From NCBI RefSeq assembly GCF_014205835.1, contig NZ_JACHCQ010000002.1, positions 124,001 through 188,000 on the forward strand: 64,000 nt of DNA. The letters are read 5' to 3'. The notes below the pieces were generated by a model that saw only the letters and a list, made by a program, of their open reading frames with translations, searched no databases and had not been told where the DNA came from. The stretch comes from Pedobacter sp. AK013. GTDB lineage: Bacteria; Bacteroidota; Bacteroidia; Sphingobacteriales; Sphingobacteriaceae. This document shows positions 1-64,000 of this stretch, piece by piece. The stretch's first letter is position 1. Each line of letters starts with the position of its first letter. A program made the translations under genes and the position numbers.

Positions 1-941
1 ATTACGTTATCGGTACCAATTTAAAGCGAATGAACATCGCAGTCGGGTTTTTCTTTGGTGTATTGCTGCTTTCTGGAATCATCATGTTTATCGATCACCA
101 GTATAATATGGCAGCCATCCGTTCGCTTTTAGTGCAGGAAGATGTATTGCAGGCGCCAGCTGGTATTTCGACCACTATTTTTACTTTCGGCTACCAAATG
201 GCTGCTTTAACACCGTTTCTAGTTATTAATGCCATACTGTTTAAAAGAAGCTGGCTAATTAACCTGCTCTTATTCGGCTTAGCGCTTTCTCTTATCTTCT
301 TTGGTATGCAACGGTCGGTTTTAGTAGCTTTTGCAGTTGTAACGGGGTTATTTTTCTTAAGCTATTATAAAGCTAGGTCAATTTTAATATTCGCTGTGTT
401 TTGTGCTATCTTTTTTATTGCACAAAGTTCAATTGAACAATTTTCTGAAGGTAAGAAGCAGCAGAATATTTTAAATAAAAGTGCCGAAAATGCGAGGGGT
501 AAAGAAGAGCGTGGCGATTTGATGGGAGAGAACATCCAAATTATAACCGATTATCCTTTTGGGTTATTGTTTTATGGAAAAACCTGGAACGATGTAGTTC
601 AGCACAACTTTGTTTACAAAAAAGGGCCTGTTGTAATTACTTCCCATAATGCTTATTTAATGTTCATTACTTATTTAGGGCCTTTGCTGGGTTTTATTTT
701 ACTCATTTTATTATATCGAAAAGTAGGGAAGATTATTTTTTATGCCTTTCTGCATATCAAAGATAAGAAAAATGCACTCCTGGTCTGTTTAAGCTGTTCT
801 TTTCTGGCCATATCCATCAATTCATTTTTCCATAACGAGTGGCTTCTGGCTACAAGTGGCCCTACATTGTTCCTCTATTTTGCCATTTTACAACTCTCTA
901 AAATCAAAATGGAAGACTCCATTCTGCTTCAATACAATTAG
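1..941 (+). CDS. O-antigen polymerase/ligase-like membrane protein (5' partial)
   Basis: Polytopic membrane protein, probably the Wzy-type polymerase or O-antigen ligase of the surface-polysaccharide cluster that follows. The reading frame is open to the left window edge (codons from base 3 encode Y-V-I-G-T-N), so the ATG at base 30 is internal and the N-terminal part of a roughly 400-residue protein is missing. Visible are several hydrophobic helices, a long polar loop around residues 140-215 counted from base 30 (typical of the Wzy_C family periplasmic loop) and further helices to the end. The family is diverse, so polymerase and ligase cannot be separated; a Wzy polymerase fits because a PglC-like initiator and several glycosyltransferases lie downstream in the same direction. 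Confidence 0.7.
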   Translation, partial: YVIGTNLKRMNIAVGFFFGVLLLSGIIMFIDHQYNMAAIRSLLVQEDVLQAPAGISTTIFTFGYQMAALTPFLVINAILFKRSWLINLLLFGLALSLIFFGMQRSVLVAFAVVTGLFFLSYYKARSILIFAVFCAIFFIAQSSIEQFSEGKKQQNILNKSAENARGKEERGDLMGENIQIITDYPFGLLFYGKTWNDVVQHNFVYKKGPVVITSHNAYLMFITYLGPLLGFILLILLYRKVGKIIFYAFLHIKDKKNALLVCLSCSFLAISINSFFHNEWLLATSGPTLFLYFAILQLSKIKMEDSILLQYN

Positions 942-998
942 CCGTTCGGGTTATCCTAACTATGCAGATTTTAAATTACCATAATTAAATTAACGAAC

Positions 999-2273
999 AT
1001 GAACATTCCATTTTCACCGCCGTTTATCGATCAATCTGTGATCGATGAGGTATTAGATACCCTAAACAATAAATGGATTACAACGGGTCCTAAAGTGAAA
1101 GCCCTAGAGCAAGAAATTAAAAGTATCACCGGAACAAATGAAGTGGTATGTGTTAATTCCTGGACATCCGGAGCTGTTTTAATGTTAAAGTGGTTTGGTG
1201 TTAAAGCCGGTGATGAAGTTATTATCCCAGCGTATACTTATAGTGCTACAGCTTTAGCCGTTCTTCATTGTGGGGCTACACCGGTTATGGTTGATATATT
1301 GGATGATTTTAACATCGATCCGGATAAAGTAAAGGCGGCAATTACTACTAAAACAAAAGCCATAATTGCAGTAGATATTGCAGGCTGGCCATGCGATTAT
1401 ACAGCTTTGGAAGAACTGATTACAAACCATAAAGTACAGAAAAAATTTAGGTGCGAATCAGAAAAACAATCCCTGTTAAAAAGAATCCTGTTAATTTCAG
1501 ATGCGGCCCATTCAATCGGTAGTTTATTTCATGATAAACCGGCCGCTCAAAAATGTGATGTAACTATATTTTCTTTTCATGCGGTTAAAAATATAACCAC
1601 AGCAGAAGGTGGCGCCATATGTTTAAATCTTCCATATCCATTTAATTCAGAGGCAGAATACCACTATTTAAAGATGTATACACTTAATGGACAAAATAAA
1701 GATGCACTTTCTAAATCGCGAGGTGGAGGCTGGCGCTACGATATTTTATTCGAGGGACTAAAGATCAATATGCCCGATATCTGTGCAGCTATTGGTCTTG
1801 CACAGATCAGAAAATATAACCAAGAACTTTTGCCGCAACGAAAAAAAATTGCCCAACGTTATTGTGATGGTTTTCAGGACGAAGATTGGTTTATCGCTCC
1901 ACCACTGGTAAGTACACAAAGAGAATCATGCTACCATCTTTTTCCAATGCGCGTTAAGGGGCTTACAGAAGAACAAAGGGATCAGGTTATTGATGACCTT
2001 GCATCGTTAGGCATTGCCAGCAATGTTCACTTTATTCCAATGCCGATGCTCACCCTGTTTAAAAATCTGGGTTATAAAATTGAAGATTACCCAATGGCGT
2101 ATCAGAACTATGCAAACGAAATTTCACTTCCTATTTACCCGCAATTAACAATAAGAGAGATCGAGTTCATTATCAATTCGGTTATCAGTTGTGTGAAGAT
2201 ACAATTAAATAACCGCATTAAAACTTCTGAAGAAGCATTTACCCCGCATAAACAAATGGCAATTGCATTATGA
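999..2273 (+). CDS. DegT/DnrJ/EryC1/StrS-family PLP aminotransferase
   Basis: PLP-dependent sugar aminotransferase that would convert a nucleotide-linked keto-sugar to an amino-sugar, as PglE or WbpE do. At 424 residues it is slightly longer than usual. The fold-type I signatures are present: WITTGPKV near the N-terminus, the PLP-ring-binding Asp in SDAAHSIGS (about D168) and the Schiff-base lysine in SFHAVKN followed by TTAEGGAI (about K197). It overlaps the next gene by 4 bp (ATGA), so the two are translationally coupled to the initiating sugar transferase. A likely partner is the 4,6-dehydratase at 16419-18347, which would supply the 4-keto sugar. The exact sugar substrate is not readable. 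Confidence 0.9.
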   Translation: MNIPFSPPFIDQSVIDEVLDTLNNKWITTGPKVKALEQEIKSITGTNEVVCVNSWTSGAVLMLKWFGVKAGDEVIIPAYTYSATALAVLHCGATPVMVDILDDFNIDPDKVKAAITTKTKAIIAVDIAGWPCDYTALEELITNHKVQKKFRCESEKQSLLKRILLISDAAHSIGSLFHDKPAAQKCDVTIFSFHAVKNITTAEGGAICLNLPYPFNSEAEYHYLKMYTLNGQNKDALSKSRGGGWRYDILFEGLKINMPDICAAIGLAQIRKYNQELLPQRKKIAQRYCDGFQDEDWFIAPPLVSTQRESCYHLFPMRVKGLTEEQRDQVIDDLASLGIASNVHFIPMPMLTLFKNLGYKIEDYPMAYQNYANEISLPIYPQLTIREIEFIINSVISCVKIQLNNRIKTSEEAFTPHKQMAIAL

Positions 2274-2872
2274 AAAAGAATAAAAAAAGAGTATTTGATG
2301 TGGTATTCGCAAGCATATTCCTAATCCTTTTTAGCCCGCTTTTAATCCTGATTGCAATTTTGATTAAGCTCGATTCTAAGGGGCCAATCATCTTTAAACA
2401 GATCAGGGTGGGGCGAAACATGAAAGATTTTCATCTGGTAAAATTTAGAACCATGCGTGTTGTACAAAGTAACCATAGTTTACTCACTATCGGGAACCGC
2501 GACACCCGCATTACCAGACTGGGTTATTGGCTAAGGAAATATAAACTCGATGAATTGCCACAACTGTTAAATGTTTTAAAAGGGCAGATGAGTCTTGTTG
2601 GTCCGAGGCCAGAAGTTAGAAAATATGTAAACCTCTATAATGATGAACAGCGTTATGTTTTATCCGTTAAGCCTGGTATTACCGATTGGGCTTCGGTAGC
2701 GTTCTGCAATGAAAATGAACTGCTTAAACATGCCGAAGACCCTGAAACTTATTATGTGGAACGCATTATTCCCGCAAAAATAAAACAGAACATGAGGTAT
2801 ATCAATCATAATGATATCCTAACCGATTTCAAAATTATTTTGTTAACGATTAATAGAATTGTCATCAACTAA
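2270..2872 (+). CDS. Undecaprenyl-phosphate sugar phosphotransferase (PglC-like)
   Basis: Small monotopic phosphoglycosyltransferase that starts repeat-unit assembly by moving a sugar phosphate from a UDP-sugar to undecaprenyl phosphate at the inner membrane. The 200 residues fit the short PglC class rather than WbaP or WcaJ with extra N-terminal helices. Visible are one reentrant hydrophobic segment (about residues 9-31), KFRTM, the catalytic Asp-Glu pair in LDELPQLLNV (about D94-E95), MSLVGPRPE and KPGITDWA. It starts inside the 3' end of the aminotransferase gene by an ATGA overlap. The pairing with that enzyme suggests the first sugar is an aminated, possibly bacillosamine-like, residue; that is inference. 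Confidence 0.92.
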   Translation: MKKNKKRVFDVVFASIFLILFSPLLILIAILIKLDSKGPIIFKQIRVGRNMKDFHLVKFRTMRVVQSNHSLLTIGNRDTRITRLGYWLRKYKLDELPQLLNVLKGQMSLVGPRPEVRKYVNLYNDEQRYVLSVKPGITDWASVAFCNENELLKHAEDPETYYVERIIPAKIKQNMRYINHNDILTDFKIILLTINRIVIN

Positions 2873-2878
2873 AATAAT

Positions 2879-3979
2879 ATGTACGCTTCTCAAAAAACTA
2901 TTAACGAAGAAGTTAACCTGAAGAAGAAAGTTTTCTTTATACTCAGCTCGTTAACCTCAGGTGGATCAGAACGGGTGTTCTGGAATTTGGCCCAAGGATT
3001 TAACAAAGATAAGTTTGATGTAACCATTGTGATTTTAGATTCAACTGTGAATTGTTTCTCGATGGATTTAGATCATGTCCGTTTTATCGATTTAAAAACC
3101 AAAAAAGCATCTAAGTCTTTTTTTGCGCTTTATAACCTGTTAAAAAAAGAAGAACCCTATGCCGTTTTTTCCACTACCGATCACATCAATATTTTGGTAT
3201 CGCTGGTAGGGCGGTTTTTAAAAATCCCTGTGCTTATTGCAAGGGCTTCTAATATTCCTCACGAACAAAGATTGTTTGAGGGATTTAAATCGAGGTTTTA
3301 CGAACTTTTTGCCAGTGCAAGTTATCGGGGTTACAAACAAATCGTCTGCCAATCGGAAGAAATGAAACAATCGTTGATTGAGACTTATCATGTCAACCAG
3401 GAGCTAATCAGGGTTATTGCCAATCCAGTATTACAAACCAATAAAATAAAACAGGTTAAAGCGCCAGATAAGATTTATAGGTTATTGGTTGTGGCCCGTT
3501 TTGCATTGGAAAAAGGTTTAGAGCGGTTGGTTGATATTATGGCAAACTTGCCCGAAAATTATTATCTCGATTTTGTAGGTACCGGGATATTAAAAGAGCA
3601 GATTAAAGCCAAAATCAAGGACCTGCAGCTCGATCATAGACTTAAAATTTTAGGAGAAATTAAAAACATTCACGAGGTGATGGTTCAGCACGATTTAATG
3701 GTGTTAAGCTCTTATACCGAAGGTTTTCCAAATGTGGTTTTAGAAGCGCTTACAGTAGGTTTGCCCGTGGTAACCTTTAAGGTGAGCGGAATTCCAGGGT
3801 TAATTATTGATGGCTTTAACGGCTATGTTTTAGGGCAGGATGATTTGCAAGGCTTTGGACAGAAAATTATCAAGGCTTGCACCCAAGATCAATGGAACCC
3901 AACAGCAATTAGGCAGCATGTATACCAGAAATGTGCGCTGGATAAAATCAGCGCCCAATATGAAGAATTAATCAGTTAA
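2879..3979 (+). CDS. GT4-family glycosyltransferase
   Basis: GT-B fold glycosyltransferase expected to add a sugar to the lipid-linked repeat unit on the cytoplasmic side. The N-terminal acceptor domain opens with FILSSLTSGGSERVF, the loop that begins most GT4 enzymes. The C-terminal half has VVARFALEKG, LKILGE and the nucleotide-sugar-binding EGFPNVVLEAL block, whose first Glu and last Glu make the E(x7)E motif. The 366-residue length is normal. It starts 6 bp after the sugar transferase stop, as part of the same operon. Donor and acceptor cannot be told from sequence. Confidence 0.9.
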   Translation: MYASQKTINEEVNLKKKVFFILSSLTSGGSERVFWNLAQGFNKDKFDVTIVILDSTVNCFSMDLDHVRFIDLKTKKASKSFFALYNLLKKEEPYAVFSTTDHINILVSLVGRFLKIPVLIARASNIPHEQRLFEGFKSRFYELFASASYRGYKQIVCQSEEMKQSLIETYHVNQELIRVIANPVLQTNKIKQVKAPDKIYRLLVVARFALEKGLERLVDIMANLPENYYLDFVGTGILKEQIKAKIKDLQLDHRLKILGEIKNIHEVMVQHDLMVLSSYTEGFPNVVLEALTVGLPVVTFKVSGIPGLIIDGFNGYVLGQDDLQGFGQKIIKACTQDQWNPTAIRQHVYQKCALDKISAQYEELIS

Positions 3980-3999
3980 CAATCTAAAATATTATTGCT

Positions 4000-5841
4000 A
4001 TGTGTGGAATATACGGCACAACCATACCTTATTCAAACGGTACTATCCGTGAAAAAATGGCAAGAATCAGTTTTCGAGGTCCAGATTATACCGGTATTCA
4101 ACATTACGATCAGGTTATTTTTGCGCACAATAGACTGGCTATTATCGATCTTGATGCCCGCTCCAATCAACCCTTCTCGTATATGCACCTCCATATTGTT
4201 TTTAACGGAGAAATATACAACTACAAAGACATTAAAAAAGATCTGGAACGGAAAAACTACCAGTTTAACACCAGCTCTGATACCGAAGTAATATGCGCAG
4301 CTTATCTGGAATATGGTACCGATTGCCTAACCCGTTTTAACGGGATGTTTGCTTTTGTAATTTATGATAGCCATAAAAACGAACTGTTTGGTGCCAGAGA
4401 CCGCTTTGGTAAAAAACCATTTTATTATGCACACAATCACCTCTCGTTCGAATTTGCAAGCCAACCCTCGCAAATCAATATAGAGAGAAACCTAAGTGTT
4501 AACGAAGAAGCCATTAATCAATATTTAATTTGGGGTTATCTTCCAGAGCCTCAATCTATTTACGCAGAGGTAAAGCAATTACCTGCAGCTAATTATTTTA
4601 AATATGACCTTAAGTCTCATCAGCTTAAAATTACCGAATACTGGACTTTGGATTATGGCTGGAAGAACAAATTTAATGGTAGTTACGAAGAAGCTAAAGA
4701 AGCTTTAGCACTTATTTTGGCCGATGCAGTTAAAATCAGGATGAATGCTGATGTACCATTAGGTGTATTTTTATCAGGTGGGATAGATTCATCGTTAATT
4801 GCAGCTTTGGCAACAAAAGAAATAGACCATGTTAAAACATTCTCTATAAAATTTAACGAAAAAGGTTTCGATGAAAGTGCTTACGCCAATCAGGTTGCTA
4901 AACATTTGGGTACCGATCATTATACTATTGAGTGTAATTACAATGATGGTATTGACTTAATTGAAAACTTTAACCGTTTTTATGATGAGCCTTTTGCCGA
5001 TTCGAGTGCAATACCTACCATGTTGCTCAGTAAAAATACTAGGAAACATGTAACTGTTGCATTGAGTGGTGATGCTGGAGATGAGGCTTTTTTAGGATAT
5101 CATCGTTATAAATGGATAAAACAGATAAACAGCCTGTTTTATGCACCACACGGCATTAGAAAAGCATTGGCAGGCATAATTAACCAATCGCCAAGTTACC
5201 GGCATAAATTAATTGCCATGGGCATTTCTATGGAAGACGTAGAAAAATTATACGTAAAGATGTTTGGCAATATGGAAAACTCGTGGGTAAAACAACCCGA
5301 TCTGGCCAAGCATAATCCACTGATGCATATTTTAACCAATCCATCTAAACCCTTGTTAGAGCGTATTTCTGATTTTGATATTAAAACCTATTTAAATGGA
5401 GATATTAATACGAAAGTAGACCGCGCATCAATGGCCTTTTCTCTAGAGTCGAGATCTCCTTTAATGGATTATCGGGTAATCGAGTTCTCTAGAACCCTGC
5501 CCACAGCATTTAAATACACCAACGGAAACCAAAAACGGATATTAAAAGATTTATTGTTCGATCGTGTTCCTGCGCATATGTTCGATAGGCCAAAAGCTGG
5601 CTTTACCATGCCATTCCAGCACTGGTTCAGAAACGAATTAAAAGATTATGTAATGGATAATTTATCAGCCGATAATTTGAAGAACATTCCCGGCATTCAT
5701 TTAAAAAGGACACAAGAAATTATCAATGAGCATATGACAGGAAAATGGAACAGGTATCCACAGATATGGAAATTGCTGGTACTCTCTCAATGGTTAATTA
5801 AAAATAAATCAACGGCAGATAAAGTTTCATTATTAGTATAA
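4000..5841 (+). CDS. asnB: Asparagine synthase (glutamine-hydrolysing), EPS-cluster type
   Basis: AsnB-type amidotransferase with an N-terminal class II glutaminase domain and a C-terminal ATP-dependent synthetase domain. The start is fixed by MCGIYG, in which Cys2 becomes the N-terminal nucleophile. RLAIIDL, FNGEIYNY and GARDRFGKKPFYY belong to the glutaminase, and the ATP-pyrophosphatase loop is FLSGGIDSS (about residues 257-265). At 613 residues it is full length. AsnB paralogues are common in polysaccharide and lipopeptide loci, where they may amidate uronic or amino-acid substituents rather than make free asparagine. Here it sits among glycosyltransferases and upstream of a UDP-glucuronate epimerase, so amidation of a uronic acid is a reasonable but unproved role. 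Confidence 0.88.
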   Translation: MCGIYGTTIPYSNGTIREKMARISFRGPDYTGIQHYDQVIFAHNRLAIIDLDARSNQPFSYMHLHIVFNGEIYNYKDIKKDLERKNYQFNTSSDTEVICAAYLEYGTDCLTRFNGMFAFVIYDSHKNELFGARDRFGKKPFYYAHNHLSFEFASQPSQINIERNLSVNEEAINQYLIWGYLPEPQSIYAEVKQLPAANYFKYDLKSHQLKITEYWTLDYGWKNKFNGSYEEAKEALALILADAVKIRMNADVPLGVFLSGGIDSSLIAALATKEIDHVKTFSIKFNEKGFDESAYANQVAKHLGTDHYTIECNYNDGIDLIENFNRFYDEPFADSSAIPTMLLSKNTRKHVTVALSGDAGDEAFLGYHRYKWIKQINSLFYAPHGIRKALAGIINQSPSYRHKLIAMGISMEDVEKLYVKMFGNMENSWVKQPDLAKHNPLMHILTNPSKPLLERISDFDIKTYLNGDINTKVDRASMAFSLESRSPLMDYRVIEFSRTLPTAFKYTNGNQKRILKDLLFDRVPAHMFDRPKAGFTMPFQHWFRNELKDYVMDNLSADNLKNIPGIHLKRTQEIINEHMTGKWNRYPQIWKLLVLSQWLIKNKSTADKVSLLV

Positions 5842-5850
5842 CATAATACA

Positions 5851-6744
5851 ATGAATGCAACAGTTAATCTTTTTAATAAAATATTCACTGCCGATAAATG
5901 GAACATTGGTTTTGTTTATCAAACGCCTGAAGAGCTGATCAGCACAAAAAAGCTTGGCACAGCAATAAACTGGTTACAAGAAGATATCATCGATTATGCT
6001 GCTGATCCTTTTGTGGTGAGTATAAATGATAGACCAAGGATATATTACGAAGAACTGGATTTTTGGAAAGGGAAGGGTGAGATTATGATGATTGATGGAT
6101 TCGACTTCAAAAACAAGAAGAAAGTGCAGGGCATTAAGCCAGAGGCCATCCATTTATCTTATCCATACCTTATTGAAGAAAATGGATGTTTGTACTGTAT
6201 TCCGGAAACAGCAGAAGCGAAAGAAATAGCACTCTATCAGGTTGATCAGGATCATCCAAACCAGTTAACTAAAATAAAAGTGTTGGTTAGCGGAAAAGCT
6301 TTTGTGGATAGTTCGATTATTTATCATGAAAATAGATATTGGCTTTTTAGCAGTATATCCGGAGATCAAAATCACTTGTACATTTATCATTCAAAAACTT
6401 TAAACGGTCAATACACCGGGCATTATCAGAACCCCATCCCTGTAGAAAAAGAATTTTGCAGGGCTGCTGGAAGTTTATTTAAAGTTGGTGAAACGCTATA
6501 CCGCCCCACACAAAACCCAATTAACCGTTACGGAGGTTCAATTATCATTAACGAAATTGAAGCACTGAGCGAAAAAACATTTACAACCACCAATAAATTC
6601 GAAATATTACCAGATAAATCATACAACAAAGGACTTCACAACATCAGTTTCGCCAACAACATTATTGTAATAGACGGTAAGCGGAAAGTGTTAAGCTTGA
6701 TAATGCCCTTCAAAAAAATTGTTCGGAATCTTAAAAAAAGATAA
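5851..6744 (+). CDS. GINT1 N-terminal-domain-like beta-propeller protein
   Basis: Cytoplasmic-looking protein of 297 residues with no signal peptide. It resembles the N-terminal domain named after glucosamine inositolphosphorylceramide transferase 1, found alone or fused to formyltransferases in bacterial polysaccharide loci. The supporting segments are WLQEDIIDYAADPFVV near the N-terminus, HLSYPYLIEENGCLYCIPE mid-protein and repeated strand-rich blocks (YWLFSS, GSLFKVGETLYRPTQN) that suggest a five-bladed propeller like those of GH32/43/68 enzymes. It starts 9 bp after asnB and 15 bp before the next glycosyltransferase. It may be a sugar transferase or a sugar-binding protein; I cannot assign a reaction. 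Confidence 0.7.
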   Translation: MNATVNLFNKIFTADKWNIGFVYQTPEELISTKKLGTAINWLQEDIIDYAADPFVVSINDRPRIYYEELDFWKGKGEIMMIDGFDFKNKKKVQGIKPEAIHLSYPYLIEENGCLYCIPETAEAKEIALYQVDQDHPNQLTKIKVLVSGKAFVDSSIIYHENRYWLFSSISGDQNHLYIYHSKTLNGQYTGHYQNPIPVEKEFCRAAGSLFKVGETLYRPTQNPINRYGGSIIINEIEALSEKTFTTTNKFEILPDKSYNKGLHNISFANNIIVIDGKRKVLSLIMPFKKIVRNLKKR

Positions 6745-6759
6745 ATCGCCATTTGAAAT

Positions 6760-7842
6760 ATGACTACACGTGAAAGAAGAATGATTTTCATTTCGTTAAC
6801 TGATGCCCCCAACGGGGCAGAGAATGTGCTGTTGATGATGGCTACGCAAGTTAATGGCGAAATGTACTTTTTAAAGAAACATGCTTTTAACGGGCTTAAA
6901 ATTTCTGATGGCATTTTCAAAAGATACTTATCTAAAAAAACAATTTTATGGGGGCTTGTAAAAATGATACTACTGCTCCGAAAATATAAAAAGGACGATG
7001 TGGTAATGAGCACACATCCGTATTTAAATGCTTTTTTTGGGTTTTTAAAGCGTATAGGCTACCTCAGGCCGAAATTAATTGTACGCGAATGTACCTCTGT
7101 TTTTACCCGTTTCACCGGAATTAAAAAACACATTTATCAAATCATTTACAGCCTGGGGTATCCGGCCGTAGACTTAGTGGTTTGCCAAACCACATTAATG
7201 AAAATACAGCTGCTTGATCATAATAAATTTTTATCGAAGCAAAATATATTAGTACAACCCAATCCCATCGATTTTAATAAAATTATTGCTAAATCTGGAC
7301 AGCCTTTAATTAATGGCGATGCCAAATTAGATTTTATTTGCTCTGCAGGAAGGTTGATTCCGGAAAAAGGATTTCCGATTTTGATTAAAGCTTTTAAACT
7401 CATTCAACACGAGCACCCCAAACTGAAATTGTTCTTACTGGGAGAAGGAAAAGAAAAAGCATCATTAATCAATACTATTCAGGAGAATAGTTTAAGCGAT
7501 TCAGTTTTTTTAAAAGGGCAGATAGATAATCCGGCTCCATATTTTAAACAAGCCAAGCTTTGCGTGGTATCGTCCATAAAGGAAGGTTTTCCGAATGTGC
7601 TGTTAGAAATGATGTCCGTAAATAGCGCTGTAGTATCTACGCTTTGCGCAGGTGGAATAAGCGAAATCCCATCCATAGGCAAAGTTGAGGTAAACAATGT
7701 AGAAGCACTTGCCAAAGCAATGAGCGAAAAATTAAAGGACAACCAACATCAAGATCCTGAAACGGCGATGGAATATTTGTACACCCGTAGACCCGAGATA
7801 TTTGCTCAATCTATTTTAAACGCCTTATATAAGCAAAACTAA
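6760..7842 (+). CDS. GT4-family glycosyltransferase
   Basis: Second GT-B glycosyltransferase of the cluster (360 residues). The start region carries FISLTDAPNGAENVLL, a divergent form of the N-terminal glycine-rich loop. The donor-binding domain has AGRLIPEKGFPILIKAF, FLKGQIDNPAPYF and KEGFPNVLLEMM, a good E(x7)E block. The protein is soluble or membrane-associated and should extend the lipid-linked repeat unit. It is followed by a 118-bp gap before the epimerase gene, so a new promoter may start there. Sugar specificity is unknown. Confidence 0.88.
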   Translation: MTTRERRMIFISLTDAPNGAENVLLMMATQVNGEMYFLKKHAFNGLKISDGIFKRYLSKKTILWGLVKMILLLRKYKKDDVVMSTHPYLNAFFGFLKRIGYLRPKLIVRECTSVFTRFTGIKKHIYQIIYSLGYPAVDLVVCQTTLMKIQLLDHNKFLSKQNILVQPNPIDFNKIIAKSGQPLINGDAKLDFICSAGRLIPEKGFPILIKAFKLIQHEHPKLKLFLLGEGKEKASLINTIQENSLSDSVFLKGQIDNPAPYFKQAKLCVVSSIKEGFPNVLLEMMSVNSAVVSTLCAGGISEIPSIGKVEVNNVEALAKAMSEKLKDNQHQDPETAMEYLYTRRPEIFAQSILNALYKQN

Positions 7843-7960
7843 GCCAAAAATATATACAAACCATTACCGCATTTCTTGATGGGATGCTTTGCTGTATCCT
7901 TAAAATAAACAATCAAGCCTTTTCGAGGCCATTCTTAACTGTTTCTCAAACTTAAATTTT

Positions 7961-9052
7961 ATGAAAATTTTAATTACCGGTACAGCCGGATTTATTGGTT
8001 TCCATTTAGCAAAACGCTTGTTGGAAAGAGGAGATGTTGTTGTTGGCATTGATAACATTAACGATTATTATGATGTAAACCTAAAACATGCCCGTTTAGC
8101 GCAAACTGGTATCAACCATGTCGATTCGGTTTATGGTATTCCTCAGGTAAGCGATAGGTATGAAAATTACACTTTCATAAAGTTGGATATCTGCGATAAA
8201 GAAAGTTTAGAAAATTGCTTTAAAACTTATCAGTTCGATGCGGTTTGCAATCTAGCCGCGCAGGCAGGTGTTAGGTACAGTTTAACTAATCCAGATGCCT
8301 ATATAGAAGCAAATATTAAAGGTTTTTTAAATATCCTGGAGTGTAGCCGCCATTTCAAAGTTGGCCATTTATTGTATGCCAGCTCTTCCAGTGTTTATGG
8401 ATTAAATAAAAAAATGCCATTTTCTGCGCACGATAGTGTAGACCATCCGGTTTCATTATATGCAGCATCTAAAAAAAGTAACGAACTAATGGCACATGCA
8501 TATAGCCATTTATTTAATTTACCAACTACTGGTTTACGTTTCTTTACAGTTTATGGTCCTTGGGGCCGCCCAGATATGGCCTTGTTCTTGTTTACAAAAG
8601 CAATTTTAGAAGGCAAACCAATTGAAGTTTTTAATAATGGTGAAATGAAAAGAGATTTTACCTATGTAGATGATATTGTTGAAGGTATTGTAAGCGTTTT
8701 TGATCAACCGGCCCGGGCAAACCCGAACTGGAATAACCAAAACCCTGATCCAGCTACATCGGCAGCACCTTTCGCCGTATTTAATATTGGGAGGGGAGCG
8801 CCCGTTAACCTGCTAGATTTTGTTGAAGAAATTGAAAAAGAAACCGGACTAACCGCGCAAAAAATATTTATGCCCATGCAAGATGGTGATGTGGCCGAAA
8901 CATCAGCAGATATTGATGATTTGAAAAACCTGCTAAATTATGAACCATCTGTTTCTGTGCACAAAGGTGTAAAGAATTTTGTAAACTGGTTTACAGCATT
9001 TTACCACCCAAATTTACAGTTGGTGACAAAAACGGCACCTATTACAATTTAG
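7961..9052 (+). CDS. UDP-glucuronate 4-epimerase (extended SDR)
   Basis: NAD-dependent epimerase that most resembles enzymes interconverting UDP-glucuronate and UDP-galacturonate. The Rossmann GxxGxxG is GTAGFIG at residues 7-13, the [12 protein letters not shown] segment follows, the serine-rich strand is YASSSSVYG and the catalytic pair is Y167/K171 in [18 protein letters not shown]. The downstream [17 protein letters not shown] segment is characteristic of the glucuronate epimerase subgroup rather than GalE. The length of 363 residues is slightly above typical. The next gene encodes a pectate-lyase-like lipoprotein, which suggests that galacturonate enters the polysaccharide made here. Confidence 0.88.
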
Positions 9053-9264
9053 TTTGTCATAGCTATGTAAACTAGATGTATAATAAATTTCACTTAACTG
9101 AATTTTTTAACTGTCATTTTACTATCTGTAAGCAATTGGTTTACAGTATAAGTAATGCCGAATATTAAGCCTATTATTTAATTATCAGCGTTTTAACTGC
9201 ATTTTATTAAATATACTCATTTATCGCATATAGCGTTAAGTTGTAAATTTAAAAAAAATAAAAA

Positions 9265-10662
9265 ATGCAGAGAATGACAAAATTGTTTAAAAAAGTGAGT
9301 TTAATTGGTTTAATGTTAACGACAATTATCTTCTTTAGTAATTGTAAAAAAAGTGTGAAAGCTGATGATAAATTGGCCAACAGTACAGAATTGTTTTCTA
9401 GCGATTCAACATCAATAATAGCAGCAACAAGTGGCAGCACAGGTAAATTAAGCCTTACAGGTGTAAAATCTGAAGGAGGTTATGCATATAAAATTTCAGA
9501 ATCAATTCCTGGCGGCGACAATTCTACTTCAAAAGAACAATCGATTTTAAGATTATTTGAAAACGGAGTAGAACTTGGTCCTGCCCATAGTGTACACGAC
9601 GATATCAGGAATTTAGGTAAAGGTAGGTTTAGCCACTGGGGCACTACGGTAATATTTTCAGCATCAGACAATACCGACCCAAGAACTAACGGCCGTTCTT
9701 ATACTTATGTAATGGGCACCACAAGCGCTGTTTTACCACCAGCAGAAACCGTAACCCCGCCTGCTAATACCATTAATTCTGCTTTAGTAGGTTATGCTTT
9801 GGTAAATGGTAAAACAACTGGTGGTCAGGGTGGTGTTGAAACTACGGTAACCACACTCGATCAATTAAAAGCTGCTGTTGGCGATAACGTTACACGTACT
9901 ATTTATGTGAGCGGCACCATCAAAGGCGCTGGTAAGGATATTGTTTATGTAAAATCAAACAAATCTATTATTGGTAAATCTGGAGCTGTTATAGAAGGGG
10001 TGAATTTATTTATTTATACAGTAAGTAACATTATAGTTCAGAACATTACCTTTAAAAACTATGTAGAACAGGCAGCAGTGCAAATTAAAGAAGCTGCTCA
10101 TCATGTTTGGGTAGATCATTGCGATTTCTCTACAGATCGTACCCATGGTTGGGAGTATTGGGGTAAAGATATTTGCATTACCAGAGAATCTGATTACGTA
10201 ACTGTTTCTTGGAGTAAATTCCATGATACCAACCTATCAGTACTAATTAGTGGCGGTATTGTGGGGCACGAAGCTGATAAAGGCAAACTACACGTAACCA
10301 TGCACCACAATATGTGGTATAATGTTACCGAAAGAGAACCATCAATGAACTATGGCAGTGTACATATGTTTAACAACTATCACCTTAACAACTCTGGCTA
10401 CTCTATCGGTACAAGAGCGGGTGGTATAGTAAGAACAGATAATGAATATTTCTCAAACTGTGTTAAACCATTAACGACAAAAGTGGCAAGCGATCCGGAA
10501 GGATATTTTAGTGGTATTACCACCAATATTTACGATAAATGCGGTGCAAACAATATAACGACGGCAGTTTCTACCTGGGTTCCAGAGTATGAGTACAAAT
10601 CATTCCTTAACGATGCGGCTAGTGTGCCTGCAATTGTTACGGCAAATGCTGGTGCCAAGTAG
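9265..10662 (+). CDS. Pectate-lyase-like (PL1) lipoprotein
   Basis: Secreted polysaccharide lyase family 1 protein with a right-handed beta-helix, predicted to be lipid-anchored. Residues 1-27 form a lipoprotein signal with Cys27 in FFSNCKKS. The PL1 core shows SIIGKSGAVIEGVNLFIY, the calcium-site motif VWVDHCDFS (about residues 281-289) and REPSMNYGSVHMFNNY (about residues 357-372), which matches the Arg-containing RxPxxxxGxxHxxNN block. A region before residue 160 with no recognised domain precedes the catalytic part. It lies directly after the galacturonate-forming epimerase and inside an EPS cluster, so it may trim or release the polymer made here rather than digest plant pectin. A terminator hairpin follows. 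Confidence 0.87.
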   Translation: MQRMTKLFKKVSLIGLMLTTIIFFSNCKKSVKADDKLANSTELFSSDSTSIIAATSGSTGKLSLTGVKSEGGYAYKISESIPGGDNSTSKEQSILRLFENGVELGPAHSVHDDIRNLGKGRFSHWGTTVIFSASDNTDPRTNGRSYTYVMGTTSAVLPPAETVTPPANTINSALVGYALVNGKTTGGQGGVETTVTTLDQLKAAVGDNVTRTIYVSGTIKGAGKDIVYVKSNKSIIGKSGAVIEGVNLFIYTVSNIIVQNITFKNYVEQAAVQIKEAAHHVWVDHCDFSTDRTHGWEYWGKDICITRESDYVTVSWSKFHDTNLSVLISGGIVGHEADKGKLHVTMHHNMWYNVTEREPSMNYGSVHMFNNYHLNNSGYSIGTRAGGIVRTDNEYFSNCVKPLTTKVASDPEGYFSGITTNIYDKCGANNITTAVSTWVPEYEYKSFLNDAASVPAIVTANAGAK

Positions 10663-10688
10663 GTAAAGCAAAACCTTCATATTTTTTC

Positions 10689-10720
10689 TGCAATAAGCCA
10701 CCTGGATAGGTGGCTTTGCA
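10689..10720 (+). terminator. Hairpin terminator after the PL1 lyase gene
   Basis: The stem pairs AAGCCACCT with AGGTGGCTT around a GGAT loop, and TGC/GCA bases extend it. The T-tract after the stem is weak, so this could act as a partial terminator that lowers expression of the downstream half of the cluster. It ends 20 bp before the next gene. Confidence 0.6.
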
Positions 10721-10740
10721 GTTTAAATTAAAATTTTGAC

Positions 10741-11895
10741 ATGATGAATATAACCAGGAAAAAAATTTTTATCGTCTGCGACTCTTCCAGATCCCTGCTA
10801 GATTTTAGAGGGAAATTAATCGAAAAGATGCAGCAACATAACCAGGTTTATGTGTTTACGCCAAAAATTGAACAAGAATCGGTTCGAAGTAGACTGAAAG
10901 AACTAAATGTAATTACGTACGAAAGTAAATTAGACGGTAGTAACGTTTCCATCTTATCCGATTTACAGTTTATCTTTTCGTTGTATAAACTCATCAGACA
11001 AATAAAGCCAGATATTTTTTTTCCTTACACATTTAAACCTGTTATTTATGGTTCTTTCTTAGCTAAAATCTGCAAAGTTAAATTGATTGCTCCCATGCTT
11101 ACCGGTTTGGGGTATAATTTTACCGATAACTCTTCAAGCAATAAACTAATTGTTAAAATAACGAGGTTATTATTAAAGTTGAGTCTGAAACCCAACCCAC
11201 ACTTAAGTATTATTTTTCAGAACAAAGACGATTCTCAACGTTTAATCGACCTCAAGATCCTGAATAAAAAACATCAGGTTTATGTGGTAAACGGCTCGGG
11301 CGTAGACTTAAGTCATTATTACTATTCCAAACCAAGTTCCTCGCCCGTAACTTTTTTAATGGTATCGAGGCTTATCAATGCAAAAGGTATTAAAGAATAT
11401 TACGATGCCGCTAAATTAACCAAACAACGGTTCCCACAAGCCATTTTTAAATTGATTGGGCCATACGATCCAAATATCGATGCTATTGCACCTGAATTGT
11501 ATCAAAAAATTACCAGTGGAGACACCATTCAGTACATAGGGCAGGTTGATGATGTGCGGCCGGATATTGAGCGTTCATCGGTAATGGTGCTTCCTTCTTA
11601 TTATGGTGAAGGTGTTCCACGCTGTATACTTGAAGGAATGGCTATAGGCAGGGCTGTTATTACCTGCGACTCTGTAGGTTGCCGGGAAACGGTTAATAAT
11701 GATCCTGAACAGGCTAACGGATTTCTTATTCCGGTTAAAGATGCTGGTGCTCTAGCCAATAAAATGGCGCATTTTATTACAAACAGTGATGATATTATCT
11801 CCTTTGGAAACAAAGCGCATGAATTTGCAAAAACAAAATTTGATGTAAATATCGTTAATGCGGCGCTCTTTAAGATTATGCGCTTACAGGCTTAA
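10741..11895 (+). CDS. GT4-family glycosyltransferase (PglA-like)
   Basis: GT-B glycosyltransferase of 384 residues that recalls PglA, the enzyme adding GalNAc to bacillosamine-PP-undecaprenol. Shared features are the SLLDFRGKLIEKM opening, FPYTFKPVIYG and the APMLTGLGYNF segment found in that subgroup. The donor domain has MVSRLINAKGIKEY and PSYYGEGVPRCILEGMA in place of the usual EGFPN block. A PglA-like enzyme together with PglC-, PglE- and PglF-like proteins in one cluster is consistent with a diNAc-bacillosamine-type start of the repeat unit. The assignment to PglA itself is tentative. Confidence 0.87.
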   Translation: MMNITRKKIFIVCDSSRSLLDFRGKLIEKMQQHNQVYVFTPKIEQESVRSRLKELNVITYESKLDGSNVSILSDLQFIFSLYKLIRQIKPDIFFPYTFKPVIYGSFLAKICKVKLIAPMLTGLGYNFTDNSSSNKLIVKITRLLLKLSLKPNPHLSIIFQNKDDSQRLIDLKILNKKHQVYVVNGSGVDLSHYYYSKPSSSPVTFLMVSRLINAKGIKEYYDAAKLTKQRFPQAIFKLIGPYDPNIDAIAPELYQKITSGDTIQYIGQVDDVRPDIERSSVMVLPSYYGEGVPRCILEGMAIGRAVITCDSVGCRETVNNDPEQANGFLIPVKDAGALANKMAHFITNSDDIISFGNKAHEFAKTKFDVNIVNAALFKIMRLQA

Positions 11896-11947
11896 CTACC
11901 CTTTACACATCAACAACTAACCAAATAAATAAACTAAACCTAAAATT

Positions 11948-12751
11948 GTGAACAATACATTTATTTACAAACGAGCAACTTTAGCCGACTTTAGGGAAGC
12001 TATTGATGAGTATGGATGGGTTGTGTATGAAAAGGCAATCAATCAGAAATTAATTTCAGAAATAACCACAGGTTTTGAAACTTCTTACCTGTTAAGAAGA
12101 GAGATACAGGTTTTAAATGGAATTGAGGAGAATATGGAGGGAACGTTACATCATTTGCTTGAGAAAGATAATTTCGCGATTGAGCTTTTGAGTAAGTTGT
12201 ACTGTCATAGAGAAATACGTGATTTTTTGGGCGGAAACTACATTCTTAATGGGATAAACGGAGTAATTAACACCAAAAAAAGCAAGTCTTATATCCAGAA
12301 TATCCATCGCGATGTACGTACATTTTCGTCTGAATTTAAGTTTATGATCCAGATGATTATTGTACTGGATGATTTTACCATATTTAATGGTGCCACGCAC
12401 TTTTTGTCGGGCTCTCATAAATTGGATATCAAACCCGAAGAAAAGCACTTTAAAGCTTTTGCTAAACAAGCTATAGCTAAAAAAGGAAGCATTATACTAT
12501 TCGATTCCAATATCTGGCATGCAGGGGGCATTAATTTTACCCGCAAACAGCGTAGAGCCTTAACCTTAGGTTTTACCAAACCTTATATTAAACAACAATT
12601 CGATTATCCTAGATTTTTAGGATATGAATTTGGCGAAAAAATAGATAGCGATTTAAGGCAGATTATCGGTTACAATGCCAGGGTGCCAGCTAGTTTACAG
12701 GAATATTACAGGCCTCCAGAAAACAGGATGTATAAAGCAGATCAAGGGTAG
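11948..12751 (+). CDS. Phytanoyl-CoA dioxygenase (PhyH)-family oxygenase
   Basis: Non-haem Fe(II)/2-oxoglutarate oxygenase of the PhyH superfamily, 267 residues. The metal triad is readable: H120-x-D122 in NIHRDVRTF and H191 in NIWHAGGINFTRKQRRALTLGF, whose Arg would bind 2-oxoglutarate. GATHFLSGSH is the conserved turn between them. The start is a GTG, 52 bp after the preceding glycosyltransferase; no upstream in-frame ATG is evident. Oxygenases of this family in polysaccharide clusters are presumed to hydroxylate a sugar or acyl substituent. The substrate here is unknown. Confidence 0.8.
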   Translation: MNNTFIYKRATLADFREAIDEYGWVVYEKAINQKLISEITTGFETSYLLRREIQVLNGIEENMEGTLHHLLEKDNFAIELLSKLYCHREIRDFLGGNYILNGINGVINTKKSKSYIQNIHRDVRTFSSEFKFMIQMIIVLDDFTIFNGATHFLSGSHKLDIKPEEKHFKAFAKQAIAKKGSIILFDSNIWHAGGINFTRKQRRALTLGFTKPYIKQQFDYPRFLGYEFGEKIDSDLRQIIGYNARVPASLQEYYRPPENRMYKADQG

Positions 12752-12762
12752 AGGATAATACT

Positions 12763-13734
12763 ATGGAAACAGAAATGCACTCAGCCAAAACTATTGGTGG
12801 CTATATCCCTCTCGAATTATCAAAAGGAGAGAGTTATTATCCTGATTTAATTGCTCTTAATACAGGCAGAAATGCATTGGAGTATGTATTAAGGACAAGA
12901 AAATATTCTAGCATATACCTTCCGTACTATACCTGTGAGGTTTTGCTCGAACCACTCAAAAAATTAAATGTACAATATCACTTTTACCATATAGATGAAG
13001 ATTTAGATCCGGTTATAGATTTTGAGATAGGCGAGCGTTGCTGCCTGCTTTACACCAATTACTTCGGACTTAAAACCGAGACCGTTAAAAGGTTAACTAA
13101 AAAAATCAAGAACCTGATAATAGATAATGCGCAAGCTTTTTTTTGTAAACCGATAAACGATTGCGACACTTTTTACTCATGCCGCAAGTTTTTCGGCGTA
13201 CCAGATGGCGCCTATCTCAATATATCGAGTACGTTGGGTTTAAATTTAAAACAAGATCAATCAATAGATCGGTTTTCTCACCTGATTAAAAGTATCGATA
13301 TCAACATCGAAGAGGGGTATACCGATTATATAGAAAACAACAAGCAGTTGTGCAATAACGAAATCAAAAGGATGTCGGCTTTAACAGAAACCATTCTTGC
13401 TAGTATTGATTATGATAAGTACGCTGAGACCAGAAGAAAGAACTTTGTTTACCTGAACGAACACTTAGGACGGGAAAATATCTTGAGGTTAAACTTTTCA
13501 GGGGAAGATGTTCCGATGGTTTACCCATTATTGATAGAAAACCCATCGGCAAAACAGCAGCTCATCGATCAAAAAATATTTGTGGCCACTTATTGGCCTA
13601 ACGTTTACGAATGGGCACATGTTGATAGTTATGAATACTTCTTAGCCAAACATCTTGTTTCATTGCCAATCGATCACCGCTACAACTTAGCAGATATGAA
13701 AGTAATTGTTAACGCTTTAAAATCGCTCATATGA
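12763..13734 (+). CDS. Short DegT-like PLP aminotransferase-fold protein
   Basis: A divergent and short (323 residues) member of the aspartate-aminotransferase fold. It has the DegT arrangement of LNTGRNALEYVL, LPYYTCEVLLEPL, the cofactor-binding Asp in IIDNAQAFF (D121) and a lysine in YSCRKFFGVPDGA (K142) at the Schiff-base position. Binding residues therefore look intact, but the usual GGxI segment after the lysine is replaced by GVPDGAYL. It may transaminate a sugar or have another PLP role. Its stop overlaps the next gene start by 4 bp (ATGA), so it is coupled to the acetyltransferase, as expected if the GNAT acylates the new amine. Confidence 0.75.
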   Translation: METEMHSAKTIGGYIPLELSKGESYYPDLIALNTGRNALEYVLRTRKYSSIYLPYYTCEVLLEPLKKLNVQYHFYHIDEDLDPVIDFEIGERCCLLYTNYFGLKTETVKRLTKKIKNLIIDNAQAFFCKPINDCDTFYSCRKFFGVPDGAYLNISSTLGLNLKQDQSIDRFSHLIKSIDINIEEGYTDYIENNKQLCNNEIKRMSALTETILASIDYDKYAETRRKNFVYLNEHLGRENILRLNFSGEDVPMVYPLLIENPSAKQQLIDQKIFVATYWPNVYEWAHVDSYEYFLAKHLVSLPIDHRYNLADMKVIVNALKSLI

Positions 13735-14225
13735 ACACGCAAATATACTTAAGGCCATTAGCATTAAAAGATGCTGATGTGTCGTATAGATGGAGAAACG
13801 ATCCTGAAGTGTGGTCGTACACCAAATTTGTGTTAAAAGATCCCATTACCGCCGAGGTTGAAAAACAGTGGCTATTAAACAAATTAAATCTGACTAACGA
13901 AAAACGTTTTGCCATCTGTGTAAAAGATACAAATGAATACATCGGCAATATTCAGTTGCTCGATATTGAAAACGATAGTGCAGAATTTCACCTCTTTATT
14001 GGCGAAAAGAAATACTGGGGAAAAGGCATAGGTTATAACGCTTCTTTAATGTTGCTAAAATATGCCTTTTACAACCTTAATCTTAAAAACATCTTTTTAG
14101 AAGTACACTCAGATAACCTGGCTGCTTACGCCATTTATAAAAAAGTTGGCTTTAAACCTGTTTCACAACGGGAAGATTTTATAAAAATGGTAATTAATTC
14201 TTCTGTTTTACTTACCGCAAATTGA
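13731..14225 (+). CDS. GNAT-family N-acetyltransferase
   Basis: Single-domain GNAT of 164 residues, RimJ/RimL-like, with IYLRPLALKDADVSYRWRNDPEVW at the N-terminus and the acetyl-CoA pyrophosphate loop in KKYWGKGIGYNASLMLL (about residues 97-113). IFLEVHSDNLAAYAIYKKVGF is the typical C-terminal block. The context resembles PseH or other sugar-amine acetyltransferases: it overlaps an aminotransferase-like gene by 4 bp and precedes two FemAB-like genes. A role in acylating an amino-sugar is inference; modification of a protein terminus cannot be excluded. Confidence 0.85.
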   Translation: MNTQIYLRPLALKDADVSYRWRNDPEVWSYTKFVLKDPITAEVEKQWLLNKLNLTNEKRFAICVKDTNEYIGNIQLLDIENDSAEFHLFIGEKKYWGKGIGYNASLMLLKYAFYNLNLKNIFLEVHSDNLAAYAIYKKVGFKPVSQREDFIKMVINSSVLLTAN

Positions 14226-14260
14226 TCTATTTACAATCTACCCCAATTTAATAGCTCAAA

Positions 14261-15298
14261 ATGAGAAAGATTATTACAATTGATGATAAACAAGAGTGGT
14301 CTGCATATGTAAAGCGTGCTTTGCATTACGATTTTTATCACACCTGGTATTACCATTCTTTAGATAAAAGTGGTTTTCCTATACTGTTTGTATATGAGGA
14401 AGACGAAAATTACATTGCTTTTCCGCTTTTGAAGAGAAATATTCCCAGTTCTGATTTTTTTGATTTTACATCGGTGTATGGATACACTGGTCCCATTTCA
14501 AACATGGACTTCAATACGCTTGACGATGATTTTATGGAACGTTTTAAAAATACGTTCATCGCATTTCTTGAAACCGGTCAAAATGTAACTGTTTTTTCCA
14601 GATTGCACCCGTTCTTTAATCAGGAAAGGTTAATGGAGAAGTTTTCAGGGGTATACGCCAATGGGAAAACAGTTGTGATTGATTTAACCACCAGCATTGA
14701 AAGTCAGCGGGCAGGTTACAGAAAAAGTGTAAAAGAAAAAATCCGACGCCTGCGAAAGCGGGATTATGAAGTCAGAATTTCTACCGATATTAATGATGCG
14801 AGCATATTTTCTGAAATATATACCGAAAATATGATCAGAATAGGTGCTAAAGACCGTTATCTCTTTAATAATGCTTATTTCGTTGCGCTGCTTTCTTCTG
14901 ACGAATTTGATAGTAAGCTTTTTTTGGTGTATAAAGATGGAATAGCCATATCGGGGGCAATTGTAGTTTGCACTAAAGAAATTATGCAAGTACACCTTTT
15001 GGCTACCAGAACCATTTACCTGTTCGAATCGCCAGCTAAATTATTAACCGACGAAATTACCGTAATTGGTAGACAATTGGGTTATAAATATTTTAATCTG
15101 GGTGGTGGTGTTAATTTTAAAGAAGACACCCTTTTCGGCTGGAAGATGGGTTTCTCTAATCTATGCTTCGAATTTAATAGTTGGCGGTATATTGCCAATA
15201 ACGAATTATACAATACACTCTTAAGCGAAAGATCGCTTGATCCCTTTTCGACTATTGATTTTTTCCCACTCTACCGTAGTCCTGTAATTGCTTCATAA
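14261..15298 (+). CDS. FemAB/BioF2-like acyltransferase, copy 1
   Basis: Protein of 345 residues with the double-GNAT layout of FemAB and BioF2-type transferases. Typical blocks are HYDFYHTWYYH at the N-terminus, YRKSVKEKIRRLRKRDYEV mid-protein, where FemAB proteins have a basic helix, and YKYFNLGGGVNFKEDTLFGWKMGFS near the C-terminus. Members of this group transfer aminoacyl or acyl groups to peptidoglycan or polysaccharide precursors. The next gene encodes a clear paralogue with the same block order, so the pair arose by tandem duplication. The acyl donor, CoA or aminoacyl-tRNA, cannot be read from sequence. Confidence 0.78.
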   Translation: MRKIITIDDKQEWSAYVKRALHYDFYHTWYYHSLDKSGFPILFVYEEDENYIAFPLLKRNIPSSDFFDFTSVYGYTGPISNMDFNTLDDDFMERFKNTFIAFLETGQNVTVFSRLHPFFNQERLMEKFSGVYANGKTVVIDLTTSIESQRAGYRKSVKEKIRRLRKRDYEVRISTDINDASIFSEIYTENMIRIGAKDRYLFNNAYFVALLSSDEFDSKLFLVYKDGIAISGAIVVCTKEIMQVHLLATRTIYLFESPAKLLTDEITVIGRQLGYKYFNLGGGVNFKEDTLFGWKMGFSNLCFEFNSWRYIANNELYNTLLSERSLDPFSTIDFFPLYRSPVIAS

Positions 15299-15322
15299 TT
15301 AATTATTAACTCTCTTATATAA

Positions 15323-16387
15323 ATGGATATGCTAGTTGAAAATAATGCTAATGGCACTACTTTGCAATTAACTTTAACACAAAAGGATGATTGGGTAAAG
15401 TACATTAGCATGGCTGCCGATTATGATTTTTATCATACCTGGCACTACCATGCTATGGCAACCAACGGAAGGCCCATTTTATTTGTGTATTGCGAAGCCA
15501 ATAACTTTATCGCTCTACCTTTATTAGAACGCGCCATTCAAGGTACACCATATTACGATTTACATTGCGTTTATGGTTATTCGGGTCCGGTTTCTAACCT
15601 TAAATTTAGCGATATAAGCGAGAGGTTGAAAAGAAATTTTCTAAACGCTTTTTCAGCATTTTTATATAAAGGCAGCTACGTTTCTGTTTTCTCCAGGCTT
15701 CATCCTTTTTTTGATCAAAATATTCTGTTAAAAAAAACGGATAGCATATATCAAAATGGAAAAACGGTTGTTATTAACCTACAACAAAGTATTGAAGAGC
15801 AACGGAAACAGTATAGGCAAACAACAAGAGATAGCATTAAGAAGTGTAGAAAGTTTGGTTATGTTTCTGTAGAAACTACGGCTCAGGAAGATATTGCTGC
15901 TTTCACGAAGCTCTATCAATCTAATATGAACCGCATCAGTGCTACTGATTTTTATCTTTTTACCGAAGAATACTTTACTAAGCTTGTTCGGGCCCAAGAA
16001 TTCGACTGTAAGTTAATCTTGGTTTATTCAAACGATGATTTAGTTTGCGGCAGTATAATTATGTGTACTAAAGGCATTATAGAGGGGCACTTAATTGCTA
16101 CTAATGCTCAATTTCTTAAAAATTCTCCGGCTAAATTTCTGGTTGATGAAATTAGCGAATTAGGCCGTAAATGGAATATGAAATACTATCATTTAGGTGG
16201 CGGACTAGGTTATAGAGAAGATTCGCTCTTAGAATGGAAGCTAGGCTTCTCGAATATGGTTTTAGATTATTACAGTTGGCGTTTTATTGCCAATAAAGCT
16301 GTTTATAACCAGTTAGTAGAAAAATCGGGTAACCAAATACATGTAAATGCTGACTTTTTTCCCCTTTATAGAATGATACCTCAATAA
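15323..16387 (+). CDS. FemAB/BioF2-like acyltransferase, copy 2
   Basis: Paralogue of the preceding gene (354 residues), starting 24 bp after it. The two align along their full length: DYDFYHTWHYH, VSVFSRLHPFFDQ, YRQTTRDSIKKCRKFGYV, SPAKFLVDEISELGRKW and KYYHLGGGLGYREDSLLEWKLGFSN all have counterparts in copy 1. Identity is moderate by eye, so the duplication is not recent and each copy probably has its own substrate, for example successive substituents on one sugar. There is no signal peptide, so action on the cytoplasmic lipid-linked or nucleotide-linked intermediate is likely. Confidence 0.78.
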   Translation: MDMLVENNANGTTLQLTLTQKDDWVKYISMAADYDFYHTWHYHAMATNGRPILFVYCEANNFIALPLLERAIQGTPYYDLHCVYGYSGPVSNLKFSDISERLKRNFLNAFSAFLYKGSYVSVFSRLHPFFDQNILLKKTDSIYQNGKTVVINLQQSIEEQRKQYRQTTRDSIKKCRKFGYVSVETTAQEDIAAFTKLYQSNMNRISATDFYLFTEEYFTKLVRAQEFDCKLILVYSNDDLVCGSIIMCTKGIIEGHLIATNAQFLKNSPAKFLVDEISELGRKWNMKYYHLGGGLGYREDSLLEWKLGFSNMVLDYYSWRFIANKAVYNQLVEKSGNQIHVNADFFPLYRMIPQ

Positions 16388-16418
16388 ACTTTAAACAAAT
16401 ATTTAATGATTCTCGATT

Positions 16419-18347
16419 ATGAAAAAGTTCTTCTTTCCAGATAAGGCACACTCAAGGTGGTTAATTTTATTGATTGATCAGATGATCGTTGTATGGACAT
16501 TGTTTATATCCATCGTATTAACCAATACATTAAACTATACCGAGGTTTTTAACTCAGGCAATGCGATTTATGTGGCCCTTTATTGTTCCATCGCAGCAAG
16601 TGTTTTTATTTCTTTAAGAATACACACCGGTATTATCCGTTATTCCAATACCGAAGATATTTTGAGGGTTTTCCTTGCAGTTTTTGTAACCAGCTTACTC
16701 TTTGTTAGTGTAAATAAAATACTCTCGCAACGCTTTCAGTTACTTTGGCATCAAATGGATAAAGCATTGATATTGAATTTTTTTATCTCTTCATCGCTGC
16801 TTATCCTTATGCGTATTTTGGTAAAAGGGGTGTTTTTCTTTTTTAAAGAACTTAAATCGGAAACTAAAGAGAATATTCTGATCTACGGATCGGAAAAAAA
16901 AGCAATCTTGATCAAGAACGCAATAGAACAGAATGAAGATTCGAATCTGAATATTATCGGCTTTGTTGACGATAACAGAGACCGCGTTGATAAATACCTC
17001 GAGCAGAAAAAAGTATACCATTCTTGCTTTGTTGAGCTATTAAAAGAAAAACACAATATAAAAAAGATACTTTTTGCGGAAGATGCGCTAAACACTTTAA
17101 ACAAAAAGAAAATCATCGATATCTGCGTGAATAATGGAATTAAGGTAATTATGGTACCGCCATCAGATAAATGGCTGTATGGTAAGTTAGATTCGCACCA
17201 ATTACGCGATCTTAAAATTGAAGATTTGTTGGAACGAGAGCCGATTAAGCTCAATAACAAAAATATCCTCAAAGATTTAAGTGGTAAATGTATTTTGGTT
17301 ACTGGTGCAGCGGGTTCTATTGGATCTGAGATTGTTCGGCAGGCCTTAGCGTATAATCCTAAATCGGTAATTCTTTGCGATCAGGCAGAAACACCGCTTC
17401 ATGATTTAAAACTCGAACTGGAAGATAACTTCCAGAACTTAAACGTAAAGATATTTATGGCCAATGTGCAGAATATAAACCGGATCAGAACGTTATTTGA
17501 GCTTTATAAACCTGAAATTGTTTTCCATGCTGCGGCCTATAAACATGTTCCCATGATGGAGGATAATCCAGCTGAGGCCATTTTAACCAATGTACTGGGC
17601 ACTAAAAACGTGGCAGATGTATCAGTGGAGTTTGGCGTAGAAAAGTTTGTAATGATCTCTACCGATAAAGCTGTTAAGCCAACCAATGTAATGGGTGCAT
17701 CCAAACGTTTGGCCGAAATTTATATTCAATCGCTAAACAGTCCGGAGATTATTTCAACAGACGAAACTACCACACAAGCTCCACGAACCCGCTTTGTGAC
17801 TACCCGTTTTGGAAATGTGCTAGGTTCAAATGGCTCTGTAATTCCAAGATTTAAAAGCCAGATAGAAAAACGGGGTCCCATTACAGTAACCGATCCGGAA
17901 ATTACCCGCTACTTTATGACTATTCCAGAAGCGGTTCAATTGGTAATGGAAGCCGGGGCAATGGGTAAGGGGGGAGAAATATATCTTTTTGATATGGGAA
18001 AACCTATTAAGATTGTTGATCTAGCTGTAAATATGATCAAATTAGCAGGTTTAACGCCTTATGTGGATGTAGATATTGTATATACAGGTTTAAGGCCAGG
18101 AGAGAAGTTGTATGAAGAACTTTTGCTTATAGATGAAGAAATTATACCTACCCATCATCCAAAAATTAAAATATCGCAGAAAGTAGCTTATAACTATTTG
18201 TACGTTAATCAGATTATTAAAGATTTGATTGTATTGAATAACGATGGTAACGATCTGAATATGGTAAAGAAAATGAAAGAATTTATACCCGATTATATCA
18301 GTAATAACTCAAGGTTTGAAGAGTTAGACCTGTTGGTTGCCAATTAA
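16419..18347 (+). CDS. Nucleoside-diphosphate-sugar 4,6-dehydratase, PglF/WbpM/CapD family
   Basis: Large membrane-anchored SDR of 642 residues. Four hydrophobic helices fill about residues 12-150, then a CoA-binding-like Rossmann region, then the catalytic SDR domain starting at ILVTGAAGSIGSE (about residue 291). The catalytic Tyr of SDRs is replaced by Met in VMGASKRLAE (M425 and K429), which is diagnostic of the UDP-GlcNAc 4,6-dehydratase group. STDKAVKPTN and RFGNVLGSNGSVIPRF are also conserved. The product, a UDP-4-keto-6-deoxy sugar, would feed one of the two DegT-type aminotransferases upstream. This is the last biosynthetic gene of the polysaccharide cluster. Confidence 0.92.
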   Translation: MKKFFFPDKAHSRWLILLIDQMIVVWTLFISIVLTNTLNYTEVFNSGNAIYVALYCSIAASVFISLRIHTGIIRYSNTEDILRVFLAVFVTSLLFVSVNKILSQRFQLLWHQMDKALILNFFISSSLLILMRILVKGVFFFFKELKSETKENILIYGSEKKAILIKNAIEQNEDSNLNIIGFVDDNRDRVDKYLEQKKVYHSCFVELLKEKHNIKKILFAEDALNTLNKKKIIDICVNNGIKVIMVPPSDKWLYGKLDSHQLRDLKIEDLLEREPIKLNNKNILKDLSGKCILVTGAAGSIGSEIVRQALAYNPKSVILCDQAETPLHDLKLELEDNFQNLNVKIFMANVQNINRIRTLFELYKPEIVFHAAAYKHVPMMEDNPAEAILTNVLGTKNVADVSVEFGVEKFVMISTDKAVKPTNVMGASKRLAEIYIQSLNSPEIISTDETTTQAPRTRFVTTRFGNVLGSNGSVIPRFKSQIEKRGPITVTDPEITRYFMTIPEAVQLVMEAGAMGKGGEIYLFDMGKPIKIVDLAVNMIKLAGLTPYVDVDIVYTGLRPGEKLYEELLLIDEEIIPTHHPKIKISQKVAYNYLYVNQIIKDLIVLNNDGNDLNMVKKMKEFIPDYISNNSRFEELDLLVAN

Positions 18348-18480
18348 TTACCGTAAAAATACCCTATTAAAATTATTTTATTTTTGTTCGAGAAATAATT
18401 ATTAAATTGCATTAATAGTAATAGTCGTCCCAGATTGTTGATGGAATTTAAATGTTTTATTTTAAATTAAATTAACTGCT

Positions 18481-18897
18481 ATGAGCTTAAATATAGGCCA
18501 AGTTCTTGAGCGTGTTGTACGCAGAGACAGAATGGGAATAAGTGAATTATCCCGAAAATTAAATGTAAGTAGAAGAACTATTTACAATTGGTTTGATCAG
18601 AAAAGTCTAAATCCGGAAATTATCTGGAAAGTAGGTACTGTGATCGGTCACGATTTTTCTGTCGAATTACCCGAAACTTTTTCTAAAAATAGTAACTACA
18701 TTCATGAAGCTTTTGATGCACATACAGAGGATCAAACCAAAGGTGACGCAAATTCTGTATACTTCTGGATGAATAAATACATTAAGCTGCTCGAAAAATA
18801 CAACGAAATATTAAGCCATAATAACATAGAAAAGAATGTTTCAGAAACTGTAGCACATCACACTATGCCAAGAAATAACAATCGGTCTATTTCTTAA
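18481..18897 (+). CDS. Small helix-turn-helix DNA-binding protein
   Basis: Putative regulator of 138 residues. The N-terminal 50 residues form an HTH: RRDRMGISELSRKLNVSRRTIYNWFDQKSLNPE, with the recognition helix in VSRRTIYNWF. The rest (about residues 55-138) is polar, has no recognised domain and includes a possible helix WMNKYIKLLEKYNEIL that could mediate dimerisation. It lies 133 bp after the dehydratase gene, in the same direction, so it may be a regulator linked to the polysaccharide cluster or an independent gene. Targets are unknown. Confidence 0.75.
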   Translation: MSLNIGQVLERVVRRDRMGISELSRKLNVSRRTIYNWFDQKSLNPEIIWKVGTVIGHDFSVELPETFSKNSNYIHEAFDAHTEDQTKGDANSVYFWMNKYIKLLEKYNEILSHNNIEKNVSETVAHHTMPRNNNRSIS

Positions 18898-19046
18898 GTC
18901 GCTGCAGGTATTTTAATTTATCCTAAACCAAATATCTCCTTAGGGTTTACTATTCAGTAAACTCTCTTTTTTATAGTATCTCTCTAAATGATTCGCCATA
19001 AACATATTTTATGGTGATGGATTTCTATTCACAAAATTTTGAAATC

Positions 19047-19604
19047 ATGAAAACAATTAGCGCATTAACTCTACTGTTACCATTGTTTGCTTTTCAAGGC
19101 GCCAAAGCACAATCTCAGGTTTATAGTGGTACAGGTATTCGGTATTCAGTAGGTATCGAAACAGGTTTGGCTACTGGCTATTTAGCCAAAAAGTATGAGG
19201 CACCGCTTGGTGTTTCCGTTCAGGCAGAATTTCCTATTACCGAAAGCATCTTATATGCCTCGGTAAATACCGGGTTCAATAACATTTTTGTAACTGGCAA
19301 TTACTCCCATCTGGTTGATGATTTGCAACTTGTACCCGTTAAAGCAGGCTTAAAATATTTCTACAGGAGTAATCTCTATCTGCAGTCGGAAATAGGTTTT
19401 TCTTTCCTTTTAAATAAAACAAATTGTGTTGAAGGGAAAAAAGCTGCATTTGTATACGCGCCGCAAGCAGGAATGATATTTTATCTGCACAACAATAATT
19501 ACATCGATGCAGGATTACGCTACGAAAGCAACGGCAAATTCTATCTCTGCGACCATATGAACAACTTTGTTGGCTTCAGAATCGCCTGGGGCTTTAGTTT
19601 ATAA
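19047..19604 (+). CDS. Small outer-membrane beta-barrel-like protein
   Basis: Predicted exported protein of 185 residues. I prefer the ATG at 19047 over one at 19011 because it puts a clean signal peptide (KTISALTLLLPLFAFQGAKAQ) at the very N-terminus. The mature part is rich in alternating strands with Gly and aromatic residues, for example YSVGIETGLATGYLAKKYEAP and YIDAGLRYES, and ends in FRIAWGFSL, a C-terminal aromatic pattern seen in outer-membrane barrels. The size fits an 8-strand barrel of the OmpW/porin-family kind. No specific function is recognised. Confidence 0.7.
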   Translation: MKTISALTLLLPLFAFQGAKAQSQVYSGTGIRYSVGIETGLATGYLAKKYEAPLGVSVQAEFPITESILYASVNTGFNNIFVTGNYSHLVDDLQLVPVKAGLKYFYRSNLYLQSEIGFSFLLNKTNCVEGKKAAFVYAPQAGMIFYLHNNNYIDAGLRYESNGKFYLCDHMNNFVGFRIAWGFSL

Positions 19605-19645
19605 CACGGGTATTCCTAAGTAGTCATCTTTAATAAGCTTTATAA

Positions 19646-19945
19646 ATGAAAGCAAGTATACAATATAATACGATGAACGGATTGTGGATCCTTTTTATTG
19701 ATTGTAAATATGAGGATTCTCCCAAATACATTAGGATGATTACGAAGATTATAATCAAAATGTTATCCGGAACAATCATTCCCGGTAATAAGCGAAGGGT
19801 TAGATCTGGCAGGCATTACCTGATCCATGAGCATGTGGTAGAATTGCATACCGACGAGTGGTTTCCTCTGGTGCTGGCAAGTGAGAGAAAAGAGCTTCTT
19901 GAAGGTATTAGATCTATTTTTATGGATATGAGCGGAAAAAAATAA
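19646..19945 (+). CDS. Hypothetical protein (99 aa)
   Basis: Small protein I do not recognise. It has no signal peptide or membrane helix. A basic central stretch (PGNKRRVRSGRHYLIHEHVV) and a mixed alpha/beta look are the only features. It is 41 bp after the barrel gene in the same direction and is followed within 35 bp by a good hairpin terminator, which supports it as a real, transcribed gene. Confidence 0.55.
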   Translation: MKASIQYNTMNGLWILFIDCKYEDSPKYIRMITKIIIKMLSGTIIPGNKRRVRSGRHYLIHEHVVELHTDEWFPLVLASERKELLEGIRSIFMDMSGKK

Positions 19946-19977
19946 TCCGCTCAGTTTGTTTCATCAAAAGATACGGG

Positions 19978-20008
19978 AAGGTTGCTCCGAAAGGAGTAGC
20001 CTTTTCTT
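19978..20008 (+). terminator. Rho-independent terminator
   Basis: An 11-bp stem with two wobble pairs joins AAGGTTGCTCC and GGAGTAGCCTT around a GAAA tetraloop, with a T-rich tail TTTTCTTATTTC. It lies just after the 99-residue gene and closes the rightward transcription that begins in or after the polysaccharide cluster. The remaining gap to 20181 holds only a short hairpin-like repeat fragment around 20062-20094 with CGTCA/TGACG ends. Confidence 0.8.
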
Positions 20009-20181
20009 ATTTCTGGGCTTAGTGTAAGCAATTAAGGGTATAACATAGCGTTAAAATCGTACGTCAATCTCAAATGAAGCGCAGCGAAATGACGTTTTAT
20101 CTTCATTTGCCATCGCAACTCCATGCTTTTCAGCTAAAAACTACCCCCCTCAGACTAACGATTCTATATTTATGATCGGCC

Positions 20182-21195
20182 CTAATATTCAATTACAACC
20201 TTGCCAATTGTTTTTCCACTCTCCAATAAGCGGTGTGCTTTTTTTAGGTTATCTGCGGTAAATCCTTTCAGTGTAGTATTTAAGGTTGTTTTAAGCGTAC
20301 CGTCGTCAAAAAGTTCGGTGAGTTTATTTAAAATATGACGTTGTTCATCCATATCATCAGTTTGATACATCGAACGGGTATACATCAACTCCCACGAAAA
20401 AGTAACACTTTTATTTTTTAACTTATTCAGCGCAATAGGAGTGGCAGAGCCGGTAATGGAAACAATATGTCCCTGGGGTTTGATCAGCTCTACCAGGTTA
20501 TCCCAGTAACTGTTTAGGTCTACAAAATCGAGAATAAAATCCACTTCCTTAAAACCGGCAGCACGTACTTCTTCAACCAGATTATTGTGGTTAACCACCA
20601 CATCAGCGCCCATCATTTTGAACCATTCTTTGGTTTCAGTACGCGAAGCCGTGGTAATTACCTTTAAACCACTTAATTTTTTGGCAAGTTGTATGGCAAT
20701 TGAGCCCACACCACCAGCACCTCCAATAATCAGAATACTTTTGCCCTTATCTTTTTGCTCACTAATGCCGATGCGATCGTACAGCGATTCCCATGCAGTA
20801 AGTGCGGTTAAAGGCATAGCGGCAGCTTCGGCATTGCTGAGTGTGCTTGGCTTTAAGCCTACAATCCGTTCGTCTATCAATTGATATTCTGCATTACTTC
20901 CACTGCGGGTAAGGTCGCCAGCGTAATAAACCACATCTCCAGGCTTAAAAAAAGTAACTGCCTCTCCAATTGCTTCTACTATTCCGGTCGCATCCCAGCC
21001 AATTATTTTCGGCGTTTCCAACACAGTATCTTTAGCACTGTTCTGGCGAATCTTATAATCTACCGGATTTATACTGATTGCATTTATCTTAACCAGTATA
21101 TCGCGCCCGCTAGGTTGTGGAACAGCTGTTTCAAATTCGATAAAACTTTCATTTTCTATTATGGGCAGTGATGTTTTAAATCCAATTGCTTTCAT
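20182..21195 (-). CDS. Zinc-free NADPH:quinone-oxidoreductase-like MDR protein
   Basis: Medium-chain dehydrogenase/reductase of 337 residues (ZADH1/QOR-like). The N-terminal GroES-like domain has DILVKINAISINPVDYKIRQ and KIIGWDATGIVEAIGEAV, and the nucleotide-binding domain has ILIIGGAGGVGSIAIQLAKKL (about residues 150-170). The Cys and His ligands of zinc alcohol dehydrogenases are not visible, so it belongs to the zinc-free reductase branch acting on quinones or enones with NADPH. It is a single gene on the minus strand, convergent with the preceding small genes. The physiological substrate is unknown. Confidence 0.85.
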   Translation of the reverse strand: MKAIGFKTSLPIIENESFIEFETAVPQPSGRDILVKINAISINPVDYKIRQNSAKDTVLETPKIIGWDATGIVEAIGEAVTFFKPGDVVYYAGDLTRSGSNAEYQLIDERIVGLKPSTLSNAEAAAMPLTALTAWESLYDRIGISEQKDKGKSILIIGGAGGVGSIAIQLAKKLSGLKVITTASRTETKEWFKMMGADVVVNHNNLVEEVRAAGFKEVDFILDFVDLNSYWDNLVELIKPQGHIVSITGSATPIALNKLKNKSVTFSWELMYTRSMYQTDDMDEQRHILNKLTELFDDGTLKTTLNTTLKGFTADNLKKAHRLLESGKTIGKVVIEY

Positions 21196-21312
21196 GCTTT
21201 CTTTTTTATAAATGTACTATCCGTTTTTGTCGATCTACAATTTCAATGGACCAAATATAACCTGATTTTACTGCCTTTTTTGGAAAAAATGCAATTATGG
21301 AAAAAGGTATTT

Positions 21313-23697
21313 CTACTGGGTACGCTTTTTTTCTTCCTCACTGGCCGAAGTTCTTTTTCTAACGGCAGTTGGGTTACCGCCCAATCGGTAGGAGAAACTT
21401 AAAGTAACGCTACGCGTGTCATTTTTTTCAGTAAAACCATTTTTTTGGTTCTGATAATCAACGTCAATCCGGTAGGCATTACCATAAAAAATGTCGTTCA
21501 CAGCAAGCCTGAGGGTTCCCTGACCTTTAAGTAATGTTTTGCGTAGCCCCGCACTTACATCATACAGCCGAGCAATATGGTAAATACCCTGTATGGTTGG
21601 AGAAGAATACCACGCGCTTATTTCGGCCTTCAGTCCTTGTGCCTTGTTTATGGTAAAGGCATGGTTAGAACTTAAATAGACACCCCAAACATGGTAATCG
21701 TAACAGGCCTGTAAATATCCCGACTTTTCCAGTCGGTAAGAACCTTGAACATAATTGTTGATTTCCCACCAAGAAGCTGGCTTGGCGGAAAAGGAGGTAG
21801 AAAAACCAAGTTCCTGACTCAGATCCAGGTTTCTCTGAGTATCGTAAAAGAGTTTTGAGGTATTATCCTGTACCGTGATATTGCTAAAGTAATCAGTCGT
21901 CCGCCTTAGATAGAATGAAATATTATATTGTTGTTTATAAGTATAACCCAGTTCGCTGTTATAAATAAAGGCAGGTTGCAATGCCGGGTTGCCCTCCAGG
22001 TAAGCGTATGGACTTGTGTAGGATTTAAAAGGGTTAAGTCTCCAGTATTCGGGCCGGCTGATCCTTGAATTATAGTTGAAATTGATTTCGTTGTCTTTAT
22101 CCACTTTATAAACCACAAAAAGGGTTGGAAAAAGCTTAAAATAGTTATTCTGGTTGTTGGTGTTTAATACAATCGATTTGCCATTTATGCGGGTGTACTC
22201 ACCGCGCAAACCACCTTCAAAACTCCACTTGCCCAAATCTCCGGCAATACTGGTGTAAATTGCGGATATATTTTCGGTATACATAAAACGATCGCTGCGG
22301 TTGACCAATAGTTCTGGGCCGCTAGCAGGGTTATTATAGAAATCGAAGCTGTTGTGTGTACGGATACTGCTGTATTTCAGACCTGATTCAAAAGTCCATT
22401 TCTTCCAGAACTTATCGGTATAATCCAGTTTTCCCGAATAAATATCAATATGCTGATTGGAAGGTGTAAAGATATGGTAAGTGTCGGGTAGCAAACTACC
22501 GTTGCTCAATGTTCCATAAGTATCTACCTGTTGGTTGTTTTTGTTCTGATAAGGCACATAATCGATATCCACATTAATATTCCTGCCATTGGTATCCAGT
22601 TTAATCTTGTAGTTAATATTAAAGCTATACTGATATGCTTTTCCGTTAGAAAAGTTTTGGGTATGTAGGATAGAATCGGGCATAACTGCATGGTTATTAC
22701 TAATTGTAGTTAATATATTGTTCGGCCTGCTGTTGCTACCGTTGTAACCATTTATCAAAATACCAATCACTTGTTTATCGGTAAAGTTGTAATCGGCTCC
22801 AATTTTATAACTATTAGCATTTCCCAGGCGTAAGCCTGATTTTTCATTTCTCCAATCAGAATAGCCACCTGGAGCGTTATAAATAATATATTCACTTTCT
22901 TCATGGTCTTTTTTACGCCTGTTATAGCCATAGCTGCCATATACATTTAACTTGTTTTTGCGATAATTGAATACCATACTTGGGCTATAGCTGCCGTAGG
23001 TTGATTGTGTGTAAGCCCCAGAAAGTACGATGTTAAAACCATCGCCCTTTGTTTTTTTTGAAACAATATTGATTACAGCGCCACCTTGAGCGTCATACCT
23101 GGCGGTAGGATTAGCAATAATTTCTATTTTGGCAATATTATCTGAAGGCAAGCCGCGAAGATAGGCAGCCAGGTCTTCGCCCGATAATCTGATAGGCTTA
23201 TCGTCCATATAAATTACCACGTTTTTATTGTTTGCTGTAACTCCGCCATCAAAACGAGTTTGTACGCCAGGTGCTTTACTAAGCGCATCCCAAACCGTTG
23301 CACCACTGGCCACGATGCTATTTTCGACATTAAATATTACCCTGTCTATTTTTCTTACAATAAGCGGTTTTGAAGCCGATACCGTTACCTGATCCAGAGT
23401 TTTATCGTCACTAATCATCATTAATATGACTGAATCCATCGGAAGATTTATCTGTTGGCTCATATCCCTATATCCAACGGCTTTCAACATTAAAATATAA
23501 GTGCCTTTTAAAGGCTGCTGGAAACTGAACAGGCCATTTTTTGAAATCTGGACCGCTAAAGTCGAGTCTGCACGACGCAGGTTAATGCTTACCCCATCAA
23601 TCGGTTCGCCATTTTTATCGGTTACTAAACCTTTACGTAATTGCGCCAAAGTAATAAGAGGGGAAAGGAAAAGAAGGATAAGGGTTAACTTTTTCAT
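21313..23697 (-). CDS. TonB-plug outer-membrane beta-barrel receptor (OMP_b-brl_3 type)
   Basis: Outer membrane protein of 794 residues. It has a signal peptide (LTLILLFLSPLITLAQ), then an N-terminal carboxypeptidase-regulatory-like beta-sandwich (about residues 20-95; KGLVTDKNGEPIDGVSINL), then a TonB plug domain (about residues 110-215; VWDALSKAPGVQ and NIAKIEIIANPTARYDAQG), then a barrel rich in alternating aromatic strands. This is the OMP_b-brl_3 family of Bacteroidota, related to SusC but without a SusD partner beside it. It is divergent from a histidine kinase and response regulator gene pair, with three tandem 10-bp repeats between them. The ligand is unknown; a peptide, siderophore or stress role is possible. 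Confidence 0.87.
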   Translation of the reverse strand: MKKLTLILLFLSPLITLAQLRKGLVTDKNGEPIDGVSINLRRADSTLAVQISKNGLFSFQQPLKGTYILMLKAVGYRDMSQQINLPMDSVILMMISDDKTLDQVTVSASKPLIVRKIDRVIFNVENSIVASGATVWDALSKAPGVQTRFDGGVTANNKNVVIYMDDKPIRLSGEDLAAYLRGLPSDNIAKIEIIANPTARYDAQGGAVINIVSKKTKGDGFNIVLSGAYTQSTYGSYSPSMVFNYRKNKLNVYGSYGYNRRKKDHEESEYIIYNAPGGYSDWRNEKSGLRLGNANSYKIGADYNFTDKQVIGILINGYNGSNSRPNNILTTISNNHAVMPDSILHTQNFSNGKAYQYSFNINYKIKLDTNGRNINVDIDYVPYQNKNNQQVDTYGTLSNGSLLPDTYHIFTPSNQHIDIYSGKLDYTDKFWKKWTFESGLKYSSIRTHNSFDFYNNPASGPELLVNRSDRFMYTENISAIYTSIAGDLGKWSFEGGLRGEYTRINGKSIVLNTNNQNNYFKLFPTLFVVYKVDKDNEINFNYNSRISRPEYWRLNPFKSYTSPYAYLEGNPALQPAFIYNSELGYTYKQQYNISFYLRRTTDYFSNITVQDNTSKLFYDTQRNLDLSQELGFSTSFSAKPASWWEINNYVQGSYRLEKSGYLQACYDYHVWGVYLSSNHAFTINKAQGLKAEISAWYSSPTIQGIYHIARLYDVSAGLRKTLLKGQGTLRLAVNDIFYGNAYRIDVDYQNQKNGFTEKNDTRSVTLSFSYRLGGNPTAVRKRTSASEEEKKRTQ

Positions 23698-23730
23698 GTT
23701 TCAAAACTAAGCGCGTTGCATGTAAAGCAA

Positions 23731-23760
23731 AGTTAATCTCGGTTAAATATGGTTAAATCT
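23731..23760. promoter_or_regulatory. Three tandem 10-bp repeats, candidate response-regulator operator
   Basis: Three head-to-tail 10-mers, AGTTAATCTC, GGTTAAATAT and GGTTAAATCT, share the core GTTAA exactly once per helical turn. OmpR/PhoB-family regulators bind direct repeats with this spacing. The site lies 34 bp from the receptor gene start and 47 bp from the histidine kinase gene start in their shared divergent promoter region, so the adjacent response regulator is the natural candidate ligand. Confidence 0.6.
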
Positions 23761-23806
23761 TCGACCCACACTTCCATTGCTAAAATGATTTGTTCAATTT
23801 AGTGGG

Positions 23807-25261
23807 ATGAAATGGCTTACGTCCAGATATGTTTTCCCTTTGGCAGTTATCACACTGATTATTAGCCTGTTCCTGCAATGTGCATGGATTCGGCAACTGT
23901 ATCTGGCACAAAAGAAATCCGTTACCACCGCACTCGAATCTATTGTTAGTGATGCTTCAAGGCGTATAACCTATCAAAGCATTGCTAAAGGGCACGAGAA
24001 AAGCCTCCGTTTTCAGCAGTTTTTCCTTTCGCCAGAGTGGTTAGCGCTCAGGCAGGCATTTGATGACCTAAAAGTGGATAACCTGCGTAGCCGGTTTCAT
24101 TATGGAATTACTAATGATAGCTCGGTTGTAGAAATGAAAATGTCGTTTCTGAATGATCCTAAAAAAAAAATCAGCCATAGTTCTACCGCCGTTACCGATG
24201 GTAAATCGCAACGGGAGGTTTCGGTGCAAGATCAGCGTGACCTGAAAGTGATGGATAGTTTAGTGAACCATCGGCTAGATCTACTGGGTTTGCATATCAA
24301 CAGAAGTTATGCGCTTTACGACTATTCTGATGGGAAATTGGTAAAAGGCAAGACAATCTCTAATGGCACATCAGCTTTTGTTAGTGGGAAATATACTTAT
24401 AACCTTAAGTTTCAGAACAGGTATCAGCTCGTGGTTCCAACCATTACCTGGTTAATTATTTATCAGATGAAATATTACCTCATTTCGTCGTTTATAATGT
24501 TGGTACTTACGGCAGCAGCTTTTTACCTGCTGATCAGGCTGATGAAAAACCAGCAGCTTTATGCGCAGGCAAGAATGAGTTTTACCAGTAATATGACACA
24601 CGAACTCCAAACCCCGATCTCTACGATTGCTGTTGCCCTGGAATCGATCAGCAAGTATCATTTAATTGATGAACCTGAAAAGCTGCAGAATTACATCAAT
24701 ATAAGCTGCCACGAATTGCAACGTTTACAAGTAATGATCGAAAAAGTGCTTAAGCAGGAACAGATGGACATAGGAAAAACAAAATTGCAATTTAGTCTCA
24801 TCGATATTCAATCTGTACTAAAACAGATAATGCTTTCTATGGATATTCAGGTACGCGAAAAAAACATGGAACTTGTACTTGTGCCCATAGATGAACCCTA
24901 TTTTATTAAAGGTGATGCAATGCACATTGCTAACGCATGTTATAACCTGATCGATAATGCATTGAAATATTCGCCCGCACAATCCAGAATTGAGGTGTCG
25001 TGCAGTGTTGCCGATCTTGAATTAACCATCAGCTTTAAAGATAATGGCCCGGGGATTAAAGAAATTTACCATCAGCAGGTTTTTGAACGCTTTTTCCGGA
25101 TCTTTAACCAAGATAATATACATAATGTGAAAGGTTCGGGACTGGGGCTTCATTATGTAAAGCAGGTGGTATCGCTCCACGGTGGGCGTGTGGCGTTGCA
25201 GAGCAAAATAGGAAAAGGAAGTAATTTTATGATCATTTTACCATTGTATGAAGAAAATTAA
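23807..25261 (+). CDS. Sensor histidine kinase
   Basis: Membrane sensor kinase of 484 residues. Two transmembrane helices (about residues 9-30 and 221-245) flank a periplasmic sensing domain of about 190 residues without a recognised fold. HisKA follows with the phospho-acceptor H265 in SNMTHELQTPIS, then HATPase_c with the N-box YNLIDNALKYSP, the G1 box FKDNGPGI and the G2 box GSGLGLHYVKQVV. It ends 14 bp inside the response regulator gene, so the two are translationally coupled. The start is chosen at the ATG 47 bp after the tandem repeats. The signal is unknown; the divergent outer-membrane receptor suggests an envelope or nutrient cue. Confidence 0.92.
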   Translation: MKWLTSRYVFPLAVITLIISLFLQCAWIRQLYLAQKKSVTTALESIVSDASRRITYQSIAKGHEKSLRFQQFFLSPEWLALRQAFDDLKVDNLRSRFHYGITNDSSVVEMKMSFLNDPKKKISHSSTAVTDGKSQREVSVQDQRDLKVMDSLVNHRLDLLGLHINRSYALYDYSDGKLVKGKTISNGTSAFVSGKYTYNLKFQNRYQLVVPTITWLIIYQMKYYLISSFIMLVLTAAAFYLLIRLMKNQQLYAQARMSFTSNMTHELQTPISTIAVALESISKYHLIDEPEKLQNYINISCHELQRLQVMIEKVLKQEQMDIGKTKLQFSLIDIQSVLKQIMLSMDIQVREKNMELVLVPIDEPYFIKGDAMHIANACYNLIDNALKYSPAQSRIEVSCSVADLELTISFKDNGPGIKEIYHQQVFERFFRIFNQDNIHNVKGSGLGLHYVKQVVSLHGGRVALQSKIGKGSNFMIILPLYEEN

Positions 25262-25940
25262 GGTTTTGTATGCTGAAGATGAGCCTTTTTTGGCGCGGAT
25301 TGTGCTTGATGGTTTAACCAGTAGTGGTTATGAGGTAAATCTTGCTGCCGATGGAGCACTTGCCTGGAAACAGTTTTTAGCAGAAAAACCCGATATCTGT
25401 GTGTTCGATATTATGATGCCGCAAAAGGATGGTTATACACTGGCATCTGAAATCAGAAAGTCAGATCCCAATGTTCCGATTATCTTTTTGAGTGCCAAAG
25501 CCCTTACCGAAGATGTGGTGATGGGGTTTAAAAACGGAGGTAACGACTATCTCAAAAAACCCTTTAGTATTGATGAACTGCTGGTGCGGATGGAATCACT
25601 TTTAAACAGATTTGGTTCTTCGCAGAAAGATGAAAATGAGGCAAATAAAAAATACCAGTTCAGAAACTGCGAACTCGATCCCGTAGCACAAAAATTAAAA
25701 ACTTCTGTAGGCGAATATTCTCTCTCTTATAAAGAAACCGTTCTGCTCGAATTACTCTTGAAAAACCGTAATAACATTTTGGAACGGGAGGATGCGTTGA
25801 TCAAAATATGGGGCGAAGATAGTTTTTACAATGGTCGCAGTATGGATGTTTTTATGGCACACCTACGCAAACTGTTAAAAAGTGAACCAGAAGTCCAGAT
25901 CATCAGTTTAAGAGGAGTGGGGTATAAACTTATCTGTTGA
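25248..25940 (+). CDS. OmpR-family response regulator
   Basis: Two-domain response regulator of 230 residues. The receiver has the acidic pocket E10-D11, the phospho-acceptor D54 in VFDIMMP and the conserved Lys in FLSAKA. The C-terminal winged helix (about residues 135-230) has YSLSYKETVLLELLLKN, VFMAHLRKLLK and IISLRGVGYKL, the OmpR/PhoB signature. Its start overlaps the kinase gene by 14 bp. It probably binds the GTTAA repeats at 23731-23760 and controls the divergent receptor and its own operon. Confidence 0.94.
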   Translation: MKKIKVLYAEDEPFLARIVLDGLTSSGYEVNLAADGALAWKQFLAEKPDICVFDIMMPQKDGYTLASEIRKSDPNVPIIFLSAKALTEDVVMGFKNGGNDYLKKPFSIDELLVRMESLLNRFGSSQKDENEANKKYQFRNCELDPVAQKLKTSVGEYSLSYKETVLLELLLKNRNNILEREDALIKIWGEDSFYNGRSMDVFMAHLRKLLKSEPEVQIISLRGVGYKLIC

Positions 25941-26153
25941 TTGTACAAAAGTATGTTTGAGGTATGAACGTCATTCTTAACGATGTTCCATACATTAGTG
26001 TTTATCTTCGTTCAAGAATTTTCTTTCTGATTACATCAGAAGATTGAATTAAGCCTTAAAGCTTTTAGAAGTTCACTTTATGAGTTGAATACAACCACTG
26101 GTTGCCTAAAAGCAACAATAAGTAGCATAATTACAACTAAAATGAGCGAGTGA

Positions 26154-26188
26154 TTTGTTGAATCTGACTATATGGCCTGCTACCTTTG
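26154..26188 (+). promoter_or_regulatory. Bacteroidota-type promoter for the HTH-pentapeptide gene
   Basis: TACCTTTG at 26181-26188 matches the TAnnTTTG -7 consensus, and TTTGTTG at 26154-26160 offers a -33 box with 20 bp between its last TTG and the -7 box. A start site near 26195 would give a leader of about 25 nt before the ATG at 26220. The rest of the 25941-26219 gap shows nothing recognisable. Confidence 0.6.
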
Positions 26189-26219
26189 TCATGTCGAAAG
26201 CTAAAAAAAGACAGTACCT

Positions 26220-27134
26220 ATGGATTCAAAAATGATAGGCAATAAAATTGCCGGAGCAAGAAAAAAAATAAATATGTCTCAGGCAGTATTAGCCGGACAT
26301 GTATTTGTAAGTCCGCAGGCCGTTGGAAAATGGGAACGGGGAGAATCAATGCCAGATATTATTACCCTGAACCAACTCACTAAGATTCTGAACGTTGATC
26401 TTAACTATTTTTCAGAAAACCTATCTTCTCTAAATGCCCTGAATAAAGTTGTACAGAAAACATCAGAAGTAAAGAGTTTAACAGATTCGCTACAGCCACA
26501 ACTGTTGACCAATTTCAGCGGAAACGATCTTGCCAAGACAGATTTTGCAGGTGTTATTGCACATAATTTAAAATTCAATGGGAGTAATTTACATGGTTCA
26601 GATTTTAGTGGAGCTGACTTAACTGGTAGTACGTTTTTGGGTAGTGATGTAAGAGAAGCTATTTTTAAGGGCGCAAACCTTACTGATTGCAGCCTATCGG
26701 CAAGTGATCTTACTGCTTCTAATTTTGATCAGAGCATTTTTGTACGAACAAAGTTCTATGCTTCAGCGCTGGATGGGGCAAAAATTAGTAATACCAAACT
26801 CACTGATGTAAAACTAAGCAAGACCGATTTGAGAAAAACAGTTTTTGAAAACTGCGTGTTTGTGGGAGTAGATTTTGATTATTCCGATCTGCGTGGACTT
26901 AGTTTGGATGGCCAGACTTTTATAGGCGTGCTCTTTCATAATGCCGCCCTTAACGAAACTACATTCAAAGGGGCAACACTTAAAAATGTATCTTTCCGTT
27001 CTACTTTTGCCCTCACCAACAAATATTACAGAGCCATTAAAACGATTTGCTTTGAAGGAGCGGCAATGGATAAGTTAACCTATGCTTCGCTTAAAGGTTT
27101 AGGTGCCGATCTTTCAAAAGTTATTCTTTTATAA
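26220..27134 (+). CDS. XRE helix-turn-helix fused to a pentapeptide-repeat domain
   Basis: Protein of 304 residues. Residues 5-62 are a Cro/C1-type HTH (KIAGARKKINMSQAVLAGHVFVSPQAVGKWERGES, then LNQLTKIL). After a linker, about residues 98-262 form a right-handed quadrilateral helix of pentapeptide repeats with the A(D/N)Lxx pattern, such as SDFSGADLTGSTF and AIFKGANLTDCSL. Repeat frames stay regular except for drift after residue 190. Pentapeptide helices in Qnr and MfpA mimic DNA and bind gyrase; here the domain could be for oligomerisation, ligand sensing or DNA mimicry. It stands alone with its own promoter. Targets are unknown. Confidence 0.85.
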   Translation: MDSKMIGNKIAGARKKINMSQAVLAGHVFVSPQAVGKWERGESMPDIITLNQLTKILNVDLNYFSENLSSLNALNKVVQKTSEVKSLTDSLQPQLLTNFSGNDLAKTDFAGVIAHNLKFNGSNLHGSDFSGADLTGSTFLGSDVREAIFKGANLTDCSLSASDLTASNFDQSIFVRTKFYASALDGAKISNTKLTDVKLSKTDLRKTVFENCVFVGVDFDYSDLRGLSLDGQTFIGVLFHNAALNETTFKGATLKNVSFRSTFALTNKYYRAIKTICFEGAAMDKLTYASLKGLGADLSKVILL

Positions 27135-27358
27135 TAAGATCAAAAGAAAAACAGAAGTACTGAAGAACAAGCTAATTCGTCATTTGTGGGAATTTTGGTT
27201 GCCTATAATAACGCAAGCCTTACTTTATAGGGGCGTTGGGGGTGACTTGTGCGATGATATATATAATTTAATTAATAATTAACAGATTGTTTTGAATACA
27301 ATCCAGGCAATATTGAGCATGGGCCCGAGCATTAAACCTTGCACTAGAAAGGACACTG

Positions 27359-28114
27359 CTATTCTAAAAAATCAAATATGAATTTATTGTATTCATCCCG
27401 CATTGGCAACTCGAAATCAGTGTAAAGAACCCTTTTATCAGCAGATACATTTTCACCTGTTTTGGGATTAAATCCTTCTTTTTTTATACTTCTCCAATAA
27501 ATGCCTATTCCTCTTTTTTGCCAGGCAGGAAGGTTGTTGAAATTGATGCCATATTGAAAAAGTAATTCGTTTTTGGCTGCAGTACTCATTCCTTCAATTT
27601 TAGAAGAAGCTTGATTCCTGCTATGATTATCCTTTCTCAACTGCCAGTAGCAATGTGCATTTAAGGCATTTCTGTGTGCATCTTCGTTCCGCCATCTAAA
27701 ATAATCCTCAACTAGTCTTTTGTTTGGTAGTTCAGAAATACGGCAGTCAAATGCACCTACGTCTCCTAAAATGGAAGAAAATTTAGCACTTGCTTCACCA
27801 GCCAGTACGGAAATATATTTTCTTACTTTTCGTCCAAAAAGATTTTCATTAGGGTGAAATAGCAACGATATTTCATCACTTTGTGTATAGCCGTAAATGA
27901 TATTAAAACCGCAATTCATCAGATGTTTTACAGTTTCAATCATCAGATTCCGAAATTTTTCATCGAAAGGTGTTTCAAACTGATGTATTTCTTTGGTAAG
28001 TCTGGTAAAACCCCGGCCATCAATTCTGGCAACCATGTACATCTCAGGTAAAATACAATAATCTTGAGCGGTTTCATAAACCCTCATCTTAGCATCTAAA
28101 TCATCAAATTTCAT
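27359..28114 (-). CDS. Thg1-like 3'-5' RNA polymerase (tRNA-His guanylyltransferase family)
   Basis: Template-directed 3'-5' nucleotide-adding enzyme of the Thg1/TLP family, 251 residues. The polymerase-like palm has the metal ligand D32 in ARIDGRGFTRLT and the second carboxylates in YTQSDEISLLF (D80-E81). FGRKVRKYISVLAGEASAKFS and the RNxxNAHCYW segment in the middle also fit the family. Bacterial tRNA-His genes normally encode the extra 5' G, so bacterial members are thought to repair 5'-truncated tRNAs. The start overlaps the stop of the upstream kinase gene by 11 bp, so the two are translated together. An RNA-repair role with the kinase is inference. Confidence 0.9.
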   Translation of the reverse strand: MKFDDLDAKMRVYETAQDYCILPEMYMVARIDGRGFTRLTKEIHQFETPFDEKFRNLMIETVKHLMNCGFNIIYGYTQSDEISLLFHPNENLFGRKVRKYISVLAGEASAKFSSILGDVGAFDCRISELPNKRLVEDYFRWRNEDAHRNALNAHCYWQLRKDNHSRNQASSKIEGMSTAAKNELLFQYGINFNNLPAWQKRGIGIYWRSIKKEGFNPKTGENVSADKRVLYTDFELPMRDEYNKFIFDFLE

Positions 28115-28550
28115 CTGACCATGGTTTTATAATGAATGAGTTATTCTCAGCCGCCACATAATATAGTTCGTCGAAACCCTCATGAATAGAAGGGAGGACC
28201 AACTTTTTAAAAGTTCCCCTTATACCAATTTCTGGGATTTTTTCTTTGCCCGAACGTTGATTATTACGGTCGACAGCATCATTTAATTTCGACTGAAAAT
28301 AATATCCGGTCACTTTGAATTTGTTTGCCTTGGCAATGATTATGTACTTTGCCCTTTCTTCTAAAGAAGGGTTCGTATTATCCACTACAAAAGGCTGAGC
28401 GGTGAGGATACAGGTTTCAATAAATCTGAATTCCTTATTTCTCGTATTTAATAAATCTAAGGAAATATGTACATGCGTTTTAAAAAACTTCTCTTTAAAA
28501 AAGGTAGTTTTTCCAGTTGCCTGAATGCCACAAAATATGATTGCTTCCAT
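28104..28550 (-). CDS. P-loop polynucleotide kinase (T4 Pnkp kinase-domain type)
   Basis: Single-domain kinase of 148 residues. The start is set at MEAIIFCGIQATGKTT because the frame upstream runs through a palindrome and into the tRNA-Ser gene. The Walker A loop is GIQATGKT (residues 8-15). HISLDLLNTRNKE provides the catalytic Asp region, PFVVDNTNPSLEERAKYI is typical of 5'-OH polynucleotide kinases, and AVDRNNQRSGKEKIP and LPSIHEGFDELYYV match the lid and C-terminal blocks. There is no phosphatase or ligase domain. It overlaps the Thg1-like gene by 11 bp. It would phosphorylate 5'-OH RNA ends; a small-molecule kinase role is the alternative. Confidence 0.82.
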   Translation of the reverse strand: MEAIIFCGIQATGKTTFFKEKFFKTHVHISLDLLNTRNKEFRFIETCILTAQPFVVDNTNPSLEERAKYIIIAKANKFKVTGYYFQSKLNDAVDRNNQRSGKEKIPEIGIRGTFKKLVLPSIHEGFDELYYVAAENNSFIIKPWSDEI

Positions 28551-28578
28551 CTTCCTAAAGATTCGGATTTTATAGATA

Positions 28579-28618
28579 CAAAAAAAGGAAGAATTAAGCT
28601 TAATTCTTCCTTTTTTTG
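28579..28618. terminator. 40-bp perfect palindrome, bidirectional terminator
   Basis: Perfect inverted repeat centred on AAGCTT, with 20 nt per arm including GGAAGAATTAAG and runs of A at one end and T at the other. Read from either strand it gives a strong stem followed by a T tract. It lies 3 bp after the tRNA-Ser 3' end and 28 bp before the kinase ATG on the same strand, so it either ends the tRNA transcript or forms a 5' leader structure of the kinase mRNA. Confidence 0.8.
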
Positions 28619-28621
28619 ATG

Positions 28622-28706
28622 CGGAAAGCGAGGGATTCGAACCCCCGGACCTGTTACAGTCAACAGTTTTCAAGACTGCCGCATTCGACCACTCTGCCAG
28701 CTTTCC
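28622..28706 (-). tRNA. tRNA-Ser (anticodon UGA)
   Basis: An 85-nt class II tRNA on the minus strand. The acceptor stem pairs GGAAAGC with GCTTTCC and is followed by discriminator G, as expected for serine tRNAs. The T-loop is GGTTCGAATCC, the anticodon loop is CTTGAAA between GCAGT and ACTGT arms, giving UGA for UCA codons, and a long variable arm is present. The 3' CCA is not encoded. Confidence 0.95.
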
Positions 28707-28801
28707 GGAGGCAAAAGTACGAACTCCGGTTAAATCTGCAAACTATGAATGCTTTTTTTTTATATAAACTTGATAATTACTTAACACAGAGGGAGAAAAA
28801 A

Positions 28802-29791
28802 TTATTTCTTTTGTATATTTTCTTCAATTGGTTCTGATTTTTTGAACAAATTAAAGGTAGGACGGATAATCTTTACACTTCTTTTGCTTACATCAACGCT
28901 CGCATTGAGTTCAAAACCGATCAATAAAATCAAAGAATTGAGGTAAAGCCAGATCATCACGACGATTAATGTTCCGATAGAACCATACACTTTATTATAG
29001 GAAGCAAAATGGTTAATGTAGAAAGAAAAACCCCAGATGGTAAGAAAGGCAAGTATGGTAGCCAACCATGAGCCCGCACTGAACAAGCGCCATTTTTTGG
29101 TATGCGATGGCCCGTAGCGATATAGAATTGAAATGGTAATGAAATATAAGATGGCCAGTAATGCCCAGCGCGTAAATTTGATGGTATAAATCAAAAAACT
29201 ATCTTTTAAGTGCAGTTCGTCGTTGATTTTGTTCAGCAGAACCTCGCCCAAAGCCATTGCACTGATGCATATGATGATCGAAAAGCAGATAATAACGGTT
29301 AGTACAAGTGCAATTAAACGCTGTTTTATCCAGCCCCTGGTTTCGATAATCAACGATGATTTATTAAAAGCCTTCATTAGGTTTTTAACCCCATTGGTAG
29401 CAAAAAACAGTGCTGATAAAAAACCGAAAGACAATAAACCCCTGTTTTGGTTTTTGATGATGTCTTTCAATGTGGTTTCAAAGGCATCAAAAGCATTGTG
29501 TGGCAGTACCAGTTGAATTAAATTTAAAAGCTGATCCTGGAAACCCTTAATCGGTATAAAAGGGATTAAAGTAAACAAGAAGATAATCCCCGGAAAAATG
29601 GCTAGCATGAAACTATATGCTAAAGATGATGACTTGTTTACCAAAGCATCTTTTCCAATTTCGCGAAAGAAAAATGTGGCAACTGTATATAAGGGGAGTG
29701 GGCTAAAACCAGGCAAAACGCATCCCTTCGTCCATTCTATAAATCTAGAGTAGAGTTTAAGATGTAATAATTGCCTATGTAACCATTCCAT
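28802..29791 (-). CDS. YihY/BrkB-family inner-membrane protein
   Basis: Integral membrane protein of 329 residues with six hydrophobic helices. The family block LVNKSSSLAYSFMLAIFPGIIFLF (about residues 54-77, a helix) and the C-terminal YGSIGTLIVVMIWLYLNSLILLIGFELNA identify the YihY/virulence factor BrkB family, once misnamed RNase BN. The function is not established; exporter or lipid-related roles have been proposed for relatives. It is the last of four tightly spaced minus-strand genes, 12 bp after the thioesterase gene. Confidence 0.9.
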   Translation of the reverse strand: MEWLHRQLLHLKLYSRFIEWTKGCVLPGFSPLPLYTVATFFFREIGKDALVNKSSSLAYSFMLAIFPGIIFLFTLIPFIPIKGFQDQLLNLIQLVLPHNAFDAFETTLKDIIKNQNRGLLSFGFLSALFFATNGVKNLMKAFNKSSLIIETRGWIKQRLIALVLTVIICFSIIICISAMALGEVLLNKINDELHLKDSFLIYTIKFTRWALLAILYFITISILYRYGPSHTKKWRLFSAGSWLATILAFLTIWGFSFYINHFASYNKVYGSIGTLIVVMIWLYLNSLILLIGFELNASVDVSKRSVKIIRPTFNLFKKSEPIEENIQKK

Positions 29792-29803
29792 TGTATTTGT
29801 TAA

Positions 29804-30208
29804 TTAAAAAAACACCGATAGTTTCTCCATAAAGTTTTCGGGTGGATTTGTTGGTTTATTTTTCTTCATGTCAACAAAAACCAGTGTGGTTGCCCCAATG
29901 TTTATGAGTTCTTCTTTTTCATTGTATAGCTCATACTCAAAGAAGATCCTGACGCCTGGTAATGTTTTGATGATCGTTTTTACGGTAATTTCCTGATCGT
30001 AAAGGGCAGGTTTAATGTATTTGCACTTTAATTCTAAAACAGGCATCATAATCCCGTCAGCTTCCATCGAGCTATAGCTCATACCCAAACTGCGCAACAT
30101 TTCTACCCGGCCAACTTCGTAATACTGCGCATAATTGCCATAATACATATAGCCCATTTGATCGGTTTCGCCATACCGAACCCTGATTTTTGTACTGTGG
30201 CTATACAT
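29804..30208 (-). CDS. Acyl-CoA thioesterase, YbgC/4HBT hot-dog fold
   Basis: Hot-dog thioesterase of 134 residues. The N-terminal segment TKIRVRYGETDQMGYMYYGNYAQYYEVGR carries the catalytic Asp and helix typical of 4-hydroxybenzoyl-CoA thioesterases and YbgC. It probably hydrolyses short-chain or aromatic acyl-CoA in the cytoplasm. Its first base overlaps the last base of mltG, so it is co-translated. In Bacteroidota this gene is often near cell-envelope genes without a proven link. Confidence 0.88.
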   Translation of the reverse strand: MYSHSTKIRVRYGETDQMGYMYYGNYAQYYEVGRVEMLRSLGMSYSSMEADGIMMPVLELKCKYIKPALYDQEITVKTIIKTLPGVRIFFEYELYNEKEELINIGATTLVFVDMKKNKPTNPPENFMEKLSVFF

Positions 30209-31263
30209 TATTTAAATATATTTCTTTTATTTAAAGCTTCGCGGTATTTCTTCGCATTGATTTCGTGTTCTGCTTTGGTTTCGGCGAAGTTATGATAGCC
30301 AGAAAAATCTTCTTTGGCACACATATAAATATAATTATTGTTATCGCGGTTGAGTACGGCATCAATGGCATTAATACTCGGCATCATAATCGGTCCGGGA
30401 GGCAAACCTGCATATTTATAAGTGTTATAAAGCGATTGTACCTGCAGTAATTTCCCTGTCACCCTTTTAACTGTAAAATCGTTGTTTGCAAAAATTACTG
30501 TTGGATCGGCCTGCAACAATATGCCTTTATTTAAGCGGTTTAAGTATAAGCCAGCTATAATGGGCATTTCTTTATCATAAAGTGCCTCTGCATCAACAAT
30601 AGAAGCCAAAGTGTATACTTGTGCTGGCGTAAGGTTTAAACTTGCTGCTTTTTGTTTACGATCTGCTGTCCAGAATTTATCGTACTCCTTGTGCATACGC
30701 TCAAAGAAATCAACAGGAGAAATATTCCAGTACATTTCGTAAGTATTCGGGATAAACATGGCATACACATTATCCTGGTTAAAACCATATTTGCTAATCA
30801 GCGCTGTAGAATCTAACACCTTGATAAAGCTTAACGAATCGGCTTCCAGATTACTGGCCAGATATGCGGCAAAATTTTCTTTCTTGCGGATGTTATGGAA
30901 TTTCAATTTAACCGGATCCTGGTTTCCAGCTTTGATCAGGTTAATCAGCGTACGGTTGGTCATTCCCTTTTTCAAACGGTAACGTCCCGGTTTTACACTT
31001 GTAGTTAAATTCATTTTTCCGGCAGCAGCAGTAAAAGAAGAGATGCTTTTTACCAGATCTTTCTTTTTAATTTCTGCAATCAAATCATCGTAGTTGCTTC
31101 CGGTTTTGATATATAAATATTTTTGATTTTCGGTAACGTTAGGGGCAAAGTAAAGCCTGTAAATATTTAACGCAAAGTAACCAGCAATTAAAATAACCAC
31201 AAGGGCAATAACTATTGCTGCTTTTTTGCCTGTACTCATGTTCTTTTTTTCTACTTCAGTCAT
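30208..31263 (-). CDS. mltG: Endolytic murein transglycosylase MltG
   Basis: YceG-family lytic transglycosylase of 351 residues that cuts nascent glycan strands at the inner membrane. One N-terminal helix (about residues 14-33) anchors it. A LysM-like region (YLYIKTGSNYDDLIAEI) precedes the catalytic domain, which has FIPNTYEMYWN, LASIVDAEA with the catalytic-loop Glu, AGLYLNRL, LQADPTVIF and YNTYKYAGLPPGPI. The start could also be at the Met at residue 9. It lies 18 bp after the PASTA gene and opposite ddl, a peptidoglycan neighbourhood. Confidence 0.93.
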   Translation of the reverse strand: MTEVEKKNMSTGKKAAIVIALVVILIAGYFALNIYRLYFAPNVTENQKYLYIKTGSNYDDLIAEIKKKDLVKSISSFTAAAGKMNLTTSVKPGRYRLKKGMTNRTLINLIKAGNQDPVKLKFHNIRKKENFAAYLASNLEADSLSFIKVLDSTALISKYGFNQDNVYAMFIPNTYEMYWNISPVDFFERMHKEYDKFWTADRKQKAASLNLTPAQVYTLASIVDAEALYDKEMPIIAGLYLNRLNKGILLQADPTVIFANNDFTVKRVTGKLLQVQSLYNTYKYAGLPPGPIMMPSINAIDAVLNRDNNNYIYMCAKEDFSGYHNFAETKAEHEINAKKYREALNKRNIFK

Positions 31264-31281
31264 CTGTAATATGATACTTGT

Positions 31282-32052
31282 TTATTGTTGTTTGTTAGAT
31301 AAGGTAATGTTAATCTTGGTGCCAATAGCCACTTTGGTTAACGAATCAACCAGCATTGGGTCTTGTTTGATAATAACAGCGGCAGCACTATCGGTAATAG
31401 GGCCGTCGTAAGTGATATTACCTAAACTCAGGTTTGAACCCCTTAGGCTAAATTTAGCTTCATCCATGGTTAAACCCATTAACTGCGGAATATCTACTTC
31501 TTCGTTTCCACGCCCATCGCCTAAAACCAGGTTAATTCTTGAGCCAACAGGTACAATCTGACCGGCAGCTATCGGCTGACCGCCAAAAGATGCTTCTAAA
31601 ACCACATCACGGCTTACATCAGGTTTATAGGTCGTATCTCCAAGTTTTAATCTCGAACTCTCTATAATAGCCTGCGCTTCTCTTAAGGTCTTAAACGCGA
31701 TATCAGGGAATTTTGTATTTGGTGTTTTACCTGCATTAATGGTTAAGTAAATGGTACGGTTATCTTTTACAAAGGTATTGGGATCAGGATCCTGGTCAAT
31801 TACAATTCCGGCAGGTTGATCCATTATAAAAACAGAATCTACTTCATATTTTAGTCCGGCATCCTCGAGTTTCTTTACTGCCTGCTCAAATGGTAAGCCT
31901 TTTACCATGGGTACATTTAGGCCTTGCCCGTGTTTGGTGTAATATCTTAAACTAAAAAAAGCGACCAGTAGAAGCACAACAACAGTTACTATTGCCGCTA
32001 AAATGTTGTTTCTAAACGATTTGGTTTTTAAATAATCTATAAATTTAGACAT
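31282..32052 (-). CDS. Membrane-anchored PASTA-domain protein
   Basis: Protein of 256 residues with a short cytoplasmic N-terminus, one transmembrane helix (about residues 16-37) and three extracytoplasmic PASTA domains (about residues 42-112, 113-182 and 187-254), each ending in a strand such as IYLTINAGK, INLVLGDG and INITLSNK. PASTA modules bind peptidoglycan stem peptides or muropeptides. There is no kinase or transpeptidase domain, so it is a stand-alone type, widespread in Bacteroidota. It begins the PASTA-mltG-thioesterase-brkB operon and is divergent from ddl. Confidence 0.88.
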   Translation of the reverse strand: MSKFIDYLKTKSFRNNILAAIVTVVVLLLVAFFSLRYYTKHGQGLNVPMVKGLPFEQAVKKLEDAGLKYEVDSVFIMDQPAGIVIDQDPDPNTFVKDNRTIYLTINAGKTPNTKFPDIAFKTLREAQAIIESSRLKLGDTTYKPDVSRDVVLEASFGGQPIAAGQIVPVGSRINLVLGDGRGNEEVDIPQLMGLTMDEAKFSLRGSNLSLGNITYDGPITDSAAAVIIKQDPMLVDSLTKVAIGTKINITLSNKQQ

Positions 32053-32200
32053 GAATCTTAATTTGGGTTATGCGTACAAGCTCAAATGTAACTATTTTAA
32101 TGGTTGATTAAATTATTGAATACTTTTCCTTGTTCAATAATTCAATAAAACCATTCGATAAATTCTCTCCTTCGATATTACTAAAGCACAAAGATATTTA

Positions 32201-32208
32201 TATTTTTG
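32201..32208 (+). promoter_or_regulatory. Candidate -7 box of ddl
   Basis: TATTTTTG fits TAnnTTTG. A start site a few bases further on, near 32214, would lie downstream of the ATG at 32206, supporting the ATG at 32254 as the real start of ddl. The -33 box is not convincing. Confidence 0.4.
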
Positions 32209-32253
32209 AGGATATATTTATATTCAATTTCTATTTATAAAAGGATTTTTAAC

Positions 32254-33240
32254 ATGAAGAAAACGATAGCATTGTTAACAGGCGGTACCACAGGCGAATG
32301 GGTTGTTTCAGTAAAAAGTGCGGCCACTATTGCCCAAAATATCGACCCGGATTTATACGATGTATATAAGATTATGCTGAACGAAAAAGGCTGGTTTTAT
32401 GAACCTGCTGATTCTGTTAAAATTGAAATTGATAAAAACGATTTTTCCTTAATGCTTGAAGGCAGAAAAATTAAGTTTGATGGCGTTTTTATTGCCATAC
32501 ATGGCTCGCCCGGTGAGGATGGAAAATTACAGGGTTATTTTGACATGTTAGGCATTCCATATACCGCCTGCGATGCATTAACTTCATCAATTACGATGAA
32601 TAAGGGCTATACTAAGGCTGTGGTTGAAGGTATTGATAACCTGTACACCGCAAAATCTGTTCAGATATTTAAAGGCGGAAACCATAGTTTAAACCAAATT
32701 AAACAAGATTTAAGATTACCTTATTTTGTTAAACCAAATAGTGGGGGCAGTAGCATTGGCATGAGTAAGGTAAAACATGCTGATGATCTGGAAGAAGCCA
32801 TTGAAAAGGCATTTAAGGAAGATACTCAGATTTTAATCGAAGAATTTGTAAGCGGTAGGGAGTTTTCGATCGGTGTTTTTGGCGCCGAAGGTAAAATTAT
32901 TGTTTTACCTGCAACAGAAGTAATTCCGCAAAATGAGTTTTTCGATTTTGAAGCGAAGTATACACCCGGGGCAACGGAAGAGATTACGCCCGGTAGAATG
33001 AATGCTGAAGAGGTGAGCCGTGTGCAACAAGTGGTAAAAGATGTATATAAGAAACTAAATTGCAGGGGAGTGGTACGCATTGATTACTTTCTTGAAGAAG
33101 GAACCGGTAAGTTTTATTTTATCGAAATCAATACCATTCCCGGACAAACGGCAACCAGTTTTATTCCACAACAGGTAGCAGCAATGGGTATTACATTGAA
33201 AGAGTTTTATACCCGCTTAATGAAAGAAACGCTGGGATAG
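32254..33240 (+). CDS. ddl: D-alanine--D-alanine ligase
   Basis: ATP-grasp ligase making D-Ala-D-Ala for peptidoglycan, 328 residues from the chosen ATG. The start at 32254 gives MKKTIALLTGG, the usual N-terminus, and a putative promoter box lies upstream of it; an in-frame ATG at 32206 would add 16 unlikely residues. Motifs are AIHGSPGEDGKLQGYFDMLGIPYT, KPNSGGSSIGMSKV (ATP-binding loop), EEFVSGREFSIGVFG and FIEINTIPGQTATSFIPQQ, where the Asn binds magnesium. It is divergent from the PASTA/mltG operon. Confidence 0.95.
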   Translation: MKKTIALLTGGTTGEWVVSVKSAATIAQNIDPDLYDVYKIMLNEKGWFYEPADSVKIEIDKNDFSLMLEGRKIKFDGVFIAIHGSPGEDGKLQGYFDMLGIPYTACDALTSSITMNKGYTKAVVEGIDNLYTAKSVQIFKGGNHSLNQIKQDLRLPYFVKPNSGGSSIGMSKVKHADDLEEAIEKAFKEDTQILIEEFVSGREFSIGVFGAEGKIIVLPATEVIPQNEFFDFEAKYTPGATEEITPGRMNAEEVSRVQQVVKDVYKKLNCRGVVRIDYFLEEGTGKFYFIEINTIPGQTATSFIPQQVAAMGITLKEFYTRLMKETLG

Positions 33241-33266
33241 CCAACATAAATTTTGTCGTTAGCACC

Positions 33267-33334
33267 ATTCCCAACTTGATTGGGAATCCGTAATACAATA
33301 GGCTTTAAGATTCCCGCCTGCGCAGGAATGACGA
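33267..33334. repeat. Dispersed double-hairpin repeat, family A, copy 1
   Basis: Two adjacent inverted repeats: ATTCCCAA/TTGGGAAT with a 5-base loop (33267-33287), then ATTCCCGC with an imperfect partner ending in AGGAAT (33310 onward), ending GACGA. A near-identical element is at 59721-59790. It separates ddl from the Crp/Fnr gene. Confidence 0.75.
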
Positions 33335-33367
33335 CAGTTTGAGCAGATTAAACTAGTATAAACAACA

Positions 33368-33949
33368 ATGAACATCCAAAAACTGATTGATAAAGGTTTA
33401 AAACTCAAAAGCTATCCAAAAGATTCGGTTATTTATGAACCAGGTATGCAGCCCAGGTATGTGTATTTTATCAAATCAGGCGAGATAAGAATGGTTACCG
33501 TGAGCGATGAAGGAAAGGAGTTTATTCAAGGCGTTTTTAAAACGGGACAGTATTTTGGCGAACCTGCTTTATTAATCAACAGGCCTTATTTAGCTTTTAC
33601 CATTGCCAATAAAGATTCGCAGATTATTGCTGTAAATAAAGAAGATTTCTTTGAACTGATAAAAAATGAGCCCGATTTTAGTATGGATCTGATCCGTACT
33701 TTAAGTAACCGCTTATTTTATAAATCGATGATGCTGGAAGAACTTGCAAGCGAAAAGGCTGATCATCGGTTGTTAACGATTATCAATTACCTCCTTAATG
33801 ATGTTGCCGTAGGTGAAAATTTAAAGGTAACGCGACAAGAATTAGCTGATATGACTGGTTTAAGGGTAGAAACAGTTATCCGTGGAACCAAAACACTAGC
33901 AGAAAAAGGCCTGATTAGAACTATTAAGGGGAAAATAATTAAGGTTTAG
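33368..33949 (+). CDS. Crp/Fnr-family transcription regulator
   Basis: Regulator of 193 residues with an N-terminal cyclic-nucleotide-binding-like beta roll (about residues 15-110; GEIRMVTVSDEGKEF and TGQYFGEPALL) and a C-terminal winged helix (about residues 135-193). The recognition helix reads LRVETVIRGTKTL, with the E-x-x-x-R arrangement that reads TGA half-sites in CRP and FNR. It has no cysteine ligands, so it is not an iron-sulfur FNR. A TGAT-N4-ATCA palindrome lies 42 bp after its stop, in front of the next gene, and may be its own target. The effector is unknown. Confidence 0.9.
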   Translation: MNIQKLIDKGLKLKSYPKDSVIYEPGMQPRYVYFIKSGEIRMVTVSDEGKEFIQGVFKTGQYFGEPALLINRPYLAFTIANKDSQIIAVNKEDFFELIKNEPDFSMDLIRTLSNRLFYKSMMLEELASEKADHRLLTIINYLLNDVAVGENLKVTRQELADMTGLRVETVIRGTKTLAEKGLIRTIKGKIIKV

Positions 33950-33990
33950 GATTATTAGAAAGTATTAGCGAATAAACTAGTTTTTTAACA

Positions 33991-34034
33991 TGATGTAGAT
34001 CATAAATTAGTTTTTAATTTTAAGTTTACCTTTG
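33991..34034 (+). promoter_or_regulatory. TGAT-N4-ATCA Crp/Fnr-type box and promoter of the DUF983 gene
   Basis: The dyad TGATGTAGATCA (33991-34002) matches a Crp/Fnr box, and TACCTTTG (34027-34034) matches the TAnnTTTG -7 consensus. The box centre is about 41-43 bp upstream of the expected start site, the usual class II activator position, and a good -33 box is missing, as expected for an activator-dependent promoter. Confidence 0.55.
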
Positions 34035-34054
34035 TGCTATTAAATTAGAAGATT

Positions 34055-34447
34055 ATGGCTGAGTTATCTAAATTCCAGGCTTTTGTACAGTGTAAATGTC
34101 CACGCTGCCGCAAAGGTGATATTTTTACAGGAAGTGCTTATTCTTTCAAACTGCAAAAAACAAATGTTAGCTGCCCACATTGCAACTTAAAATTTGAGCG
34201 TGAACCTGGTTTTTTCTATGTAGCGATGTTTGTGAGTTACGCCATGAATGTTGCAGAAATTATAACTATTGGAGTAGCATCTTATGTTTTGGGTTTACCT
34301 TTAATTTATGAAAACCTGTGGTACTATGTAACTTTAATCTTATCAGGGGTTTTATTATTGTCGCCAATTAATTACCGCTATTCTAGAGTTATTTTGCTCC
34401 ATTACCTTACTCCAGGATTGCATTATGTTCCAGGCAGCGGGGATTAG
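34055..34447 (+). CDS. DUF983 membrane protein
   Basis: Small inner-membrane protein of 130 residues. The N-terminal zinc-ribbon-like motifs CKCPRCRKGDIFTG and CPHCNLKFEREPGFFYVAMFVSYAMN define DUF983. Two hydrophobic helices follow (about residues 55-85 and 89-108). Its biochemical function is not known. It has its own promoter with a Crp/Fnr-type box and follows a Crp/Fnr gene, which suggests control by that regulator. Confidence 0.88.
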   Translation: MAELSKFQAFVQCKCPRCRKGDIFTGSAYSFKLQKTNVSCPHCNLKFEREPGFFYVAMFVSYAMNVAEIITIGVASYVLGLPLIYENLWYYVTLILSGVLLLSPINYRYSRVILLHYLTPGLHYVPGSGD

Positions 34448-34499
34448 TAAATTATAGATAAAATAGACGAATCATAAAACTAATTTCTCTTCAAGTTCT

Positions 34500-34577
34500 G
34501 TGTCATATTGAGCTTGTCGAAACACACTATGGGGTTATTTAACCCAATCCTTCGACAGGCTATCATGGACAGACTCA
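34500..34577. repeat. Dispersed palindromic repeat, GTCATATTGAGCTTGTCGA type
   Basis: Imperfect inverted repeat in the 34448-34769 gap: GTCATATTGAGCTTGTCGA at the left pairs in part with CCTTCGACAGGCT and the ACTCAATAT at the right, with an inner GGGTTA/TAACCC type pairing around 34534-34546. It resembles the CTGAACTTGTTTC repeats near 54.5 and 55.4 kb. No gene is evident. Confidence 0.55.
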
Positions 34578-34589
34578 ATATAAGAATCG

Positions 34590-34687
34590 GTATTGAGAGG
34601 AGGAAGGGCGAAGCAATCGTTACTTTTAGGAGCCCCCTCTTGTAAAGATTGCTTCGCCGGCCGAAAAAGCCTTCTCGCAATGACGAT
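34590..34687. repeat. Dispersed palindromic repeat, family B, copy 1
   Basis: About 100 bp forming a long imperfect hairpin: CGAAGCAATC on the left pairs with GATTGCTTCG on the right, and the element ends CTTCTCGCAATGACGATT. A second copy lies at 50366-50468. It is between the DUF983 gene and cutC, which converge here, so it may also act as a terminator. Confidence 0.75.
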
Positions 34688-34769
34688 TCTTCGAGGCCTA
34701 TCAATTCGTTAAAATCACCCGTCATTCATATCGGTTTTTATGCAATAAATGATGCCTCAGGATGATAAT

Positions 34770-35531
34770 CTATATTTTAACCCCTTTATTTATACAATCA
34801 ACCAATGCTTTCACTTTTATTTCAGATGTGAGTTCGTACCGATATTCATCTTCAATACTGCCCATTTTAGTTTTCGTATTTCTGAATTCCATTTTACTTA
34901 GCACAAATTCCTTGGCAGAGGCATGGAATTGTGTGGCACCAGTTTGATCAATAAGGTTTTTGATGTTGTTTTCATTTATACCTGCGCCTGGCATGATGGT
35001 AATCCGGCCAGCGGCCTTTTTTACGAGCTGTGATAGTTTTTCTGCCCCTAGAATTGCAGAAGAAGCACCTCCTGATGTAAGCACTCTTTTTATTTTAAGT
35101 GCGATTAAATCTTCCAGCGCCTGATCCATATCGTTACTCATATCGAATGCCCTATGGAAAGCTACCTCCATGGGCTTGGCTAGCTCAATAAGTTCAGTAC
35201 ACCTTTCTTTATCGATGGTGCCATCTGCTTTAAGTATCCCTATAACTACTCCATCACAATTTAATGATCTGCAGATTTTTATATCTTCTTTCATTAATTC
35301 AAATTCAACTTCAGAGTATAAGAAATCTCCTCCACGCGGACGGATAATCGGCCAAACTTCTATAGATAGATTTTTTTTAGCCAAGGCAATTTGAGCGTAA
35401 CTTGGCGTAGTACCACCTTCTGCCAGGTTATCACAAAACTCCACCCTTTTCGCGCCACCATTTTGCGCGGCCAATGCCGATTGGTAAGAATTAGCACATA
35501 CCTCTAAGCAACCAATTGCCACTTCACTCAT
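34770..35531 (-). CDS. cutC: Copper homeostasis protein CutC
   Basis: TIM-barrel protein of 253 residues of the CutC family. Recognised blocks are LEVCANSYQSALAAQNGGAKRVEFCDNLAEGGTTPS (residues 9-44), VWPIIRPRGGDFLY, FHRAFD, VLTSGG and IMPGAGINENNI. CutC was linked to copper tolerance, but later work leaves its role open and a catalytic function is possible because the barrel and Arg/His/Asp residues are conserved. It is a single minus-strand gene, 25 bp upstream of which lies the DUF2314 gene on the same strand. Confidence 0.93.
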   Translation of the reverse strand: MSEVAIGCLEVCANSYQSALAAQNGGAKRVEFCDNLAEGGTTPSYAQIALAKKNLSIEVWPIIRPRGGDFLYSEVEFELMKEDIKICRSLNCDGVVIGILKADGTIDKERCTELIELAKPMEVAFHRAFDMSNDMDQALEDLIALKIKRVLTSGGASSAILGAEKLSQLVKKAAGRITIMPGAGINENNIKNLIDQTGATQFHASAKEFVLSKMEFRNTKTKMGSIEDEYRYELTSEIKVKALVDCINKGVKI

Positions 35532-35556
35532 TATATATTAGATTTAGTTATTTATA

Positions 35557-36435
35557 TTATTCCTGCCGTCCTGCTGGCCCTAAAACCACCCATCCTTTCG
35601 AAGATTTGTAGGTGTTAAGTAACTGCACAGATTTTCCGCCGTCTGGATACCAGCATACTTCGGTAATTACCCAATGGGTTTCATCAACTTTTTTACGTTC
35701 CGGAAAAGCATTTTGAACAGTAGAAAAATCGGGGAAGCCATTTTCCTCTATATTATTGATGAAAGATAATTTAAGTACTTCGGCAGTTTCGTTGATAATA
35801 TCCTGATCAATCTCCATTTTCATTACTGAAAGTAAAGATTTAGCCTCTTCAAAAAAATCCTTACAGGCTATTGCTGCATCAATATCTTTATTATTGTATG
35901 CTTTTTCTATAGAGAGGATAGCACCTTCTGGTGTTTCGAGATCGGCCTTAAAATGGTCAACTCCTTCATCAATATACAAACCCACACTGTTATCAAATGC
36001 TGCTTTCTCTTTTTCATTAATGCCATCCCTAATGGCCCGTATGGTATAACCGCCAATTAACCTACCGTTTTCAATAATCATCCAGTCTGTGATTAAATCG
36101 CGTTTTATGCCAATTTTCTGATTAAATTTTACGGAGCGAATGTTTATCGGTTCGTTACCAAGAGTGCCAAATAAGTTTCCTTCATCGTCAAAATGTGGGT
36201 CTGTTAACCAAATATGCTCGCCCTCATCACCATCTGTAATAAGTACTTTAACAGAAAAATAGTTCTGATAAGGTTGTGGTTTTTTTATACTTTCTTCGAA
36301 ATACCAGAGGGTTAAATTGGCTTTTTCGATTGCCCAGTTCATGCGTTCGTCTTCGCTGGGCACATAAACCATATCAGGTTCCCCCTCGCGTTCGGCAACA
36401 TTTTTCTTTCCGAAAATCTTAGACAATAATCCCAT
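35557..36435 (-). CDS. DUF2314-domain protein
   Basis: Cytoplasmic protein of 292 residues. Residues 28-135 fit DUF2314 (YegJ-like): DERMNWAIEKANLTLWYFEESI, FSVKVLITDGDEGEHIWLTDPHFDDEG and LITDWMIIENGRLIGGYTIRAIRDG. The second half (about residues 160-292) has a helical region AILSIEKAYNNKDIDAAIACKDF followed by strands resembling an NTF2-like domain. The function is unknown. It precedes cutC in the same direction by 25 bp, so they may be co-transcribed. Confidence 0.8.
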   Translation of the reverse strand: MGLLSKIFGKKNVAEREGEPDMVYVPSEDERMNWAIEKANLTLWYFEESIKKPQPYQNYFSVKVLITDGDEGEHIWLTDPHFDDEGNLFGTLGNEPINIRSVKFNQKIGIKRDLITDWMIIENGRLIGGYTIRAIRDGINEKEKAAFDNSVGLYIDEGVDHFKADLETPEGAILSIEKAYNNKDIDAAIACKDFFEEAKSLLSVMKMEIDQDIINETAEVLKLSFINNIEENGFPDFSTVQNAFPERKKVDETHWVITEVCWYPDGGKSVQLLNTYKSSKGWVVLGPAGRQE

Positions 36436-36476
36436 TTACAGGTTCATTTTGTTTATCATTAGGGAAATTCAACCCA

Positions 36477-37511
36477 TTAATAATAGCTTTTACCTTTGAT
36501 CAAAAGATCTTGTTTTTCTGCATTGCAAACAGCGTAACTAAAACCTTGCTGAATGGCATAAGCGCCATATTCCCCTTTTTTGTTGATGGCTAAAAATCCT
36601 ACCTGTATGTTTTTGGCAGTTTCAGGTTTCTTTTTAATAATACGCATTACCGCTTCTTTGCAGGCAGCTTCAGGTGTATAACCCTGGCGCATTAATTCTA
36701 CTACCAAAAAAGAGCCAACATTTCTTACCACTTCTTCACCTACACCTGTTGAAGTTGCTCCACCAACTTCATTGTCTACATAAAGGCCGGCCCCTATAAT
36801 CGGGCTATCACCAATACGGCCATGCAATTTATAGGCCATACCGCTGGTTGTACAAGCACCTGAAATATTTCCTTTAGCATCAATTGCGAGCATACCAATC
36901 GTATCGTGATTGTATTGGTTTCCAGGAAGTTTTTGTGGTGCAGCTTTCTGGTAGAGCTTATTTTCGATATTCATTACAGGCGCATATTTCGCCGTTTTCA
37001 ACCATTCTTTCCAGGCTTTTTCGCTGGCAGGAGTAAGTAAGTTTTCTTTCTTAAAACCTTGTTCCAAAGCAAACTGCAGAGCACCATCGCCAGCTAACAT
37101 TACATGCGGAGTTTTTTCCATCACTTTGCGCGCTACGGAGATAGGGTGTTTAATATGTTCAAGCGCTAAAACGGCGCCACAATTACCAAGTTCGTCCATA
37201 ATGCAGGCATCGAGCGTAACGTGGCCATCACGATCTGGCAAACCGCCATACCCGACAGATTGGTTGTGCTCATCAGCTTCTGGTACCCAAACGCCCTGTT
37301 CAACAGCATCTAAGGCACGTCCACCGGTTGATAAAACCTTCCATGCATCAGCATTTGCTGCAATCCCAAAATCCCAGGTAGAAATAACAATCGGAAAATT
37401 TGCTGCTTTTGAATCTTTTTTAGGAAGCACTTCAGCTATGCTACTTTTATCGATGGCAAGCAGTCCGGCAGATAGGGCGGATGCTTTTATAAATTTACGG
37501 CGGTTAAACAT
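36477..37511 (-). CDS. Ntn-hydrolase asparaginase (glycosylasparaginase/isoaspartyl peptidase family)
   Basis: Precursor of 344 residues that should self-cleave before the nucleophile Thr in NHDTIGMLAID (about residue 204). Binding blocks are GACTTSGMAYKLHGRIGDSPIIGAGLYVDNE and GVGEEVVRNVGSF. The N-terminus NRRKFIKASALSAGLLAI is a Tat-type signal, so the enzyme is probably exported folded to the periplasm. It most resembles N4-(beta-N-acetylglucosaminyl)-L-asparaginases, which cleave Asn-linked GlcNAc; an L-asparaginase or isoaspartyl-peptide role cannot be excluded. Confidence 0.88.
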   Translation of the reverse strand: MFNRRKFIKASALSAGLLAIDKSSIAEVLPKKDSKAANFPIVISTWDFGIAANADAWKVLSTGGRALDAVEQGVWVPEADEHNQSVGYGGLPDRDGHVTLDACIMDELGNCGAVLALEHIKHPISVARKVMEKTPHVMLAGDGALQFALEQGFKKENLLTPASEKAWKEWLKTAKYAPVMNIENKLYQKAAPQKLPGNQYNHDTIGMLAIDAKGNISGACTTSGMAYKLHGRIGDSPIIGAGLYVDNEVGGATSTGVGEEVVRNVGSFLVVELMRQGYTPEAACKEAVMRIIKKKPETAKNIQVGFLAINKKGEYGAYAIQQGFSYAVCNAEKQDLLIKGKSYY

Positions 37512-37650
37512 TAGAGTTGTTTGGTTACTGGTTAATTGTTGAAATTGCTTAATTGTTAAATTGACCGATCCTGTTTGATCATTCTGGTTTGAGCATTGGT
37601 AATTTCTGAATCATTAATCGTTTTACTATTGTCTGAAAAATTGTGATTGA

Positions 37651-38460
37651 TTATTTATTCTCAATCGTAAATCTGTCTGCATCCTTTAAAAACGGAAATT
37701 GCCTTCTTACTTTAACCAGTTCTTCGTAATTGATACTAAAGGTATATAAATCTTCGTCTTCTGGTTTATAATAAACGGTATTACCGTAAGGATCTAAACA
37801 CATGGATAATCCACTGTGGTAAATCTGATTTCCATCATGTCCAACACGGTTTACAGCAATTACATAACTCTGGTTTTCAATTGCCCTGGCTGGGATTAAT
37901 GCCTTCCAATGCGCCGATCGTTTATCTGGCCAGTTGGCAACCAGGAGTAAGATATCATATTCCTGATCTACATTGCGCAACCAAACCGGAAAGCGTAAAT
38001 CGTAACAAATGGCTAATCTGATTTTCCATCCTTTAAGTTCTACAATAAGTTTTTCTTTACCAGGGCTAAAATGTTGATCTTCGTCGCCCATGCCAAACAG
38101 ATGGCGTTTATCGTAATGCTGGTTTTTACCATCTGGTTCCATCCAGATCAAACGGTTAAAATATTGATTGTTTTCTTTTATAATGATACTTCCTGTAACT
38201 ACGCAATTGTACTGATGCGCCATTTTTTGCATCCATTGCATCGTTTTTCCACCCATTTCTTCGGCTAAGGCTTCAGAACTCATACTAAAACCTGTGTTAA
38301 ACATTTCGGGTAAAATAATAATGTCAGTCTTTTCCCTTACACCCATTGATAATCTAAGTGCCAGATTCAAAAGGTTTTTCTCAATGTTTTCCCAAAAAAG
38401 ATAAGCCTGAAAAACGGTTACTTTCAGATTTTCTATTTGAGTGTAAACAGGTGCTTCCAT
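37651..38460 (-). CDS. Nitrilase-family omega-amidase
   Basis: Carbon-nitrogen hydrolase of 269 residues. The Glu-Lys-Cys triad is visible: Glu in DIIILPEMFNTGFSM, Lys in YDKRHLF and Cys in IRLAICYDLRFPVW. The pattern MFNTGFSM and GEDxHFxxG-like block match omega-amidases that hydrolyse alpha-keto-glutaramate or alpha-keto-succinamate. It lies 20 bp after a methionine/glutamine-type aminotransferase gene on the same strand. Together they form a glutamine-transaminase/omega-amidase route that ends methionine salvage. Confidence 0.88.
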   Translation of the reverse strand: MEAPVYTQIENLKVTVFQAYLFWENIEKNLLNLALRLSMGVREKTDIIILPEMFNTGFSMSSEALAEEMGGKTMQWMQKMAHQYNCVVTGSIIIKENNQYFNRLIWMEPDGKNQHYDKRHLFGMGDEDQHFSPGKEKLIVELKGWKIRLAICYDLRFPVWLRNVDQEYDILLLVANWPDKRSAHWKALIPARAIENQSYVIAVNRVGHDGNQIYHSGLSMCLDPYGNTVYYKPEDEDLYTFSINYEELVKVRRQFPFLKDADRFTIENK

Positions 38461-38480
38461 TGTTTATAGGTTTAGTCTGG

Positions 38481-39626
38481 TTAAACTTTTTTTAATTTCT
38501 CGGCCGCTAAGGCAAGTGTAGCGTTTTCTTTTGCAAAGCAGAATCTGATAATTTTATGATCAGTTGCTTTTTGATAAAATGCCGAAACCGGAATGGCGGC
38601 TACTCCAAATTCCCTGATTAACCGCATGCTAAAATCGGTGTCTTTTTCATCGCTAATGCTGCTATAGCTTACACATTGAAAATACGAACCATTACAGGGC
38701 AAAAGCTTAAAACGGCTTTCGGTCAGGAGACTTCTAAAATAATCTCTTTTCTGTTGAAAGAAACTGCCTATTTCAGTATAGTTTCTGGGTTCTTTAATAT
38801 AATCGGCAATAGCTTGCTGCATGGGACTATTAACGCTGAAAACATTAAATTGGTGTACCTTTCTAAATTCTTTGGTTAATTTCTCTGGTGCCAAACAGTA
38901 GCCTAGTTTCCAGCCCGTAGCATGCAAAAGTTTACCGAATGAGGCTACAATGAAACTTCTTTGTTTTAATTCTGGATAGAGCATTACACTTTGGTGCTTT
39001 TGTTCATCGTAAATTAAATGTTCATAAACTTCATCGCTCAAGATTAAAATATCTGTACCGGCGACGAGTTTAATAAGCGATTTCATGTCGTCTGATGATA
39101 AAATACTACCCGTTGGGTTCTGTGGTGTATTTAAGATGATCATTCTGGTTTTTACCGTAAATAACTTCTTAACCATATCCCAATCAATGGCGTAAATAGG
39201 CGGGGCAAGTTCGTAGGTTTTAACCAAGCCACCTAAAAGTTTAATTGTAGGTGCGTAACTATCGTAAGCTGGTTCGAAAATAATCACTTCATCGCCTGCA
39301 TTGATAATGGCGGCCAATGCTGTAAAAATGGCTTGCGTTCCACCTGCTGTAACCGTAATTTCTGTTTCAGGATTATACTTTATGTTATATAGTTTTTCTA
39401 CTTTCTCTGCAATGGTTTCTTTTAAAAAAGTAGAACCAGGCATTGGTGCATATTGATTAAAACCATCTTGCATGGCTTTATTTACCAATTGAACTAGTTT
39501 TGGATCGCAGGCATAGTCAGGAAATCCCTGAGAAAGATTAATAGCATTGTGTTCTGCTGCAAGTTTACTCATCACCGAAAAAATGGTGGTACTTACGCCA
39601 GGTAGTTTAGATTGTATATTAAGCAT
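38481..39626 (-). CDS. Methionine/glutamine aminotransferase, class I PLP
   Basis: Fold-type I aminotransferase of 381 residues, closest by eye to E. coli YbdL and the kynurenine/glutamine transaminase K group. It has INLSQGFPDYACD, TAGGTQAIFTALAA, LNTPQNPTGSI, ILSDEVYEHLIYDE and the PLP lysine in SFGKLLHATGWKLGY, and the substrate-carboxylate Arg near the end in IIRFCFAKE. It would reaminate 4-methylthio-2-oxobutyrate with glutamine, and the downstream omega-amidase pulls the reaction forward. Confidence 0.9.
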   Translation of the reverse strand: MLNIQSKLPGVSTTIFSVMSKLAAEHNAINLSQGFPDYACDPKLVQLVNKAMQDGFNQYAPMPGSTFLKETIAEKVEKLYNIKYNPETEITVTAGGTQAIFTALAAIINAGDEVIIFEPAYDSYAPTIKLLGGLVKTYELAPPIYAIDWDMVKKLFTVKTRMIILNTPQNPTGSILSSDDMKSLIKLVAGTDILILSDEVYEHLIYDEQKHQSVMLYPELKQRSFIVASFGKLLHATGWKLGYCLAPEKLTKEFRKVHQFNVFSVNSPMQQAIADYIKEPRNYTEIGSFFQQKRDYFRSLLTESRFKLLPCNGSYFQCVSYSSISDEKDTDFSMRLIREFGVAAIPVSAFYQKATDHKIIRFCFAKENATLALAAEKLKKV

Positions 39627-39895
39627 CTTATAAGCGAAAATAGGAAAAAAAAGCTTAAAGCGTAAAACCTATACCAAAAGCCCCCGTTACCTGATCGGAC
39701 GATTGCAATCAAAAACTTTTCAGGATCATTTAAACCCTGAGGTTAAACCAACGTCAATAACCACATTAAATGGAGAAGCATGAGCTGATTTTAGGTTCAC
39801 GAATGTTGTATTATTTCAAATATATTTCGTCTTATTTAAAATTATTCCAGATAAAGCCTTTTCTTTGCATTTAAAATCTCAATTATCCATTAAAT

Positions 39896-41428
39896 ATGAA
39901 GTTTAAACACTTAAGTGCAGCTTTTTTACTGGTAATAAGTGCATCAGCATTTGTTAGCCCAAAAAAAACTTTAAGAACGTTTGTTTCCAATTACGAAAAT
40001 GTATTGGGTACATCATTAGAATTAAAATTTAAAACCAGCAGCCAGGCCGACGCAGATTTAGCAGAAGCGCGTGCATTAAATGAAATGGATAGGCTTGATG
40101 ATATTTTAAGTGCTTATAAAGCTAACAGCGAGTTTAATAAATGGATGAGCAATGGTAAACAAACTACCAAAATTTCATCAGAATTATTTGAGGTTTTAAA
40201 GCAGTTTGAAAATTATAAAACATTAACTAATGGCGCGCTTGATGCCTCAGCTAAAGTAATAGGCGATGTTTGGAAAAAAGCAGCTGCTGAAGATCATTTA
40301 CCATCAACTGCAGCATTAGAGCATGCAGTTACATTGGTTAAACAAAAACATTATATACTGAATGAACAGGATGGGACAGTTACCCGTTTAGATGATACGC
40401 CATTAGCATTAAATTCTTTTGCAAAAAGTTATATCATTAATAAAGCTGCAGAGAAAGCTGTTCAAAGTGCCGGTATTGAAAACGTGGTCGTGAATATTGG
40501 TGGTGATATGGTAATTAAAGGAAATCAGCCAGAAGTTATCGAAATAGCAAACCCTAAAGCTGATGCTGAAAACGATGTTGCACTAACAACAATCAAAGTA
40601 TCTAATATGGCCGTGGCAACCAGTGGTAATTACCGCAGAGGTTTTAGTGTAAATGGAAAATGGTATTCGCACATTGTTGATCCACGTACCGGAAAGCCTG
40701 CTTCAGAAATAATTAGTGCAACAGTTATTGGTCCTGATGCCAGTGAAACAGGTGCTTTAGCTACTTCTTTTAATGTACTTTCTATTGCCGAAATCGAGGC
40801 ATTGACAAAGACTAGAAATGACATTGCATACTTGTTAATCACTAAAGATGGCAAAGAAATTAGAAGTAAGGAATGGGCTAATTACGAGTTTGCTTTAAAT
40901 AAGCCAGCTATTGGTTTAGAAAAAGCAAGCAAAGGTGATAAACTTTGGAATACTAAATATGAGTTGGTGGTAAATCTAGAAATTGCCAATATAGAATCTA
41001 CAGATGGTAAACGTGTCCGTCGTCCGTTTGTGGCCGTATGGATCGAAGATGCCGCCAAAGCCCCTGTACGTAATCTGGCTATTTGGTATAACAAACCACG
41101 CTGGTTGCCAGATTTAAAATCGTGGAACCGTGCCAATGGCGATGAGTTTAAAAAAGGAGCTGAAGGTAAACTAAGCTCAACGAGTTCTGCAACACGTGGT
41201 CCAGGTAGATATAGCTTATCATGGGATGGAAAAGACGATAGTGGGAAATTGGTAAAAGCAGGTGTTTACACCGTTTTTATTGAAGTTGCCCGCGAACATG
41301 GAACTTACCAGGTGATTGCAAAAGAAATGAAATTTGCAGGCTCGGCACAAAAAATAGAATTAACACCAAATACAGAACTAACATCAGCATCTCTTGACTA
41401 CAGAAAAATTGCAACCGCAAAAAAATAA
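39896..41428 (+). CDS. FAD:protein FMN transferase (ApbE) fused to DUF2271
   Basis: Exported two-domain protein of 510 residues. It has a signal peptide (LSAAFLLVISASAFVS), then an ApbE domain (about residues 25-320) with LALNSFAKSYIINKAAEKA, VVVNIGGDMVIKG, VATSGNYRR and the HIVDPRTGKPAS motif whose Asp and Thr bind magnesium. DUF2271 follows (about residues 330-495) with WNTKYELVVNLEIAN, VAVWIEDAA and GRYSLSWDGKDDSGKLVKAG. ApbE covalently flavinylates proteins outside the cytoplasm. Its 3' end overlaps the PepSY gene by 35 bp, so flavin-based electron transfer through PepSY proteins is a plausible theme. Confidence 0.9.
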   Translation: MKFKHLSAAFLLVISASAFVSPKKTLRTFVSNYENVLGTSLELKFKTSSQADADLAEARALNEMDRLDDILSAYKANSEFNKWMSNGKQTTKISSELFEVLKQFENYKTLTNGALDASAKVIGDVWKKAAAEDHLPSTAALEHAVTLVKQKHYILNEQDGTVTRLDDTPLALNSFAKSYIINKAAEKAVQSAGIENVVVNIGGDMVIKGNQPEVIEIANPKADAENDVALTTIKVSNMAVATSGNYRRGFSVNGKWYSHIVDPRTGKPASEIISATVIGPDASETGALATSFNVLSIAEIEALTKTRNDIAYLLITKDGKEIRSKEWANYEFALNKPAIGLEKASKGDKLWNTKYELVVNLEIANIESTDGKRVRRPFVAVWIEDAAKAPVRNLAIWYNKPRWLPDLKSWNRANGDEFKKGAEGKLSSTSSATRGPGRYSLSWDGKDDSGKLVKAGVYTVFIEVAREHGTYQVIAKEMKFAGSAQKIELTPNTELTSASLDYRKIATAKK

Positions 41429-42083
41429 AATAACGGTAGCACCTAGCGGCCTCGGAAAAAAGCAGGTAAAAAAAGATAGCGGAAAAGGTAAGGGTAAAAA
41501 GCGTTTAGCTGGTTTATCACGTTGGCTGCACATTTATCTATCGATGGTCAGTTTTACAATCCTGCTATTCTTTGCAGTATCAGGTTTAACCTTAAATCAT
41601 GCAGATTGGTTTACTTCAGGCAAGGAAGTGGTTAAGAAAGATTCTGGATCAGTAAACTTAAAATGGGTAAACCAGCCTGATACCAACAAGATCAACAAAT
41701 TGCAAATTGTTGAGTTTTTTAGGAATAAACATGAGGTTAAAGGCGCACTGAGCGATTTTAGGATAGATGACAGGGAACTAAGTTTAACCTTTAATGGACC
41801 TGGTTACCTGGCCGATTCTTTTATAGACCGTGAAACCGGCAAATATGAATTAACCATAACCCGGTTTGGCGCGGTAGCCGTGATTAATGATTTACATAAG
41901 GGCAGAGATTCTGGTAAGGTTTGGTCGTGGATTATTGATATTTCTGCGATATTAATGACGTTGGTATCTATCTCCGGAATTATCTTAATCTGTTTTATTA
42001 AAAAGAAACGATTAAGCGGCTTTATCATTGCAGCTGTGGGTACAATTGTTTGCTATTTGATTTATAAGTTATTTGTACCGTAA
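41394..42083 (+). CDS. PepSY-associated transmembrane protein
   Basis: Membrane protein of 229 residues with a basic N-terminus, a helix at about residues 45-67 followed by LTLNHADWF, an extracytoplasmic PepSY-like domain, and two helices near the C-terminus (about residues 178-201 and 205-225). It has the PepSY_TM features LSRWLHIYLSMVSF and NDLHKGRDSGKVWSWIIDISA, with histidines that could hold haem. The start is a TTG inside the apbE-DUF2271 gene, because the next ATG lies within the first helix; translation is therefore coupled. It may be an electron-transfer partner of the ApbE protein. Confidence 0.8.
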   Translation: MTTEKLQPQKNKITVAPSGLGKKQVKKDSGKGKGKKRLAGLSRWLHIYLSMVSFTILLFFAVSGLTLNHADWFTSGKEVVKKDSGSVNLKWVNQPDTNKINKLQIVEFFRNKHEVKGALSDFRIDDRELSLTFNGPGYLADSFIDRETGKYELTITRFGAVAVINDLHKGRDSGKVWSWIIDISAILMTLVSISGIILICFIKKKRLSGFIIAAVGTIVCYLIYKLFVP

Positions 42084-42086
42084 GTT

Positions 42087-42146
42087 AACCACAAAGGCAC
42101 TAAGGGCATTGAGATTATCAATTTAGTACTTAGTGTCTTTGTGATA
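42087..42146. terminator. Inverted repeat, likely bidirectional terminator
   Basis: CACAAAGGCACTAAG (42090-42104) pairs with CTTAGTGTCTTTGTG (42129-42143) with one wobble, between the convergent pepSY-type and MFS genes. The sequence is of a kind found dispersed in related genomes, so it may be a repeat that serves as terminator. Confidence 0.6.
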
Positions 42147-42151
42147 AAATA

Positions 42152-43375
42152 TTAATGCGCTGCAACTGCAGCATCAGACGATGCCTCCACTTCGGTTGTG
42201 ATAAATCTTCTGCCGATTAACAAACAACATAAAGCAATAAACGTAGCAACCGTCATTACCAAAGGCATAGGTACAACCGAGTGTTCGCTAAATAAGCTCA
42301 CCATCACCGAAGCCAAAGCACCTAACCCCATTTGCAAGGCACCCATTAAGGCTGATGCACTACCGGCATTTTTAGAAAATGGTGCGAGCGATAAGGCAGC
42401 AGCATTAGGATTAATTAAGCCTAAACAAGCCAGAAACAGTGCAATAAAACCTATTGTAGAATATAAATTTAACCAGTTATTTAAAGCAAAAATCAAAAAT
42501 ATTAAACTGAAAATACATTGCGCAATAAGCGCATAGGTTACAATATTTTTGCTGGTAAACCATTTTAATATCAGACTATTTACCTGACTTGAACCAATAA
42601 AAGATACCGATAAAAGCGCGAAAATCCAGCCATACCCAGTTTTGCTTACTTCGTATATTTTCATAAATACCGTAGGCGATGAAGATACATAAGCAAATAA
42701 ACCTGAAAAGGTAATTGAGCTGATTAAGGCATAAGTGTAAAATTGAGGTTCTTTTAAAACGGTAAAGAAATTGGTTACAATCGGTTTAGGTTTTAAAGAG
42801 TAATTCGGATCTGGTTTGTAACTTTCCGGTAATTTGAAAATTGAAGCCAGGAGCATTAAAATAGCCATCAATCCTAAAAATACAAAAACATATTTCCAAC
42901 CTAATGCCGATATTAAATAACCACCTGCAGTGGGGGCGAGCATAGGCGAAACAGCAATTACCAGCATTAAGGAAGCAAATACTTTCGGGCTTTCTTCTAC
43001 AGAAAACAGATCTCGTACCATTGCAACCGAGGCTACTGCTGTGGCACAGCTTCCAATGGCTTGTACAAAACGTAAAACAATCAGCTGGTTAACATCCGTT
43101 ACGGCCAAACACAAAAATGAGGAAAGGATATAAAGTGCCAAACCAAAATATAACGGTTTCTTTCTTCCAAATTTATCCAATAGGGGGGCATATAATAACT
43201 GACCAGCAGAAATCCCGATGAAAAAGCTCGAAAGTGAAAGAGCTACAGTAGATTCATTACTTTTTAAATCTTTTGCGATATCAACAAAACCAGGCAGGTA
43301 CATGTCGATAGAGAAAGGGCCAAGAGCAGCTAATGAACCTAAAATGAGTATGAGATAGAAATGTTTTTTAGCCAT
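42152..43375 (-). CDS. MFS drug efflux transporter, Bcr/CflA type
   Basis: Major facilitator protein of 407 residues with 12 predicted helices. It carries LGPFSIDMYLPGF at helix 1, LLYAPLLDKFGRKKPLYFGLALY (the MFS motif A after helix 2), RFVQAIGSCATAVASVAMVRDLF and LAPTAGGYLISALGWKYVFVFL, all characteristic of the Bcr/CflA bicyclomycin/multidrug group. It is a single gene on the minus strand, convergent with the PepSY gene. Substrates cannot be predicted. Confidence 0.92.
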   Translation of the reverse strand: MAKKHFYLILILGSLAALGPFSIDMYLPGFVDIAKDLKSNESTVALSLSSFFIGISAGQLLYAPLLDKFGRKKPLYFGLALYILSSFLCLAVTDVNQLIVLRFVQAIGSCATAVASVAMVRDLFSVEESPKVFASLMLVIAVSPMLAPTAGGYLISALGWKYVFVFLGLMAILMLLASIFKLPESYKPDPNYSLKPKPIVTNFFTVLKEPQFYTYALISSITFSGLFAYVSSSPTVFMKIYEVSKTGYGWIFALLSVSFIGSSQVNSLILKWFTSKNIVTYALIAQCIFSLIFLIFALNNWLNLYSTIGFIALFLACLGLINPNAAALSLAPFSKNAGSASALMGALQMGLGALASVMVSLFSEHSVVPMPLVMTVATFIALCCLLIGRRFITTEVEASSDAAVAAH

Positions 43376-43570
43376 GAAAGATTACCAGATTTTGATAGGG
43401 CAAAGATTGGGAGATTTAAGTTGTTAACCTATTTTTATGGTCGAACGATTGTAAAAATCATTTTTTTATTGCTAAGTCATAGGGGCACTTGTGTATTCTT
43501 TGTATGATATATGTTAAAAATATGGTGATCGCTATGCTAAATCTGCTATTTATTTATAGATTTATAGTCT

Positions 43571-44341
43571 ATGACTTTTAAGACAAAAGAAAGCCGTTTA
43601 CTACTCGTACTGGGTAGCTTTTTTGTGGCAAATGCTATACTATCTGAGTTTATTGGAGTTAAATTGTTCAGTGTTGAAGAAACGATAGGTTTTAAGAAGT
43701 TTGATATAAATTTACTAGGTGTTCCGCATCTATCCTTTGTGATGTCGGCAGGGGTATTAACCTGGCCAATCATTTTCATTATGACGGATATTATAAATGA
43801 ATATTTTGGGGTTAAACAGGTCCGGTTCCTATCCATTCTTACTGCCATATTAATTTCATTTGCCTTTTTTGTAGCTTGGGGATCTATGCGTTTAACGGCT
43901 GCCGATTTCTGGGTACATCAAAATATAAACGGAGAAGACCTCAATATGAATAATGCATTTGCAGGAATATTCGGGCAGGGGATGTGGATCATTGTAGGAT
44001 CAATTACCGCCTTTATAATCGGACAGATGGTTGATGTAATGATATTCCACAGAATAAAAAAAATAACAGGAGAGCGGGCACTTTGGTTGCGTGCAACGGG
44101 TTCTACTTTGATCTCTCAGTTTATCGACAGTTTTGTGGTGATTTTTATCGCATTTTATATAAATCCTCAATATCATTATAGTTGGCAGCAGGTTTTTGCA
44201 ATCGGCTTGGTAGGGTATACATATAAATTTATTGTGGCCATATTAATGACGCCGATCTTATATATCGTACATGCCATAATTGATGGTTATTTAGGAAAAG
44301 ATCTCGCTCATAAGCTAATTAAAATGGCTGGTAGGGGATAA
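43571..44341 (+). CDS. Queuosine precursor transporter, YhhQ family
   Basis: Integral membrane protein of 256 residues with six or seven helices. Family blocks are ANAILSEFIGVKLF, LTWPIIFIMTDIINEYFGVKQVRFLSI, QMVDVMIFHRIKKITGERALWLRATGSTLISQFIDSFVVIF and the Asp/Glu pattern that defines the YhhQ/COG1738 group, which imports preQ0 or preQ1 for queuosine synthesis. No preQ1 riboswitch was seen in the 195-bp gap upstream, so regulation is open. A lipoprotein gene follows 29 bp later. Confidence 0.9.
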   Translation: MTFKTKESRLLLVLGSFFVANAILSEFIGVKLFSVEETIGFKKFDINLLGVPHLSFVMSAGVLTWPIIFIMTDIINEYFGVKQVRFLSILTAILISFAFFVAWGSMRLTAADFWVHQNINGEDLNMNNAFAGIFGQGMWIIVGSITAFIIGQMVDVMIFHRIKKITGERALWLRATGSTLISQFIDSFVVIFIAFYINPQYHYSWQQVFAIGLVGYTYKFIVAILMTPILYIVHAIIDGYLGKDLAHKLIKMAGRG

Positions 44342-44370
44342 ATATTTAAACAACCAAAATAATCCGATTT

Positions 44371-44820
44371 ATGAGAAACATCCTAATGCTATTGGCAGTA
44401 CTTTCGTTATTTTCTTGTGCGAATAAAGATGAAAACAAAAAGGATCCAGATCTTGATATTCAGGGTACATGGCAGTTATTATCAGCTACAACCATAGAAA
44501 ATGGAGCCAGCCAGACAACCGATTATTCTGGCGAGCTAAAAATGATCAAGATGTTTAATCATACACATTTTGCATTCTTAAAACATAGCCTTAATCCTAA
44601 AGATACCAGCAGTTTTGATGCTGGTGGAGGAAGTTATATGTTGGATAAAGATGATTACACCGAGCATTTAGAATACTATAAAAACAAAGATTGGGAAGGT
44701 AAAAGTTTTAAGTTTAAACTCGCTATCCATAAAGATACTTTGATTCAGAAAGGCATTGAGAAGGTAGAAAAAGCAGGGGTAGACCGGGTGATTATCGAAA
44801 AATACATTAAGGTAAAATAA
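44371..44820 (+). CDS. Small lipoprotein, lipocalin-like
   Basis: Lipoprotein of 149 residues. The lipobox is LSLFSCANK (Cys16), followed by an Asp/Lys-rich linker. The fold is strand-rich with IQGTWQLLSATTIENG near the start, a pattern common to lipocalin-like and DUF4488-type proteins of Bacteroidota. I cannot assign a ligand. It ends at a strong hairpin terminator and lies 29 bp after the queuosine transporter gene. Confidence 0.7.
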   Translation: MRNILMLLAVLSLFSCANKDENKKDPDLDIQGTWQLLSATTIENGASQTTDYSGELKMIKMFNHTHFAFLKHSLNPKDTSSFDAGGGSYMLDKDDYTEHLEYYKNKDWEGKSFKFKLAIHKDTLIQKGIEKVEKAGVDRVIIEKYIKVK

Positions 44821-44828
44821 TTAACGCA

Positions 44829-44853
44829 AAAGGCCGGACTCGCTCCGGCCTTT
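44829..44853. terminator. Bidirectional hairpin terminator
   Basis: AAAGGCCGGA and TCCGGCCTTT form a 10-bp stem with loop CTCGC. It lies between the convergent lipoprotein gene and hom, and offers T residues on both strands. Confidence 0.8.
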
Positions 44854-44898
44854 GTGCTTAACAACAAAACAAATAAAAAAATTAACCTTAAAAATAAA

Positions 44899-46143
44899 TT
44901 ATAGGCTTGCCAATTCTGCGGCAAAAACATTTTCACTCAATTGCTCTTGTTTGTATATCTGTCTGCCTGTGTAAGCCACAAAAACAGATTCATCCAAAAG
45001 CAAGTCGCGGTTTTTAATTAAACTTTCCAGCTTAACAGTACCAACCACATATTTATAACTGCTTGCAGCATAGCGCTCGCTGATGTTATCAAATTCCAAT
45101 AGGGTAATCAGATCTTCATCGGCATAACGCAGATAAATTTCTAACAGAATATCTTCAGTATGTTTTACACCGTTTTCTGAATGGTATTTTTTGTATTCAT
45201 AACGGTAATCGTAACGCAAGGCGGCAATATCTGAAAGTACAGCGGCACCAGTAGGATGACCACCCGCACCTTTACCATAAAAAAACTGCTTATCAGCAAA
45301 AGCCGCTTGAACCGCAACTGCATTATACTCGTTTTCTACGTTATAGAGAAAATCGTCTTTAGCTACCAGTTTAGGCAGTACATAAGTTACAATATCTTTT
45401 GTATTTACCTTACGTGCAGTAGGAACCAACTTAATTTTAAAGTTTTTCTCTCGCGCATATTTAATGTCGTGGTTAGAAAGATTCTGTATACCAATGTTTA
45501 AAATGGCATTAGGATTTACGAATAAGCCATAAGCATGTGCGGTAGCAATAGCTAGTTTATATTTTGGATCGTAACCGCCCACGTCTAAAATCGGATCAGT
45601 TTCTGCAAAACCTAAATCCTGTGCTTCTTTTAATGCCGAATCGTAACCTTGGTTCTCGTTAAATATTTTCGATAAAATATAATTAGACGAGCCATTAAAA
45701 ATTCCACTTAAAGCATGGAATAATTCATTGTCGTAGTATTCTTCTAAGTTACGTATAATTGGAATACTGCCACAAACAGCTCCTTCATACAATAAAGAAG
45801 TGCCATGCTCTTGTTGTAAATCTACCAGCTCTTTCAAGTGCGTAGCGATCATTTTTTTATTGGCCGATACTACGTTTTTACCATTTTTTAATGCCGTAGT
45901 AACAATTTCGTAAGCGGCATCTGCATCATTAATTAATTCTACAATCGTATTGATCTCTGTATTGTTCAGTATTTCGTTCCGATCAGTGGTAAACAGATCC
46001 TTATTAAGAGTACGCTTCTTTCTTGGGTCTTTTATTGCGATTTTAATGATCTCCAGATTTAGGTTCTGGCTTTGGATAATATCCAATAAACCTTGCCCTA
46101 CAACTCCGAAGCCAAATAAACCGATTTTTAAATTCTTACTCAT
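44899..46143 (-). CDS. hom: Homoserine dehydrogenase
   Basis: Monofunctional homoserine dehydrogenase of 414 residues, reducing aspartate semialdehyde to homoserine for methionine and threonine. The Rossmann start is IGLFGFGVVGQGLLD (residues 7-21), then NGKNVVSANKKMIA, LLYEGAVCGSIPIIRNL, ILSGIFNGSSNYIL-like block and the signature GFAETDPILDVGGYDPKYKLAIATAHAYG with the catalytic Lys region. The C-terminus lacks an obvious ACT domain, so feedback control may be weak. It is the third gene of the metY-metX-hom operon. Confidence 0.94.
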   Translation of the reverse strand: MSKNLKIGLFGFGVVGQGLLDIIQSQNLNLEIIKIAIKDPRKKRTLNKDLFTTDRNEILNNTEINTIVELINDADAAYEIVTTALKNGKNVVSANKKMIATHLKELVDLQQEHGTSLLYEGAVCGSIPIIRNLEEYYDNELFHALSGIFNGSSNYILSKIFNENQGYDSALKEAQDLGFAETDPILDVGGYDPKYKLAIATAHAYGLFVNPNAILNIGIQNLSNHDIKYAREKNFKIKLVPTARKVNTKDIVTYVLPKLVAKDDFLYNVENEYNAVAVQAAFADKQFFYGKGAGGHPTGAAVLSDIAALRYDYRYEYKKYHSENGVKHTEDILLEIYLRYADEDLITLLEFDNISERYAASSYKYVVGTVKLESLIKNRDLLLDESVFVAYTGRQIYKQEQLSENVFAAELASL

Positions 46144-46275
46144 TATTTTAAACTTGATTGCACAGATAAACGGATTATACCGATATAGCTGTTCTTATTT
46201 TGTGATTTGTTTTAAATTTTATTCTGGTATCCGGTTTTTCACCTTCAACCTTTACACCCTTTACTTTATGCCTCT

Positions 46276-47373
46276 CTAAGCGGTATGCTGCAACTTGATA
46301 ATCTTTTTATTACGGCTTTCCTTAATAAAGTTTCCGATTATGTTGGTCAAAGCATCTGTTTCGATTAAAAATCCATCATGTCCATAATCTGAATGCAATG
46401 CACTGAATTCTGCTCCAGGGATATGATCGGCCAGGAATTTTTGTTCTGAAAGTGGAAACAATACATCATTTTCTATTCCGATTACCAATGTATTGGCAGT
46501 AATTAGCTTTAACGCATCAGCAATACTTTTGCGGTTACGGCCCACATTATGGCTGTCCATTGCTTTAGTTAAATAATAATAACTATAAGCATTAAAGCGA
46601 TTGATCAGTTTTTCTCCCTGATAATTCTGATAAGAAGACGACCTGAAATTGTCAGTCTTATCATTTACACTTTCTACCTGTGTATTGCCATAGGCGCTGT
46701 AGGTTCTATAACTTAAAAGCGCAATACTACGGGCTGTTTTTAAACCTTTGCTGCCCCCGTTCGGTTGGTTGGCATAAAAAGTTCTATCGGTGGTAATGGC
46801 CATACGCTGACTTTCGTTAAAGGCAATTCCCCATGGAGAATGTGCTGCATTAGTTGCAATCAAGATCAGGTTTTCAATTTTACTCGGTTCCGAAATACTC
46901 CACTCAACAGCCTGTTGCCCACCCAAAGAACCTCCGATTAATAATTTAATATAATCAATACCTAAGTACGATGCTAATAACTGGTGAGCCGATACTAAAT
47001 CGCGGATGGTAAACTGTGGAAACGAAAGGTAATAAGGTAAGCCCGTTACCGGATTGATACTTAATGGGTTTGTACTGCCATAATGCGAACCTAAAACATT
47101 GGCACAAACGATATAATGTTCTTCCGGATTGAATAAAGCATTTTGGCCGAACAAACCTTCCCACCATTCAAAAACATCAGCGTTGGCAGTAAGTGCATGG
47201 CAAACCCATATCACATTATCTTTATTTGCGTTTAATTTGCCATAAGTTTGGTAAGCAATTTGCAGGTTGCGGATCTTCTTTCCGCTCTCTAATTTAAACT
47301 GTTTGTTATAACTATATGTTGACGCAAAATTCCCCGAAGAGGATTTTACATTGTCGTTTTTACTGTTGTGCAT
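46276..47373 (-). CDS. metX: Homoserine O-acetyltransferase
   Basis: Alpha/beta hydrolase-fold acyltransferase of 365 residues that makes O-acetylhomoserine. It has NVIWVCHALTANADVFEWW, NVLGSHYGSTNPLSINP, the nucleophile Ser in LLIGGSLGGQQAVEWSI, and the triad's Asp and His in VIGIENDVLFPLSEQKFLADHI and LHSDYGHDGFL. Succinyl versus acetyl specificity cannot be proved by eye, but MetX partners MetY in Bacteroidota and the product fits the downstream sulfhydrylase. It is in the operon behind the SAM riboswitch. Confidence 0.93.
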   Translation of the reverse strand: MHNSKNDNVKSSSGNFASTYSYNKQFKLESGKKIRNLQIAYQTYGKLNANKDNVIWVCHALTANADVFEWWEGLFGQNALFNPEEHYIVCANVLGSHYGSTNPLSINPVTGLPYYLSFPQFTIRDLVSAHQLLASYLGIDYIKLLIGGSLGGQQAVEWSISEPSKIENLILIATNAAHSPWGIAFNESQRMAITTDRTFYANQPNGGSKGLKTARSIALLSYRTYSAYGNTQVESVNDKTDNFRSSSYQNYQGEKLINRFNAYSYYYLTKAMDSHNVGRNRKSIADALKLITANTLVIGIENDVLFPLSEQKFLADHIPGAEFSALHSDYGHDGFLIETDALTNIIGNFIKESRNKKIIKLQHTA

Positions 47374-47414
47374 CTTGTAATGTTGTTGTTAAAAAGCCTT
47401 AAAGGATTTTGGGT

Positions 47415-48758
<1,344 letters not shown>

Positions 48759-48812
48759 TTAATTGTTGAGTGAGTAAATGCATTAAGATTTTGGGCAATC
48801 GTAAAATGTGAC

Positions 48813-48840
48813 AAGGCGTATCCCGATTTTTCGGGACCTT
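48813..48840 (-). promoter_or_regulatory. Stem-loop in the metY leader
   Basis: TCCCGA/TCGGGA with a 4-base loop, extended by AAGG/CCTT across a CGTA bulge, lies between the leader ORF stop and metY. No T tract follows on the minus strand, so it is not a classical terminator; it could be a regulatory stem or a dispersed hairpin. Confidence 0.45.
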
Positions 48841-48876
48841 CCAGTTTGAAAGAAACAAAAAAGGAAGATTTTTAAA

Positions 48877-49005
48877 TTACAGTATGCAACAGCACATACA
48901 GGCAATCGAGCGCATATCACAACAAATAACAGAGATAGAAGCTCGTTCTAGCTTATTAAGGTTTGATTTGGGTTCGCCCAGCGATTGAAGATTTAATGTT
49001 TTCAT
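48877..49005 (-). CDS. 42-residue leader ORF with Cys/Met-rich tail
   Basis: Short ORF from ATG at 49005 to TAA at 48877. It begins MKTLNLQSLGEPKSNLNK and ends with a tail (about residues 26-42) holding six Cys and two Met, including ACMCCCIL. Its start codon lies 8 nt after the 3' strand of the SAM-I riboswitch P1 helix. The placement ahead of metY suggests a leader peptide whose translation senses cysteine or methionine supply, in addition to SAM sensing by the riboswitch. No homologue is recalled and translation is not proved. Confidence 0.55.
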   Translation of the reverse strand: MKTLNLQSLGEPKSNLNKLERASISVICCDMRSIACMCCCIL

Positions 49006-49013
49006 CAGTTCTA

Positions 49014-49122
49014 ATTTATATCTCCAAATAACACCATGTTATCCGGTCAGGAATTGGCACCTTCTCTTTCTGAGGGTTGCCAGTGGGTCATCGAGCCAGT
49101 CTCTCGCCACTTCTTTATAAAT
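49014..49122 (-). promoter_or_regulatory. SAM-I (S-box) riboswitch upstream of metY-metX-hom
   Basis: On the minus strand P1 is ATTTATA/TATAAAT (49116-49122 with 49014-49020). Inside are AAGAAGTGGCGAGAGACTGG, the CTGGCAACC segment of P2/P3, GAAGGTGCCAATTCC of P3/P4 and a final GGATAACATGGTGTTATTTGG stretch. These are the conserved positions of the SAM-I aptamer in order. SAM binding would stabilise P1 and reduce expression of the methionine operon. Its 3' P1 strand almost touches the start of the leader ORF. Confidence 0.93.
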
Positions 49123-49303
49123 CAACCTGTGAAGATTGACTTTTATTTAGCTTTCTGCCAAATAATATTTCAAATGTCTGAATTAAATTTTAATTGACAA
49201 AATAAAATTTCGAATTTAATATAACATGCTGAAAATGAGTGATGTTTTTTTATATCGGTATGGCAAACTAAAACTTTTAATATAAAATTAACGCTTAAAA
49301 TTC

Positions 49304-49311
49304 TAAGTTTG
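49304..49311 (+). promoter_or_regulatory. Candidate -7 box for the secreted-protein gene
   Basis: TAAGTTTG fits TAnnTTTG and would give a start site near 49317, 17 nt before the ATG at 49334. The -33 region is T-rich but lacks a clear TTTG. The rest of 49123-49303 should hold the leftward promoter of the riboswitch, for which I see no convincing boxes. Confidence 0.4.
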
Positions 49312-49333
49312 TGTTACCTATCTAAATTTAATC

Positions 49334-50350
49334 ATGATGAAAAAAATAAAAGTTTTAGGTTTAGGCCTGCTATTAACTGCAATGTGTTTAAGCAATGCAA
49401 ACGCCCAATTTGGTGGTTTAAAAGACAAATTACTAAAAGTTGGCACAGCCCAGGGTGCTAAAGCTTTAGGGGTAGACAAGTTTTTAAAACAACCTGCGGC
49501 CATTACTACCAGCTTTGAGGATGTAAACAGAGAAGGTGAGCAGCTACCAGATTTTACAAATACACTTAAATTAAAGGCTCAGCCCTTATACCTTTTGCCT
49601 AAAAATCCTGACGGTGGCTTTGTACTCTGTGAAGGCCTGTACGAAATGACCAATAAAAGCTACTGCCTAAAAGCCGGAACTTTTGCACCATCAAAAGGCG
49701 ATGGATATATGTTTGCCCCAGTTTTAGGGCCAAAAGAAGAAATTGTGGTTTCTATACTTAAAAGCGCAGAAAAACATCCTGATGTTGAACAACATGATAT
49801 TCAAGCGTTATTGTGGACCATTATTGCCAGAACAAAATTTGCCGATTTTAACGGACAGGTTAAACTTACTGCCGTAAAATTATTAACCCCAAAACAACTT
49901 ACACAATTAGAGGGAGGTGCTTTAGGTGTTTTACCTTTTGATGTAATGGAAAAAGCCAAAGACCAATTACCTGCAGGCGTAAAGGCCGTTTTTGAAGCAG
50001 AAAACAATATTCGCCAACTGGTAGCTTCTGGAAATTATACTTATGCCGACTTGGAAAAGTATGCTATTATAGCAGGCATGGCTCCTCCAAGAAGCGATGT
50101 GCCAAGCGGTATCTGGACCAAACACCCTGATGGCTACTATGTGCGTTATTTTCCATCAGGTTATTCCATTACCAAAGTACAGGTATATGTGCCAAAAGAA
50201 TTATTGGCAAATGGAGCTAGGCTCGTTTATGATGCAGCAGGAGATATTGCCTGTCCAGCCAATACAGGATCGCAACGTTTAGCGCAGACTAATGAACCTT
50301 TAGAAGCAAATTACGCGTTGAAACTGACTACAGTTTGTAATCCTAAATAG
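49334..50350 (+). CDS. Secreted protein of unknown function
   Basis: Exported protein of 338 residues. The signal peptide is KKIKVLGLGLLLTAMCLSNANAQF, and either of two adjacent ATG codons could start it. The mature part has helical stretches and a Cys-containing segment EGLYEMTNKSYCLKAGTFAPSKGDGYMFAPVLGPKEEIV and a late block GIWTKHPDGYYVRYFPSGYSITKVQVYVPKEL that looks strand-rich. I do not recognise the family. It lies between the two methionine-related transcription units but is separated from them by opposite strands and by a repeat. Confidence 0.7.
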   Translation: MMKKIKVLGLGLLLTAMCLSNANAQFGGLKDKLLKVGTAQGAKALGVDKFLKQPAAITTSFEDVNREGEQLPDFTNTLKLKAQPLYLLPKNPDGGFVLCEGLYEMTNKSYCLKAGTFAPSKGDGYMFAPVLGPKEEIVVSILKSAEKHPDVEQHDIQALLWTIIARTKFADFNGQVKLTAVKLLTPKQLTQLEGGALGVLPFDVMEKAKDQLPAGVKAVFEAENNIRQLVASGNYTYADLEKYAIIAGMAPPRSDVPSGIWTKHPDGYYVRYFPSGYSITKVQVYVPKELLANGARLVYDAAGDIACPANTGSQRLAQTNEPLEANYALKLTTVCNPK

Positions 50351-50365
50351 GTTTAAAAATAATAT

Positions 50366-50468
50366 TCGTCATTGCAATGAGGAACGACGAAGCAATCTTA
50401 AAGCGCACGCTAGTAACGATCGTTGTAAGACTGCTTCGTCGGCTGAAAAAGCCTTCTCGCAATGACGA
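50366..50468. repeat. Dispersed palindromic repeat, family B, copy 2
   Basis: About 100 bp starting CGTCATTGCAATGAGG and ending CTTCTCGCAATGACGAT. The ends are inverted, and the inner ACGAAGCAATCTT on the left pairs with a mutated AAGACTGCTTCGT on the right. It shares the GAAAAAGCCTTCTCGC block with the copy at 34590-34687. It lies between two convergent genes. Confidence 0.8.
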
Positions 50469-50472
50469 TTTT

Positions 50473-51588
50473 TTAACTCAACGCCTGCGCCAAATCGGCG
50501 ATAATATCTTCTACGTGCTCCAATCCAACAGAAATACGAAGTAAATTTTTAGGTGTTTTACTATCAGGGCCTTCTACCGAATAACGATGCTCAATCAGAC
50601 TCTCTACACCACCTAAACTAGTGGCCTGAGCAAATAACTGAACTTTATTTACCACTTTACGTGCAGCTTCAACATCTCCTTTAACCAGAAATGACATCAT
50701 TCCGCCAAAATCTTTCATCTGTTTTTTTGCAATGTTGTGCTGTGGATGATTTTCCAACCCTGGATAAAAAACGGCTTCAACACTCTGGTGTCTGCTTAAA
50801 TAGTCGGCTATGATTTTTCCATTTTCACAATGGCCTTTCATACGGTAGGCCAGGGTTTTAATACTTCTGGTTAACAGAAAACAATCGAATGGCGAAGGAA
50901 CCGCTCCACCTGTTTGCTGGATATTTTTGATTTTTTCCCACAGCTCATCTTTTTTCGCAGTTACTAAAATTCCGCCTAGCACATCGCTATGGCCACCAAG
51001 GTATTTAGTGCTGCTATGCATTACAATATCAGCGCCTAATAAAATCGGATTTTGTAAAATAGGAGAAGCAAAGGTGCTGTCGCAAGCTAATGTGATGTTT
51101 TTGGCTTTAGCTATTTTAGCTATTTCCTCAATATCCGTTACCTTTAACAAGGGGTTTGATGGCGTTTCAATCCAAATTAATTTGGTATTGGGCTTAATGC
51201 TCGATTGTATTAGATTTAAATCCGTCTGGTCGATAAAATCAAACTCCAAACTATCGTTAAAAATAGTAAGAAGCTGTTTTTTAATACCCCAATACATATC
51301 ATCAGGTGCAATAATGTGGCTGCCAGGTTTCAAGGCCTGAAATAAAACCATACCACAGGTGTTGCCGGAAGAAAAAGCAGCTGCATCTTCGCCATATTCT
51401 AATTTGGCCACAGTGTTTTCTAAAGCAGACCGGTTTGGATTGCTTACCCTGCTATACATATGCCCTCCAGGATAACCGCCGTCCTCATCGCGAAAAAAAG
51501 TTGTTGATAGATTAATAGGCGGGGTAACATCGCCAGTAGTGCTTTTTACAAGATTAGAAGCGTGAATAGCAAGGGTTTCGGGTTTCAT
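50473..51588 (-). CDS. Cystathionine gamma-synthase/lyase-type PLP enzyme
   Basis: Cys/Met-metabolism PLP enzyme of 371 residues, shorter than MetY. It has TLAIHASNLVKSTTGDVTPPINLSTTF, MYSRVSNPNRSALENTVAKLEYGEDAAAFSSG, the PLP lysine in VMHSSTKYLGGHSDVLGGI, and LAQATSLGGVESLIEHRY near the C-terminus. These fit cystathionine gamma-synthase (MetB) or gamma-lyase; the two cannot be separated by eye. With O-acetylhomoserine from MetX it could run transsulfuration in parallel with MetY. It has its own transcription start away from the riboswitch operon. Confidence 0.9.
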   Translation of the reverse strand: MKPETLAIHASNLVKSTTGDVTPPINLSTTFFRDEDGGYPGGHMYSRVSNPNRSALENTVAKLEYGEDAAAFSSGNTCGMVLFQALKPGSHIIAPDDMYWGIKKQLLTIFNDSLEFDFIDQTDLNLIQSSIKPNTKLIWIETPSNPLLKVTDIEEIAKIAKAKNITLACDSTFASPILQNPILLGADIVMHSSTKYLGGHSDVLGGILVTAKKDELWEKIKNIQQTGGAVPSPFDCFLLTRSIKTLAYRMKGHCENGKIIADYLSRHQSVEAVFYPGLENHPQHNIAKKQMKDFGGMMSFLVKGDVEAARKVVNKVQLFAQATSLGGVESLIEHRYSVEGPDSKTPKNLLRISVGLEHVEDIIADLAQALS

Positions 51589-51711
51589 GATAATTGATAT
51601 TGATCGGATTGATATGAGGATGCAATTTAATAATTTGGCGCTAATTTAAGGTTCGTAATGGTTTTGGCAAGATTTATGTAACAAGTTTGACGAAATTTAA
51701 ATTAAACAAAA

Positions 51712-52206
51712 ATGAAAAGATTATTTATAGCTATCGCAATAGCATGTTCTACTTTAGTAATGTTACAAAGTTGTAACACGGCAAAAAGAGTAACTGCAGG
51801 TGTAACAGGTAGCAGAGGTACAGTTGTTCGCGACTGGGTAGTAAGTAATGTAGCTTTAGAAGGTTTACCTGATGGTGCTGTGCAAGGCTTATTTGGCGAA
51901 AAATCTTACAAATGTTTCCAGGGAAGTACATGGCACTTAACCAACAGCAGCAATGGTTCTTATACTTTACCGGCATCAAGCGCTTGTGGTTCTGTAATGC
52001 AGACTATTTTCTGGTCGGCTGCACCTAAAGACCAAACTTTCCAATTCAAAAAAATCTTTGAAGGCGATAAAGCGAAAAACGTAACAGAAGGTTATCGTTT
52101 GATATTAACTGACCTTTCCAGTACACAAATGATCTTGAAATCGCCAATCGAATTTGGAGGCAGAACTGCAAACATCACATTAACTTTTGTACCTGCAGCA
52201 AGATAA
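51712..52206 (+). CDS. Lipocalin-like lipoprotein
   Basis: Lipoprotein of 164 residues with signal KRLFIAIAIACSTLVMLQSC and lipobox Cys21. The mature region opens VTGSRGTVVRDWVVSNVALEG, then has alternating strands with GSTWHLTNSSNGSYTLPAS and YRLILTDLSSTQMILKSPI, a pattern of Bacteroidota lipocalin-family lipoproteins. Two cysteines (FGEKSYKCFQG, SSACGSVM) might form a disulfide. The ligand is unknown. A strong terminator follows 25 bp after the stop. Confidence 0.78.
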   Translation: MKRLFIAIAIACSTLVMLQSCNTAKRVTAGVTGSRGTVVRDWVVSNVALEGLPDGAVQGLFGEKSYKCFQGSTWHLTNSSNGSYTLPASSACGSVMQTIFWSAAPKDQTFQFKKIFEGDKAKNVTEGYRLILTDLSSTQMILKSPIEFGGRTANITLTFVPAAR

Positions 52207-52230
52207 TATTTACATTGAAAAACATATCCC

Positions 52231-52260
52231 AAAGCACTTCTGAAAAGAGGTGCTTTTTTT
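52231..52260 (+). terminator. Rho-independent terminator
   Basis: AAAGCACTTCT and AGAGGTGCTTT pair around GAAA with one wobble, and the stem ends in seven T. It ends the lipoprotein transcript. Confidence 0.9.
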
Positions 52261-52276
52261 GTTATTGGACATATTT

Positions 52277-52508
52277 GCCACGGAAACACAGATTTACACG
52301 GGTTTAGCATTTACTTTCTATGCACAGCCTAAAGCAGTTATTTGTTTTAGCCACAGATCATTCAGGGATAAATTATTTTGTTTTAGCAACATAAAGGTGT
52401 TTTTTCTGTGCCTTCCATGTTTCCGTGGCTGGTATTATTATGCTTAAGTGAGTTTTTAATACGATACTCAATCAATATCTGTGTTTATCCGTGTTCATCT
52501 GTGGTTAA
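52277..52508. repeat. Dispersed palindromic repeat region (GCCACGGAAACA type)
   Basis: Within the roughly 340-bp gap before mqnE, GCCACGGAAACA (52277-52288) is an exact inverted match of TGTTTCCGTGGC (52418-52429). A second segment near 52476-52506 reads ATCTGTGTTTATCCGTGTTC and resembles a fragment of the same class of AACACAGAT/ATCTGTGTT repeats. No gene is visible. Confidence 0.6.
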
Positions 52509-52577
52509 TTATTACAATTGACATCCAAAAATCGAGGTTTGTTACAAGAAAATGATTTTCAAATCGGCTCATTATTG

Positions 52578-52585
52578 TATTTTTG
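52578..52585 (+). promoter_or_regulatory. Candidate -7 box of mqnE
   Basis: TATTTTTG matches TAnnTTTG. A start site near 52592 would exclude the in-frame ATG at 52552 and leave the ATG at 52603 as the start with a short leader. Confidence 0.45.
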
Positions 52586-52602
52586 TTCAAAATAAATCAG
52601 GA

Positions 52603-53796
52603 ATGAATACAACTGAGCAAGTTGAAAAAATATTAGCTGATACCAACTTATCAACTGAATTACAAAACATAGCACACAAAGTCCTTCACAGAGAACGGAT
52701 TACCTTTGATGAAGGTGTTTACCTGTACGAACATGCAGAACTGGGTTATCTTGGTGTGCTGGCCAATTTTATCCGCGAACAGAAACACGGAGATAAAACT
52801 TATTTCAACCGGAATTTCCATTTAGAACCAACCAATCTTTGTGTTTACGACTGCAAATTCTGTTCGTACTCCCGTTTAATCAAACAAAAAGAAGAAGGCT
52901 GGGCCTTAACAATGGAGCAAATGCTTGATATTGTTAAAAAATACGATAACGAACCTGTAACTGAAGTGCATATTGTGGGGGGCGTACTTCCACAATACGA
53001 TGTGGCATTTTATTCAGCGTTGTTTACAGCCATTAAACAACACCGTCCAGATCTTCATGTAAAGGCATTAACACCTGTAGAGTACCACTATATTTTCAAA
53101 AAAGCTAAAATTGATTACGCAACAGGTATGCGCTTAATGAAAGAAGCTGGATTAGAATCGATACCGGGTGGTGGTGCAGAAATTTTTCATCCTGAAATCA
53201 GAGAGCAGATTGCAAAAGATAAATGCACTGGTCAGCAATGGTTAGATATACATGAAGAGTGGCATAAATTGGGTATGCGTAGTAATGCCACTATGCTTTA
53301 CGGTCATATTGAAAAATATTGGCACCGGGTAGATCACATGGAAAAGCTCCGCGAACTGCAAGACCGCACAGGTGGTTTCCAAACCTTTATTCCTTTAAAA
53401 TTCAGAAATCAGCATAACCAGATGAGCAATGTGCCTGAATCATCAGTAATTGAAGATTTAAGAAATTATGCCATTGCCCGTATTTACATGGATAACTTCG
53501 ATCATATTAAAGCCTATTGGGCAATGATCAGTCGTGAAACAGCTCAGCTATCGTTAAATTATGGTGTTGATGATATTGATGGAACTTTAGATGACACCAC
53601 TAAAATTTACTCCATGGCCGGTGCCGAAGAGCAAACACCAGCAATGAGCACAAAAGAGTTGGTTAACCTGATCAAACAAGTGGGCAGAAAAGCAATAGAA
53701 CGCGATACGTTATATAACGTGGTTACAGATTTCGAAAATGTTGTTTTCGAAGAGGAAAAGAAACCTCAATATTATAAGCTACCAGTAGTGAATTAA
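52603..53796 (+). CDS. mqnE: Aminofutalosine synthase
   Basis: Radical SAM enzyme of the futalosine menaquinone pathway, 397 residues from the chosen start. The [4Fe-4S] motif is CVYDCKFCSYSR (CxxxCxxC), preceded by NFHLEPTNL. EVHIVGGVLPQYD, IPGGGAEIFHPEIREQI, RSNATMLYGHIE and FIPLKFRNQHNQMSN are blocks of MqnE rather than MqnC. The ATG at 52603 is preferred over 52552 because a -7 box lies between them. It is followed by a phosphatase gene and mqnA in the same direction. Confidence 0.94.
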   Translation: MNTTEQVEKILADTNLSTELQNIAHKVLHRERITFDEGVYLYEHAELGYLGVLANFIREQKHGDKTYFNRNFHLEPTNLCVYDCKFCSYSRLIKQKEEGWALTMEQMLDIVKKYDNEPVTEVHIVGGVLPQYDVAFYSALFTAIKQHRPDLHVKALTPVEYHYIFKKAKIDYATGMRLMKEAGLESIPGGGAEIFHPEIREQIAKDKCTGQQWLDIHEEWHKLGMRSNATMLYGHIEKYWHRVDHMEKLRELQDRTGGFQTFIPLKFRNQHNQMSNVPESSVIEDLRNYAIARIYMDNFDHIKAYWAMISRETAQLSLNYGVDDIDGTLDDTTKIYSMAGAEEQTPAMSTKELVNLIKQVGRKAIERDTLYNVVTDFENVVFEEEKKPQYYKLPVVN

Positions 53797-53798
53797 TA

Positions 53799-53886
53799 AT
53801 TGAATGACGAAATGATAGAATGAGCGAGTGCTTATGATAATGGATGTTAGATTTGCATTCACTCATTCAAAACTTACGCATTCAAT
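53799..53886. repeat. Nested inverted repeat between mqnE and the phosphatase gene
   Basis: The outer arms are ATTGAATG (53799-53806) and CATTCAAT (53879-53886); the inner arms GAATGAGCGAGTGC and GCATTCACTCATTC pair with a few mismatches. It looks like another short dispersed palindrome and would separate the two transcripts. Confidence 0.65.
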
Positions 53887-53896
53887 AATTTGATAG

Positions 53897-54520
53897 ATGA
53901 AAGAAATATACATCATACGCCACGGCGAAACGGAACTTAACAGACAAGGCATAGTACAGGGCAGAGGTATAAATTCTGACTTAAATGATTTAGGCAGGGC
54001 ACAGGCAGAGGCTTTTTATCAAAAATACAAGGATATTCCCTTCGATAAAATTTACACTTCTGATTTAAAACGTACCTGGCAAACTGTCCAGAAGTTTATT
54101 GATTCAGGATTATCCTGGGAAAGGCTGTCTGGATTAGATGAGTTGGCCTGGGGTGTTTGGGAAGGAAAACCAAATACAGAAGATGCCCGCGATGCTTTCC
54201 GCGAGATGTTACAGAGCTGGGAGAATGGAGATTATACCGCTCATTTTGAGGGTGGCGAAAGTGTTCAGGATGTTTACGAACGTTTAAAACAACCCATGGA
54301 AGTTTTAATGACCCGACCTGAAGAAAAAACCGTTTTGCTTTGCATGCATGGAAGGGCGATGCGCGTTTTCTTGTGTTTATTGTTAGGCAAACCCCTTAGC
54401 GGAATGACTGAGTTTCCACACCAAAATACTGTGCTTTATAAAATGGGTTTCGATGACGGGAAATTTACTGTTCTCGAATTTAATAGTGCTGTTCATTTAG
54501 ACGGAATAGTAATTGGATGA
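53897..54520 (+). CDS. Histidine phosphatase-family protein
   Basis: Phosphoglycerate-mutase-like phosphatase of 207 residues. The phospho-histidine motif is IIRHGETELNRQG at the N-terminus, with the second His in VLLCMHGRAMRVFLC and the proton-donor Glu region in LDELAWGVWEGK. It should dephosphorylate a small molecule. It lies between mqnE and mqnA, but the family is too broad to claim a step in menaquinone synthesis. Confidence 0.9.
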   Translation: MKEIYIIRHGETELNRQGIVQGRGINSDLNDLGRAQAEAFYQKYKDIPFDKIYTSDLKRTWQTVQKFIDSGLSWERLSGLDELAWGVWEGKPNTEDARDAFREMLQSWENGDYTAHFEGGESVQDVYERLKQPMEVLMTRPEEKTVLLCMHGRAMRVFLCLLLGKPLSGMTEFPHQNTVLYKMGFDDGKFTVLEFNSAVHLDGIVIG

Positions 54521-54533
54521 TCCCAATATAACT

Positions 54534-54587
54534 CGTCATCCTGAACTTGTTTCAAGATAGATGCTGAAATAAATTCAGCATGACGAT
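54534..54587. repeat. Dispersed palindromic repeat, family C, copy 1
   Basis: CGTCATCCTGAACTTGTTTC at the left, with a stem TGCTGAA/TTCAGCA on the right and a terminal ATGACGA. The same CTGAACTTGTTTCA core recurs at 55386-55413. It sits just upstream of mqnA. Confidence 0.7.
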
Positions 54588-54610
54588 AATAATAAAAATA
54601 ACATAACACC

Positions 54611-55351
54611 TTGAATAAGATAAAAATATCGGCTGTTGCCTATACCAATACCAAAGCTTTTATATACGGATTAGAACATTCGGACATAATAAATAAAATT
54701 GACCTAAGTTTAGATATTCCTTCAGATTGTGCGGCCAAAGTAATTAATGGTCAGGCTGATATTGGTTTAATGCCAGTAGCAGCTATTCCCTTGGTTCCCA
54801 ATGCGAATATTGTGGCCGATTATTGTATTGGAAGTGATGGAGGGGTAAATTCCGTGTTTATTTTTAGCGATGTTCCTGCGGCGGAGATTAAAACCGTAAG
54901 ATTGGATGCTCATTCCCGCACATCAAATAACTTAGCCAAAGTATTGCTTAAGTTCCATTGGAAGAAGGAAGTGGAGTTTACTACTGATCCAAATGCAAAA
55001 ACTGATGCTTTTGTTTTAATCGGCGATAGAACCTTTGGTAAAAAAGAAGACTTTGCTTACGCTTACGATATGGGACAAGAGTGGAAAAACTTTACCGGAT
55101 TACCCTTTATGTATGCTGCCTGGGTGGCCAACAAAGAAATCTCACAAGAATTTAAAGATGAATTTAATGCCGCTTTAAAATTTGGTTTAGCACATAGAAA
55201 AGAAGTTTTACAGGGATTACCTGAGGTACCGAATTTCGACTTGGAAGATTACCTCTACCACAAACTTCAATTTGATGTTACCGATGACAGAAAGAAAGCT
55301 TTAAAGCTGTTTTTGGGATATATAGAAGAACTGGAAAAAGTTAGTTTATAA
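54611..55351 (+). CDS. mqnA: Chorismate dehydratase of the futalosine pathway
   Basis: MqnA/MqnD-family protein of 246 residues with a periplasmic-binding-protein-like fold. It has KISAVAYTNTKAFIYGLEH, IPSDCAAKVINGQADIGLMPVAAIP, VRLDAHSRTSNNLAKVLLKF, IGDRTFGKK, YDMGQEWKNFTGLPFMYAAWVANKEIS, which identify MqnA, the enzyme removing the ring hydroxyl of chorismate. MqnD is related but lacks this last block. The start is a TTG, with the repeat just upstream. It ends in a strong hairpin. Confidence 0.9.
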   Translation: MNKIKISAVAYTNTKAFIYGLEHSDIINKIDLSLDIPSDCAAKVINGQADIGLMPVAAIPLVPNANIVADYCIGSDGGVNSVFIFSDVPAAEIKTVRLDAHSRTSNNLAKVLLKFHWKKEVEFTTDPNAKTDAFVLIGDRTFGKKEDFAYAYDMGQEWKNFTGLPFMYAAWVANKEISQEFKDEFNAALKFGLAHRKEVLQGLPEVPNFDLEDYLYHKLQFDVTDDRKKALKLFLGYIEELEKVSL

Positions 55352-55383
55352 CAAAAAGCAATCTATTTAAGATTGCTTTTTGT
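55351..55383 (+). terminator. Rho-independent terminator after mqnA
   Basis: ACAAAAAGCAATCT pairs perfectly with AGATTGCTTTTTGT around ATTTA. It begins at the last base of the mqnA stop codon. Confidence 0.9.
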
Positions 55384-55385
55384 AT

Positions 55386-55413
55386 CGTCATGCTGAACTT
55401 GTTTCAGCATCTT
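55386..55413. repeat. Dispersed repeat, family C, copy 2 (short)
   Basis: CGTCATGCTGAACTTGTTTC followed by AGCATCTT; TGCTGAA and TTCAGCA form the stem. It shares a 14-base core with the element at 54534-54587. Confidence 0.65.
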
Positions 55414-55449
55414 AATTGCCATTTAATTCTTTTGCGTATTTAATTGAGT

Positions 55450-55671
55450 CTATAAAAAAGATATTAATATTTTACTTTTGTAGGTCTTATAAGCATGTCT
55501 TTTTTTGCAATCATCACAAGCACAGTCGTCTGCAGGATGTACATAGTGACAACCCTTTGCACAACCATCTGGATATCTATTGTATAGCATAGTTATTTCC
55601 CATTGATTTGGTACCGACGTTCTCCAATCCACATCTTTTTTATTAAATGATTTATTCTTCAAGAGATTCAA
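55450..55671 (-). CDS. Small cysteine-rich protein (73 aa)
   Basis: Small protein I do not recognise. The central part has five cysteines and two histidines in GCAKGCHYVHPADDCACDDC, spaced C-x3-C-x8-C-x-C-x2-C, which suggests a metal-binding knuckle. The N-terminus is polar with WRTSVPNQWEITMLYNRYP. It starts 18 bp after the hpf stop on the same strand and so could be co-expressed in stationary phase. The composition is unlike random antisense, which supports it as real. Confidence 0.5.
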   Translation of the reverse strand: MNLLKNKSFNKKDVDWRTSVPNQWEITMLYNRYPDGCAKGCHYVHPADDCACDDCKKRHAYKTYKSKILISFL

Positions 55672-55689
55672 ATTTACTGAATCTATATC

Positions 55690-56004
55690 TTAATACGCTT
55701 TCATCTTTCCTGCCACTTTTTCGAGTGTACTTTTTAATTTGGTAAGTGCACCGGTAATGGCCAAATCGTAGGTATTACCCAGATTGGTAACGGCTATAGG
55801 GTCCTTTCCCGTAATTCTGGCCTCCAATAAACATCTTTTATCATCTAAACCATCTTTACTGCCATTTTCATCAGAAAGATGAACTTCTAAGCGCGTAACT
55901 AAATCGCTGTATCTGCTTAAACCTTCATTTAATTGAGTTTGGATTTTTTCGTCGTATTCCTGGTGTATCGTTAAATTTTTGTCGGTATTCAATTGGATCG
56001 TCAT
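55690..56004 (-). CDS. hpf: HPF/RaiA-family ribosome hibernation factor
   Basis: Short-type ribosome-associated factor of 104 residues. The beta-alpha-beta-beta-beta-alpha fold is suggested by TIQLNTDKNL, the helix HQEYDEKIQTQLNEGLSRYSDLVTRLEVHLSDEN, CLLEARITGKDPIAVTNLGNTYDLAITGALTKLKSTLEKVAGKMK. The C-terminal dimerisation domain of long HPF is missing, so it resembles RaiA/short HPF. It binds the decoding region of the 30S subunit to silence ribosomes. It is divergent from mutS. Confidence 0.85.
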   Translation of the reverse strand: MTIQLNTDKNLTIHQEYDEKIQTQLNEGLSRYSDLVTRLEVHLSDENGSKDGLDDKRCLLEARITGKDPIAVTNLGNTYDLAITGALTKLKSTLEKVAGKMKAY

Positions 56005-56452
56005 AATTAAAAAATTAGGTTAAATTATATTAATATTAACATATAAGAAGGTGAATTGTTTCTAAAGGTTAACTGGTTAATCGTATTAATGGGTTAACTG
56101 TATAGGTACCCAGATCTATTATGCAATTGGGTTAAAACAGACCCTTGTACCTAAACCTGGTAGGAGCGAACACGAGTGTAACGAAGTAAATCGGATAACA
56201 GGACTTGATAACCCTAAATGCGCAGCACCCTTCATTTCCAAATCATGGTTAACTGCTTGTAAAGCGATTATTGTTTATTGATCATTGATTCTTAATTTTT
56301 AGGTCAATTATTTAAACCATATAAATTGGTTAACTGTGATATCCCTGCGATGAACCCATTAAACAAACTAACAATCTTTCAACTTTTCAACAAAACAGTT
56401 GTAAAATGTTTATTCGTGTTATCTTTATGGCTTTTGTAAATTAATTTCAGTT
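56005..56452. other. Divergent hpf-mutS intergenic region with four GGTTAACTG copies
   Basis: The 448-bp gap holds four same-strand copies of GGTTAACTG at 56067-56075, 56092-56100, 56247-56255 and 56328-56336, each with the palindrome GTTAAC at its centre. No ORF longer than a few dozen codons is apparent. A mutS promoter is possible at TTG (56399-56401) with TATCTTTA (56420-56427), 18 bp apart. It may be a regulator site cluster or dispersed-repeat debris. Confidence 0.6.
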
Positions 56453-59065
56453 TTGGCTAAAGACACAAATAAAGAAACCCCGTTAATGCAGCAATACAAC
56501 GCGATTAAAGCGAAGTATCCGGGCGCACTTTTACTATTTAGAGTTGGCGATTTTTATGAAACCTTTGGCGAAGATGCCATTAAAACGGCACAGATTTTAG
56601 GCATAGTACTAACCAGAAGAGGAACTGGCCCTAATGGCGGTGCTTTAGAACTGGCTGGTTTTCCGCATCACTCGTTAGATAATTATTTGTCTAAACTGGT
56701 GAGGGCAGGGCAACGCGTAGCCATTTGCGATCAGCTGGAAGACCCTAAAACAACCAAAACCATTGTTAAGCGAGGTGTAACAGAGTTAGTTACGCCCGGT
56801 GTAGCTTACGGTGATAATATTATAAACCAAAAATCGAACAATTTCCTTGCCTGTGTTTTCTTTGATAAAACACAACTGGGCGTTTCATTTTTAGATATAT
56901 CGACGGGTGAATTTCTAATTGCTCAGGGCAATAGCGATTATATTGACAAACTTTTACAAGGCTTTAAGCCAACAGAGGTTATTTTTCAGAAATCTAAAAG
57001 GCAGGCATTTACCGAAAACTTTGGTGATCGTTTTTACACTTTTGGTTTAGATGAATGGCCTTTTACAACGGATTTTGGGAACGAAACCCTGATGAAACAC
57101 TTTGAGGTTTCTTCGTTAAAAGGTTTTGGTATAGAGCGTTTGCAGAGCGGAATTGTTGCTGCTGGTGTTATTTTACATTATCTGGGCGAAACCGAGCACC
57201 GGAATCTACAACACATCACTTCGATTAGCCGTATTGAGGAAGACCGCTATATGTGGCTAGACCGTTTCACCATTCGCAACCTCGAATTAGTGAATTCGCC
57301 AAACGACAATGCGGTAACCTTGTTCGATATCCTCGATCATACCTGTACCCCAATGGGTGCACGTTTGTTGCAGAAGTGGATCATTATGCCATTAAAAGAA
57401 TTGAAGCCAATCGAGGAGCGACTTGGAATGGTGGAGTATTTTGTAAAACATGAGGAACTACAGGGCGAATTTCTAAGTAACATTAAACAGATTGGTGATT
57501 TAGAACGTTTAATTTCTAAAGTAGGCTTGCAACGTGTTGGTCCAAGAGAATTGGTAGCACTTAAACGGGCACTTTACCATATTGAAGCTGTTAAAAAGCT
57601 GGCTGCCGATTCTAAAAACCCATTCCTGATTAAAATAGCCGATCAGTTAAATCCGTGTTTAGCTATCCGCGAAAGAATTGAAAGGGAACTACAGGCCGAT
57701 CCTCCAGCTTTATTGGTTAAAGGAAATGTAATTGCTGACGGAATTGACGAAGATTTAGACCGTTTACGTAAAATTGCTTTTGGTGGTAAGGACTACCTGG
57801 TGCAGATACAGAAACGCGAAGCTGAAGCAACGGGAATTCCATCGTTAAAAATTGCTTTCAACAATGTTTTTGGTTATTATTTAGAGGTTACCCATACCCA
57901 TAAAGATAAAGTACCAGAAGGATGGATACGTAAACAAACGCTGGTAAATGCCGAACGCTACATTACACCTGAACTTAAAGAATATGAAGACCAGATTTTA
58001 GGTGCGGAAGAGAAAATACAGGCTATTGAAATCCGTTTGTATAACGAACTGATGTACGAAACAGCCAGTTATATTAAACCAATCCAGCTCGATTCGTTTT
58101 TAATTGCACAGCTCGATTGTTTATTGTGTTTCTCACAGTTAGCCGCTAAAAACCATTACAACAAACCTAAAGTTACCGAAAATAAGGTGCTTGATATTAA
58201 AGGTGGCCGTCACCCGGTAATTGAAAAGCAGTTGCCTGTTGGCACAGAATACATTACCAATGATGTATACCTGGATACAGAAAGCCAGCAGATTATTATG
58301 ATTACCGGCCCCAACATGGCGGGTAAGTCGGCCATTTTAAGGCAAACCGCGCTTATTGTATTAATGGCTCAAATGGGGTCTTTTGTTCCGGCAAAAGATG
58401 CAGAGGTGGGTATTGTAGATAAGATTTTTACCCGCGTAGGGGCATCTGACAATATTTCTTCGGGCGAAAGTACATTTATGGTCGAAATGAATGAAACCGC
58501 AAGCATCCTGAACAATATTTCGGACGATAGTTTGATCTTACTCGATGAGATTGGCCGCGGAACGAGTACCTACGACGGTATTTCAATCGCCTGGGCAATT
58601 GCCGAATTTTTACATCAGCACCCAACAGCTAGACCAAAAACCTTATTCGCTACACACTACCATGAGTTAAACGAGCTGGCCAATACCATGCCGCGCATTA
58701 AAAACTTTAATGTTTCGGTAAAAGAAATGACCAATAAGGTAATCTTTTTACGCAAACTTGTACCTGGTGGTAGTGAACATAGTTTTGGGATACACGTGGC
58801 GAAAATGGCCGGGATGCCCACAAAATTAATTGGCCGTGCTAACGAGATATTGAAAAAACTGGAAATAGACCGTACAGAAGGCCAAAGCATAAAAGATAGC
58901 ATTAAAAAAGTACAGAATCAGGCTTATCAGTTACAGATGTTCGCTATTGATGATCCTGTTCTGGTGAAAATCCGCGATACACTGAATAATTTAGATGTAA
59001 ATGCATTAACGCCCGTAGAAGCCTTGTTAAAACTAGATGAAATACAAAGATTGATTAAGAATTAG
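56453..59065 (+). CDS. mutS: DNA mismatch repair protein MutS
   Basis: Full-length MutS1 of 870 residues. The N-terminal mismatch-binding motif is [13 protein letters not shown], with the Phe-x-Glu that stacks on the mispair. Connector, lever and clamp regions follow, and the ATPase has Walker [10 protein letters not shown] (about residues 618-626), [16 protein letters not shown] (Walker B and signature) and [12 protein letters not shown]. The start is a TTG giving [15 protein letters not shown]; the ATG at residue 12 is an alternative. It would act with MutL, which is not in the window. Confidence 0.96.
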
Positions 59066-59139
59066 GAAAGATTAGAAGTTTAGGGCGGAAGGTTTAAGGG
59101 CAAAATACCATTAATCTCTAATACATTAATATTACATTT

Positions 59140-59667
59140 ATGCAGCTTACTATAAATCTTACACCCTATACCTTTCACCTCAAAAAGAATATATTCTTTT
59201 TAATTGCAATCATATTCTTCCTTTCGTCATGCGGTACGCGAAAGTATACGGTTAAAAATGATACGAAAGCTTCTAAAGCAGCAGATGCAATGGCAAATTT
59301 ACGAAACAAATCGCTCTATCGTTTCATTACCGACTGGACAGGTGTAAAATATCGTTTTGGAGGTTTAGATAAAAGCGGCATTGATTGTTCTGGTTTTGCT
59401 TTTTTACTGGAGAAAGAAATTTATGGGGTTACACTTCCGCGTATTTCACGCGAGCAGGCCAATGTGGTGAAACGTAAAAATATCGATAACTTGAAAGAAG
59501 GAGATTTAGTGTTTTTCTCTTTTGGCGGCAATGATGTAGATCATGTAGGTGTATACCTCAACAATGGTTTTTTCGTGCATGCAAGCACTACCAGAGGCGT
59601 AATTGTTGATGATTTAACTTTGCCTGCCTATCAGCGTGTATTGGTTAAATCGGGCTCGGTGAATTAA
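59140..59667 (+). CDS. NlpC/P60 (C40) peptidase lipoprotein
   Basis: Cell-wall peptidase of 175 residues with a lipoprotein signal FFLIAIIFFLSSCGTRK (Cys31). The NlpC/P60 domain (about residues 60-170) carries the catalytic Cys in KSGIDCSGFAFLL, the His in DVDHVGVYLNNGFFVH and a third polar residue in FVHASTTRGV. It probably cleaves D-Glu-to-diamino-acid bonds in stem peptides. A longer N-terminus (MQLTINLTPYTFHLKK) is included; the exact start could be slightly further in. Confidence 0.88.
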   Translation: MQLTINLTPYTFHLKKNIFFLIAIIFFLSSCGTRKYTVKNDTKASKAADAMANLRNKSLYRFITDWTGVKYRFGGLDKSGIDCSGFAFLLEKEIYGVTLPRISREQANVVKRKNIDNLKEGDLVFFSFGGNDVDHVGVYLNNGFFVHASTTRGVIVDDLTLPAYQRVLVKSGSVN

Positions 59668-59720
59668 ATCCAATCGTTATTTCGGACGGTCAATTTCTAA
59701 GAGAATATTATAGGCGGTTC

Positions 59721-59790
59721 GTCATTCCCAACTTGATTGGGAATCTTAAAGCTTCTTGCATTACGATTCCCGCCTGCGCGGGAATGACGA
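59721..59790. repeat. Dispersed double-hairpin repeat, family A, copy 2
   Basis: GTCATTCCCAA with TTGGGAAT (59724-59744), then ATTCCCGC/GCGGGAAT around CTGC (59766-59785), ending GACGA, so two hairpins inside inverted GTCATTCC ends. It is nearly the same as the copy at 33267-33334. An in-frame ATG at 59756 lies inside this repeat. Confidence 0.8.
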
Positions 59791-59830
59791 GCGTTTTAAA
59801 ACAAACTTTATCATTTTTTGTTATTCATTT

Positions 59831-60298
59831 ATGCGTATATTTTCCATAATCTGCTTATCTTTAATTGCTTATTGCGCTACGGCGCAGGTAAGGTTGCTCA
59901 AATTGGATGAGTTGGATAAACGCATTGCGAATGGAAAAGATACAACTTATGTAATCAATTTCTGGGCAACCTGGTGTTCGCCTTGTGTGGCCGAGTTGCC
60001 GAATTTCGAGAAATTACGTTTAGCCAATTTAAAAAAACCGGTTAAGGTGCTTTTGGTGAGCCTGGATTTTAAATCAAAATTGCAAAAGGAAGTAATTCCA
60101 TTTGTACAACAAAATAAAGTTAACGCTGAGGTATTTCTTTTAAACGAACCCGATCAGCAACAGTACATTGAACGGATAGATAAAAAATGGTCGGGCGCTA
60201 TTCCTGCTACATTATTTGTAAACAAGAAAGCCCGACGTTTTTATGAAAAAGAATTTACGGAAACTGAACTGAAAAACACTTTGTTAAACTTAAAATAG
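59831..60298 (+). CDS. TlpA-like thioredoxin-fold protein
   Basis: Exported thioredoxin-like protein of 155 residues. I chose the ATG at 59831, which gives the signal peptide RIFSIICLSLIAYCATAQ; an ATG at 59756 would translate the dispersed repeat. The active site is WATWCSPCVAELPNF (CxxC), and cis-Pro is in GAIPATLF. It is likely periplasmic or lipid-proximal and reduces disulfides. It lies 6 bp before another thioredoxin-fold gene, so they are co-transcribed. Confidence 0.9.
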   Translation: MRIFSIICLSLIAYCATAQVRLLKLDELDKRIANGKDTTYVINFWATWCSPCVAELPNFEKLRLANLKKPVKVLLVSLDFKSKLQKEVIPFVQQNKVNAEVFLLNEPDQQQYIERIDKKWSGAIPATLFVNKKARRFYEKEFTETELKNTLLNLK

Positions 60299-60304
60299 AT
60301 CGTA

Positions 60305-60955
60305 ATGAAAAGATTGATTTTAATGGCTTTTATGCTGATCTCAGGGGTCGCATTTGCACAGACTGAAGGTTATAAAGTGGGCGATGTAGTAAAAGATTTC
60401 TCACTTAAAAACGTAAACAACAAAATGGTTGCGCTGGCCGATTATAAGGATGCAAAGGGATATATTGTAGTTTTTACCTGTAATACTTGCCCTGTGGCAA
60501 AAGCTTATCAGGCGCGTATTTCGGCTTTAAACGCCGCTTACGCTGCAAAAGGTTATCCGGTAATCGCGATTAATCCAAACGACGCAGAAGCCGTCCCTGA
60601 CGAAAGTTTTCAAAAAATGCAGGCACTTGCTTCAGAAAAGAAATTCAATTTTCCTTATCTATTAGATCCCGATCATATCGTAACCAAACAATTTGGTGCG
60701 ACCAAAACACCACACGTATTTGTACTGAACAAAACCGATAAAGGAAATGTGGTTGAGTACATTGGTGCGATAGATAACGATCCCGAAGAGGCAAACACTA
60801 CAAAAGTAGAATATGTTAAAAATGCAATCAATGAATTATCAACAGGCAAAAAGCCTGCAATTGCATCAACTAAAGCCGTTGGCTGTAGTATAAAATGGAA
60901 AAAAGCTAAATATAACTTAGCCACCATTGCCGATGAGTTTGCTTATATTGCTTAA
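60305..60955 (+). CDS. Redoxin/thioredoxin-family secreted protein
   Basis: Exported AhpC/TSA-Redoxin-like protein of 216 residues with signal KRLILMAFMLISGVAFAQ. KVGDVVKDFSLKNVNNKMVAL opens the thioredoxin fold, and the redox centre is FTCNTCPVAKAYQ, a CxxC within the peroxiredoxin-like frame. The cis-Pro loop is GATKTPHVFVLN. The 3' end overlaps the convergent DUF1624 gene by 50 bp. It is in an operon with the TlpA-like gene. The electron partner is unknown. Confidence 0.88.
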   Translation: MKRLILMAFMLISGVAFAQTEGYKVGDVVKDFSLKNVNNKMVALADYKDAKGYIVVFTCNTCPVAKAYQARISALNAAYAAKGYPVIAINPNDAEAVPDESFQKMQALASEKKFNFPYLLDPDHIVTKQFGATKTPHVFVLNKTDKGNVVEYIGAIDNDPEEANTTKVEYVKNAINELSTGKKPAIASTKAVGCSIKWKKAKYNLATIADEFAYIA

Positions 60956-62090
60956 ACCAGCTGCACGGAAGATACAAAGAGGCTACAACACAAAACCATA
61001 TTAAATACACTATTGGTAAACTAAAGCCAAAGGCGGCTGGTCTAAATAAAAATGGTACCTGCACAATTTCTTTGCTGCTATAACCTGTAGCAAAAAATGC
61101 CAATACCAGGAGGGTATGCAACAGGTAAAAGTGTATTACATAATAAAAGAAAGGTACAGCGCCATACACCGAAGTTATCCTGGTAAACCGGTTATTCAGG
61201 TTTTCGGCGAAAGCTAAGAATAGCAGCGCCGGACCTAAAGTCATTGCGGTATATTGTAAAGACGGCGGATATTTGTTTACATTAAAAAAGGAAAGTAGAT
61301 TCTTAAAGAAATCGTGGTATTCTTTTCTCGGAACTGGATCGCCATATATATTAATCAGCCTTAAGGAGAAAAACACAAATATAGTGAGCAAGCCTACAAT
61401 TAGTAAATTACGCTGCCGGCGGTCGGCAGCATAACCTTTTTTGTACCATACGCCAATTCCATAACCCACAAACATTACGCCCGTCCACGGGAGGATGGCA
61501 TAAAATACGCCAATGAGGTGATTGGCCGAAAGGGGTACAACAGTTCCGGATGCCGTGAAAAATATTTTTAACATCAAACCTTCGGCGCCTGTTGGAGCAG
61601 GGAATAAGTTGAAAAGATTATGCCCAAAAACCAATATCAGGCCGATTATAAGCACGGTTTTATGCGAAAAGCGGCTGGTCAATGCCAAAAATATCATACT
61701 GGTGCCAATAGCCCAGATCACCTGAAGAATAATAAAATTATAGAATGGATTAAAGGTTAATCCGAATGTGATTACCACAACTTCAATCAGGATTAACCAC
61801 AACCCGCGCTTTAATAAAAATAAGCTCGCCTGGGCCGCTGTTTTGTGCTGTGCTGATAAATAGGCTGATAATCCTGATAGGAAAACAAAAATTGGTGCAC
61901 AGAAATGCGTAATCCAACGGGTAAAAAATAATATTCCTGTAGTGGTGTCCGGATTTAACGGATCTCCGGTCATGGCCCCAATATGGAAAAAATCTCTCGT
62001 ATGATCGAGCGCCATAATGATCATCACTAATCCGCGGAGTATATCAATAGATAAAATCCGTTTAGATAAGGTAGCGTTATCAGCATCCAT
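60906..62090 (-). CDS. DUF1624/HGSNAT-like membrane protein
   Basis: Polytopic membrane protein of 394 residues with about ten helices. The N-terminal block RILSIDILRGLVMIIMALDHTRDFFHIGA (residues 10-38) and WITHFCAPIFVFLSGLSAYL match the heparan-alpha-glucosaminide N-acetyltransferase/DUF1624 family, whose His in the LDHTRD region is thought to relay acetyl groups across the membrane. It may acetylate a periplasmic sugar. It is convergent with the redoxin gene, and both coding ends overlap by 50 bp, so transcripts are antisense to each other there. Confidence 0.85.
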   Translation of the reverse strand: MDADNATLSKRILSIDILRGLVMIIMALDHTRDFFHIGAMTGDPLNPDTTTGILFFTRWITHFCAPIFVFLSGLSAYLSAQHKTAAQASLFLLKRGLWLILIEVVVITFGLTFNPFYNFIILQVIWAIGTSMIFLALTSRFSHKTVLIIGLILVFGHNLFNLFPAPTGAEGLMLKIFFTASGTVVPLSANHLIGVFYAILPWTGVMFVGYGIGVWYKKGYAADRRQRNLLIVGLLTIFVFFSLRLINIYGDPVPRKEYHDFFKNLLSFFNVNKYPPSLQYTAMTLGPALLFLAFAENLNNRFTRITSVYGAVPFFYYVIHFYLLHTLLVLAFFATGYSSKEIVQVPFLFRPAAFGFSLPIVYLIWFCVVASLYLPCSWFKQYKQTHRQWWLSYI

Positions 62091-62372
62091 AAGCTTAGGT
62101 TTGGAAATTTAAATATACCCATTCAAAAATTATTTTTACTGGTATACTTTATTACCTTTAGATTCATCAAAAATGTTATCTGGATCTATTTCAATATGAT
62201 GTAGAGGAAAATCGATTTAGGAATAGTTTAATTAGCTATAATGATTTTGATGTTCGAAAAATTATCATAATATTTGTTAAGCACTAACCGAATAATATCT
62301 ACCACTACTATTTATCGTAATCGATAGATTTCGCTTAGTATAAATTAAACCAAAATATCATAACACATCATA

Positions 62373-63797
62373 ATGAAAAGAAGAACATTTATACAAAACA
62401 CAGGCTTGTTGGGGGCAGGAGTTGTCGCATCAAAATTTTCTTTTGCTGCTAATCTGGCGTCAGAATTCCCTGTGGTGCGTGTAGCTGCAGCAAAACGACA
62501 CTTTCAAAGTAAAGCTGTAGATGCTGCAATTAAAACGTTCCAGGCAAACGTTAAAAATCCCGAATTAGCCTGGCTGTTCGAAAACTGTTTCCCAAATACT
62601 TTAGATACTACGGTTTATCATTCGGAAAAAGATGGCAGACCAGATACGTATGTAATTACTGGAGATATTGACGCCATGTGGTTACGTGATAGTTCGGCGC
62701 AGGTTTGGCCATACCTTCAATTTGTAAACGAAGATGAACCACTTAAAAAATTAATTGCCGGCGTTATTATCCATCAAACTAAGTGTGTTTTAAAAGATCC
62801 TTATGCAAATGCTTTTTACGGCGATGCAGATAAGGTAGGTGAATGGAAAACCGATAAAACGAATATGCAGCCTGGTGTGCACGAGCGTAAATGGGAAATA
62901 GATTCCTTATGTTACCCAATCCGTCTGGCTTACCATTACTGGAAAAAAACCGGAGATAAAACACCTTTTGACAGCAATTGGAAAAAAGGAATCGAAGCTA
63001 CTTTAAAAACCTTTAAAGAGCAACAGCGCAAAACGGATAAAGGGCCATACCATTTTCAGCGCGAAACTACCCAGCCAACCGATTCATTGCCAATGGCCGG
63101 TTACGGTTTTCCTGTAAACCCCGTTGGCCTTATCTGCTCTGCATTTCGTCCGAGTGATGATGCCACCATTTTTCCATTTCTGGTTCCCTCAAACTTTTTT
63201 GCTGTATCGAGCTTAAAGCAGGCAGCAGAAATGATTAAAGCTTTACAGCACGATCAGGCTTTGGAAAGTGCTTTATTAAACCTCGCTGATGAAGTGAGTA
63301 CTGCATTACAAAAACATGCGATCGTTAATCATCCGAAATATGGTAAAATTTACGCCTTTGAGGTTGATGGTTTTGGAAGCTCGTATCTGATGGATGATTC
63401 TAATGTGCCGAGTTTACTGGGCTTACCTTATTTGGGTGCAATGAAAATTGAAGATCCGATTTATCAGAATACCAGGAAATTTGCGCTTTCTAAAGATAAC
63501 CCATATTTCTTTAAAGGTACAGCTGCTGAAGGTATTGGAGGACCGCACGCTGGTCAGGATATGATCTGGCCAATGAGTATTACTATGCGTGCACTAACTT
63601 CAAAAGATGATGCAGAAATTAAATCCTGTATCGAAATGTTACGCAAAACACATGCAGGCAAAGGTTTTATGCACGAGTCTTTTAATAAAGATAATCCTGC
63701 AAACTTTACGAGGGCCTGGTTTGCCTGGTCTAACACTTTGTTTGGCGAGTTGCTTTGGCGGACTTACCACGAAAAACCAGCATTATTAAAAGTTTAA
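62373..63797 (+). CDS. GH125 exo-alpha-1,6-mannosidase
   Basis: Glycoside hydrolase family 125 protein of 474 residues with a Tat-type signal KRRTFIQNTGLLGAGVVASKFSFA. Family blocks are TYVITGDIDAMWLRDSSAQVWPYL, ERKWEIDSLCYPIRLAYHYW, VDGFGSSYLMDDSNVPSLLGLPYLG and GIGGPHAGQDMIWPMSITMRAL; acidic residues in these provide acid and base. It should remove alpha-1,6-mannose in the periplasm. No other mannan genes are adjacent in the window, though the next gene is cut by the edge. Confidence 0.92.
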   Translation: MKRRTFIQNTGLLGAGVVASKFSFAANLASEFPVVRVAAAKRHFQSKAVDAAIKTFQANVKNPELAWLFENCFPNTLDTTVYHSEKDGRPDTYVITGDIDAMWLRDSSAQVWPYLQFVNEDEPLKKLIAGVIIHQTKCVLKDPYANAFYGDADKVGEWKTDKTNMQPGVHERKWEIDSLCYPIRLAYHYWKKTGDKTPFDSNWKKGIEATLKTFKEQQRKTDKGPYHFQRETTQPTDSLPMAGYGFPVNPVGLICSAFRPSDDATIFPFLVPSNFFAVSSLKQAAEMIKALQHDQALESALLNLADEVSTALQKHAIVNHPKYGKIYAFEVDGFGSSYLMDDSNVPSLLGLPYLGAMKIEDPIYQNTRKFALSKDNPYFFKGTAAEGIGGPHAGQDMIWPMSITMRALTSKDDAEIKSCIEMLRKTHAGKGFMHESFNKDNPANFTRAWFAWSNTLFGELLWRTYHEKPALLKV

Positions 63798-63806
63798 TAT
63801 ATTTGA

Positions 63807-63875
63807 CCGTATTGAATGGTGTTGGTTCCTGATTTTAATATTCAGTTCAATCCCCAATCAATACGGTTTTATTTT
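63807..63875 (+). terminator. Candidate terminator after the GH125 gene
   Basis: CCGTATTGA (63807-63815) pairs with TCAATACGG (63858-63866), followed by TTTTATTTT. The loop is long, so the hairpin is only moderate. Confidence 0.45.
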
Positions 63876-63934
63876 AGATTAAGGTTTCTCCTACAGTCGT
63901 AAAACATATTTCAGCCTTCATTTACCTTTTACAA

Positions 63935-64000
63935 ATGATAACAATAAGTGATAACTTGCCTACTTCTACACTTTTAGAACTGAAAGTAGGGGATGAGATT
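63935..64000 (+). CDS. Partial CDS at right edge, possible peroxiredoxin
   Basis: An open frame from an ATG at 63935 runs to the window end for 22 codons (MITISDNLPTSTLLELKVGD and on). The opening resembles the N-terminus of Prx5/AhpE-type peroxiredoxins, in which a short strand precedes DxLPxxTL. This is a guess from 22 residues. It has the same direction as the GH125 gene, 138 bp further on. Confidence 0.35.
   Translation, partial: MITISDNLPTSTLLELKVGDEI

Follow-up and report, generated by a model that had tools for sequence, protein, structure and literature searches.

A bacterial gene neighbourhood joining Thg1 with a polynucleotide kinase (PNK) was described by Anantharaman, Iyer and Aravind in 2010 (PMC2904730); in its relevant passages, that paper has the kinase giving a 5'-phosphate, proposes a role in RNA repair, and reports an RNA ligase beside some Thg1-PNK pairs and also a MACRO domain gene. 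Bacterial Thg1-like proteins (TLPs) repair 5'-truncated tRNAs in vitro, as stated in the pertinent parts of PMC3701042. Their cellular role is described as open there, and in parts of PMC6471195, because tRNA-His has a gene-encoded G-1 in many such organisms; the main text of PMC6471195 makes no mention of kinase, operon or neighborhood. Thg1 and RlaP have been discussed in phage RNA repair (in sections of PMC7824862).

Here we analyse a 64-kb stretch of DNA (the window, at its whole length) in which a kinase gene overlaps a TLP gene. The pair is a further case of the predicted Thg1-PNK kind, and one that is real, well placed and testable: compact, overlapping, and naturally absent from some relatives, it offers a direct test of the TLP role. 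The hand-over from kinase to TLP put forward by the first-pass annotation of this DNA is not new, having been predicted in 2010 in the passages mentioned above (PMC2904730). Common to the operon described there and to ours are an adjoining, same-strand Thg1 gene and PNK-family P-loop kinase gene in distant lineages. The company differs: Hen1 is absent from the main text of that paper, whereas we found Hen1 near some pairs elsewhere, and its section 6 mentions no tRNA-gene location, RtcB or RlaP. The genes of the Pnkp/Hen1 repair system (as described in parts of PMC4411300) occur near the pair in some Cyanobacteriota and Planctomycetota, with none in the window. Among the papers listed by our literature search none joined Thg1 with Hen1 or Pnkp, although this company may still be published. 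Burroughs and Aravind (NAR, 2016) reportedly, and likely, describe related repair operons.

Overlapping kinase and TLP genes

The genes and their immediate upstream neighbours are as follows.

27359-28114, minus strand: Thg1-like protein (TLP) gene, 251 aa, ATG start
28104-28550, minus strand: kinase gene, 148 aa, conserved ATG at 28550, stop at 28104
28104-28114, minus strand: 11-bp overlap where the kinase gene ends and the TLP gene begins, ATGAAATTTGA
28579-28618, minus strand: 18-bp hairpin, its ends A/T-rich, lying between the tRNA and the start of the kinase, -22.4 kcal/mol, z -5.55
28621-28706, minus strand: tRNA-Ser(UGA), ARAGORN; Rfam RF00005, 55.8 bits

The ORF coordinates bear out the 11-bp overlap read at first sight; we infer that translation of kinase and TLP is coupled, and that the two are transferred as one unit. 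In the ORF list the longest mechanical kinase frame runs back to a TTG at 28673, within the tRNA, but the kinase start in relatives is the ATG matching 28550, not the TTG inside the tRNA.

The kinase matches Pfam AAA_33 (PF13671, 35.1 bits). Its P-loop (G8-K14), as well as D32 and R99, is conserved in 53 or 54 of 54 aligned rows; D32, which aligns with the Asp of the VNRD stretch in mouse PNKP, we take to be the general-base Asp, and R99 is presumably the lid Arg. In the structural comparison, rows 1-14 comprise two fungal kinases and otherwise polynucleotide kinases (mammalian PNKP, C. thermocellum Pnkp); among the matches listed, polynucleotide kinases rank top by sequence, Foldseek and Z, and PNK is the closest fold. 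With the TIGR01663 model (bifunctional PNK/3'-phosphatase) the protein scores 38.2 bits against a cut-off of 502.8, its 148 aa covering the kinase part only; Pnkp, in contrast, combines a kinase domain with a phosphatase and a ligase domain. The first reading of this gene as a Pnkp-type kinase is supported by the rank of the PNKs in both sequence and structure and by conservation of the P-loop, D32 and R99, and the protein looks like a 5'-OH polynucleotide kinase, which we predict it to be. Phages gave no match to the kinase. In genome G051 (L007/L115/L145) Walker-A glycine 13 of the kinase is an arginine and the TLP frame is open; this may be either decay or a sequencing error.

The TLP matches Pfams Thg1 (PF04446, 115.4 bits, cut-off 29.2) and Thg1C (PF14413, 61.6 bits, cut-off 26.3), and phrog_4717 at 149 bits. 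Its AF2 model (pLDDT 92.9) has as best PDB match the TLP 5axk (TMq 0.86, 29% identical), from a series in which 5axm and 5axn contain tRNA-Phe. Residues R30, D32, D80, E81, K96, R98 and K99 are invariant in all 60 homologue rows (54 distinct); D32, D80 and E81 are presumably the metal-binding carboxylates. HINNLYN is the motif of tRNA-His-specific eukaryotic Thg1; the TLP lacks it, aligning HRNALNA at its position in human Thg1. The TLP is likely a 3'-5' RNA polymerase. With BtTLP (in the pertinent parts of PMC3701042) and 5axk it has in common the family, fold, catalytic acidic residues and Thg1C domain; it differs from them in being partnered with a kinase, and its 3'-5' activity is a prediction. 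Phage TLPs are distant, with <60% identity among the matches listed (40 of 117 records). Three of the 117 phage TLP neighbourhoods, whose genes are mostly hypothetical, have no annotated kinase or RNA ligase, and a single-sequence query of viral_contigs matched no relatives.

Recurrence of the pair across genomes

Searching genome contigs by similarity yielded 51 loci, which with nine from this genome and its genus make 60; six genomes entered twice, leaving 54 distinct loci. In 54 of the 60 loci (48 of the 54 distinct) the TLP start is joined by a kinase relative, which is more than chance. These 54 pairs (48 distinct) overlap by 11 bp in 47 cases (41 distinct), and by 4 bp in seven. The kinase is missing at the TLP start in L035, L039, L040, L045, L053 and L058. 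Counting only the similarity-selected loci, 45 of 51 have a same-strand kinase next to the TLP.

Because such a search favours close relatives, phyla were also sampled with the Thg1 family model. The model picked out TLP genes in 5 of 392 Bacteroidota genomes, in 21 of 294 from Planctomycetota and in 11 of 292 from Cyanobacteriota, which hold 12 such genes. A kinase accompanies 4 of 5, 15 of 21 and 9 of 12 of these genes, respectively, the fourth Bacteroidota case being the window itself; the total is 28 of 38, or 25 of 35 without the centre genomes G000, G507 and G508, which were chosen knowing the pair to be present. L212 has a contig border upstream of the TLP, L197 a kinase split over two frames, and L209 a weak kinase match (32 bits); the gene at L229 was not recognised by the TLP query, and at L227 kinase and TLP are 15 bp apart with no overlap.

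A mirror-tree comparison of kinase and TLP across 46 loci gave r 0.81 with species relatedness uncontrolled, which is consistent with joint inheritance. On an Embleya plasmid, kinase and TLP matches lie side by side (H43, H60) in a stretch of the record that carries no annotation. The first-pass annotation had suggested looking for the two families next to each other across genomes, and they prove to be conserved neighbours in several phyla.

RNA repair genes near the pair

A phmmer search of the window, for which ten repair proteins served as references (Rnl of two types, HD-AAA_33, Hen1, Pnkp, three RlaP, NIF phosphatase and RtcB), matched only the pair itself, so the earlier remark that ligase and phosphatase are lacking holds locally, for the kinds sought in these 64 kb.

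Elsewhere some pairs have rich company. One Planctomycetaceae genome (L054/L207) has the order kinase, TLP, RNA ligase, HD+AAA_33 protein, unknown, Hen1, Pnkp. L198 and L194 have NIF phosphatase, ligase (Rnl), HD+AAA_33 and Hen1 further along, with Pnkp as well as Hen1 near the pair in L198. Rnl and HD+AAA_33 are next to the pair in L200 and near it in L047. In Cyanobacteriota (L037/L220, which are one genome, L222 and L223) Hen1 and Pnkp flank the pair on either side. At L051 the company is a pair of RlaP genes, a DRB0094-type ligase (Rnl) and pieces of a NIF phosphatase, and L024 (Bacteroidota) has Pnkp on the opposite strand. A Deinococcus taeanensis plasmid has kinase, TLP, two small genes, Hen1, RlaP, RlaP. 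Where the kinase is missing, Hen1 adjoins the TLP in L045, and in L218 (102-2122) the genes for TLP and RtcB share a single base. RlaP is found near the TLP in L047, L048, L051 and the Deinococcus and Thiodictyon plasmids; L216 has a weak RlaP match only (85 bits).

A relative of ligase, Hen1, Pnkp, HD-AAA_33 or RtcB is present in the similarity-set stretches of 7 of 45 kinase-positive loci and 1 of 6 kinase-negative loci. Within ~8 kb in the phylum samples, the same relatives accompany 8 of the 27 kinase-positive loci that were fetched, or 6 of 25 once the two centres are set aside, and one of ten kinase-negative loci (the RtcB of L218). Repair relatives are therefore near a minority of pairs, and most pairs, including that of the window, stand alone. 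Hen1 is near 4 of 35 non-centre TLP genes (L194, L198, L222 and L223), well above random placement given that 16 kb is ~0.3% of a 6-Mb genome, related genomes not being independent. The description of the pair as a minimal two-enzyme module does not always apply: ligases and Hen1/Pnkp accompany some of the pairs in other phyla, and this genome has an RtcB-RlaP-RlaP-Band7 locus elsewhere.

On a Thiodictyon plasmid (L235, NZ_CP020371, 8016-16738) the TLP overlaps RlaP with no kinase beside it, and genes annotated as BREX-2 lie a few kb away. In L040 (5001-10750) a kinase-less TLP gene comes after tRNA-Ser and tRNA-Pro, and its frame overlaps hsdM, which belongs to a type I restriction operon made up of hsdM, ORF6N, hsdS, an unscanned gene and hsdR. 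These single cases, both without the kinase, make a tie to phage defence thinkable. PADLOC had no match for the pair.

The tRNA-Ser(UGA) site

The BrkB (YihY family) gene followed by tRNA-Ser(UGA) is a conserved landmark among relatives in the genus, with the downstream side of the tRNA variable. Among 30 BrkB loci, the best matches from 60 genus genomes, the tRNA is within the stretch in 27 and ~100 bp beyond BrkB in 26; the kinase follows it directly in four. G008 and G033 have the pair at this same locus with other DNA in between, and G003 is without the pair although its BrkB is 98% identical. G040 provides a clean empty site: its pentapeptide-gene block, which stands beyond the pair in this genome, comes 472 bp after the tRNA. 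BLASTN of the window against L150 maps the missing segment.

27124-28613, no strand: segment missing from the G040 empty site, with 472 bp of other DNA instead

Genus-wide, the TLP gene is found in only 9 of 119 genomes. These occupied and empty sites mark the side of the tRNA as a place of gene turnover. The presence/absence comparison proposed at first sight thus shows that the pair varies at this locus (G040, G003). Insertion at the tRNA, as first suggested, agrees with presence and absence at the tRNA 3' side but finds no counterpart in a repeated tRNA end: the last 20, 25, 30 and 40 bases of the tRNA have no repeat in the window with 2 to 5 mismatches allowed, and we reject an attachment-site repeat of the tRNA 3' end there. 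Short tRNA-Ser-like ends seen by eye in Mucilaginibacter (L014, L019) were dropped, as they were not recovered at <=5 mismatches. Inspection by eye of the ORFs between 12 and 36 kb, a minority of which were scanned with HMMs, showed no integrase; elsewhere, L047 and L049 have integrases close to the pair, and L050 a resolvase.

Across 85 distinct TLP loci, the first kilobase upstream contains ten tRNAs, and that downstream contains none. Measured from true kinase starts, the loci with an upstream tRNA are L010, L011, L012, L013, L021, L032, L036, L040 and L049, several of which are one and the same Pedobacter site. A tRNA-Ser close to a pair or a TLP was found in some Bacteroidota loci only.

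The hairpin at 28579-28618, which was not detected by the terminator scan, is likely the tRNA terminator or a leader of the pair. By eye, similar hairpins lie 5' of the kinase in relatives, including L003/L015 (one genome) and L014, which has no adjacent tRNA; an A/T-ended hairpin seems to travel with the pair even without the tRNA, as terminator, attenuator or leader. The promoter scan gave 5 matches, against 5.6 in shuffles.

The gene beyond the pair at 26220-27134 encodes a helix-turn-helix protein with pentapeptide repeats; some relatives have a match to it at this locus, and the stretch of others has none.

Function of the pair

We consider it probable that kinase and TLP form an RNA 5'-end repair pair. 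The kinase would phosphorylate 5'-OH ends left by ribonucleases (5'-OH RNA + ATP -> 5'-P RNA); the TLP would then use ATP to adenylylate the 5'-P end and restore the lost nucleotides by 3'-to-5' addition, its template probably being the opposite strand of the tRNA acceptor stem. As a best guess, we infer 5'-truncated tRNA to be the substrate, and the enzyme activities likewise. The acceptor stem fits as substrate because bacterial TLPs repair 5'-truncated tRNA in vitro (in the pertinent parts of PMC3701042).

This genome also has an RtcB-RlaP repair locus (RtcB-RlaP-RlaP-Band7 with a divergent WYL gene; L097, 7778-14252), on contig C9, separate from and unlinked to the pair. RNA with a 5'-phosphate is not known to be an RtcB substrate. 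With the kinase product thus probably unusable by RtcB, the two routes would be alternatives: the pair would act on fragments whose 5' piece is lost, and the RtcB locus would rejoin halves directly. A weak tRNA-like match (32.4 bits) lies in between the genes of L097.

More tentatively, and with the odds somewhat against it, the pair may be a mobile plug-in of a modular RNA-repair network, rebuilding the lost 5' strands of tRNAs that defence or toxin ribonucleases have cut; it would come and go on plasmids, beside tRNA genes and within defence islands of the BREX or type I restriction kind, with Hen1/Pnkp, Rnl/HD-Pnk or RtcB/RlaP doing the 3' side and the rejoining.

The TLP might instead serve mainly as an activator, converting the kinase product to 5'-adenylylated AppRNA to be joined by a ligase, with nucleotide addition slight or absent. 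The ligase genes found close to some pairs would suit this role, as would the TLP running directly into RtcB in L218, but RtcB is not known to use AppRNA, and this genome has no RNA ligase (PF09414) above the cut-off of 27, only two weak matches at 24.7 and 22.4 bits. Anantharaman et al. 2010 offered this alternative in the relevant passages (PMC2904730), yet TLPs add nucleotides in vitro (PMC3701042, same parts as above), and we regard it as unlikely.

That the pair edits genomically encoded or mis-processed tRNA 5' ends, rather than damage, we hold to be very improbable. TLP-type 5'-end editing does occur in some mitochondria, and a tRNA-Cys(GCA) of this genome (L106) has a mismatched 1:72 pair. 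Yet the pair is missing from most relatives in the genus, and the acceptor stem is fully paired (wobble allowed) in 46 of 50 tRNA rows. Two of the others are tRNA-Met copies mismatched at 1:72 only, as is usual for initiator tRNA-Met; the rest are L106 and a weak tRNA-Met-like match (L111).

Equally slight is the chance that the kinase has a small molecule or seryl-tRNA as its substrate, its pairing with the TLP being unrelated. Its fold also resembles PSTK, zeta toxin and sugar kinases, it scores 31.1 bits with the PSTK model, and tRNA-Ser is its neighbour here; against this, PNKs rank first among the matches listed by sequence, Foldseek and Z, and a nearby tRNA-Ser was found in some Bacteroidota loci only; on both grounds we reject a seryl-tRNA kinase.

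Least probable of all is that the TLP is for G-1 addition or tRNA-His backup, the kinase only keeping tRNA 5' ends phosphorylated: the family name and annotation as tRNA-His guanylyltransferase speak for it, but tRNA-His here encodes its G-1 (the base upstream is G, the acceptor stem has 7 bp, and C73 stands opposite), which makes the TLP dispensable for G-1, its 9 of 119 genomes imply that the genus does not need it for tRNA-His, and part of the pairs keep the company of Hen1, Pnkp and Rnl.

Two further features of this genome were recorded. Besides the tRNA-Cys(GCA) gene in L099 there are two extra genes like it, L106 (the one mismatched at 1:72) and L108. The window also holds a SAM riboswitch at 49013-49123 on the minus strand (74.7 bits).
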